Source: Ianthella basta
Taxonomy: Eukaryota > Porifera > Demospongiae > Verongiida > Ianthellidae
Direction of reading: 5' to 3'
Assembly (NCBI GenBank): GCA_964019415.1
Contig: OZ025873.1
Span: 4,983,677 to 5,047,676 of the forward strand
Length of the DNA: 64,000 nt
Shown here: piece after piece, positions 1-64,000 of the stretch
Position numbering within the stretch: position 1 is the stretch's first letter
How the letters are laid out: each line of letters opens with the position of its first letter
Notes under the pieces: model-generated
The model's database searches: none
Told to the model about the DNA's origin: nothing
Seen by the model: the letters and a program-made list of their open reading frames with translations, nothing else
Translations under genes and position numbers: made by a program

Positions 1-3000
1 GTACAGGTGGCGGCCATATTGCTCTCGCTTGGAGCGGTAGAACCCATTGTCAGGAGAGGGAGGGCACTGGGAAAGTATCTCCACAGCGGCCTCCCAGCTG
101 ATGCCTCTGTCCAACACTACATGAGTCAGCCTGTGCATGAGAGGTACACAATACACAGCACACAGCACGCGTATACAGTACATGTGGATACACAACACTT
201 CACACATTACGCTCACATGGTGGTAGCCTTGTTCAAGTTGCTGCATCTGAACACCTCTTGAGGAGGGGCTGCCAGCTCAACAGAAGATGCCTGGATGTCT
301 GTAATACCTGCAGAGTACCTGAAGGAAGAGGTCCAAAACACTGGTCAGTGCATACATACATACATAGCATTGGGGAGAAGTAATCATCTTATCAGACAGT
401 ATGGCAGGCTGCCTATGTGTAGAGATGGTGGTGGTTTTTGTCTGCATGTTGTGCGTGCGTGTGCTTGCGTGCGTGCGTGCGTGTGTGTGTGCACGTGTGT
501 ATACCTATCCGTGAAGGTAGTGATAACACAGAGACGCTAGAGACCAAACTATCACTAACATCTTGCAAATTTGTGCACAATTGCAGTCACAGAGCACAAA
601 ACGAGAAGGATGTCAAAACAGCAAGGCTTGGCCACACTCTCCCATGTTGTACACAAGACTAACCTTCCTTCCTTCTTTGCCTGTGTGACCACTACAGAAT
701 AGGCTTCTGCAAAGTATGAGAACAGCTGTACAAGGCAAAAGAATGAAATTAAGGGTAGACACACAGTATAAGCATGTGCAGCACAAACACCAAGAACACT
801 GGAGCACAGAACAAAACATGTGCTACTGTTTGCACCAGTGAACTCATTTACCAGGTATTGCTACCATGTAGCTGGAGAGGAAGTGCTATTAGTCTGTGGA
901 GGGCTACTAGCAGGACCGGGAGGGAGGAGGGGGGGGGGGGGGGGGGGCTACTAGCTGGACCAGGAGGGGGGGCTACTAGCCGGGACCAGGTAGAGGGGCT
1001 ACTAGCCGGACCATAAAAGATCTGAAAAGGGAGATGAACACCGGCTTGGATGGGGAAGGGTGCTAGCCGAATACGGACCATTGTACTGCTGCAAATACAC
1101 CAGACACCAGAAACAGGAACTGACATGCCACAGTGGCCATGGCCAAAGAGCAGCACTACGTACTACTGAGGCAGTTGGACATGCCCACCATGTTCTGCAC
1201 ATGTATCTTTAGCCCAAGGATTCTGTTGAGAAACTTTGTCACATCTTTGATACATTTCTCATACACCAGGACTGAGTCTAGCATCTCCATGGCAACCCCA
1301 ATAAAGACCACTGCTTGCTTCATGTCCAAAAAGAAAGATTCGAGAGATGGGACCTCCTTCACACCAGCAGAAGAGCTCACAGCCTCCAAGCTAACACCAG
1401 GAACCAAACGACCCTGGGGAAGAGGGGGAGGGGAGGGGGTAAGGGTAGTCTGTCGCATTTGCACATGCACAGTACTTGCTGGCTGTGTTAGGAACATGAA
1501 CTGACTTCTGCATGATGTGGGACTGTCATGTGGACCAATTGCTAGGCATACAGCCGTCATGTCCATGCTTAGCGATTGGTCCACATGACTTTCACATGGC
1601 AAACAGAGTTTATTTCAATTCGCAACATCATGAATAGTCCCTCTATACGCATAATTTGTTTAAAGACACAACCTGTCTAAGATGGTCACTGCGTTAGGCA
1701 CTAATAGGCAGCCACCTCTCTAAAACAGCTAGCCTCCCTGGACCAAATGTAGCACTAAAGCATTTCAATCTGTCTCTGTAGAGCAGCCACCTCTCTATAA
1801 AGGTTAGTTAGAACTGGCCCACAGGTGGCTGTCTTAGACAGGTTTCTCTGTACGAGTAATTGTGCGCCCACAACCAACGAACCATCATTATTGAGGTGTA
1901 CATCTGCTTTAGGGCCTGCTTGCCATAGGGATTGTCAAAATTGAACTCCTCCAACTCAGCTGCTGTTGCAGCTCTCCTGTCACCCTTGGTCAGGGCACCT
2001 GGATGGAAGAGAGAAGGCTGCTTTACGAATGTGCACTACATGCAAGGATCACACCTGTACGGCCAGACCAGCCTGCGTTCTCCCAGATACACAAGGATCC
2101 ACTGCATGCTATTTGCTGTACAGTCTACAGGTGCAACCAGCCTTAATTCCCAGTATACACCAATGTTGTAGGCCATTGATCAATGTACGTAGGAGCATTA
2201 TTACAGTACACCAATAAGTGTAATCGACAGTAGATGGTACAGACACACCAACACACATACCTAATGGCAGTATGTAGCACCACTAAACACAGAGGTCACC
2301 CATTTCCTTACCAAGGGCCTGCAATCTTTTGGCAACAGCTGAAGCGAACCGCCTCTCACCACCCACAGTTGTGGTGACCAGCTTGTACAAGGGACCACTG
2401 GAGTGGGGTGGGAGGAGGGGAGGGGGAAGGGGGAGGGGGAGGGGGAGGAGGGGGAGGGGGAGGGGGAGGGGGAGGGGAGGGGGAGGGGAGGGGGAAGGAA
2501 GGGGGGAGGAGGAAGGGGAAGGGAAGCGGGGGAGGGGGAGGAGAAGGGGTTCAAGAGGAGAGGGAGGGCGAGGGGGAAGTAAGAGGCATGAAGCACTACA
2601 GGAATGACATACATACCAAGGTAGGCACATGACTGGATGGAGTCGACAGTCAGTAGATAACAAATGTTCAGCTCAACTCCCAGTGCACATACACAGACCT
2701 CCAGTTTCAGCTACTGTACCATTGTGTGTGACAGTATGTACTGTAGGTATGCTAGTACACATCCACCCACCCACCTATGCTGGTTGGACCTGTGGGTCCG
2801 CCCCAGCTGCTGCACAGCCTTATCTGCACTCCACGGCAACTCCATGGTGATGTGCACCCGACGTCGACCATTGCTGCAGCTTATGTCTGAGTGGAGGGAA
2901 ATGCCAGTGCTGGCAGCCTCTGAGATGATGGCCACCAGCTTCTTGCCTTCCATGAAAGACTTTCTCTGGTAGAGGGGAAAGAGATTAAGCAATAGGTACA

Positions 3001-5943
3001 ATGAGCATACAGGACGCTTTGGAGAGTACCATCAACAATATATGTACCATACACTACCCAACACTGGATACATACGTAGTTATGTACTTTTCACAATACA
3101 AATCATGTATAAAATGTACAATGAATACAGTGTGCAAGTTTGAAGTGGGCAGAGAAGGAAAGGACACTAAGGTAGTTTGTAGACTTCTGTTTCCACATTT
3201 GCTCCTGTTCTCAGTACTGAACACACATTGTCTATGTTAGCAGTGCCACCTGTGCATGGTCAGGTATAGCTACGTAGGTACGTATATTCACCAAACCCTA
3301 CAGTACCGTACATGACCATGTAAACATGCATGCCGGGTACGAAATTGTGCAATTTACGAAAAGCCACAAACTTAAGGCTATGAATTCTAATAGGTGCTAC
3401 TGCAAGATTATCGAATTCAGGGAGTGCTGAAAAACTGCTAAAAATAATACCTACTAGACTTTACTTTCTACAGGTGAAAAATTCTCTATACGCAAGAAAT
3501 GAAATCACTCAAACTGGCAGCCACTAAATCCTGGACTTTTCAAAATGTTAAATTTAGTTACTGCTAAAATTTGTAGCCTTAAGGTATCCTGTGTGCATCT
3601 ACCACACCCATTCTTTCCACACCTCGAGGTTGTTGACACTCTCCAGACTACCACCACTGCCACGAGAGTCCCTCACTAGGTAGACCAGCTTCCCATTGGC
3701 CTGCCGCACAATCCTTGCCAGGCGACCTGTCATCTCAGCCACTTTCTCAGCTCCACCCAACAAATCAATTAGCTCATCAAGTGGACTATAAGAGAAGGCA
3801 CACACAGCTTGCTTCACATACTGCATGCAATCTACTGTAAATAGGCTTCATGAAAGAGACACACACATACAGACACACGCACAGACACACGTACACAGTT
3901 CTGAATATTGCACTTGATCATAGCCTAGTTCTGTACCATTTCCTGCTGCAATAGAAATACGTGCATATAAATGAACAAGTACAAAGTGGGCAATCTTGTC
4001 TTGGCTTTATGGCACTCTAGCTCACAATAAGTATGCACATTAAGTATGTCAACTGTGTTTAGAACTAGCTAACTATATAGTTGTTCATGGCTAACACACA
4101 CTCAGATGCACACCCACCCACCCACCCACCCACCCACACACCCACACACCCACACCCACACACCCACACCCACACACAAATGTGCACATTTGAGCATGAG
4201 TGAAAGTGTGTGCACATTCCTACACAACCCCTGCGTCATTCTGACACAACATGTTACATATTAGTAATGACAACTGATCACACCCTGCCACTAGGCAGTC
4301 CCAAACAGTGCATACACACCTGTTTGGTAAGTCCAACTTCTTCACAAAGTCAATGAACATGCCCTTAGCCTGCACACACCAGGAGTCGGCCATGCTAGGA
4401 GAACCCTTGGACAGAGCAAGAAGGACACATGTGAGTGCTCAGCATTGAGCAAGGAGCATACAGCTACTCTGGACTTCACATGTGCGCAATAAACTTGCAA
4501 GCATAAACCAACACACAAACAAACACTTGCCGATTGTCTGGTTATCTGTGCAAGTACATGTACGTATTAGTGAATGAGTATGTGTACTTACGTGAATACA
4601 ATGCTTGCATGTTAAATTGACTGAACGTACGTATGTAAGTGGTAAACTGTTTGTGCAGGTCGTAATGCTGTACCGGTGTGTGTATTTCCACTGGGAAGTG
4701 GCCCTCCAGAAAGCTGAGCAGAATCTCCTTGGTGAGTGATACGAACCCCTTAGGAATGCCAGAGCGAAACATCTCATTGGACAAACTGGCCTACACCGAA
4801 AGAGAAATGAGTGCACATTGAACATCTATTACATGACATTATTCAAAACGAAGGGAAGTAATACTGTGTGCACAAGAAAAGTTGGAACAAAGATAAACAC
4901 AGGCACAGGAGGTCAACTAGAATAGACAATGAGAAATAATCATGAGTGATATCACAACAGTGAGGAGTCTGACAAAAGGGGTTCTTTTATAGCTGGTATT
5001 TTGGATAATGTTACGGTGAAGACGGTAGTGGCTAGGAGTCAAAGGGTACTCATGTGCGTCCCAGTGAGTGCCAACTTGGTGCATAGTAAGGTTTCCCGTG
5101 TGGCATATTGCACATTGTCTACCATATTGAATGTAGAATGTACGTAGAATACCACCACTGCCACCACTGCCACCACTGCGCTGTGACACACATGTCATGT
5201 ACACTAAAAGCTACATACACCAACTTGAGATTACCAATCCTCTCCGCACACAACACCCCAATACAACACACATGATATCATACAGTGGAGGCTCATTGCT
5301 GTATGTTGTTCAATAGGCAACTGGATCATGAGCAAAGACATTGCTGACGTAGCAGAATCAGTCAACAACTGATTGCAGGATGAACGGCCAAGTAGGCCTT
5401 TGTCAGCCACATACAAAACATGACTCTACCATGACTATGCTAAAGATCGATTTGCCTATACAACACATACAGTACGTATGTCTGAATACCCATCAGATCA
5501 GTCACATTACCTCTCCTGTGGTTTGCAGCCCTATCACTACACAGTGGCCATCTGCCAGTGCACGCTTAGCCTCCTCAGCAATGCAGGGGACCTTCATGCT
5601 CATACTAAAGACAGGCAGGAAGGGAAAGAGCACACACACACAGTACATTCATATGTACGTAGTACACACATAGTATAAGAATCTGCCACACACATGTACC
5701 CCATACCCAATATAAGCACATACAAACTGACAGAACTTAAACTCACGCATGCATAAGTGCACACACACACACACACACACACATACATATGGGTGTCCCT
5801 CCAATTATACATACACACATGTCTCTCACCAGAGTTGCTTGAAGAATCGCTGATGTGTTGCCCAGAAAGTACTCCACACCCTGGTGCTGCCTGCTGCTCC
5901 TGTCCTCTGCAGGGCCGTTTCCAAGGAGGCCTTCAGCTCTGCC

Positions 5944-6011
<68 letters not shown>

Positions 6012-7550
6012 CACACAGAGGATACAATCCAGTGCACCACAACACTCACAACCAAAGTACAGAAACGCGCAGGGTGGGACACACAACTGTATACTTACCA
6101 GACATGTGCCAAAGTGTTGTAGGTAATGATCTGCTCACGGGTCAAGTTCACCTCCACTGATAGAAACTATTGCATCCAGAAAGATGAAAGTGGTGTTACA
6201 GTCATTGGCATTGTATACCTACCAACACGTCCCCCTCTCCTCTACATGTACCTCTCGATAATCCAATGCCCTTCCCATCATTCATATAATTCCTACTCCT
6301 CCACTATGTCCAATTGCACACATATAGACATGTATGTACATTGAAGCAGTGTGACATACACACAGAACACACTGCATAGAACAGTTTGTAACACATGTCA
6401 CTGCCTCACACACGTACACATACACACATAAACACACATGCATACACGCAAACACACATGTACACATGCTCATGTGTGAATGAATGCAAACATGCACTAA
6501 TACACACCCAGCCCGCACAAAACCTGCTGCCATTGTTTAGTACGTACCTCAGTGTCATGGTAACTGAGTCCCCTGGAAACATACACCCCTGAAGCCTTCA
6601 TCTCCATGGCGATCATCTCAGCCGCCCCTAGCCCCCTCTGTGTGATGTTGCTGAGGAAGGACTCAAAGGACTGGTAGGGTAAGCACCGCCCCCACAGACC
6701 AAGGCGCTCCATGTATGCCTAATACAGTGCGGTACAACACAACTGGGATATAATGTAATCAATTGGTGTACACAGTGTAAACTGGAAGTGTATTTTGAAA
6801 GTACATGTACGTAAATTGCATGTGTGTTTGGGGAAATTTTCACATTGCTTCTTGTACAAGACAGCATTAGGTGCACCAAACACTGTGAATGGATAGTACT
6901 GTGTAGTCAGACCACCATTTTGTAGCCTACACCCTCCCAAAACATGTCTTTTGGGAGGGCGGAGTCCACAAAAAGGCAGTCTTGCTACACGAGCAAGCAG
7001 ATGTCACCATTGAGTAAGCACTCACCAAATTCTTAACTTCAGACACACCAGTGGCACTGCAGTAGACCACTCGGGCTTTAGGCAGCAGTCTGAACATGAA
7101 GTGCAAAAGAGCATATTTGCACGTCTGAACAATGTACGTATGTACAAGCAAACACTGCACACTCTAATACTAATGCTTGCTACTGTATATACAGACAATA
7201 GCCTTGCACAGTCGCACCGAATGACATGCATCATCTACGTATAAACTGCTTTCACTCAACGTTAAAATGCTTACACTCGAAGCAGCCTACATACCTCTGA
7301 AGTGTTGTCACAGATAGAGCAATCTTACTGCTGGCACCCTCCTTGCCCTGGGCAGAATGGATAAAGCTGCACATGTGATGCAACAGGGAAAGCACTCAGA
7401 TGTAAACACTATCTGGTCACTAGACAAGCAATAACCAGGTCACTATTTGGCCTGTCTCATGTAATCATCTTCCTACCTAAAAGGTGACAAGTATGCTAAT
7501 GTCTGGCTGACTAAGGCAACTAACAATGATCTGTGATAGTGCTAACAACC

Positions 7551-7624
<74 letters not shown>

Positions 7625-7799
7625 GTGTGTGCATGTGTGCACAGAGGTCACTTGCTACTCTCTCACAGGGATAAAGTTCTTTGCCTTGTGGCACTCATCA
7701 AAGATGAGACAACCATTAAACGACTCCCCTCCACACCACTTCACCAATTGATCCAGTCGGCTTGAATGGCCACCAGGACCTAGGGAATGTCAGTGGGAT

Positions 7800-7849
<50 letters not shown>

Positions 7850-8898
7850 CAGCTGTGCCAGGCCACAGTATCACACCAAAGAACACAAACACAACACCTT
7901 AATGATACAAATCTACCACTACTACTAAATATTTTCAATCAGCAGCTAGTGTATCCTTGACAGGTACAAGGACTTGTGTTGTGTGAGGAGCATACTGTAA
8001 CATCTAGTGATACTCTGTAGCTGTATACTATTACATGCACTGTGCAGTGCAGCAGGTCACAGCACGTGTATGGTGTACTCACCTTTCTGAACTGTGCTTA
8101 CAAGAGTGGCATATGTGGAGAACACTACGCCTTCTTTGAATTCTGATGACAAACCGAATGCCCTACAGATCAAAAGAGAGGATACAGGAGATCACACAGT
8201 GAATTCCATTTGCAATAAGGACAGACACTTCACATACACATGATGCTTTACAAACAATAAAGAACTGAATGTACACAAACCATGCATACGTAGTTCACAC
8301 AGATACGGGCGCAAAGACTGTGATACACAAAAATTGTAAATGACGTACGTCCAGAAATTTTGGTCAATTACAGTGAACTGTGCAAATAATGGCATTTGAT
8401 GGATTCTTTTTCAGCGATTGGGCAAGTGCTTTAATGGTATTATGCAAACAATTTGGGGGTTGGTAATATTGGCGGATTGCTCTCAGCCTGCCAAGCTGTC
8501 AAAATACCCCCCCCCCCTAAACTATCCATCCATGTGGTATGTGTACATCAACATGCCACACAGTCCCACTAGATGACTACACTTGAACTGTAGGTGTCAC
8601 TGGACCTTGTCTCCCTGTCAAGCTGCTGACATCCATCAATGATCTTTATATACGAGCCAATGTCCCTAATGTCCCTACATAAAGGGAAGACATACAGTAC
8701 CTGTAACAGAATATCTGCATTGATAAATGTGATAGTTTATCAATCAGTAGAGAGAATTACAATTTGGATTATATTATGTGTTTTGTGCATACGTAAGTGT
8801 GCATGTACGTATGTGTGTGTGACTTGGTTTGTATGTGTGAGTGCATACATGTGTGTGTGTGCATGCTAGAGTTTGCAAGTGTGTGTGTGCGTGCGTGC

Positions 8899-8976
<78 letters not shown>

Positions 8977-11298
8977 ATGTGTGACTGGAGCACACCTCTC
9001 AGCATCAGTCTTAAGATCATGTGCAACACTAAACCAAATGTGCTTCTTTCTCCCTCTGACATAATTGTTGAGAATGATTCCAGCTATCTGCAGTAACACA
9101 CAAATTGTCACAAGCACATACGTATTAGCTGCTTACACAGACATCTGTATTGTATGTGCAATGACAAACCCAATGACAAGCCGGTGTTGACAATACAATA
9201 ACCTAGTGTGTTAAATGTTATAAGGCAGCTGCATATGTAGCCCCAACAGATAACTACACAGATCACTACACAGAGCATGGACTACTGGCTGTTTTGTTGT
9301 TCTTTTATAGCCTACGGCTGAGGAGGAGGCAGAGTCCCTGGGCTTGTCATCAAAAGTTCACAGGACACCAAGCTATGCAATACAGTGTCACAAGGAGAAG
9401 CTTAAGTCTTGTGAGAACGAGTGTACGGTGCCAAGCTCAGGGCTGGCTGAAGGCGGGCACTGCAGCTAGTACTACATATGTTGACATATGGCTTGTAAAG
9501 CCCAAGGGGGTGAGATTATAGCATCGCTCCCCCAATGCACCCCTGGCCACTACCGTAGCAACAATGCACATAAGTGCAGAAAACCTCCCATGCAAATCCC
9601 ACCACTACAATGTAACGCTACTTCACTACTAATAGCTTTACAACATGCAGCACGAGTACATCGACAATACATCTACCAGGAGGACGGTAATCTGAAGCAG
9701 CAAGGTGAGGTACATGCGTTCTTGCCTGTCGGCCCTTGCCTACTCCTGCAGCATCTCCAATAAAGAAGCCAGCTCGGCAGCCATCAGGGAGGAGGGTAGT
9801 GTGCCGCTGACACTGGAGTGCAGGGATGAGGGCAGATGCAGGAAGAGACAGTAAGTGGTGAAAGGAGTCATGGAGAGAGGGAGAGAAGGCTGGTAGGAAC
9901 AGGGAAGCCATAGGGTGCTGGTATGGGTGGGAATACAGTATATGATGATCAGCAGAAAAGAGCAGGGAAGGGACGTGAACATTCACAGGTGGAAGGTGTG
10001 CGGAAAGAGATAAAACATTTTATGCAAAAGCAGGACTAAGGGATAGCTGGAAGGAGATAGGGCCAAGCAAACATGGTTGAAGAGTTTGTGCGTGGTCAAC
10101 ATGACAAGGTAGAGGGAGACCTATGCCATAAAGTGCACATACATAAAATGATACTTCCTAGCAAGACACTTTCTGTGTGTCACTGCTTCAGAACAACTTA
10201 CAGCATACAGGATTCCCTCCAGCTGAAGTGAGCTTAGCTTACCTACATGTGACAACAGGAGACACACGCTACCCCCTGCACTGTACAACAGGAGACACAC
10301 GCTACTCCCTGTACTGTACAACAGGAGACACACGCTACTCCCTGTACTGCACAACAGGAGACACACGCTACCCCCTGTACTGTACAAATGTATAAAAGTA
10401 ATGCTATTAGATGCGTAATGCTAGAATCAAGCGCTTTAGACAAATTGACAAACATTCGGAACAGAACTAAAGCACCTTTCATCACTTAAGATGGGTGCTC
10501 TGTGTGTGTGTTGATTGACTCACCACTGTCCACAATCTCTTGTGGTATGGCATCAAACAGCTTGTACGTTGCAGGAGGCAAACGAACATCCTGTGTACAT
10601 TAGGTGAGAAGAGGGACTGAAGGGGGAGGGTGGACACACTCCATCCCTCCTCTCTCTGTGTGTCTCCTCCCTCCCCGTACCACATTCCCTTTAAGCTACC
10701 ATCACAATATTCTTCTACTGTGTAGGCACATGAATGTGTCTAAAGCTCTTCACACTCAACAGTTACCTGTCCAGTCTAGCACATTAAACATTCCCACCAC
10801 ACACACTCATGACATCATTCTCAAGTAAAAGAACAACAACTGTAGCAGCTTCAGGCCAGCCCCCTAGATTCTCTCTGCCCAGGAAGGGCCTAATGCACCT
10901 GATCCCCCATATAATACTGTACTGGTCTACGATATGCAAGTAAGTGGCCACTCTCACCGACAGTGATGATGCCTCCACGATGTTGCCAGGGTGCGGGTTT
11001 GCCCGAGCAAACACAGGGTCAGCACTGGAATAGGCAGTAAATATCTCGGCGCTACGGGGTAGAGGATAATCGGTGGAACAATGGATAACTTGCCACAACA
11101 CCAGGCAACAAACAAACTACACAAATCGTACACTCACCTTGTACTTTCATGAATACTGTCTTCTTCTACTAAATCAACGCTATCTTCGGATCGAATGCTC
11201 TTATTTGATACCTCTTTACGAGCTACACTGATTGGTGCCAATGCCGGCCTTGCGAGTTCTTCGATGGTGGGCTTTCGATCAACTGAGTCCCACGCCAT
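1..11298 (-). CDS. SBNO: Strawberry notch homologue (DExD/H helicase-like regulator), 25 exons, C-terminus cut by window edge
   Basis: SBNO proteins are nuclear SF2 helicase-like coregulators (Notch/EGFR and Hippo signalling in animals). Visible exons, in order: 11298-11138, 11024-10958, 10590-10524, 10242-10202, 9812-9726, 9087-8996, 8674-8606, 8162-8083, 7779-7667, 7347-7295, 7089-7026, 6718-6548, 6166-6099, 5943-5830, 5604-5511, 4790-4674, 4369-4320, 3785-3623, 2965-2775, 2397-2312, 1998-1883, 1413-1189, 725-664, 318-217, 130 to beyond 1. All phases agree and give 861 codons. Seen: P-loop [10 protein letters not shown] (residues 131-140), DECH box (249-252), the SBNO signature [10 protein letters not shown], motif VI-like GRTHRSNQ (612-619) and the C-terminal block [10 protein letters not shown]. 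The N-terminus is only about 75 residues before the conserved core, shorter than I recall for vertebrate SBNO1. The end of exon 16 and the start of intron 21 (donor GTTCGT) are the least certain joins. The intron after exon 5 uses a GC donor. Confidence 0.93.
929..947. repeat. Run of 19 G in SBNO intron 22
   Basis: Homopolymer G tract within a region of repeated GGGGCTACTAGC(C)GGACCA motifs (900-1015), itself a small imperfect tandem repeat. Confidence 0.85.
1670..1845. mobile_element. About 175-bp MITE, copy 1 of the CCTGTCTAAGA family
   Basis: AACCTGTCTAAGATGGTCAC at the left and, inverted, AACCTGTCTAAGACAGCCAC at the right. Interior CAGCCACCTCTCTA motifs repeat. Related copy at 52061-52212. 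In an SBNO intron. Confidence 0.6.
2404..2590. repeat. Polypurine (GGGAGG)n tract beside SBNO exon 20
   Basis: About 185 bp of GGGAGG-type repeats on the plus strand. On the gene strand it is a pure pyrimidine tract ending next to the exon 20 acceptor at 2398-2399. Capable of triplex or slipped structures. Confidence 0.9.
5946..6010. repeat. CA/TG microsatellite abutting the SBNO exon 14 acceptor
   Basis: Pure (CA)n on plus. On the gene strand (TG)n runs directly into the acceptor, ...GTGTAG, with no ordinary polypyrimidine tract between. Confidence 0.97.
7552..7631. repeat. GT microsatellite in SBNO intron 9
   Basis: About 70 bp of uninterrupted GT followed by GCGTGTGTGTGCATGTG; about 35 bp downstream of the exon 9 donor in gene orientation. 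Confidence 0.97.
7803..7849. repeat. CA microsatellite in SBNO intron 8
   Basis: Pure CA dinucleotides, just upstream (gene orientation) of the exon 9 acceptor region. Confidence 0.95.
8879..8975. repeat. GT/GC microsatellite in SBNO intron 6
   Basis: GTGC repeats followed by long pure GT, starting about 20 bp from exon 6 (donor at 8995). Confidence 0.97.
10252..10383. repeat. 33-bp tandem repeat, 4 copies, in SBNO intron 3
   Basis: Unit ACAACAGGAGACACACGCTA followed by CTCCCTGTACTGT, four nearly identical copies between exons 3 and 4. It is open in several frames but bears no splice signals, so not coding. Confidence 0.9.
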
Positions 11299-11302
11299 TT
11301 TG
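11293..11302 (-). promoter_or_regulatory. TISU/YY1-like element at the SBNO start codon
   Basis: The start codon lies in CAAAATGGCG on the minus strand, close to the TISU consensus that combines a YY1 site with an initiator AUG for short 5' leaders. It is followed upstream by GGCGCGC-rich sequence and an E-box/CRE-like GCACGTGACGTA around 11340-11352. The match is by eye; function is inferred. Confidence 0.4.
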
Positions 11303-11574
11303 GCGCGCGAAGTTTAAAGGAATTGCGCGCCCCTTGTTCCGCACGTGACGTATACTTTTAGTATCTTTACATTGCGCTATGTTACATGTACTAAATTTAT
11401 TGTACACGTAAGTGGCGCATAAGCATTAGAATATATCTGGTAGCTATCTAAAATGCGCACTGTATAGCATTCACTAGCTGCAAATATGGTCAATATGCAA
11501 CTATATACTTGTGAGTTAGCTAGCTGCACACAGAGAGGTCATGCCTTGTTCACACATTTGCGGATATTCTTCAA
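11299..11574. promoter_or_regulatory. Probable bidirectional promoter between SBNO and the Death-domain gene
   Basis: These 276 bp separate two start codons pointing away from each other. The SBNO-proximal half is locally GC-rich and holds GCGCGC motifs plus a CACGTG E-box next to TGACGTA; the rest is AT-rich with GCTAGC runs. No TATA box is obvious. Shared control of the two genes is inference from the geometry only. Confidence 0.4.
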
Positions 11575-11847
11575 ATGAGAAGGTCTAAGGACACGTGGCC
11601 AGATGTTGGATACAAGGTTAGCTACTCCCTCCCAATACTGCTGGGTTTATCTGATGCAGAGATCCAAATGCTCCACAATGACAACCCCCACAACTATGTT
11701 AATGTCATCCACAGTGGGCTGCTCAAGTTCAAGGATAGAGGTGGGACATGGGGTGAACTGATTGAAGGAATGAAAGAAGCAGGGATCGGTCTGGAGTACA
11801 TTGAGACACAAAAAGGAGCACTCAAGGAAGGGGTCACTGACAATTGA
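11575..11847 (+). CDS. Small single-exon Death-domain-like protein, 90 aa
   Basis: The 90-residue product is almost entirely one helical domain with the Death-fold pattern: TWPDVGYKV, LLGLSDAEIQML, then HNDNP, a helix ending in KFKDRGG, TWGELIEGMKEAG and a last short helix. The LGLS...I..L...NP...W..L pattern is what I expect of Death-superfamily domains, which act as homotypic adaptors in apoptosis and innate signalling; assignment is by eye. The frame is open upstream to a TAG near 11520, so Met at 11575 is the likely start. No signal peptide or second domain is seen. It could also be one exon of a larger gene whose other exons I cannot see. It lies head-to-head with SBNO. Confidence 0.6.
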   Translation: MRRSKDTWPDVGYKVSYSLPILLGLSDAEIQMLHNDNPHNYVNVIHSGLLKFKDRGGTWGELIEGMKEAGIGLEYIETQKGALKEGVTDN

Positions 11848-12794
11848 ACAACAACTGATTTTTATGCACTATACATTATTTGTGTATTAATTTTTGGGTT
11901 TAACTAACTTAAATTTGTCATTAATTACTTCTTGCATAAGTTATTAATACTGCACAAAAGCATATGCATAACAACCACATCAAACAAGCTGTGATTTCCT
12001 TCATGAAATGTCAGCATATATTCCACAATCATCCTGAAAGGTCATCAAGTAGCTATCCATTCATATATGTACAGTGGAGTAGCTTTACTAGTTGCAACCT
12101 GCAGCTACATAATTTGTCAAAGACATGCAGCAGCACATTAAAGTGTCATGCTATTTACTGTATAAACAGAGCCATCAGATATACGTACCAGTGTATAATG
12201 CTAAACACACAAAAGGGAGTGCAGATTGAAGCTAAAAAGGGGGAAAGAACGTTTGGCAATTGTTTGTATTGCAACATGCTGCTAATGTAACCTAATATAC
12301 GACTCAGCCGTGTCCTCTAGCACAGGAATGTGACAGGGTTGGCCTTGTCAGCAGATAGCTAAGAAGATCAAGTGTACAATGACACACTAAGTCTTTGGTA
12401 GACTATAATCACATTCTGGCTGTAGCTAGAGGTAGCTAGCTAGCTAGACGTGTTTGATCTAGTACTGATGGCTTACTTTATAAAGTCAATTTACATTAGG
12501 TCACAACTGTAAGGGCCCAAGTGCTGGCACACTGTCGCCAGTTTCTACATCTATATATATTGAGCTTCAATTTTACACACCCATTGGATCATGCTTCGCC
12601 TGATGTCGAGCATGCCAGTCCCATAATGAAGTGCATTCATCACCTGTCATCTCATCTGCTGTCACCCACACCTGATCTAGCTAGTGACTGTACAGCCACG
12701 TAGCCTATACCTGCATAAGTGAACAACCCAACTGTTCTATAGCTAACTAACTATTTGTTAAGCATTCTGCATAGCTATTAGTTTAATACTAGTA
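11848..12794. other. Non-coding stretch without recognised genes
   Basis: AT-rich sequence with short low-complexity runs (GCTAGCTAGC near 12432). The longest open frame, 11964-12290 plus, has no recognisable features and no splice or codon pattern supporting it. Confidence 0.6.
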
Positions 12795-13528
12795 CACTGT
12801 TAGAAATACAGAGTGATGTTCACACCCAAAATTGGTGTGAATTATAGTTGCCACAGTGAGCACACCCAATAGCAGTGTGATGTTCAATCCCACTAATGCA
12901 ACATATGATTATGGGAACAGTTTGTAAGAGACTAAGCACTTCATGGTACATTTCATTGCATATGTACACGGTAAGTGTGCACTACTTTGAAGATTTGCAA
13001 GTGTGTAGTATGCAGCAAACCATTAATTAGAACAGTTTGTAACAAGACTAATCACTTAATTGGGCTTCATGATACATTTCACTGCAGAAGTGGTACACTA
13101 CTTTGAAGATTTGCACAATTATACAGTCATAGTACACAGCATATATACAACCTGGTGGGATTGTTCATGGGTGGCACAAAGTAACTCATGGTACATTGAA
13201 TTACACAGAGAGTATACATAGTTTGAGGATGTCCTCCCATTGTACACAGCATGCCATTAGGCTATGTTGTCTCCAACAGTAGCTACATAATACATACCTT
13301 ACTCAATTACCTTAGCCACATACTTTGATCTCAGGATTCATAATTAACTCTCATCTTTGTGTGTATAAAATTCTTCTTTTAATCTACATTAGAAATGATG
13401 TGAATAACAGTGCACAGGAGTCAGTGTGAACGTCACACTAAAGTAATGATGTGACTGATCACACGGCCCTTGGTGTGAGCACTGACTGGCGTGACGGTCA
13501 CCCTCGTCAAACCATATTTTCAACAGTG
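12795..13528. mobile_element. 734-bp MITE with TA target duplication (Tc1/mariner-like) and internal tandem duplication
   Basis: Left end CACTGTTAGAAATA and right end (reverse complement) CACTGTTGAAAATA form imperfect terminal inverted repeats. Each is flanked by TA (12793-12794 and 13529-13530), the target site of Tc1/mariner-like elements. Inside, a block starting GGAACAGTTTGTAA near 12914 recurs near 13030 (period about 115 bp), with a weaker third copy near 13185. Subterminal GGTGTGA/TCACACC motifs repeat at both ends. There is no transposase frame, so it would depend on an autonomous relative. Confidence 0.7.
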
Positions 13529-13813
13529 TACCCACACCATAGACACGTGCAGGCACTCGCTCACAGACACATGTACATCCATTCGCTCCAGAGGCAAGAG
13601 AAACACATGCGCATGTGCTTCGATGGACTCGTTTCCCTCCCCTACAAGCTAGTGTGGGGGTGTGGCCGGATAACCCATATACTGGACGATGGTTGCGGGA
13701 AGTGGTACTGATATCCTGTTACACCGGAAGCACGGACACGCCACAAGTGTTCTGCGGCTCTCTCAGGGCCCTAAAGGCTGGTCGCTTGATACTTTTGGAG
13801 TGAAGTAAAAACA
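13529..13813. other. Upstream region of the unidentified gene at 13814
   Basis: No feature is recognised apart from the proximal sequence before the ATG at 13814. An open frame at 13451-13711 runs out of the neighbouring MITE and is not considered coding. Confidence 0.5.
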
Positions 13814-15238
13814 ATGGATGTGCCGTACGTTCGCACCAAAAGGCTACAGTTCTAGATTTGCATGTACATGACAAGTGAACTGCGTATGTACGTAGCTAGT
13901 GATGCGTGTGTGTCGTCTGTGTAGCTAAGAGCGGTATCAACCTAGTCTCGCGCGCCAGCCCCTATTTCCCTTATTGCGCTGGCGCGCGAGACTAGTATCA
14001 ACCGACGACTTTAATCTTAGCTACGTGTACTATACATGATCCTATGTACCTTGACTACGGCTGTATAGCTTAGGTACGTAGCTATTATTGTTCTCCCATG
14101 ATCCTCCACTTGTCTACTCTTTGTTCTTCTTGCAGTGAGAGGGATGTAGCCAGTGACCGTTTCAAGGTGAATGGATTGCATGTTAGTGCATGGATACGGG
14201 TACAGTAGAGCATATCAACAAGCGAAGAGCAGCCTATATACGAAGTTGCCAGATCATGCTAATGCAAAACGTAACTACCACATAGACTGAGTGGGTGACC
14301 ATAGTGTAAGCTAGACCACTGGACTCACCTGTTGGGTGTAACTTTGTTCCAGACAATCAACTAAACTGTTGCTTAGAGTGGAGTGTCTTTGGTCAGAATT
14401 GAGGGTTGTAGCTACACATTCTCCCTCTCAGCCCAGTGTCATGATGCAAGTGCTCTCAATCATGGCAACTATTAGGTTGGACATCTTCAGAGGATCAGCG
14501 TGGATAGTCACTGTGCTGTTAGGCGTCACATGCCCCCTCATGATCACCTGACTATTCATTGTGCAGGTCACTAAGGCTACAAGGCATTGTTTATTCAAAC
14601 TTGTGCTGAGTGGGCAGTCCCGTAACTTCTCTTGGAATGCTTGTCCCCATCGGAATTACTCTCTTACCCTTGCCCATCGTCTGCATGGAAGTGCTGTAGA
14701 CGGTTATAATGGCCAGGTATACAGTGTTTAGTCACAGAGTGGCTGTGGCTGTGTGTACTCAGCTGTTTTGGGGTCAGCCTATGTTGACATTCTATTGTAA
14801 GGCTTCATGTTATGGATATGTTATGTGTATGGCGATGTATTGATCTTTTCATCAAGAGAACTAGAAGGATGTAGGGATGGTGAAGGGTCTGTATACTGTA
14901 GCTACACTGACAGAAACAGTTCAGGAGTGAGGAGATTGGAGCAGTTACTCAGTGTCCCTTGGCATTTTATGGGAACATTGCCTACTCCTGGTGGCATCTC
15001 AGCGTTAATTCATTCTCCACAGATATCGTCAGATAGATGGTGGTGTTACCATGTATAGCTACAGGGTGGAGTCACTGCACCATGCCTACATTCCTTATGT
15101 TGACCATCACAAAGACCTTCATCCCTGCCTTATGCAAGTGATGACTACCTTTTTCAAGGGTATTTAGAATGGCGTACACATGTTGTGCCCCCAGGCAAAG
15201 TGACTTTTACCATCACAGAATGCAAGCCACTGTGTTGA
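13814..15238 (+). CDS. Unidentified small multi-exon gene
   Basis: Not recognised. Splice-bounded open segments join in phase: 13814-13824 (ATG, 11 nt), 14136-14166, 14567-14716, then one or more unresolved exons, 15023-15159, and 15195-15238 ending in TGA. The first three encode MDVPERDVASDRFK followed by 50 residues including RNFSWNACPHRNYSL and end at phase 0. The exon at 15023 needs two carried bases (reads YRQIDGGVTMYSYRVES...), and the last exon gives KVTFTITECKPLC then stop. About 130 residues are visible. No signal peptide or membrane segment is seen. A real gene is suggested by consistent acceptors (tgcag, cccccag), donors and uninterrupted 50- and 45-codon exons. The missing middle exon is the main weakness. 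Confidence 0.5.
13942..13995. mobile_element. 54-bp foldback mini-element with perfect 18-bp arms and a 9-bp target duplication
   Basis: Arms CTAGTCTCGCGCGCCAGC and its exact reverse complement (13978-13995) surround an 18-nt loop. Taking TAGTCTC...GAGACTA as the element ends, both sides carry GTATCAACC, a 9-bp duplication. It lies in the first intron of the unidentified gene. The TAGTCTC terminus and 9-bp duplication are shared with the element at 55691-56276, which suggests a Mutator-like family. Confidence 0.7.
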
Positions 15239-16052
15239 CTGTGTGTTTGTCTGTACTGTACACACATGCATGTGTTTAACTGTGTGCTGTCCCTCCTCTC
15301 ACTCTCCTCACGGCCTCCCCCCTCTCTCTCTGTGTAAGAGACTGTACACTCTGTTCTTAAAAGATCTGTTACTATAATTGTAATACATAACTATTACAGG
15401 TTGTAGTCACATGGACTATGTTGATGCGAGAGTTTTCATATAGGAATCTTGTAAGGTCACCATAGTGTGGCATGACCATTGATGTTGTTGGTTATTATTA
15501 AAGGGCTGTAGTTGAGCATTGCCTGTTACAGTTGTTTAGGCTGACTGTGTGATTTGCGTGTGAGTTGAAAGAGGACAATTATCCTTTGCACACACATGAT
15601 CTCCTGGTACTCGGTACTAAAGGAGGGAATGGATCAATGGCTGTTGGCAGTGACCAGTGGTTCAGTTACCAAAGGGTTGGCTGAAGGTCTGGAGGTTGTT
15701 GGCCCTGGTCCGGTTCACTGTCATTTCCCCCTCCACCTCTCTTTCCTACCATGTGTAGTTCACAATGTTGTCTTTCGTTTACATAACCATGGTACATTAA
15801 CCATCAATGACATATGTTATGTGCTTATAATAATATTATAAATTTATAGCATAGCACAGGCATAGCTGTATGTTGGGTATATGACTACTGCACAATTCTC
15901 TCCTGTATGTCAAATTGTACATTCATGCATGTTCAGTTTAATCACTTGTGTCCATTAACTAAAGTGTGCTCATGACTTATGCAGTTAACTAGGAGCAAGT
16001 ATTCTCAGTTTGGGGCAGCAGTTGTTTGAAATCTTTGTTCATTACTCCACAG
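15239..16052. other. Stretch without a supported gene
   Basis: Contains 3' flank of the unidentified gene, with a possible ATTAAA poly(A) signal near 15495. The frame at 15596-15841 has no supporting features. Otherwise nothing is recognised. Confidence 0.5.
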
Positions 16053-19000
16053 GCAGCAGAACAGGAATCCTGGCAACTATCCACAATAAGTGAGTTCATT
16101 GCTTACGTCTGTAGTATTTACATATGTGAGCGGATTTGAGAAAATGACCCACTTCGCACAGTTTATCGATTTTGAGTTAGTGACACCGTGTTAAAGCAGA
16201 GTGGTTGGGCTCTCTATTACCCTTTGTTGCGCTTCGATAGCTGCTTCAGTTCCCGAGATACGCTTGCCTAAAATGTGAAATTATGTTAGGTGCTTGGCTG
16301 AAAAAAGGCATTAAGAACATAGACTTCCGGTCACTGCACAAATGGCGGACAGTTGGGTTGGTCGTAGTGGGAAGCGTATCTGCCTCGTCCTCAGCACGGG
16401 AAGGTCTTCACGCTCGTCGGGAATGCTGGAGTAGTGTACATAAGTTGACTTCGAGCAAGGCCTGGTTGCCTTGAATAACGTGCGTAGCTTTTTACGCTTA
16501 CGTAACATGTTCGTATACGTGGTGCCCGATGGCCACAATGTAAATTCGAAGTCTTCGTTTGAGCTTTAGAGAAGGAATTAAAGATTCAAACTTGGCCACA
16601 AGATAGGGACTGTACCATAGATATGAATGATATCAAAATCCGTTTTTCGGTGAAATATCACCCGCATGGTTGTTTTGTCCCATATCTATTGTTTACATAT
16701 TGCGCTAAGTGGGTCGTTTTCTCAAATCCGCTCACATATAATTATGATACTTTATGTGTATCACTTTTGTACCTGTTCCTCTGCAGGGAGGGAGTACCGA
16801 AGTGAGTGCATGGAAATGCTACCTCCAGTGTCAATGGAGTAGCAGTTGCATTTTCAAGCTGCTTCTTATTGCTGAGTAGGAATGTTCTAGCCTGTGTACT
16901 GCCATGTGTGGCAGGTTCATATGATATTGCACTGGCTCTGTGAATGTGCTACCTCGCTGTATATTTCTGAGTGCCTTATGTATGTATGCATGAGCCTGAT
17001 CGCTTTATGCTGAAGTACCAAATTTCAAAGAGAATACCTCAAACTGGAAATGCATCTGTCTGTTTTCTATTTATTTAGTAGATCAAGAAAACTGAACAAA
17101 CGGCTTATGAGTTTATTAACAGTGCCCAAAATGTCTGTGACAAGGGCATGTATGTAGCGGGTGTGTACTACATAGCATGTGTTTCCCCTGTCCTCCCTCC
17201 TTTCTCTGCAGAGATTGAAGAGAAAAGTCGAAGTGAGTTCTGAACATTCACCTTGTTTGCTGCATCTGAATTGTATGTCTCCTACAATTGTATTATTTAC
17301 TAGCAGGGCGCCCGCCTTCGGCTAGCTTCTGCTTCAGCGAGTCACATGACAGCAAGTCAGGACCAGGCTGATTCAAAGAATCTGCGTTGTTAGAACGGTG
17401 GGTAGCTGCTATAACGACGGCCGAGTTTAACTTGATTGTTGGACGATAGCGAATCAAACCGCCCAATAACTGGAAGTTGCAGCACTACCAGACTCTAATC
17501 TCGCTCAGGCTCACCCCCACGATGATGATCATCTGCCTAGTTATTACGTGTGTGGATGGCAGTGACAATGCATTGATCTGTGCTCTTTCAGCAGACATTC
17601 AAGGATATGTCTGACTTGCAATTGTGAGGCTAATCTGTTACTCATAAAGAAGCAACACCGCACTATTTCTTTACAACAAATATCACATTCCCTAGTGCTG
17701 AATCAAGTATCACTGATGCCTTAATAATTCAGACCACCTTTCTCTTACAACACGTAGCCTTTCACCTTTATATATATACCAAGAAGAGTATGTTTGTAAT
17801 GTAAATCTTGATAGCTAGTACAACTGGTACAGTATAGCATGGACCTTACAGGTGAATAATGTATACACAAGAACTTAAGATTTCTAGAATTAGTACCTGC
17901 CGAATCCTGGACTTTTGAAACTGCTAAACTTAGTTGCCGCTAAATTTTAACCTTATAAGTTGATGTTTTCATAGGTGTGTCTATCCATGACAATTTAACA
18001 CACGATAAAGCCAGGAAATATTAACATATGCAATGCATAATTTATATAATATTACCATGCATAGTGTTCTATATTATGTGTGGCCTGCATTATGTGTTTA
18101 GGTGGTTTAAGATGGCTCTTTTGAGGTACCTGTATTGATATGGGCTCCAGAACCATGAGATTCACTATCATCAGTTCTGCTAACCTGCTTTGTCTGCCCT
18201 CCAGACTCTGCGCTTAATGTGATAGCTAGTCACAAATATACTAGATCTTCCGCCATGTTGCAAACCTGTTAAGGAATAAGGTATTACCCACTGGAGCAAA
18301 ATGCACACTATGCAATTGCATGCAAACTGGCGATACAATTATAATGTCCTCAGCTGTGAATGTGAAGCATGAGGCAAAAGTTGCAGTGACATCATAATCA
18401 GCTAGTTATAGTAGCAAATAAAGGTGGGCTCTGTTGACTTTTTTCCACACCAATAACTACTTCCACCAATTCCTCGGTATCACTAACAACAACTAAATAT
18501 GCTAATTAGCTTTCATTGACTGACTGCATTTGTATTTGAAAGTGATTCAACTGTTCTCTTGCAGAAAGCATAAATTTGCAAACCAGAATTGCTCGAAATA
18601 CAGTACGGTTCATAGAAAAGGTAATGATGAACCGAGAAATGGTAGCATTTAGCGGTTCTGTTTATCATTTATTAGTTAGCCTTTAACGTTAATTGGTCTG
18701 CATTTTACCCTTAGCTGTAAATTTTATTCCGTACAAAGCGTTCTCGATTGATTCTAAACTTTCAGCGGCCACGAAGACAACATGGTTTTGACTACGTATC
18801 GTAAACAGCACATCATGCAGCTGTACTTCGAGCAAAGAGTGTCCTAGTGAACTATTGCGAGCATCCTAGCAGCAGAAGGAATTAAAGTCCCCAAGAAGAT
18901 AGTATGGGCAATGATAAAGAAATACAAAAAACACGGAACGATTTTTCGTCTCCCAGACAGTGGTAGATGCTTAAAGTTGACGCCAGCACCACGCAGTACA

Positions 19001-22000
19001 TTGCAGAGTCAGCCATGTTTTCATTACGTAGTGCGCGAACCACACAGTTAGCAGTTAATGCTTGACGGTTTACGGTTCATGGATAAGTACTAATTATTAA
19101 CAGATAAATGACATGATTCTCGGAATACCGTTAAACGACAAACGGAATCATTGTTACTATTTCTATGAATCGTACTGTACTCGCGAAATTAGGATACCTC
19201 CAATATTGTTTTGCAAAATCTGTATATTGTGAATGAAAACATGGCCGATTGCAAGCAATGCTCAGGTTTGAAACAGATGTCTTTACTGAGCTGACGGATG
19301 CCAGCAGGTACTCTGGAACTGTGCCATCATGAAGAAGATTCATTCCACAGATGAAGGGTGGCGCTTCAAGAAAGAAGACCGAAAAAGCAACAAAGTGCAA
19401 GAGTAGAGGACACGTTCTACATATATACTTGAACGTTGCTGTAGTCCTAATTCCTGCCTCTCCTGCCTGTTGCTGTGGACTACCACTAAGTATGGAAATA
19501 TTAGTTACAGATGTAGCTCATACCAAGTAATACGGAGAAGAATCGGTAACTCGTTATCACTATTTAATGTACTGATAATATTTGGTATCCATTAAACACC
19601 AAAGTTAACTAACTATACCAAAATACCTCCCACCCCTAACGCACGTGGGACATGTCCTATGTAAACAATGCGGGCCAATTTTTGACCTTCGTATTCTTTG
19701 CTCTTTCTCCTGTAGATAGGATCTGCACAAAGCAATCTGTGTATGTAATTGAAGCTGCATTCTTGTACTTCAATTTAGTGCAACAAGTATTTCATTGACG
19801 GCTTCCTTGACGGAGAATTGCCGCCGACTAGAGTACCTATAAAAAGGCAGGAAAACGCCGATTGACTTCGTGGGAGAGCCTAAAAGCGAATGAAATTGCA
19901 CAGAAGTATGTACAATCACATCATCGAAGTTTTCCATGTGATCGCTTTTGATAAACCGATCTGGTGCAGAGCTACATCGGGAAAACCAAATTCTTCCTTC
20001 GTGGCCGAAACTTTGGCACTGGATAACTCACGATAGGAACCTCGTACTAAAAGCGGTCACATGGAGAAGTTGTAAATCATCCTTAAGTTACGATATCTGG
20101 TCTCATCGTGCAAAGGGCTGGTGTCCTTCAAAGTCGGGAAGGCGATTTACTGCAAAACTCAATTCTGTCATCTCGAAATGCTTCAGTCACACGACAATCT
20201 CGTGACATGCCAAATATGGAATACAAAATGGAAGCAAAGCTATGACGTCATTTAACGTTTGCCGTGTATGAAATGCAGGATTCATTTGCCAAAAAGCCAT
20301 GAAACCTTGATCCTTTCGAAGTTTAAGAACGGCAAAGATTTCATCTCTGTTTCCCTCTTACCATAACTCTTTGTTGTCTCCAAAAAGCTCGTTTCTTGCC
20401 ATCACCGGATATGACGTTCGATTACACAGGCCTCTCCTATCACGCGCACATCACATGCAGAGTAAGCGTTGCCGTGGCAACACAGGAATTTCAGACCTCA
20501 AGGCGCGAATACCACAAGGTTCACGTTGTGTAAACAGAGTGGACATGTCCCATGGGCAAATGGCAACCATAATCTACTTTGAACTCTACTGTTGTGTATC
20601 TTGTGATATGTATTCTTCTTATTCTTCTGTCTCATTCTTCTTCAAACAGATTTCTCTGCAGGAATAGAGGGTGAGAGTCAAAGTGAGTGCTTGATAGCAA
20701 TTGTGCACTAACTGTATCTCATTTTCATTGTCTGTAATGTTGATTAGCAACCTCCTCTCTATGTGTGACTTTGTAGTGTTTAGGTGTAGATAATAAAGAA
20801 ATGTTTTTTCAGTTTAAATATTTGTATGGTTAATGTGCATAATTATATTAATTTTGTATATTATATCTGTCATTGCAAATGGCGGTACTCAAGTTGTTCT
20901 TTACTAAGCTTTAAATCATCTTTAATGACTTTTAACCGTCTGTCAATTGAACGAAATGTGCTCATTGCCGACCTGGAATGGGGTGCAAGTAGTCTTCACC
21001 CTAAAGTCACTGTGCGGCTGTATGTGTGCATATGTATATATGTAGATATGTATATATCTATATTGATATCTGTAGCTTTTAATTGCAGCACCTTGCATCG
21101 TGGCCTCGACATCATTTTTGTAGCTATTCCAATTTCCCGCAGTTGTTCCACATCTGTTTACATTGTTGACTTAATTCTCGCTTTACGCTGCATAAGATTT
21201 TTTGTTGCAGTTGTGAGTTGGCGGCACATTTGCGGGGAGGTCGAGTCCACCTTTTCTGGCCACGGCCCAGATTAAAAATCTCCAGGCTCAGTGGCGCTAA
21301 GATACTAAAGACGGCTTCACATGATGCTACAATCTTGCACAATTGCTCACCAAACAAAAGGACAATGGTGACTATAGGATGAAACACTCAGAATACTTGC
21401 AAAAATGGAGTGACCAAGCGGGCTTAATGGAGTCGTGAATTTTGGTACACTTAGCCTCTATACCGCACTTATGTCAGGAAATTCCTCATACACCCACGTT
21501 CTGCCACCAGTAGCCATTCTAGATCTCGGTGGTATTCAAACACAGCCTCCATATAACCCTGGTACTCAAACTCAGCAACTAGATACAACCTTGTTCGCTT
21601 TGTTCACACTAGAGATGCAGTATACCGGCTGGCTACTTGCGCATGAGCATATTGTGGCGAATTCAAGTGACCTTGTGTCTACAAGTACCATCTATCTTAC
21701 CTAGGCCCTGACATCATCTGATTATGTTGACTCCTTCCTGTTCCATCACACCGTTTCGTACTTTTATTCTTCTTCTCTGACAGCAGTAGTGCACAAGCCA
21801 TATGCATAACAGGGCCGTAGCACAAGGATAGAAACCGGTCCGTCCATTACATACCATGCCTGACCTTGTAGGGGGGTCTGGGGGCATGCCCCAGACCCCC
21901 CTACAAGGCCCCAGACCCCCCCATCGACATTGCTACATGAGAGACGCCATTGTTATATGATGTAATTGAACAATTTGGCTACATTCGTTCACCTAGTCCT

Positions 22001-22334
22001 TGTTCAGATTGTGCTCAATAGTCTAGCAACGCCGTTGTATTTGAGGTGTTATGTGGCTAGCCCTCGGCGAAAGTTGGCTTGTACACCATTTGAAGGTCAT
22101 TCATGTTCATGCATTTCCCCGCCATTCTTAATTTCTGCATGGTTCATATTTTCTAGTATGGTGGGTTCCACATTCATTTCTATCTATGTTAGCTGTGTCT
22201 ACCACTATGAGTTTCAGATGATGTATTGTTCCATGTGACAAGTTTGTACAGACTTTTGAAGAGATACTTTTAATGAATGTCCATCATTCTTGCTTCCTGT
22301 GTCTTTTCTGCAGGGTGGTGGAAGCAGCAGCAAA
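16053..22334 (+). CDS. Chain of microexons of an unidentified plus-strand gene (candidate)
   Basis: Five short segments have strong acceptor and GTGAGT donor sites: 16053-16089 (37 nt), 16787-16801 (15 nt), 17212-17232, 20662-20682 and 22314-22334 (21 nt each). All end in AA and leave one base over, and the last four are symmetric phase-1 exons, so they join without a stop: AAEQESWQLSTI, RREYR, KIEEKSR, RIEGESQ, RWWKQQQ. The exons at 17212 and 20662 look duplicated, with matching ttTCTCTGCAG acceptors and related codons. The 5' start and 3' end are not found; the gene would have to continue past 22334, perhaps into the gap. They could be further exons of the gene at 13814 or chance splice-like motifs. 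Not recognised by family. Confidence 0.35.
16125..16736. mobile_element. 612-bp MITE with about 30-bp terminal inverted repeats and TA duplication
   Basis: Left end TGTGAGCGGATTTGAGAAAA(T)GACCCACTT matches the reverse complement of the right end with one difference (T/C) over about 31 bp. TA flanks both ends (16123-16124, 16737-16738). There is no coding capacity. It sits between two candidate microexons, so it would be intronic if that gene is real. Confidence 0.75.
17233..18780. other. Non-coding, repeat-derived stretch
   Basis: No gene found. A block near 17905-17950 (AATCCTGGACTTTT...GCTAAA) resembles one at 3525-3585 in an SBNO intron, so a dispersed repeat is present. A possible splice-bounded frame at 18563-18618 breaks the phase of the microexon chain and was not used. 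Confidence 0.5.
18781..18990 (+). pseudogene. Tc1-like transposase N-terminal remnant
   Basis: From ATGGTTTTGACTACG the frame reads MVLTTYRKQHIMQLYFEQRVS, two stops, then TIASILAAEGIKVPKK and IKKYKKHGTIFRLPDSGRC. This is the helix-turn-helix plus GSGR-type linker pattern of Tc1 transposases. It has internal stops and no catalytic domain, so it is a dead fragment. Confidence 0.6.
19641..20557. mobile_element. 917-bp non-autonomous TIR element, family member 1
   Basis: Ends GCACGTGGGACATGTCC and, inverted, GCCCATGGGACATGTCC form TIRs. Subterminal TATGTAAACAATGCGG and GGCAACACAGGAATT are shared with the element at 60123-60968, as is TTTTGACCTTCGTA. No transposase is encoded. The target duplication is unclear. 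Confidence 0.65.
20683..22313. other. Non-coding stretch with a GC-rich palindrome
   Basis: No supported gene. At 21864-21908 a perfect 20-bp inverted repeat (CCTTGTAGGGGGGTCTGGGG) with a 5-nt GCATG spacer is followed by a second CCCCAGACCCCCC run; it looks like a transposon end. The 149-codon frame at 20826-21275 and the minus frame at 21124-21387 have no recognised domain. Confidence 0.5.
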
Positions 22335-22525
22335 GTGAGTATTGCATATCCTTTGAAGTGCTGCATCCATAACTTAATGACCATACAGTACAATCCATGT
22401 TGGTTCTTAAGTGTTACCAATCTATAATTTATTGTAATAATACCCATCTCGTCTACTGCAAGGAATGCATAATTCATGATGCGTTCCTGTTACTACCTTG
22501 CTCAACTAGTTTGTACCATATTTCT

Positions 22526-24645
22526 AAAGTTGCACCGATATGGTTTTTAACCGATTATCCGATTTCCAATTTTTCAGTGCTGATACCGAACCGATATTCC
22601 GATTTTCAGACAACTTCACTGTAGTATGACTCAAAGACAGGCATGCATGCATTCTCAATCACGCATGCAAATACAGAAGAAATAATGGAAAGTTGGAAAC
22701 AATACAACATGCAATAGCTTCATCAGCACTTGTGTTTGATAAGATTATAGTTACTCTTAATGAAGAGTAGAGTCTCAGCTCTTTCAGGTGCCAGTCTGTT
22801 TCGCTTGTCAGCATACACATCACCAGCCAGAGAAAATAACCTCACCGAGGGGACAGATTTAGGTGGGACACAAAGATACTTCTGTGCAAGATTTGCCAGA
22901 GATGGGAAGTGATTTTGGTTGTTTGCCCACCAAGTCAGGTATTCACTTCCCTTGTGGAATTCAATCAGGGGCTCACTCAGATACAAGGCAACTTCATTCC
23001 CAGAATCATTATGGACAGAGGCTAGTGCTTCTTCCAATATTTCTGAAAAGCATTCCAACAAGGCAGTGCGTGGACACTTTGGTGGTGGCGCCACTGAATC
23101 TGTCTCTGTTCTGTTTTGTTCAACTGAACTCAGTGCTGACACTTTCTGCTGAAGAAGTTCCCGAGCATCTGCTTGTGCTTGAACACTAGTGAAACACTTG
23201 TCCTTGAAGCGGGGATCCAGAATACTGCTTAGTACCAGGCACTCATGAGATTCAACATTTCCATACCTTCGCCGCAGAGACTTCAGCATCTATCTCTTCA
23301 TTCCTTGTACCCCATCATCATCATGGTGCTTCTCCAAGCACTTGGTCAGCATGCGGATGTATGGCAGTACCAGCGACACTGATGCAGTATCTGATGATAA
23401 GGACCTTGTGATCTCCTCCACAGGAGAAAGAGCAGCTACAACCTTGTTGGCAAGATCCAGTTGGTGAGATGACAACTGAGCAATGTCGTGCTTTTTTGCA
23501 TAGGCAGCAAGGGCCACCTTTTGCTCGATTACTGACTGGATCATGTAGAGCAATGAATTCCACCGGATTGGCTTATCTTGTTTTAGGCGATGTTGTGGCA
23601 ATCCAAGGTTCTGCTGAATTTCCTTCAAGCTGCAATAAGCAAGCGAAGAATGTTTGAAATGTCCAACAATTTTGCGACAAGCGGCAAGTAACCCAGTTAC
23701 TGCACGCTGAGAAAGAACACCATCATGCACAACAAGCTGCAAAGTGTGTGCAACACAGCCTATCGCTGGCAGAACTGCATCCCTCATGGCTTTCACCATG
23801 TTTACTCCATTGTCTCGAAGCACTAGGTGCACCTTGTCACTCGGGATTTCCCAGGAAGCCAGCATCTGTGTAAGCCTTTCTGCTAAGTATGTACCAGTGT
23901 GGGACTCTTCCAGTAGCTGAGTGTGGAGCACAGCTGTTTTCTTTGTGAAGCTGTCTGTCAACCAGTGAGCTGTTAGGCTGAGCAGAGAGTCATTGCTGAC
24001 ATTTGTGGTCCACACGTCTGTTGTGAAGCTGCAATGGGCCACATCATCAATCTCCTTCTTCAACTCAGCCTTCAGTTCTGTGAACATTCCCGAGATGATA
24101 CATTCGGTGAAATATTTTCTGCTTGGCAACGTGTATCTTGGTTCCAATTCTTTTATCAGCTGCTTGAAGCCCTGGTCCTCAACCACAGAGAACGGCTGAC
24201 AATTAAGTGCTATCATCTCGCCTATTCTTCTGTGAATACGCTGTGCGCGAGCATCATTAATATCCCAGACTCGTACGTGATCTCCACTTTCTCGAAGGGG
24301 CATTTGTCGGAAAGGTGCTGGACTACTTGATGAAGTCACAGCATTCTGCGCCTCAACCTTTTGCTGGAACTCTATATGCAGTTGAGTGTGCTTGACCCTC
24401 AAATGCTGCACCAAATTCGTAGTCCCATAGCTCTTGGAATTCTTGTCGCCGTGCTTTACCTTCTTCTTGCAGGCCTGGCACACTGCAAAGTTGGGGTCCT
24501 CGGTGATAGTGAAATAGTCCCACGCTGGTGACTTCCTCCTTCCTGGTGATTCCATGCGCAGCTAAGTAGATCCAGAACAAACCGACGATTCACAACAATG
24601 TACAAACACTCGCTGTAACACTTCACTTGCAAACGTCACGTGCTC
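22526..24645 (-). mobile_element. hAT-family DNA transposon, 5' end lost in the gap
   Basis: The transposase gene is read on the minus strand. Beyond its stop, 22528-22610 contains GTTGCACCGATATGG and repeated ACCGAT-ATCCGATTT motifs, which I take as the 3' terminal/subterminal repeats typical of hAT elements. The matching 5' terminus is not seen before the N run at 24646, so element length and the 8-bp target duplication cannot be confirmed. Confidence 0.7.
22723..24555 (-). pseudogene. hAT (ZBED-type) transposase with one in-frame TAG
   Basis: Reading starts at 24555 and runs 421 codons to TAG (23290-23292), then continues in the same frame for 188 codons. The N-terminal BED zinc finger shows W12-D-Y-F, C26-x2-C29 and H51-x4-H56. 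The core has TTDVWTT and LRDNGVNMVKAM around the expected catalytic Asp residues, and IGCVAHTLQLVV. The C-terminal dimerisation region shows YLTWWANNQNHFPSLA and VRLFSLAGDV. This is the order and length (about 610 codons) of Ac/ZBED1-like transposases, which cut and paste the element. The single stop means it is either recently inactivated, a sequencing error, or read through. It lies in opposite orientation to the microexon chain. Confidence 0.85.
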
Positions 24646-24845
24646 NNNNNNNNNNNNNNNNNNNNNNNNNNNNNNNNNNNNNNNNNNNNNNNNNNNNNNN
24701 NNNNNNNNNNNNNNNNNNNNNNNNNNNNNNNNNNNNNNNNNNNNNNNNNNNNNNNNNNNNNNNNNNNNNNNNNNNNNNNNNNNNNNNNNNNNNNNNNNNN
24801 NNNNNNNNNNNNNNNNNNNNNNNNNNNNNNNNNNNNNNNNNNNNN
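24646..24845. other. Assembly gap of exactly 200 N
   Basis: A run of 200 undetermined bases, the usual placeholder between contigs joined by scaffolding. True size is unknown. It separates the hAT element from a truncated beta-helix gene, so the join and the order here should be treated with caution. Confidence 0.98.
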
Positions 24846-25259
24846 TTTAAATGTAACTGTTGTTCCATTCAGGCACTGGATTATGGGTCGATCAATGGCA
24901 CATTCCCCCTCCAACTTTAGAGCAAAAGGCTCTTTTTGAATGCTTTGAAATGTATTTGGTGGTACATGATATGTCTGGAGTGCATGAATACCACACATAA
25001 CTCTGATGGATGTGCTGTTCAGAGCATTCCATAGAGCATACTGCAGTGACCTGCATGACCTGCTAGGAGGTGGCTGTGCCATCAGTGCACCTACTGGTGT
25101 GTGGTGTATGCATTGAGGACCATCCTCTCCCTTGGTGTCAACCCACATGACTCTGTCACTCCTGACAACTGTCACTAGGCAGCCCAGCACGGTCCACAGC
25201 AGGAACCAACCTGACAGCCTGTGAAGGACTTGTGGTTGCCCCATTTCAACCCGAGCCAA
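24846..25259 (-). CDS. N-terminal fragment of a beta-helix membrane protein (paralogue of 30230-35203), truncated at the gap
   Basis: From Met at 25259 (or the internal Met at 25244) the frame runs about 138 codons into the N run. A hydrophobic signal peptide (FLLWTVLGCLVTVV) is followed by SDRVMWVDTKGEDGPQ, a stretch nearly identical to the 1657-aa protein at 30230-35203, then a more divergent beta-helix start ending LNGTTVTFK. The 5' flank is also related, e.g. GCTAGCAGTGTAT in both. The remaining roughly 1500 codons are not on the other side of the gap, where a hAT element lies, so this copy is broken, misassembled, or continues inside the unsequenced gap. Confidence 0.75.
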
Positions 25260-25797
25260 TAGTTACGGATTGTAGTGAAAACGTACTTGATGCAGTCGCT
25301 AGCAGTGTATTTGCTGCTTCTTATATGAAGTATTGATCTGGAAAAGGATTCAGAATGTAATTAATGGCATTCTTGCTATTTTGCTTACATTGTATGCCTT
25401 CTTCCTCAAGGATGCATGTTAACTTACATTCTTTCAAAGGGTGTATACTTGTAAAGGTACTTTGTTTCTTGTCCTGAGGACGTGCTGAATCTTTTGTCAA
25501 CTTGCCAACAGATTCTCCTCTAGCTGAATGCCTCCTAGCTGTCTGAACATATATAGCATTTTGTACTAGAAACTCTGTTGCAGCAACACCACATATGGAA
25601 TGATAATATTATTGTTTTACATACCAAATCAACTCTATCAACAGCTAAACTGAAATACTAATAGAACAAACTTGAAACTACACAAATATGTGTGATATGT
25701 GTTAACACTATAATGCTGACAATAACAGATTGACTACTCTTAAGCTTGTTACACTCAAAATGTTCCATGTACTTACACTCCATGCAATAATAGTTCT
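25260..25797. promoter_or_regulatory. 5' flank of the truncated beta-helix gene
   Basis: Sequence upstream of the start resembles the flank of the intact paralogue (35204-35290): shared GCTAGCAGTGTAT and CTTCTTAT-TGAAG blocks. This indicates that the promoter region was duplicated with the gene. No individual site is assigned. Confidence 0.4.
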
Positions 25798-27150
25798 AAG
25801 TTAAAGAGCAAGGTTTATGAGTCAGGTGTGTATCTACGCATGATGTGATGATTTAATTTATAAAGTCCCAAGTCATGACACAATGGTTTGGTGAGGGCTG
25901 GAACAGACCATGCAGCACTTACACCCTAATGTGGAGTTTTAGTCATCCCTCATGTATACAGACAGTGGCCTAGCTACCAAGCAGTTTGGAAGCTGAAGGC
26001 CATGCATGCCATCAATGCCAGTGCAGAACATTGGCTGTCTCAACTTGTACAGCAGGCGAGATGCTTTCTGCAACCACTGATCAAATCACACATGCAATAC
26101 AAGGTCCCATCTATTTGGTGCATATCTTCTAATCCTCACCAACTCATTGTGACTTATGCTCACTAGATGGTTCATAGATGGCTACTGTGCATATGTGCGA
26201 ACAGAGGAAAACCTTAACTTGTGCAATGTTGGTTGTTAAGTTGCTGCAGCAAGCAGTTTGTAAGCAAAATTAATTATAGTGGAACTTTATACCAATATTT
26301 ACTCATGAACTCAGGAGTTTTGATAGGTCTGCAATGATTGTGTTCCTTTGTGAATAATCCCAAGTTATTGCATCGATCTACTGCCACCACTGTAAGTCAC
26401 ACTGTACGAGTGTTGCTTATTACCATAACACAATTTGAATTGATGGGATAGCAGATAAACTTTGCACATGTTACTTTCTGAATCAGAGGGAAAGTTTTAT
26501 ATATGCCAAGAGTGTTCGTTTAAGCCACACTGATGCACACATTACTTTTGCACTGTTTAGAGACGAGCCAGTGCTCTCTCATGCAGTCACCTTTGACCAA
26601 CATACACTTGTCACATGCTACATAGGAATGTTTTGATAAGAACCTGTTTTGGACGTTCACCTGGTCACGTTCATTTACGAAACTGATAGCAAACAAATCT
26701 CATATGGTTAAGTGGGGGAAAACACAACACACTTCATGATTGTAACTGTCACACCACACCGTAAGCTTGCAATGTTAGGCAGAGGTTTCAACTTCACTTA
26801 TTATATTATACTCTTGCAATCCCTATGAAGCAGCCATATAACATTATTCAAAGAAAAGATTTCACTGCCTACCAGTTATAGTCTTATTATGCATGTATAC
26901 CATACTCAATCCATACTGACGGCTGGAATGCACTTGGGATACTCTTGTTTGCAAACTTCATATTTATGCATTGAGGTTGAGCAACTGTTTTTCCCATAGG
27001 ATATGATTCCTAATTACCATCTAGGAGAGCCTTAAACCCAGCAAATATACAATCCTACTCCTCCAGATACATGCAGTATAGCATCATGCAGCACTCCCAT
27101 TCTGGACATTATGCAAAGTCAGTCACAAAAGCAGTTTGGTAGTTTGGTAT
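25798..27150. repeat. 1.4-kb tandem duplication, copy 1
   Basis: Begins TTAAAGAGCAAGGTTTATGAG and ends near GCAAAGTCAGTCACAAA. It is nearly identical to copy 2 at 27197-28500, with scattered substitutions and short indels; spacing between equivalent positions is about 1.4 kb. No open frame is conserved, so it is non-coding duplicated flank. Confidence 0.85.
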
Positions 27151-27196
27151 AGACTATATTACTATATATGACTATATTTGGTATAAACTTAAAAAC

Positions 27197-28500
27197 TAAG
27201 TTAAAGAGCAAGCTTTATGAGTCAGGTGTGTGTCTACACATGATGTAATGATTTAATTTATAAAGTCCCAAGTCATGACACAATGGTTTGGTGAGGGCTG
27301 GAACAGACCATGCAGCACTTACACCCTAATGTGGAGTTTTAGTCATCCCTCATGTATACAGACAGTGGCCTAGCTACCAAGCAGTTTGGAAGCTGAAGGC
27401 CATGCATGCCATCAATGCCAGTGCAGAACATTGGCTGCCTCACCTTGTACAGCAGGCGAGATGCTTTCTGCAACCACTGATCAAATCACACATGCAATAC
27501 AAGGTCCCATCTATTTGTGCATATCTTCTAATCCTCACCAACTCATTGTGACTTGTGCTCACTAGATGGTTCATAGCTGGCTACTGTGCATATGTGCGAA
27601 CAGAGGTGCAATGTTGGTTGTTAAGTTGCTGCAGCAAGCAGTTTGCATGCAAATTATAGTGGAATTTTATACCAACATTTACTCATGGACTCAGAAGTTT
27701 TGATCGATCTGCAGTTCCTTTGTGAATAATCCCAAGTTATTGCATCAATCTACTGCCACCATTGTAAGTCACACTGTACGAGTGTTGCTATGGCAATTAC
27801 CATAACACAATTTGAAATGATGGGATAGCAGATAAACTTTGTACATGTCACTTTCCCAATCAGAGGGAAAGTTTTGTATATGCCAAGGGTGATTATTTAA
27901 GCCGCACTGATGCACACATCACTTTTGCACTGTTTAGAGACGAGCCAGTGCTCTCTCATGCAGTCACCTTTGACCAACATACACTTGTCACATGCTACAT
28001 AGCAATGTTTTGATAAGAACCTGTTTTGGACGTCCACCTGGTCACGTTCATTTACGAAACTGATAGCAAACAAATCTCATATGGTTAAGTGGGGGAAACA
28101 CAACACATTTCATGATTGTAACTGTCACACCACACCGTAAGCTTGCAATGTTAGGCAGAGGTTTCAACTTCATTTATCATATTATCTTCTTGCAGTCCCT
28201 ATGAACCAGCCATATAACATTATTCAAAGAAAAGATTTCACTGCCTACCAGTTATAGGCTTATTTACCATACTCAATTCATACTGACAGCTGGAATGCAC
28301 TTGGGATACACTTGTTTGCAAACTTCATATTTATGCATTGAGGTTGAGCAACTGTTTTCCCTTAGATATGATTCCTGATTACCATCTAGGAGAGCCATAA
28401 ACCCAGCAAATATACAATCCTACTCCTCCAGATACATGCAGTATAGCATCATGCAGCACTCCCATTCTGGACATTATGCAAAGTCAGTCATAAAGTTTGG
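27197..28500. repeat. 1.4-kb tandem duplication, copy 2
   Basis: Starts TTAAAGAGCAAGCTTTATGAG and follows copy 1 base for base apart from small changes and deletions (for example part of the AACTTGTGCAATG segment). A diverged segment of the same sequence occurs at about 35770-35905, upstream of the intact beta-helix gene. Confidence 0.85.
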
Positions 28501-29141
28501 TATGGACCAGTGTTACTTGATGTTGGTACACCCAGGCTGACGTGGAGGGTTTGTAGATATCCCTCATACCTCTCCCCAGTTGATTGAGTGCTATACTTGG
28601 CACTCTCTGGTGGTCTAAGATGTAGTGAATTTTTACATACCAGACTGCACACTCCTATATAATACAAGTACGCCAGCTAAGAGAAATGACACAAGGTTGC
28701 ATGTAAACATTTAAGCATTGTAAACATTAATATTTATCTATCTGTAATTAACCAATCACTGTGATAAGGATATGTTACCTATAGAAATTTGGATGGGCTC
28801 TATTTGGAATAATGAATACATGCTAAAACTAGTTAAATAGATATACTTTTAGTTTGAACTGACAATGTATTACCGCTTATACATCAAGTAACAAAGGTGT
28901 AGGTAGCATACAAAGTCAGCATTTAGTTAATTACAAAACAGACTGAATGCATAGTGGAATAAAAGTATACATTGTCACTGTCTGCATTTTCTGTACTTAA
29001 TTGCCTGCCTCCCTTCAACCGTGCAACAACACCGTGGCCACAGTGAACCTGCCACGGCCAAGTACCTTTGACTTGCTGAATAGCTCAGTGTACTCAATGC
29101 CTTAATGAAAGTGATGTTCAGTTTGGTGAACAGACCTCACC
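28501..29141. other. Stretch with nothing recognised
   Basis: AT-rich non-coding sequence between the tandem duplication and the MITE at 29142. Confidence 0.5.
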
Positions 29142-29649
29142 TACCGTATATGTTCGTATAGAGGCCGGGTCCGAATTGAAGCCGGGTCTGGAATTCACTT
29201 ACTGGCACTCTTCAGCAACTGAGGTGCACGCTTTAGGTACGAATCGAACTCAGTGCGACGCATAGTGACTTACTGAAGTTCCCGCTGCAGTAGCAATGTC
29301 CAAGTCTGTAGAGAAGCGCACCGCGTAGCTAATTCTTCCTGCCGCTAAAGGTAGCTATGGAGCGAACGTAGGGGAGCCACGAAAGAAGTCGATGTGAGGG
29401 AGATGGGAGTCGTTGGATGAGACCGAAGTGCGAGCTTGACGACTTCTGAGAACTGTCGCCTTCTCAGCGCGTGCGGATCGACGACAGCCATGATGGCTTA
29501 TCAGAGATTTTATATAGGAAATATGGCCAGGAATCTGTTCATTTTTAATAGAGGCCGGGCTCAAATAGAAGCCGGGCTCGAATAGAGGCCGGGTCAAAAA
29601 CCTTTTGAAAGAAATGGAGACCCGGGCCTCTATTCGGACAAATACGGTA
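29142..29649. mobile_element. About 508-bp MITE with TACCGTAT ends and AGAGGCCGGG repeats
   Basis: Left TACCGTATATGTTCG-TATAGAGGCCGGGT pairs with the right end, whose reverse complement reads TACCGTATTTGTCCGAATAGAGGCCCGGGT. Both ends carry tandem ATAGAGGCCGGGTC/GAAGCCGGG motifs. No transposase. The exact boundary and target duplication are uncertain because the end is itself near-palindromic. Confidence 0.6.
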
Positions 29650-30229
29650 TATATGCAGCCATTGACAAGCTACTCGACTTCCACTTTAATATGAATGTGA
29701 ACTAGTGGGAATTGAACTGCAAACAAATTCTTGAAATTGTGCATGCAATTGATTATCGATCCATTCACAGTAACAAGGCATAACAGAGCTGCTAACGTTG
29801 CATTGACAGTGTTCATTGCTGTTCAACAATCAACCTCCTATTTGTTCTTTTTCAGGGAAGTATTTGACTATTCTGGTGCCTTGCTACAATTAATGCAGCA
29901 TTGCAATGCACCAATCCAAAGGCCTAGGTCATGCATGTGCTGATCATAGCAACAAATTTGATTATATCTAGTACTCCTTCTTTGAACATTAAATGGGATT
30001 CACACACTGATTTGACATGCAGTCAAATTAGTTAGAATAATTTCATTCTGAGTTCGGTCATCAGTGTGCAATAATAGCTAGTGCAACATAACACTTGCAA
30101 CTGCCATATATAGTTATGCTTCATCATCTATACTAGCTATAGTCTATAGGTACACATTTGTAATGCCATTTGAAGTGTCTCAAACGTATCAAGTTATCTG
30201 GTAATCAAAAATTTATGTGTAATTGTAAG
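29650..30229. other. 3' flank of the beta-helix gene, nothing recognised
   Basis: No canonical AATAAA was found on the minus strand close to the stop at 30230; the frame at 29731-29943 has no support. Confidence 0.5.
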
Positions 30230-33200
30230 TTACAATTCATCAGTGTGAGAGACAGTCTCTGTGTCTTCATCTGTTGAAGTAGGCAGTCCAGCTCTCAGTT
30301 CTGTTATATTGACCAGGTTCCCAAGCCTGGCTGCTGGATCTTCTAGCAATGGCTCTTCATTATCCTCAGTATCCACCTTCTTCTTCCAGCAGCATCTCCA
30401 CTGATTACACTTTAACTTCACATACACCTTCCTTCCAAAGATAATTGCGGGATAAAGGAGGGGTAGATAGATGAGGATCATCCGAACAGAAGCATAGAAC
30501 AGCTTCAATGCAGTGTGTGTGTTACTGTCCATGATCTGCTCACTCAAGAGAAGGATGAGCACCATGTTGCCCAAGATGGCTGTGTCCAAGATATTCAGGC
30601 TGTCTGAGTTGTATGGTCGGAGAATGGCAATGAGCAATAGCAGTGCCTCAGTGAGGATGAGTTGTATACGGAGGGCATCTTCTGCCCTTGGTATGAACAC
30701 AGCAGCTAGAAGCTGAATGATGCGATGAAAGAGATAGAGTGAAGAGAAGCTCCTGTAACGTTCTTTGTAGCAACCTTGAAAGACATTGACAAAATGGTAT
30801 ATCCATCTGTCAGTGTAGATATTGCTGCAGAATGTCTGCATCCTCTGTAGCTTCCTCAATGGTGGCACAGCTATGATGAGCCTGCCAAACAACTGAGGCA
30901 TAATGGGAAGAGTGAGGACAAGAAAGGAAGGCAGAAGGACAAACACTAGCAGTATGATAATGGCTGGTATGAAGTAGGCAATGTGTTGAATGGAGCCATA
31001 GGGCACAGAGCCCTGCCACCACACCACCATCCTCTTCTCTCCATCCTCCCCTGTGATGGTCTGGTTGACAAGGATGTATGAGGAGCTGACCAAGAAGCGA
31101 GTGAAGCCAAAAATGACAAAAGCAGGAAGTGCTCTGTCATAAGACATGCCATCAGAGTACTTTGCCTTCCATCGTCTCATCCGCCTGAGGCACTGGTCCA
31201 CTCGGTGACAGCATATCCACTTCTCTGCAGACCTCTCCAGAACAATGAGTGTGATGGCCACTATCAGTGGGAAGAGTCCAATGGAGTAGTGCAACAAGAG
31301 TGTCTGTAACAGTGTGAGGTGCGAGTGTGGAATGAGACAGTAAGGAGGTAGAAGCACTCCAAAGAAGTCCAAGTTCCACACTCCATACAGAAATCGGTAT
31401 ATCTTGACAAATGCAATATGCACTGGTCCTAACTCAGCATCACCCCTGATACTGGAGAAAGCAAGGAGTTGTGCAAACAGAAGGAAAGAGTTGAATCTTC
31501 CTGACACCAAGTCAATGTTGAACAGCATCACAATGAACATGACAACCAGCATGGGCACCCACTCACTGAGGATCCAAACAATAAGTCCCACTGCGCTGAG
31601 ACCATCCTGACAACTGGTGCACACTGGTCTCATTCCATTGAAGTTCACTGCAATACTATTCTCTTCAAGGCAGTCCCCACAGAGTAGGCCTTTACGGTTT
31701 GATCCACCACAGACTATTTCTTCTAGTAGTTCCCTGGAGTTGTTATTAAGAAGAGTGGATTGTTGTGTTTGACAGTAACCTGGTGGGCAAAGGGCAGTAT
31801 AGAACTTCTGTCCTTCACAGCTATGTTGGTCATCAGATGGCAGATACCCAGCCCAATGGTCTCCCTGCAGCACAGCGCCAATGTTGTTTGGGTCAGTTTC
31901 ATTGCAGTCTTCTATCCCCAGTACTGTAGGCATTCCACAGTGACATGATCCCATGTCTCCAGACCCTATTCTGTATACGTAGCCAGGTGGGCAGCACTGG
32001 AGCTCAATGTTCATTAGTAACAGTAGGTTGTTATTGTCCACTGACTGAAGGGCGAGTTGTGGAACCGCAGTATATTTTCCTGTGGTATTGCTTTGGTTGG
32101 TAGAGGAGATGTAGTTAGTCGTGCTATGCTTTAGGGGAATGCCATGTAGAATAACTGTAAAATCAGATGTGTACTTTGAGAAAGGGTTGAGCTGGACATC
32201 AGCTGTGGGCTCTTCTGTGATAATTTGCACGGTGAATACTGTACTGGCTGCATTTCCAAGCTTATCATAGGCATGCTTATGAGAAAGCTGTTTCTGCTTA
32301 CCTGGAATGAACTTGACAGTGATAGGGTTGTCTGAATCAACAGGTCCACCATCCACATGATCTGGGTGGGATGCTACTAGTGGAAGTGTATGAATGGAAG
32401 TGTTGTGACTGCCATTACATTGTGGGTAAATGATGCCATCTACAATGCATACTTGGCGGTCATGTAACATATTAGCTCTCTGAAGATTTAGAACTCTGAA
32501 ATAAGTGATATTTGGTGGATTTTGGGGTCCAAGGAAATTCAGTATCAAATTGTTGCCAAAGCAGTTTTCAGCTTCACTGATGTAAACCGACTGTCCTTCA
32601 TGTTTTGCTGAGTTATTCTGGAACCAGATGCCATTAAAGTCTAGTGACACATTCTGTCCATGTTCATACTGAAAGAAGCAATTTACACGAGGTACTGCGT
32701 GTGTTACTGAATGTATGTAAAGGGCACCTCCTCGCTGGAAAGCATAGTTATTAGTCAGCCACAACATTGATTGAGTGGAAATACGTATGTAGCTTTCACC
32801 ATACAAAGCAATTCCCCCTCCACGTGAAGCAACACAATTGCTAAAATCTGTCATTGAGTAAGGTTTCAAAATGATTTCTGAATCAACTGCTAGTAGTCCT
32901 TGGGAAGTTGCCCCACAATAGAAGTTCCCTTGAAGCCGAATTTGTACTGATATGAGGAGAACCAAGCTTGTATTGGCCTTTATTTGAAAGAAAGGGTTAA
33001 TCTGTTTCTGCATGATTTCCAATACATTCTGTTCAACAGCTTGCGATATCCTCATTACTTCATGAGTAGTAGGGATGTCATATTCCATAGAAGCATTACT
33101 GGGATCTTCAAAAAGCAGCGACAAATTCTTGAGTGGTGTGGCAACAAATTCATCAAACTTAGCAGCATTTGTGTAAATGCATTTGGTTTTAATTGCAATG

Positions 33201-35203
33201 ATCTCTCGAAATAATGTCTTTCTAAAAAGTGGTGATGATTGCATTGCAAATGCATGTCCATACTTGGCTTGGTTATTAAGAAAAGTTGAGCCCACCATAT
33301 AAACTGCATCTCCACTGTCGCCAGTGTATGGAGAATGAACATAAAGCAAAGATAGCCCGCCACCAACTCCACCTTTTGCTTCATTATGGATGAACGTTGA
33401 CATGTTCAATAACACAATATTCTTTGTTGCAAAAATAGCTCTACTTGCTGCAAATTCTAAATGAATACCTCCTCCCATCATACTCATAATAGGACTGGGA
33501 CTTAGTGTATTACGCACGAAAACATTTGTATTTAGAAAGACTGCATTCCTTTCTGAAGAGTGGGTAAATTTGATGTATACTCCTCCTCCAACATGGGCCT
33601 TGTTGTTTGCCATGAATAAAAGCCTTGAAATAAAGCTATTTCCTGCTGCAGATCCACCCAGGAAAATTTGAAGCCCACCCCCTAGTGTTGCAGTATTGTT
33701 CTTTGCAACAAACTTGAACAAGCTGATTATATTGCTTTGTGCATGATCAATTAAATTTGCAACAAGACTTCCACCATTCTTGGACACATGGTTTACAATT
33801 TTGCTTTTGTATAGCTGTACACTATTTCTGGAGCAATCATCTGCAAAGGACAATGCAATTCCTATCCCTGATACGGTAGTACTGTTCACAACCTGTAGAT
33901 TCCACATGATCATCATGTTTTCATTTGTTCTGTCATTAAAGTTCACTAATATACCAAACCTGTTGATAAGTGGATTTTCTTTTGCTGTAAGTAGTACATT
34001 TTTCAAGTGAACTGTGTTAAATGCTGCCATATTTGCAAACATAAAATGCATGCCAGCAACATTCATAGGGCCATAGGTTGCAACCACTTGTGTGTTGGTA
34101 ATATTAATAGTGTTATGTGATGCTTGCACAAGCATTGAAACAGAAGAGTAGGCTTTGCTTGCACTACTATCAATTCTCTTGATCATCTCAAGCTGTCTTC
34201 TTGCACATTCAGACAGAACCTCTGTTCTGTTCTTGGTTTGGTAGCATTTGTCCCAACCATCCAATACATTAACTCCTTCCAAACTTACAGTGTTGTTGTG
34301 CATGTCATCAAGCAATCCCACAAATAGACCTGCACCTGATACAGGGGCACTGTTGAAGACAGTTACATTATGCAGTGATATTCTAGTGCCACTTCCTGTT
34401 CCACTAAACATGATCTGAATTCCAGAAATTGCCATTGAAGGGTCATATTCAGTGTGAGTGTTTGTGTTGACCACTTGTACATTATTCATGTACAGGTTGA
34501 AGCTGTTAGCTGGTGTTTGATTGCTTCCATGGATGTCACATAGTATTCCAGTCCCATAAGTTCCATTATGCAGTACAGAGACATCATATAGAGTGATCAC
34601 CCCATGGGCGACAATGTCCGTCAGTGCTATGCCACTGCCATATTGCCCTGTTATATGAACAGTTACATGTTGCAACGTCACATTAGTGCATTTGGAAAAG
34701 TGCAGGGTTGGTTTATCTTCAATAAGCTTGGGGTGTTCATGTTTGATGTAACCTTCAAACACCAATTCCCTGATTCTTACCTCTGTAAGATTTGTAAAAG
34801 CAACCATTGTTCCGTTAAGGAACTGCACTATGGGTGGTTTGGTAGAGCATTCACCCCTTAGAGAGAATGGTCCTTCAGTGATCACCAAGAGATCATTTTG
34901 TGGCAGAGAATAAACTGGCTGGAGATCATGGGTGCCGCACATGATTATGATGGAAGTAGAGTTTAGAGTGTTATGCAGAGCATACCGCAGAGACCTGCAT
35001 GACCTGCTAGGAGGTGGCTGTGCCATCAGTGCACCTACTGGTGTGTGGTGTATGCATTGAGGACCGTCCTCTCCCTTGGTATCAACCCACATGACTCTGT
35101 CACTCCTGACAACTGTCACTAGGCAGCACAGCACGGTCCACAGCAGGAAAGACACCCTGTGATAAACTGGATGCTGTTCCATCTTCATCTCCTTAGGTCT
35201 CAA
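30230..35203 (-). CDS. Large intronless secreted-ectodomain multi-pass membrane protein with beta-helix, 1657 aa
   Basis: One uninterrupted frame of 1657 codons, unlike the intron-rich genes around it. A signal peptide covers about residues 15-31. The ectodomain to about 1060 has repeated short strands, many Asn turns and N-glycosylation sites, with the CGTHDLQ-type N-terminal cap of pectin-lyase-like right-handed beta-helices. A Cys-rich segment follows (CCPPGYVY about 1068, LCPPGYCQ, LLCGDCLEEN, CTSC), then about eight hydrophobic segments from 1200 to 1590, including LYGVWNLDFFGVLLPPYC and YPAIIFGRKVYV. The acidic cytosolic tail contains EEPLLED. I recall families of this plan being expanded in sponges and cnidarians; ligand and function are unknown. 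A surface receptor or adhesion molecule is inference. Several Met codons precede the signal peptide, so the start may be Met6 or Met8. Confidence 0.85.
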   Translation of the reverse strand: MRPKEMKMEQHPVYHRVSFLLWTVLCCLVTVVRSDRVMWVDTKGEDGPQCIHHTPVGALMAQPPPSRSCRSLRYALHNTLNSTSIIIMCGTHDLQPVYSLPQNDLLVITEGPFSLRGECSTKPPIVQFLNGTMVAFTNLTEVRIRELVFEGYIKHEHPKLIEDKPTLHFSKCTNVTLQHVTVHITGQYGSGIALTDIVAHGVITLYDVSVLHNGTYGTGILCDIHGSNQTPANSFNLYMNNVQVVNTNTHTEYDPSMAISGIQIMFSGTGSGTRISLHNVTVFNSAPVSGAGLFVGLLDDMHNNTVSLEGVNVLDGWDKCYQTKNRTEVLSECARRQLEMIKRIDSSASKAYSSVSMLVQASHNTINITNTQVVATYGPMNVAGMHFMFANMAAFNTVHLKNVLLTAKENPLINRFGILVNFNDRTNENMMIMWNLQVVNSTTVSGIGIALSFADDCSRNSVQLYKSKIVNHVSKNGGSLVANLIDHAQSNIISLFKFVAKNNTATLGGGLQIFLGGSAAGNSFISRLLFMANNKAHVGGGVYIKFTHSSERNAVFLNTNVFVRNTLSPSPIMSMMGGGIHLEFAASRAIFATKNIVLLNMSTFIHNEAKGGVGGGLSLLYVHSPYTGDSGDAVYMVGSTFLNNQAKYGHAFAMQSSPLFRKTLFREIIAIKTKCIYTNAAKFDEFVATPLKNLSLLFEDPSNASMEYDIPTTHEVMRISQAVEQNVLEIMQKQINPFFQIKANTSLVLLISVQIRLQGNFYCGATSQGLLAVDSEIILKPYSMTDFSNCVASRGGGIALYGESYIRISTQSMLWLTNNYAFQRGGALYIHSVTHAVPRVNCFFQYEHGQNVSLDFNGIWFQNNSAKHEGQSVYISEAENCFGNNLILNFLGPQNPPNITYFRVLNLQRANMLHDRQVCIVDGIIYPQCNGSHNTSIHTLPLVASHPDHVDGGPVDSDNPITVKFIPGKQKQLSHKHAYDKLGNAASTVFTVQIITEEPTADVQLNPFSKYTSDFTVILHGIPLKHSTTNYISSTNQSNTTGKYTAVPQLALQSVDNNNLLLLMNIELQCCPPGYVYRIGSGDMGSCHCGMPTVLGIEDCNETDPNNIGAVLQGDHWAGYLPSDDQHSCEGQKFYTALCPPGYCQTQQSTLLNNNSRELLEEIVCGGSNRKGLLCGDCLEENSIAVNFNGMRPVCTSCQDGLSAVGLIVWILSEWVPMLVVMFIVMLFNIDLVSGRFNSFLLFAQLLAFSSIRGDAELGPVHIAFVKIYRFLYGVWNLDFFGVLLPPYCLIPHSHLTLLQTLLLHYSIGLFPLIVAITLIVLERSAEKWICCHRVDQCLRRMRRWKAKYSDGMSYDRALPAFVIFGFTRFLVSSSYILVNQTITGEDGEKRMVVWWQGSVPYGSIQHIAYFIPAIIILLVFVLLPSFLVLTLPIMPQLFGRLIIAVPPLRKLQRMQTFCSNIYTDRWIYHFVNVFQGCYKERYRSFSSLYLFHRIIQLLAAVFIPRAEDALRIQLILTEALLLLIAILRPYNSDSLNILDTAILGNMVLILLLSEQIMDSNTHTALKLFYASVRMILIYLPLLYPAIIFGRKVYVKLKCNQWRCCWKKKVDTEDNEEPLLEDPAARLGNLVNITELRAGLPTSTDEDTETVSHTDEL

Positions 35204-37249
35204 TTTGGCAATATGCAGTGTAGTGAACAGTCGATGTAGTTGCTAGCAGTGTATCTCCTACTTCTTATCTGAAGAATTCTTTTGATCTGTAGAAATGGCA
35301 GTGATATTTTGCAGATCTAGAGTAATTCGCAATTCGTAGAATGTATTTGAAGTAGTACAATTATTCGTATATGCTAGTATGTTGCTGGCTTGGTGGTACT
35401 CCGTGATGTGGAGTATTATTGTTTTAACCCCAGCTGGTAGCTAATATAGTCTTCCTAACCTAATTGAGTATTGTCCAGGTTGCATCAAGAATGTTCCTAT
35501 TGTGACCTTTAGTTGTTAACATAGCTGGCTGTTCATGTAGTTCACAGGTACACATTATTGTTCTCATGAAAATCACATTTCTATACTTCTGAACTAACTA
35601 GAGTTGGAGATAAATACTGCACAGGTACTTACGGAATCAGAAGACTTTAATGTATACTGCAAGGATTTACAGCTTTGGTTGCGCTGACACCGACATCAGT
35701 ACTGTACTGAACTGAAATCAAGCCAGAGCTTAAATACTCGTTGTATGTGTTCAATTCTTACTGCACATATAACGTGCAATGACCTTTGCAATTGACCAAC
35801 ATGTACTTGTCACATGCTAGTGTTGTTTAGGTAAAAACTTGTTATGAAAGTCCACCTGATCACGTTCTGCTATGAAACTGATAGTGAATCATGTCCAATA
35901 TAAGTTGAATAACTATAGCTCAATGGATACAACAGTCTATATCTATATACAATTTCAAATTTCAGTTTGTATAATTATACACTGTCCACAAGGACCTAAT
36001 GTCCAACAGCTCACCAGAATACATTCATGTACTTGACCTAAGCTGCCTGATTGTTGAGTATATATTACACTCTATGGTGTTAGGCACGCCTTAGATCATT
36101 GTATTCTGAATAATGGACATTAATAATAAGGCATTGAGTCTCTGAGCAAATTCATGCACTAGTTAGTGGCATGAACACCACCTTCCCCAGTTGTCGCTTT
36201 GTCACTTTAAATAGTTAAAAACTTATCTTCTAATTCATTGCACACAATGATGTTGACAGGTTTGGTGAAGTATGAAGCACTATCATCAGGTCTCATCAGC
36301 TATTTAGACATAATTATATGCATACCAGGGGTGCATGGTCACTTTGCAAGTTTTACATGTTTGTAGCAAGATGTACAATGCTATATTGTGCTGCATTATC
36401 CATTGCTATGTAGATCATACCTCACTTCCATGTGCAATATTCACTAAGCTAAATAGCTGGAATGTAAATACTGGCAAATAAAACATTTAATGAGAAATGA
36501 ATTTTACAAAATTGAAGGGCAATTGGCAGTGAGGTCAATTTGTAGCGTCACCTGGGAATGACTTGCTCACAGGACATCTAGACATAATATTATAATGTGT
36601 AACATTAGCTACAGAAACTGGATTGATCACTGGGACACACTATCCATAAAAAAATAGAATCCCGTCATTTCGGTCCAATCCATGACCCATTATAGCTTCA
36701 TTGTGAAGTCCAGTCAAATTCAACTTCACTGCGTTCCCTTGATTGATCCAGCAAGCAATTAAGAACCTGTACATGTATGTAGCCACACAGAAGCTTTCTC
36801 ATCAGATACAGTCTTAACTCAATGCACTGATTCAATTAGTAGCATGACGTATATCTTGTAGAATCTTCTACAATAGTTACTGTGTAGCATACTTAGGTAC
36901 ATAACATTGTGCAGTTCATTCTGCCAACTAGTTATAATGGATGTCAACCTCTTCGAGTTCTTTTGTGAAACTGATGATAATCACATTCTGTATTAGCTGA
37001 ATACTTGTTCAATTCAGCAGTCTATGATTTCAGTTTCATACATTATCTATTCAATCTTCAATGTCCTCCAACATGGCACAATTTATTATACTCTCGGCTA
37101 CCTTTATGGTATTCAACACATATCACCTCATTGTTATGTATATGAACATACAAAATAAGTCCAATGATTGGATCCTTAAGCAGTGGCATAATTATCTCAT
37201 TTTTATCATTACATATAGTCTGTACACATTTAGCGTGCCAAATAGCTAG
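35204..37249. other. Upstream region of the beta-helix gene with a diverged copy of the 1.4-kb repeat
   Basis: 35204-35290 resembles the flank of the truncated paralogue. At about 35770-35905 a segment (CACATGCTAG, CACCTGATCACGTTC, GAAACTGATAG) matches the interior of the 25798-28500 tandem duplication. A weaker echo is near 36935-36990. No gene is seen. Confidence 0.5.
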
Positions 37250-37960
37250 ATCTAGGAGCACTATAACCAGTGCTCCTGGATCCGGCCAAGCCTTGAATGT
37301 AACCAACCAAATACAGGAGATCATCGATGACCAGATGAAGAAAAATCATGAAACCACCGGGCTAGAACTACAATAGCTACCGAAGAAAAAAAATTAAGGA
37401 ATTCGATGCTTCGGTGTCATCCATTCTTCAATGGTGAAATGACTTGGGGTGGACAGTGAAAGGAACTAAATACTGCCAGATGATTAGAGAAGTGAACAAG
37501 TAGATGAGACTGAAGTGGGCCAAAGACAATCAGGACACCACCTTTAATAATGTTATCTTTACGGATGAGACAACTGTACAGATGCATGGAAACTCACAGG
37601 CGTACATGTTGCTACCGTCGAGGGTGCAAGCCACGCTATAAACCCAAGCCTAAACATCTTGTGAAGGTGCATGCCTGGACATGCATCAGTAATCGTGGAA
37701 GGTGTCGACTGTCAATCTGTGAAGGAAAAATGAACACCCCACTGTTCTTATCTATTTTGAGGCAGTCCATTTATCAAAGACATTTTTCCAGATGGACACC
37801 GCATGGTACAGGACAATGATCCAAAACGTTGTTCAAAGATGGCTCGCAAATTCTACAAAAATGAAGGGATCAACTGGTGGCCAGCCAGATCTAGGAGAGT
37901 GCATGAGCCAGATCTGGAAGCATGTAGCTGGCACCGTATGCAGGCCAAGCATGCATGACC
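37250..37960 (+). pseudogene. Tc1-like transposase pseudogene
   Basis: Homology runs through several frames. In order: SAPGSGQALNVTNQIQEII with DDQMKKNHETTGLELQ then a stop, WTVKGTKYCQMIREVNK then a stop, RLKWAKDNQDTTFNNVIF and TDETTVQ, a segment with KPRYKPKPKHLVKVHAW, and lastly a QDNDPKRCSKMARKFYKN-like segment with INWWP. This is the Tc1 order: linker, paired-like helices, DDE catalytic Asp in FTDE, second Asp in QDN, and a degraded ESPDLNPIE region. Stops and frameshifts make it inactive. No terminal repeats located. Confidence 0.8.
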
Positions 37961-38886
37961 TTTGATTATGACGACAAACTTTGCTCCAGGCCAGACTGTG
38001 CATGCATGAGTCGAAACCAAGCCTTAAGTTTATTCACAGCAGGAGCCTTCCCAGAACGTTTCATGCATCCTGATATATAGACAGCATTTGCGCTTGCTGC
38101 ACAAGTGTACATGTATATAAGACAGCTCTCAGACCTGTTTCAGCAACTATAGGATTGCAGCTAAGTTATAATAGACCTAGGCTTGAAGCTGTGTGCCATG
38201 CTCTGAGCTTGAGTTTCCAATTAAGGTTGTTTGTGCAGCCCAATTACACAGCATTAATCCTTTCCGTAACCATGCAAGCAAGCACTTCTAGTTAGGTAGC
38301 TACTGGTTCCTGTCTCAGTATAATTATACATATAGCTATATATAGCTAGCTGCATGTTTGCTGACCTTTAATTTCACATAATTGTGCTTGCATGTTGTAT
38401 ACATGTGCATTACTCATTTCTATATACTATAACCATGTACACACAGATTGATATTCTGCACATTTTCTTGCATGCCTGTGGGTTAGATCTGTTGACATAT
38501 ATATTAATTATTACAGTTATCCAGAAAAATATAGGTCCTGCATGCAGCCATCCAACCCATTGCCTTGCCAATTGGGTATACAGTATACGTACATAGTGTA
38601 AAATATAATTTATATTATATTAATTTTTATAAATTAATGGATACATCAATTGATTTAATTGGGTGCATGGGCATGCAGGACAGCACACGTTGCATAATTT
38701 TATTGTAATAGCTAAAGGGGTGTGAGCTTGACTGTAAAGAACATATAGTTTAATTATACCATGTGATTCAAAGAGTGTGACAATACAAGAGCACACTTTA
38801 TCAATCAGCATTAGTAAAGTACTTATACAGTTAGGTACCAGTACAATCCATTCATCATGTTGCAATTGCAACACAATAATTAATAC
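37961..38886. other. AT-rich stretch, 3' flank of the DPP4-like gene
   Basis: No gene recognised. It carries the DPP4-like poly(A) signal at 38698-38703 and simple TATATAGCTA runs near 38330. Confidence 0.5.
38698..38703 (-). terminator. Poly(A) signal AATAAA of the DPP4-like gene
   Basis: TTTATT on the plus strand reads AATAAA on the minus strand, about 184 nt downstream of the stop codon at 38889-38887. Canonical hexamer at a normal distance; cleavage site not determined. Confidence 0.5.
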
Positions 38887-51816
<12,930 letters not shown>

Positions 51817-52060
51817 CTTGGAACACGTATAAATTATGTCTTCACACATACCGAGGGTATTTGGGTATTATACACACCTGCTATCTGGCCCATGGGACGA
51901 TGCGCACCAGCATATATAGGCTAAGGGAAGCCTTGCCACATTCTAGGGTGTGGTTGCTACAAGTATTACTCGGTTTTGGTGAAGTCTGTTCTACCATCGA
52001 ATGTAGCTAGTTACTAGCTAGCTAGCTAGGCTAAGCTATAGCTAGCTAGCTAATACAGTG

Positions 52061-52212
52061 AACCTGTCTAAGACAGCTACCTTAGGGTTAGCCTTTATAG
52101 AGTGGTGGTTGCTCTATAGAGGTGGGCTGCAACGCTTTAGTGTTATTTGGGGGCAGGTAGTCTGGTCGTTTTAGAGAGTTGGCTGCCTAACACAGTGACC
52201 ATCTTAGGTTCC
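52061..52212. mobile_element. About 150-bp MITE, copy 2 of the CCTGTCTAAGA family
   Basis: Left end AACCTGTCTAAGACAGCTAC pairs with the right end, which inverted reads GGAACCTAAGATGGTCACTG. Interior TAGAGTGGTGGTTGCTCTATAGAG and TTTAGAGAG...GGCTGCC resembles 1670-1845. Confidence 0.55.
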
Positions 52213-53594
52213 AGTGAACTTGCTGCTCTTGCACTCTTGGGATGGGCCACTGATATAAATTATAGCCTTATCCTAATCAGAAATGCAGGTGATGTAGCAG
52301 ATGGACAGCACTATAGTTTGGGAAGTGTCCGAAGTACCAACAAAATGTAAGTGCCATTATTTTTATAATAAACTTTGCAGAGGCTCGATCATCAGTAGTT
52401 ATGTTGTTTGATAAAGTCACTGGTATTAAAACACTTATCAGAAAAAGATCATATTAAATTATACTGACAAAAGCAGACATCTTTGTATGCAGTTCATGAA
52501 GGTTGTTAGCTATAAGTATGGGTGAAAACATGCTCCAAGCGCTTAAGGAAGTTTATACTGATCCAGCAAGATCTATGCATGCCAAGATCTATGCAAGATC
52601 ATACTGATGTACATACACCATAACCAAGACAACTATAGGTTGAGAATTCTCATATCACCTAAGAGCCCAGGGCTAGTAGACGATATGAACTTCAACCTAT
52701 GCGATGTTATTATAATCACACAGGTCAAATTCTCATATCGCACAGGTCAACAGAGATCGAAGCTGCAGCTGTGTCAGCAATATCTAGACATAACACAGGT
52801 CATCAAAGAAAGCTGAAGCTGTCCACGAAAAGCATGTATTTACTAATACATGTCTTTCAACATGCCTCAACAATAACAATTACGCAGTAACAGTAATTTC
52901 GATTTCATAAGCATTCTTGGCTCATGATGCAGTAATGATTGTGTATCGTGTATTGTGCTCCTGTGTATATATGCCTGCACATAGCTATTCTCTATTCCTC
53001 AAAATAGAGAATAAATATCTAAATATTGCCATGTTGCCTTTGCATCTTTTAGTTTTAAAGGATTTAATAAATTATACCTAAAATTATTAATACATTTAGT
53101 ACAAGTCTTACTATACATAATACAGAGTGGTCACCAAAAGTACGTAGCTGAACAAATACCATTAACCACTGGATTGAGAAAACAGATTGACTTTTATTGT
53201 TGGACTGCAAAATTAATGGCAAATATAAAGCTAGAGCTATAAGTTATCATCCTCTCTCATGGGCAGTCTGTGAGAATACTGTGGGCATTAGCAAATGAAT
53301 GATTGCATCACATACATTGTGTGCATGTGTGAATCAATAAATTAAAGCCATGCATTGAGAAGGCTGGTGAACCTGATACTAAATGTGTTCTGCGCAGCTG
53401 CTCTTCTGGTGGTCTTGCTGATTCACTCATTCAAAATTATCAGTGATGCAACACTAAATGACCACAGAAACATTTGGTGGCTGTTTCAATAGAATTGAGC
53501 ATTGCAGCTTGAAGTTTGTTTCATTACTGTTCAATAATTGAGCCTATGTACTACCCAACTAACACTGGAATGTAGAGCAGGAAAAGGAGGCAAA

Positions 53595-53680
53595 AATACT
53601 CGTCACTGAGGCTCGAACACTCGTTTTACGGTCACCGGAGTAGGAGACTTTCTCCTTCGAGCCACCAGGTCTTGCGTAGG
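53595..53680 (-). ncRNA. Possible tRNA-like / SINE-derived segment (weak)
   Basis: The minus strand carries TGGCTCGAAGGAG (A-box-like) and, about 40 nt on, GTGTTCGAGCCTC (B-box-like), with a GGAG-AAAGT-CTCC hairpin between. I could not pair an acceptor stem, so it is not a functional tRNA as read. It may be a SINE head or chance. Confidence 0.2.
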
Positions 53681-54751
53681 AGTTTACAATGTCGCTATAT
53701 TTAAAGTAACGTTGCTATAATTATGCTGTACACTGTGTGTTCAGGGGGGGTCGGTCAAGGTCACGTGTGTCCGCAAAATGGCCGACGCTGCTGCTCTTTA
53801 CTGTGTATTTTACCTATACTAGCTAAGAGCAGACATATTTCGAGAAACACGTCGTATCGCTTGTTTCTTTGCTTCTGAGCACACAGTTGGACAAGGGCTA
53901 TCAGAAAATGGACCCTTCCCCGCCCTTCCCCAGCATCTAGGTAGGTTTTGCGAGCATTTTCCAACACCGGTGTACGAGTGTTCGCTGATGCTGGCTACGA
54001 GGCAGATGGAGCCTAATCTGGAGTTCTGAGCAAGTGCTCCTGTGGAAGTGACTCCTTAGAAGCTGGTAGCGAGTCCTGATTGATCACTTCAGGACTGCAA
54101 GACTGATAGGTTGACTGCTTCTGCAATGGGAGTGCAATCGGCAGCCACGTCCTTGCAATCGTCTTGGTTCTGTACACGATTTGTCACATTCGATAGCAGG
54201 GATGCTAGAAATGGCTTGAGCGTGCTGGCAATCCTCAAGAAACGCTGCGATAACTTGCAAAACTAAATCGTGAAAGCGGTCAGACAATTAAGCCCAAACC
54301 ACCGTATGGCTCCTTGGCTACGTACGTACGGATCATACCAGGGGCGCAAATGCAGTACAAGGCCCTGCCATGGCTCAGGGTATGCACATTCGGCCTTGGA
54401 GCACAGTCAGCTAACATATGGAGACGCGATTGGAATGTCAGGAATGCAATTATTGAGGTGCTGGTATTGCGCAATCCCAGGACCTTGTCCGACCCCCCTT
54501 GCTGTGTGTTATAATAATTATCAATTTGTACGTCTCCGAATGCGTTCTTGTGGTCAAAAGCACGTGCTGTTTCTGCGTAATTGATTAGATCTTGCTGAGA
54601 ACTCTGAGGCGAGCTCTGAGGAAACGTACATCCACAGTTGAAGCTGCCCGTTCGTTGAAGGGGTTACTGTTGGAGTACGAGAATAATTATAGCCGATCGC
54701 GAAAGGACGCGTTTGTACCCCTTTCCAATAGTGAGCTAGCGCTACCCATAA

Positions 54752-57700
54752 ATGGAAGAAGTTTGTTCATTCTGTTTCAATAAGCCTCATGACTCCCAAT
54801 GCAGCCCTAAGTCAGAAGCAAAAGGAGGTAAGGGCTTGCTCTGGTGCCTGCTTGTGTCCATGGTGCGCCCTCTCGTAAACCCGAACTATTGATATCGTAG
54901 AGTCTGACTTAGTCCATAGCTACATTACAATTGATGTAAACTGAACTCTTCCCTGCGCAGATCCACCGAAGTGTTCGGTATGTGGCCAGCTATGGGAGGC
55001 ACAGCGGATTGCCCGTACACAAGCTGGTAAACCTGTCCCCATTCGACAGAGGCCGTCAATATCACCATTCACTAAGTACGAGCGCTGTCAAAATGAATCA
55101 CCTTGCCCACATGGGGAGAAGTGCAGTTGCGCTCATTCTGACGAAGAGTTGCATCATTGGTTTCTAGAAAGGGTGAAGAAGAAACCTAGGCTGCAACCTC
55201 CCCAGGGAGCAAACCCGCCATTCCAAATGTGTAGCAGCTTGCAGAGAAGTGCCTTTTGCCAGAATGACGTACACTGTCCCTTTCCACACTCTCAGGAGGA
55301 GCTAGATGCATGGGTGGCAAGGTAAGTGCAACTATCCCCCTTTCACATGGGCAATGGGCAAGATCAATTATGATTCAAAGCCATAATTGAATCTGGATGA
55401 AAGCAATTGCTGTCAGTGTTAATTGTGTTATTAAATGTATTCTTATTTCTATATGTATAGAAATAAGAATATGTATTGGTACAGCCAATTTCAGAATGAT
55501 TGTCCAAAATGGTAAATGGCAAATGGCATGACATCATAACAAAAGGCAATACTGTGCAGTAGGTGTGAGGTAATGGCAAGCAGTTAAACTACATAATAGC
55601 CATTCTCCCATTTGCCATTTTGGCCAACAATTCTGAAATTGACTGTATTGTATAAAGCTGGTTAGGGATTGAATTGGCACAGAGGCGCTCTAGTCTCATG
55701 TAGCCTAGACCGCTTCCTCTCCTCCATTTTTATATTATGACGTCATCGATCGGGGAGGAAGGGTCTGGTCAACAGCCTATACCGTTTTTGTTCTGAGCCC
55801 CACTGATGTTGGGGCTCATTAATATGCATTTACCATAGTGATAATGTTATTCATAATAAAATTGCATGGGCAACGTGAAAGCGAGATCGAACGTTCAATC
55901 AATGATGGAAGCGATTTTGAGAGACTGTACGCACGTGCTAGCAGACATTGCTGGATCGTTTTGAATCACCTCTTTCAAGGATAAGCAAAATGAAGTGCTG
56001 AGAGCATTTTTGAGTATCCCTACCACTCAAAAATGCTCTCAGCACTTCATTTTGCTGCCATCATTGATTGAACATCCAATCTCACTTTCGCATTGCCCGT
56101 GCTATTTTATAATGAATAACATGATCACTATGGTAACTGCATATTAATGAGCCCCAACTTCAGTGGGGCGCAGAACAAAAACGTCATAGGCTGCTGACCA
56201 GACCCTTCCACCCCAACTGATGATGTCATAATACAAAAAATGGAGGGGAGGAAGCGGTCTGGGCTACATGAGACTAGAGGCACTCAGGTGTGGCTGAGTT
56301 GCTGATATAGCACGTATAGTTGAGTGTTGTTGATACAGCCTAATGCATGTGGTTGAGTGTTTTGCTGAGACAGCATGAGGTGAAGCCATATTTGTAATTA
56401 TAATGTGGTTAAGCTGTCAATGGAGGTTGCATAAGTAAATGTACTCTTAGGGGCAAGCCCAAGCAACACTTACATGGTGTTTACTGCTGTGGTTGCGTTT
56501 AATGTGTATGAGCAAGCACGTGCACGGCCTTTGGTCATGCTAGCTCGGTATCGTATCACCGGGTGGACAAAGAGCGATACAAAAATACCTGCGTGCAGGT
56601 AGCCAGAGCAGCTTCCTCTCATGAGCAAATAACAGTAAACTTCTGCACAAGTCTGCAGCACTAGGTAGACCCAACCTGATGAGCACACAGAGTGTCTAAG
56701 AGATTGCTAGCTGTGAGGCGCATGCACACGACCAGAGCGGCCATGTTTGCACTTACATGATTATGTCATCCTATGAGATGCCTGGTTCTAATGACATACA
56801 CGAACGGACAAACAAACAGACTGAAAAAGATTGATTATATTAAAGATTATATATTGCAAGAATATCTTATATAGTGAATGTGCAGTATGTCGTGCTGTAT
56901 GGCTCTATTTCTCATTCAAAATGAATGCCACTTCTGAACCTCTTGAATATCTGCTGCGGAAAGCTTACAGAGACAGTTTAATTGAATGTAAAAGAGGGCA
57001 AATTGTCTAATCTGTTCGCATTCGACAACCACTGGAAAGATATTGGGAAGATCTTATTTCCCTATACGTCCAAAAAAAACTCTTCTCAACACCATATAGT
57101 GGGAAGAGATATTCACAAAGCCTGAAGCACAATATGCAGGCCTACAGTGTTAACTAGGTAGCTCCTTCAGCATTATACTTCACCATCAGTCAAAATTATT
57201 GTGTGAAGTGCAATGCTTTTGTTCAACTAGCAGAAATCTCTCAGTCAGAGCTTTCTATAGCTTCCTGACATTCCAACTACGTAGCTTGATGAGAAAGAGG
57301 AATGGCTGTGCAGGAGGAGTGAGTGAGGCAGCAAAATGGAGAAGGGTTGTGCCTACACTGATAAGACAGGTCTCATTTGTCTGCCTTTGCAGAGCAGACA
57401 GAGATAGCTAGTTACTGCATGCCCTACAGTGGAAGAGTGCACTCCAGTGGGAGAGACTGAGGGGCAAAATAGCTTTTGGTAGAGACAGACCAGGATGCAG
57501 CATCAGTATGACTCCTCTGGGCAAATGAATGCTTATTTAACTGCACGATGCGAGGGGTATATAATAGATGTAGACCTCTTGGTGTGCGATACGATATGTA
57601 TACAGCACTCACCCTCAGGTGTTCCCACCCTCGGGACTCGAGCACAATAAGATTTCTATAACTATTAAGTATTATCCTCGAAATAGTTGGCCATAGGCAT

Positions 57701-60700
57701 TAGTGAAGTTAGTGTAGCTGTGCTTGCAGATGGTTTCATCAATCCCATTCATATCTTGCAGTGATGATGTAGGGGAACGTGAGGCTTTGAGGGTCTTGTT
57801 ACTTGATTTTGTACCAAGAATGGAAGGGAAGTGGGACTACATTGGCTTTCAGCTGAGGCAGGGCAGTCTCGTTGCCAAGTTGAGGTCTTCGCCAGAGTCA
57901 AATACTCAGAAGTTGCTACATATCTTAAATGCCTGGTTTGACAGTAATCACTTGGAGGCTCCAGTTCGTGCTGCTACTGTCTCCACAGTTCTTCGGTCAG
58001 GAGCTGTGAAGCTAGACGATGTTGCCAGTGACTTTGCAGAGGTGTGTTTGGTACACATGACAGTGTACATGGTTTCTGCAAATCATGTCAATAGGCTAAC
58101 CCTATAATAATATAAAGAATAATGTTTTTTTAAGTGACCACAGTTTGCACACTGTGGTACCTGATACAGGTATGTGTATACTCCTTACACTTCCTTCTTC
58201 ATCTACAGGCAGTTAGAAAGCAGAAAGAACTGCAACTACTGGGTAAGTGTGCTACTTACTTTGGAAAACTATGAAACACAAAAATGTGGAGTAGAATCAT
58301 GATGGAATACTGATGAATTAGCCACTATAGTGGTTTTTTATAACTTGTGGGGTTACTGCACAACTCATAATACTTGTTCCTTTGGTTGCTGCTCTGGAAG
58401 CAGATTGAGAGGAGGCAGTTCATGCTTTCTCAGAGTGGCTGTCATGGCACAAAGTGCGCACACATGGCTCAAACAATTCAGTCTCTGAGCGCTGCCATTT
58501 TAACCATGTATACTGAGTGCATGGTGCAAAGTGTAAACGTTTGACTCTATACGGAACATGATCTCTAAAACAATAAAATCTTTATAGCAGCTGGCCACGG
58601 TTTGGGTCATTTGCAACTGTTTCTTGCACAACAGTAAACGTGCAAATAGACCAGTTGCGTATAAGCGTTTAGGAATGCAGTACGTCATAATTGCCTATGA
58701 CGTCATCACTGGTGGCAGTTTAATACATTGAAAAGATAAGGGAAAAGGTGTTGCACCGGCAGCCTCGAGCGTTTCGTGCCGAATGATCCCATTTAGATGT
58801 CTCGGCTGGGTGGTACGCATGAATACGCACCTGACGGTCGTTGATTGAGGTTGATACGGCCTATGGTCGCCAAGATTGAGACTCATGAAGGAGAACTTGC
58901 CGACAAAAATGTGGCGAACGATACTTCTCTACAAGATCTTTCGACACTCCTGGACACGGAATAGCTTCTAGTTGAACTACCACCTACAAAGTATCAAGGT
59001 TAGCTACAGGTAGCGATAGTAACGCAAGGATGCGGGTCATAGCCTTATTAGCCGTTACTCGCTGGTTAGTCACACTCCAGACATCTCCATCTCGGTGCCT
59101 GCTGTGGTGCTTCACCGAAATCGTGTCAAGAAGTCTTTGTTCACCACATTCCGGTCGCTCATGTCGGCGAATTCCTCTTCACGAGTCTCGATCTCGGCAA
59201 CCGTATGCCTTAGCAACTTCAATCAACGACCGTCAGATGCGTACTCGTGCGAACCATTCAGCTGAGCCATCTAAATGGGAACATTCGGCATGAAGCGCTC
59301 GAGGCTGCCGATGCAACACCTTTTCCCCTATCTTTTAAATGTATTAAACTGCCACCAGCGATGACGTCATATGCAATTATCACCTTAACCACAACATTCC
59401 TGAGTTACACACAACTGGTCTATTTGTGGCAGAAACAGCTGCAAATGACCCCAATGTTTGCACAGCTGTTATGTGAGATATTAACGGTTTACAGAAGATC
59501 ATGTTAGGGTTAATATCAACTTACTAACACATCATTAGACTCTACTGTACCCTTTATGTGTCAGGACTTAATGCAAATACAGAATATGTTTGTCATAGTA
59601 TACATTCCTAACTGTACTTTAAATTTCCTTCCAAAAGTCCTACTATCATAAACGTCCTACCATTTGAATACCCTCTCTATTTCAGTGTTGTATATTAATG
59701 TATGTTGTGGTGAAATCAGTACCCTTGTATTCCATGTGTGCTTTAGGTACAGCATCACAAGCCCCTCCTGAACAAATGGATGAAAAGGGTAGGTTGGAGA
59801 TGGAACACCCTACATCTGTGAAGTCATTCTAAACAAACTGTAGTATGTTTCCTCAATATACAGACTGGTCACAGGCGATAATGTTTGGTCATAGGGAATA
59901 TAATTTATCAAATGACAATGCATCGATCAATTTTGTACTTGCTGCAGCTGTGGTACATTGATTCGAATGACACAAAACCCATAAATCAGAATTTATTGAG
60001 TCCTTGTGTCAGTACAAACGTCATTTAGCACTTTGATCCCACCTGTTTGAAAGCCTTGGCAGTGCTGACTTCACTCTAGCTACAAAAGCTCTGGAAGACT
60101 GATATGAGGTGATTTGGTTATTGCATGTGAGTTATGGCTATGTAAACAATGCGGCTACCCCACGTGACTGATTTTGACCTTCGTAATTTGGCTTGGTTCT
60201 CATGCTTGCTCAGCTGGATTAGAGTGAGACTAGAACCAAACGAAAGACAAAGAACCCCTCTATCAAACTGTGGACGATTCATGTTAACAATCCCTTCCGT
60301 CATCGAGATATACGGGCGAACACAAAGTGATTGTAAAAGCAGTTAAAGCCCGTGTGGTAATCAGGGAAAGTTGCTGTCAGCAGAAAAAGTTTCATCCGAT
60401 GCGCATTAGCACTATCTAACTTTTCCATGTGGCATAAGTTGTTAAACCATTCCGCTCTGGAATTATCATAAGAAAACTTCGACTAATAGTTGGTGCCAAA
60501 AATATCAGCTCGCATAACTCCAGCTAAGAATAATGGGTAGCATTGTGCCACATGGAAAGGCCAGAAAATTTACTTGGCTAAACTTTTCAATGTTGAACTA
60601 GACGAGAAAGCGTCGCAACAATTACCACACGGCAATTTCCTGACTACACTGGCCAAAAGCCCTCCATACTCATGATAACACGTGATATCCCCGTGACATT

Positions 60701-63638
60701 TCCAGAAAATGTCCGACGATGCTGTGATTCGTCGTGCTATTCGATGGTTATACTAAAACAATTTTGATCAGAACTGCAAGGTAAGGCTGTCACCGTCTTT
60801 GAGCATGTATCTAGCTGCAAGATACCCCATTTTGAACCAAATTCGGCCTCAGGCGCCTATCAGATCACGCGCATGTCATGTGCCAACGCTCGCATTACCA
60901 TGGCAACACAGGAATTCACACCTTGTGTCGTATTACCTTATGTAAACAAAACTGGCATAACCCACATGCGATTGCTGTATACCTCATGAGCATGCTTGTT
61001 GCTAGGAACAGGATGAGAACACGTACAGTACTTATAATTTCGTTGGTTGACCTAATATGAGACAGTACAAATCGAGATATGTTTGATGTCAGATCTGGTT
61101 AGAATTCACACCTCACGGTATTTCACAGCAATTTGAAACCAGTTCATTATACTAAAATGATGTGAATGGAGTTATGAAAATGCCTGCTTAGTTTAATATG
61201 TGATCGAACAATAGCTACACACGAAGACAGTTGCGCAGGTGATATTTCACAGAAGTATAATAATACTGGTTACTGCTTTATTGATATCTGCGATTGATAT
61301 CTTCATTGATAGCTGTGATTTAGCTCAGTGACAACTCTGGCATACAACTCAGTGACAGTGGTTCAGTATACAAGACTGGATATATAGGAGTAATGTTTAT
61401 AATGATAACAAACAGGATATAAATGCCAGAAGTTTCAATTTGGAGATACCCTCATGGGTGGAGGTTGCCTCCATCTATAATGTGTATGTGAAAGGTTAGA
61501 GTTTGTTCATCATTCTTCCTCTACATTTCATGTAGTTAAACAAGTGATTGACCTCTTCCGAGAACAAAAGGATTGGAAGCCAGAGGACGCTGTGAGGGAA
61601 TTTGCACATCGGGGCATTATTTCAAATGCAGAAGAAGTGATTAAACTTTTCCAAGGCCGAACCATTGATGAATTGGATGTAGTGGCTATGATAAGGGAAC
61701 TTGGACAGAGTGGCACTGTTTCAAATGCGGAACATATTATTGACCTGTTTCAAAAGGGCTACCATAAAGATATTGATACAGTGGCTATTGTGAAGGAGCT
61801 CACACATCAGGGTGTAGCCACAAATATGGAACAAATAATTGGCCACTTTCAGAAGCGCTTGGCTCAAGGCACAAATGCTGAACCATCAACAGTTAAATTT
61901 CAGGAGCAGCTTGTTGAAGAAATGGATTCAGGTATGTACAGTAAGTGCAATGTTGTCCTTGTTACTGCAGTTGGAATTGGTTGTATTTACTGGCTATGCA
62001 CAGTATAGCAAGGAAGCCACAGACTGTACAGCATTCTGTATCTAATCATTGACAACCAATCGTTCTTATCAATATTACTTACTAATAATTTGTTCTGTTG
62101 ACTGCTCTTGTCCTGTGTGCAAGAAAATACTTCCTTTGCGTAAAATTATTGTGTCTCAGCATCTCAACATCTCAGTTTTGTATGCCTGACAAGCCCATGT
62201 TGGGCAAAACATTGCTGCCTGAATTATCAAGCGACTTAAATTGCACTTGATCGTCCAAAAAAGTAAACTATAGGTTGAGTCAACAGCCAACAGACACTCT
62301 TGACATGGATGAACTGTGTGGCCGGTAAATATCATGTTTTTTGCATTACCGTGGATGCACATGCGACTGTGAATGATGTGTGTGTATGTTATTTGAGAGG
62401 TCAGATTTTATATGTTTGTGAATTGTATCATGCCCAGACACTCTGATTCTGCTTAGCTCTCACTTGCCAAACTGATAATTTCTGCTATTCCACTTGAGTC
62501 ATTGATGGCCTACTTCTCATAACAGCTATTCCTCGGCCTCTATTTGGAGGAGATAGAGAGGCAATATGAAGGTCAATTTGTTTACATAGGACCTAACCCA
62601 CATTAGAACTGAATTCAGCTTGCCTAATGACTTACATGACACATGCACTATTGTTCTTTTGCACTGTATTATTTATTACAGGTCCAGGACCAGTAGCTGA
62701 TGATGGCAAGATGAAAGAAGCCGAAGCCAAAGCCCCTGCTGGTAATGTTTGTAGTGATATTAATATTTGTTGTGTTATAATGTGTTAAACTCTTATTCAT
62801 GACTGCAGGAGACTGCTGCCCAAAATAAAATAACAATATATAGTCAGTAAATGTATACATACCCATTGAGTGACTGTGAAACGTGCAAGGAGCACATAGA
62901 AGAGGGTTACACACTCAAAAGATTATCTAATTCTCAGGCTACTGCTAATTCTCATGTTGTCACCAGTTGCAGCACCATGACTGACAGATAGGAATTTGAT
63001 TGACTGACTTGTTTTTTTCTGCAGATGAAGAGATGATGATTGAACCAAAGGCAGTTGATAGTGATCAGGAATCAGAAGACTTCCAATGCACGCAAACGTT
63101 TGCTGACAGAGTTGTAGAGGACCGCATTACATGGACAGGATTTGATAACTGGGAGTACAAATTTGTTGCTGAGGCTGTAGACGTGGCTACAGGGATTACA
63201 GTTACTTCGGGAAAGTACTTATCCCAAGGGGGTGCTAAAAAGCACGCAAGAGCTGATCTCAAAGAGATTCTTTTGCAGAAACGCATCATCCAAGAAGGTA
63301 AATATTAATTAGTATAATAATTATTGCTCTGATATAGTCTACGCTATATATAAATCAGACATACGTTCGTGACGTCTATTTAGGAATGTGCCCGGTTCAA
63401 AATAGCGACCCAAGAACAAAGTCACAGACTTTGAAGTCTTGCTTGAGTGTGTAGTGTTGTGTTGAGACCTAGTATTTGCCCTGCATGCTCTGCAGTGTAT
63501 GTCGACCCCTTAAAGAATTGGACTGAGGTAGAGCGAATTGGACGAGGAAGCTGTGGAGATGTGTTCCTCTATCGGAATACTGTCACTGGACAGCAACAGG
63601 CTGTCAAAATGGTTTACTTCGACCAGAATGATAAGAAG
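54752..63638 (+). CDS. Zinc finger (CCCH)-Death-like-helical repeat-dsRBD-like-protein kinase fusion, partial at right edge
   Basis: Nine exons join in phase: 54752-54827, 54961-55321, 57762-58041, 58209-58242, 59747-59788, 61536-61931, 62682-62741, 63025-63297, 63496-63638, giving 555 codons; the frame runs on past the window. An in-frame TAA directly precedes the ATG. Order of parts: C5-x2-C8-x4-H13-x3-C17 knuckle and C30-x2-C33; CCCH fingers C68/C74/C80/H84 and C116/C125/C131/H135, both followed by S-x-E-E-L-x2-W; Death-like helices (about 150-239); linker; 33-residue helical repeats (265-370); acidic linker; dsRBD-like fold (about 450-500); kinase N-lobe with GRGSCGDV glycine loop (G523-V530) and AVK lysine 545. 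No signal peptide or membrane segment is seen, so cytosolic. Role in RNA-triggered signalling is inference; HRD and DFG motifs lie outside the window. Confidence 0.8.
54961..55321 (+). other. Exon encoding paired CCCH zinc fingers
   Basis: One 361-nt exon carries both fingers: C-x5-C-x5-C-x3-H (residues 68-84) and C-x8-C-x5-C-x3-H (116-135). Each is followed by the same tail, AHSDEELHHW and PHSQEELDAW. The (A/P)HS-x-EEL-x2-W tail recalls CCCH fingers of HELZ/HELZ2-type RNA helicases, suggesting RNA binding; the relationship is from memory and untested. Confidence 0.75.
55691..56276. mobile_element. 586-bp foldback element with about 200-bp arms and 9-bp target duplication
   Basis: Begins TAGTCTCATGTAGCC and ends GGCTACATGAGACTA. 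Flanks are GAGGCGCTC (55682-55690) and GAGGCACTC (56277-56285), 8 of 9 identical. Arms stay complementary for about 200 bp. The centre holds a second perfect 31-bp inverted repeat (55985-56015 and 56025-56055) with a 9-nt loop. Long arms and 9-bp duplications fit Mutator-like MITEs. It lies in intron 2 of the kinase gene. Confidence 0.8.
57762..58041 (+). other. Exon encoding a Death-domain-like module
   Basis: 280 nt, residues 146-239. Helical pattern: REALRVLLLDFVPRM, KWDYIGFQLRQG, SLVAKLRSSPESNTQKLL, HILNAWF, APVRAATVSTVLRSG, VKLDDVASDF. The W..IG, NTQKLLHILNAWF and final V.L..VA spacing fits Death-fold domains. Assignment is by eye; another six-helix domain is possible. Confidence 0.5.
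58588..59468. mobile_element. 881-bp long-TIR foldback element in kinase-gene intron 4
   Basis: Left arm from CAGCTGGCCACGG to about 58890 is the imperfect reverse complement of about 59165-59468, which ends CACAGCTG. Shared blocks include GGTCATTTGCA, AATAGACCAGTTG, GCCACCAG next to TGACGTCAT, GGTGTTGCA and ATCAACGACCGTCAG. No transposase. The target duplication is unclear (TTAT on both sides at most). Confidence 0.7.
60123..60968. mobile_element. 846-bp non-autonomous TIR element, family member 2
   Basis: TIRs GCATGTGAGTTATGGC and, inverted, GCATGTGGGTTATGCC. Subterminal TATGTAAACAATGCGG, TTTTGACCTTCGTAA and GGCAACACAGGAATTC are shared with 19641-20557. It lies in intron 5 of the kinase gene, which is why that intron is long. 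Confidence 0.7.
61536..61931 (+). other. Exon encoding tandem helical repeats of about 33 residues
   Basis: Residues 265-396. Repeat starts VKQVIDLFREQKDW, AEEVIKLFQGRTID, AEHIIDLFQKGYHK, MEQIIGHFQKRLAQ are spaced 31-33 residues. The second halves are shared: DAVREFAHRGIISN, DVVAMIRELGQSGTVSN, DTVAIVKELTHQGVATN. Two predicted helices per unit, reminiscent of PPR/TPR-like hairpins but not assignable to a named family by eye. Confidence 0.75.
62562..62606. mobile_element. Solo end fragment of the same TIR family
   Basis: Inverted, this reads ATGTGGGTTAGGTCC, TATGTAAACAAATTGACC, TTCATATTGC, matching the left end of the 19641/60123 elements. No partner end is nearby, so it is a remnant in intron 6. 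Confidence 0.45.
63025..63297 (+). other. Exon encoding a dsRBD-like domain
   Basis: Residues 417-507. After an acidic leader, the segment WEYKFVAEAVDV, then TVTSGKYLSQGGAKKHARAD and LKEILLQ follow the strand-strand-strand-helix half of double-stranded RNA-binding domains, where G-x-S-x-x-x-A-K-x-x-A binds RNA; here SQGGAKKHAR occupies that place. The N-terminal helix is short or diverged. Needs profile confirmation. Confidence 0.5.
63496..63638 (+). other. Exon encoding the kinase glycine loop and catalytic lysine
   Basis: 48 codons: NWTEVERIGRGSCGDVFLYR, then NTVTGQQQAVKMV. G-x-G-x-x-G-x-V and the A-V-K lysine are standard for the N-lobe of eukaryotic protein kinases. It reads more like MAP3K/STE-type kinases than eIF2-alpha kinases to my eye, but the diagnostic C-lobe is beyond the window. 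Confidence 0.9.
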
Positions 63639-64000
63639 GTAAAGCACCATTCTATACATTACAATAATATCTTTTTCTTGTGATGCCTGAATTATATGTA
63701 CATATCTCTCCATAGCAACCATCCTTAAGCTTATTAGCCCAATGATTCAGAACACGGTCGCACTTTTTGCTAGACATTTACTTTACCAGTAACGTCAGTC
63801 AAATGTAATAATTGCTACTGCTTCACATTGCTTGCTCAACTTCAACCCATCTCATGCGATTATGAATAATTGTAATCTGTCATCATTGTGTAAGATGGCC
63901 ATATTATATAGTGATGTCAATCTGGGCACATTGTCCTTAAGTGCCCTTGTTTAGCATATCCCAGTAAAGCTCGAAAACATTTAAAGCTTTTTTGAACAAC

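Follow-up and report, generated by a model that had tools for sequence, protein, structure and literature searches.

In the sponge Ianthella basta we found a chain of 15 exons that joins into one open reading frame for 776 amino acids, in which two CCCH zinc fingers, a Death domain, 33-residue repeats, a small domain encoded by exon 8 and a protein kinase domain follow one another. The exon chain is well supported, and the order of the domains is unusual. No paper with CCCH fingers, a Death domain, the exon-8 domain and a kinase together was found in the open-licence literature, in line with the sequence-only reading of this DNA, which had considered the combination undescribed. As judged from its sequence, the product most likely binds RNA, assembles through its Death domain and works as a MAP3K-like signalling or scaffold protein. 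More specifically, we tentatively prefer the reading that a single gene encodes a signalling protein that binds RNA and combines a Death domain with a kinase domain of the MEKK2/3 type.

Structure of the gene

The window, i.e., the whole stretch of 64,000 nucleotides that was analyzed, corresponds to G000:C6:4983677-5047676 of a 209-Mb assembly, and the gene runs past its right edge. Nine exons had been proposed at 54752-63638; all their junctions are indeed of the GT-AG type, the phases agree, and the resulting 555 codons end in the N-lobe of a kinase. Exon 9 ends at 63638 and is followed by a GT donor beginning at 63639. Six more exons beyond the window complete the frame, so that the 15 exons occupy positions 54752-68835 (window scale), with a TGA stop codon at 68833-68835. 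The features are the following:

Exon 1, 54752..54827, plus strand: start codon and a C-x2-C-x4-H-x3-C peptide; paralog loci L014-L018
Exon 2, 54961..55321, plus strand: two CCCH fingers; genome paralogs, family profile, dN < dS
Intron 2, 55322..57761, plus strand: long inverted repeats at 55688-56279, MITE-like
Exon 3, 57762..58041, plus strand: Death domain; genome paralogs and intermediates on contig C2
Exon 4, 58209..58242, plus strand: short linker of 34 nt; splice signals and phase only
Intron 4, 58243..59746, plus strand: long inverted repeats at 58601-59454, MITE-like
Exon 5, 59747..59788, plus strand: short linker of 42 nt; splice signals and phase only
Exon 6, 61536..61931, plus strand: 33-residue repeats, three plus a partial one
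Exon 7, 62682..62741, plus strand: linker of 60 nt; splice signals and phase only
Exon 8, 63025..63297, plus strand: small domain, weakly release-factor-like, common to AIG1 GTPases
Exon 9, 63496..63638, plus strand: kinase N-lobe with the GRGSCG loop and AVK
Exons 10-15, 64779-68835 on the window scale (L009:1179-5235), plus strand: remaining kinase and stop codon, beyond the window

Exon 1 is 57-80% identical to its counterparts at L014-L018 across 15-26 residues, and exons 4, 5 and 7 are without paralog support. The NCBIfam scan returned kinase models alone, all of them below their cut-offs.

Substitution rates were compared between the exons and their paralogs. For exon 2, dS was 1.0-2.1 and dN 0.22-0.30 (five pairs, at least one of which includes a stop-holding copy); for exon 3 the values were 0.9-1.3 and 0.32-0.42 (three pairs; a fourth was saturated), and for exon 8 compared with the copies in AIG1 GTPases 1.0-1.1 and 0.36-0.43 (two pairs). 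The comparison of exon 8 with its nearest copy gave dS/dN of 0.25/0.18, counter to constraint. Among the kinase exons, dS/dN was 0.83/0.34 for exon 9, 0.64/0.23 for exon 11 and, with no sign of constraint, 0.38/0.42 for exon 10 compared with the sister kinase described below. The paralog rates thus point to constraint for exons 9 and 11, not for exon 10. Since dN is lower than dS in exons 2, 3, 8 (AIG1 pairs), 9 and 11, the exon chain appears to go beyond chance.

Two other elements of the window, both on the minus strand, should be mentioned: remains of a hAT-type transposon at 22726-24561, with frames for a BED finger and hAT dimerisation, and an open frame of 1670 residues at 30233-35242 that has no Pfam match at 0.001.

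CCCH fingers, Death domain and repeats

The presence of two CCCH fingers in exon 2, noticed from the letters alone, agrees both with the spacing of the ligands (C-x5-C-x5-C-x3-H in finger 1 and C-x8-C-x5-C-x3-H, the classic spacing, in finger 2) and with a family profile. Taken alone, exon 2 falls below the Pfam cut-offs, and WAP (0.012) ranks over zf-CCCH (0.061). A profile built from 13 copies matched Roquin-1 (4.2e-5), ZC3H7A (4.4e-5), TIS11d (9.7e-5) and TTP (1.1e-3) among the 11 solved PDB sequences listed; Roquin-1 and ZC3H7A aligned with the first finger, TIS11d with the second and TTP with both. The module was found in at least 43 other places of the genome at E <= 5e-24, located on contigs C10 (32), C7 (7), C11 (3) and C3 (1). 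The spacing is also seen in the CCCH alignment (A4), which was made without L015, L017, L020 and L014, the last of which has an in-frame stop. Judging by the family to which they belong, the fingers likely bind RNA.

The Death-like module was confirmed through intermediates only. Exon 3 itself has no Pfam match, and the profile of its family retrieved no Death chain from the PDB. Used as a query at E <= 0.01, exon 3 revealed 46 further places in the genome. Pfam Death was matched by four of 20 family members at E <= 1 (best value 8.5e-4), and two members on contig C2, L098 and L099, exceed the Pfam Death cut-off (5.7e-7 and 2.6e-6, respectively). These two loci were found by the exon 3 query at 6.5e-4 and 7.4e-4, and they are 28% identical to exon 3, with an alignment along the domain. 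Exon 3 is therefore assigned to the Death domains by a chain leading from exon 3 to L098/L099 and from there to Pfam Death. The alignment (A1) comprises exon 3 and 19 of 20 fetched Death stretches (without L081 and without the C7 stretches of L016-L018) and is a sample in which most of the 46 other places are not aligned. A dense run of Death-domain places was observed at G000:C6:9.05-9.39 Mb.

Of the helical repeats claimed previously, the repetition is present, in exon 6, with a period of 33 residues; the best diagonal scored 118 compared with at most 42 in 500 shuffles. A genome search with exon 6 at E <= 0.1 revealed no second match.

The exon-8 domain

Exon 8 had been described as dsRBD-like, and this part of the description found no sequence support. 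None of 15 members of the exon-8 family matched Pfam dsrm at E <= 1, exon 8 is not among the 27 dsrm places of the genome, and the hhalign comparison of its profile with dsRBDs from 15 of these 27 places gave a score of 12.3, which is within the values obtained from 100 column shuffles. By these results, exon 8 was rejected as an ordinary dsRBD at the level of sequence. It should be mentioned that the same hhalign method does not link release factors with dsRBDs either, so that it says little about the fold. The release factor domain and the dsRBD share a fold class, and the earlier impression may be right at the fold level.

A weak resemblance to release factors was noted. Searched against the PDB, the family profile matched RF-H (0.0095) and, at 0.33-0.40, twelve RF2 sequences that are very similar to one another, with unrelated chains at 0.099-0.11 and 0.71-1.2 in the same search. 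By hhalign, the family scored 25.6 (probability 29%) against a mixed release-factor set, 23.2 (15%) against 47 release factors, for which the maximum of 100 column shuffles was 21.9, and 22.2 (11%) against 33 ArfB sequences, for which the corresponding maximum was 18.4; of 578 confirmed loci, the best 80 made up the release-factor set. The match covers the C-terminal part of the domain alone. Pfam RF-1 was matched by one of 15 family members (E 0.14), the search with PF00472 did not find exon 8 itself, and a single consensus-like sequence used as a query gave no match. The GGQ motif is absent from all 15 rows of the alignment (A2), which contains exon 8 and 14 of 17 other places (without L037, L049 and L050). 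The exon-8 domain, which lacks GGQ, weakly resembles in sequence the release-factor (GGQ) domain. For TRADD-N, PF13820 gave no match here and none in any control, and TRADD-N was absent among the Pfam hits of the A2 members. In viral contigs, 76 pattern matches to the exon-8 domain were detected, none of which was confirmed as a relative.

The domain was also revealed at sixteen places on contig C7, at 2.05-2.45 Mb (L035-L050). Eleven of these, all with long frames, were tested for AIG1, the other five having short frames, and all 11 encode AIG1/GIMAP-type GTPases that end in the exon-8 domain. Among the listed titles and abstract starts from the open-licence literature, no paper linking GIMAP with release factors or dsRBDs was found. 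A lone copy of the domain, 68% identical and without a kinase match, is located at approximately 6839-7186 on the minus strand of L072 (G000:C6:7306500-7316499), between frames that resemble reverse transcriptase by eye; its sequence suggests that the splice donor has been lost.

The kinase domain

The N-lobe recognized in exon 9 continues rightwards into a nearly full protein kinase domain (Pfam 1.4e-63, profile positions 2-259 of 263). The proposed extension of the sequence in search of HRD and DFG led to both motif sites, which read HMD and DFD. A third change replaces the helix-C Glu by Gln, and we take these positions (helix-C Glu, HRD Arg and DFG Gly) to have catalytic roles. The glycine loop, the beta-3 Lys, the catalytic Asp and Asn and the Asp of DFG remain unchanged. 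Among solved structures only, the nearest chain is MAP3K2 (192 bits), followed by ASK1 as the next molecule (149 bits). By sequence, the kinase is of the MEKK2/3 type and not of the PKR type.

Its closest paralog among the matches listed is a sister kinase at L073 (G000:C6:8952000-8961999), 50% identical over 265 residues, which has similar exon borders and for which MAP3K2 is likewise the nearest chain. The sister is devoid of the beta-3 Lys, the helix-C Glu, the catalytic-loop Asn and the DFG Gly, and so looks like a catalytically dead pseudokinase. A Death domain suspected by eye upstream of the L073 kinase, at 1096-1566, was discarded, having neither Pfam nor local profile support.

One gene or two

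Ahead of exons 2, 6, 8, 9 and 10, the stretch from the acceptor back to the closest stop contains no ATG in frame, and therefore none of these exons can begin a protein alone with ATG. This, together with the 15 GT-AG exons in one frame, favours the one-gene reading. For the first three exons, additional evidence comes from contig C7, where the CCCH module occurs at seven places, five of them with a Death match on the same strand 185-272 bases downstream. At three of these five (L016-L018), exon 1 is followed by CCCH and then Death, and at L014 and L015 exon 1 and CCCH are present without a Death match. Because the order exon 1-CCCH-Death recurs on C7, exons 1-3 can be regarded as a unit. Stops or lost zinc ligands are found in some of the C7 copies, and, as in-frame stops occur in several C7 matches, some of the five CCCH-Death units may have decayed. 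For the joins between exons 3 and 8 and between exons 8 and 9, the support consists of splice signals and phase, and both joins are seen in no other gene.

We consider it quite unlikely that two genes were read as one, an upstream gene with CCCH and Death and a downstream gene with the repeats, the exon-8 domain and the kinase (or with the break elsewhere). Such a division would be consistent with the in-frame ATG upstream of exon 3, at 57730, with the shortness of exons 4, 5 and 7 and their lack of paralogs, with the inverted repeats within introns 2 and 4, and with the stop at 63306 into which exon 8 reads if intron 8 is retained. The ATG and the stop, as well as the 11 AIG1 frames that end with the exon-8 domain, weaken the one-gene reading. 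Against a division speak the recurrence of CCCH-Death as a unit on C7, the lack of an own ATG in exons 6, 8 and 9 and the agreement of phases along the whole frame.

Comparison with known proteins

MAP3K2 and MAP3K3 (MEKK2/3) carry an N-terminal PB1 domain. The gene shares with them the kinase domain, for which MAP3K2 leads the solved chains with 43 bits more than the next molecule, but has no PB1 (Pfam, E <= 10), has altered catalytic motifs and adds the CCCH fingers, the Death domain, the repeats and the exon-8 domain. In PKR (EIF2AK2), dsRBDs stand ahead of an eIF2alpha-type kinase; the plan with RNA-binding parts before a kinase is similar, whereas here no dsRBD was found by profile and PKR is not among the best 60 of 2780 chains. 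IRAK/Pelle combine a Death domain with a kinase, a plan that is also similar, but the best chains for our kinase are MAP3K2, ASK1 and STE20-type, with no IRAK among the best 60 of 2780. ZAK (MAP3K20) has accessory domains different from those of this gene, and the likeness is limited to the MAP3K type of kinase. PMC12823453 presents ZAK as a MAP3K triggered at collided ribosomes.

The combination of CCCH with a kinase has a precedent, since a table of PMC3710099 lists kinases of the RNase L/Ire1 family, some of which have CCCH. Like them, the gene has a kinase domain; unlike them, it has neither a KEN nuclease nor ankyrin (whole-protein Pfam scan), its kinase is nearest to MEKK2, and a Death domain is added. 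The paper also mentions sponge sacsin-like proteins with Death domains. The main text of PMC8195603 describes 357 Amphimedon proteins with TRADD-N. In most of their architectures, Death-like domains stand at the N-terminus and the C-terminus varies, a kinase being one of the possibilities; AIG GTPases are found in comparable proteins of other animals. The position of the Death domain near the N-terminus and the possibility of a C-terminal kinase are common to these proteins and to our gene, which differs from them by its CCCH fingers, its MEKK-type kinase and the domain shared with AIG1; the words 'ccch' and 'map3k' are absent from that main text. The gene looks like a novel version of the Death proteins with shuffled domains that sponges are known to have.

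Possible role of the protein

In the preferred reading, the CCCH fingers would bind RNA, the Death domain would recruit or oligomerise partners, as the respective families do, and the repeats and the exon-8 domain could provide further binding surfaces. Copies of the protein gathered on RNA might then have their kinase activated toward a MAPK cascade, or the kinase domain might serve as a docking platform. This explanation is supported by the CCCH profile, the Death chain, the kinase with MAP3K2 as the nearest structure and the exon-8 domain in 11 of 11 AIG1 frames, as well as by the main text of PMC8195603, which describes sponge proteins whose Death domain stands at the N-terminus and whose C-terminus varies and may be a kinase. 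It is weakened by the altered kinase motifs, the degraded sister at L073, the similar dN and dS of exon 10 and the lack of a Death chain among the PDB matches. The sequence-only reading had proposed an RNA-sensing innate or stress kinase; of this architecture, CCCH, Death and kinase in one frame stand, while the dsRBD is unsupported, the kinase is not of the PKR type and three catalytic motifs are altered. From the domains present, the protein may act as an RNA sensor, possibly in innate or stress responses.

How far the kinase domain is a catalyst separates this reading from a scaffold that transfers no phosphate and in which a pseudokinase would provide the Death and CCCH parts with a docking site or a switch. 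We regard such a scaffold as somewhat unlikely: the three altered motifs, the 50% identical sister that also lacks the beta-3 Lys and the catalytic-loop Asn, and the absence of constraint in exon 10 agree with it, but the retained glycine loop, beta-3 Lys, catalytic Asp and Asn and Asp of DFG speak against it. The best matches of the finger profile (Roquin-1, ZC3H7A, TIS11d and TTP) would also suit a post-transcriptional regulator of the Roquin/TTP sort, in which the fingers choose mRNAs, the kinase domain regulates and foreign RNA is not sensed; this seems unlikely, as the Death domain and the GTPase-shared domain would rather point to adaptor or defence settings. Finally, in a highly improbable but specific version, the protein would be a MAP3K that watches translation. 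Its exon-8 domain, which lacks GGQ, would derive from a release factor and still dock to ribosomes or tRNA, the fingers would hold mRNA, the Death domain would cluster the copies, and stalled or foreign translation would be passed to a MAPK cascade; this would be an independent ZAK-like solution, with the docking domain shared by the AIG1 GTPases.

If the preferred reading of one protein is right, RNA-binding fingers would have been connected in an early animal to a kinase of the MAP3K type by way of a Death domain, and the exon-8 domain would tie the gene to the AIG1/GIMAP GTPases. The gene would then be a concrete candidate for coupling the recognition of RNA or stress to signalling in such animals.
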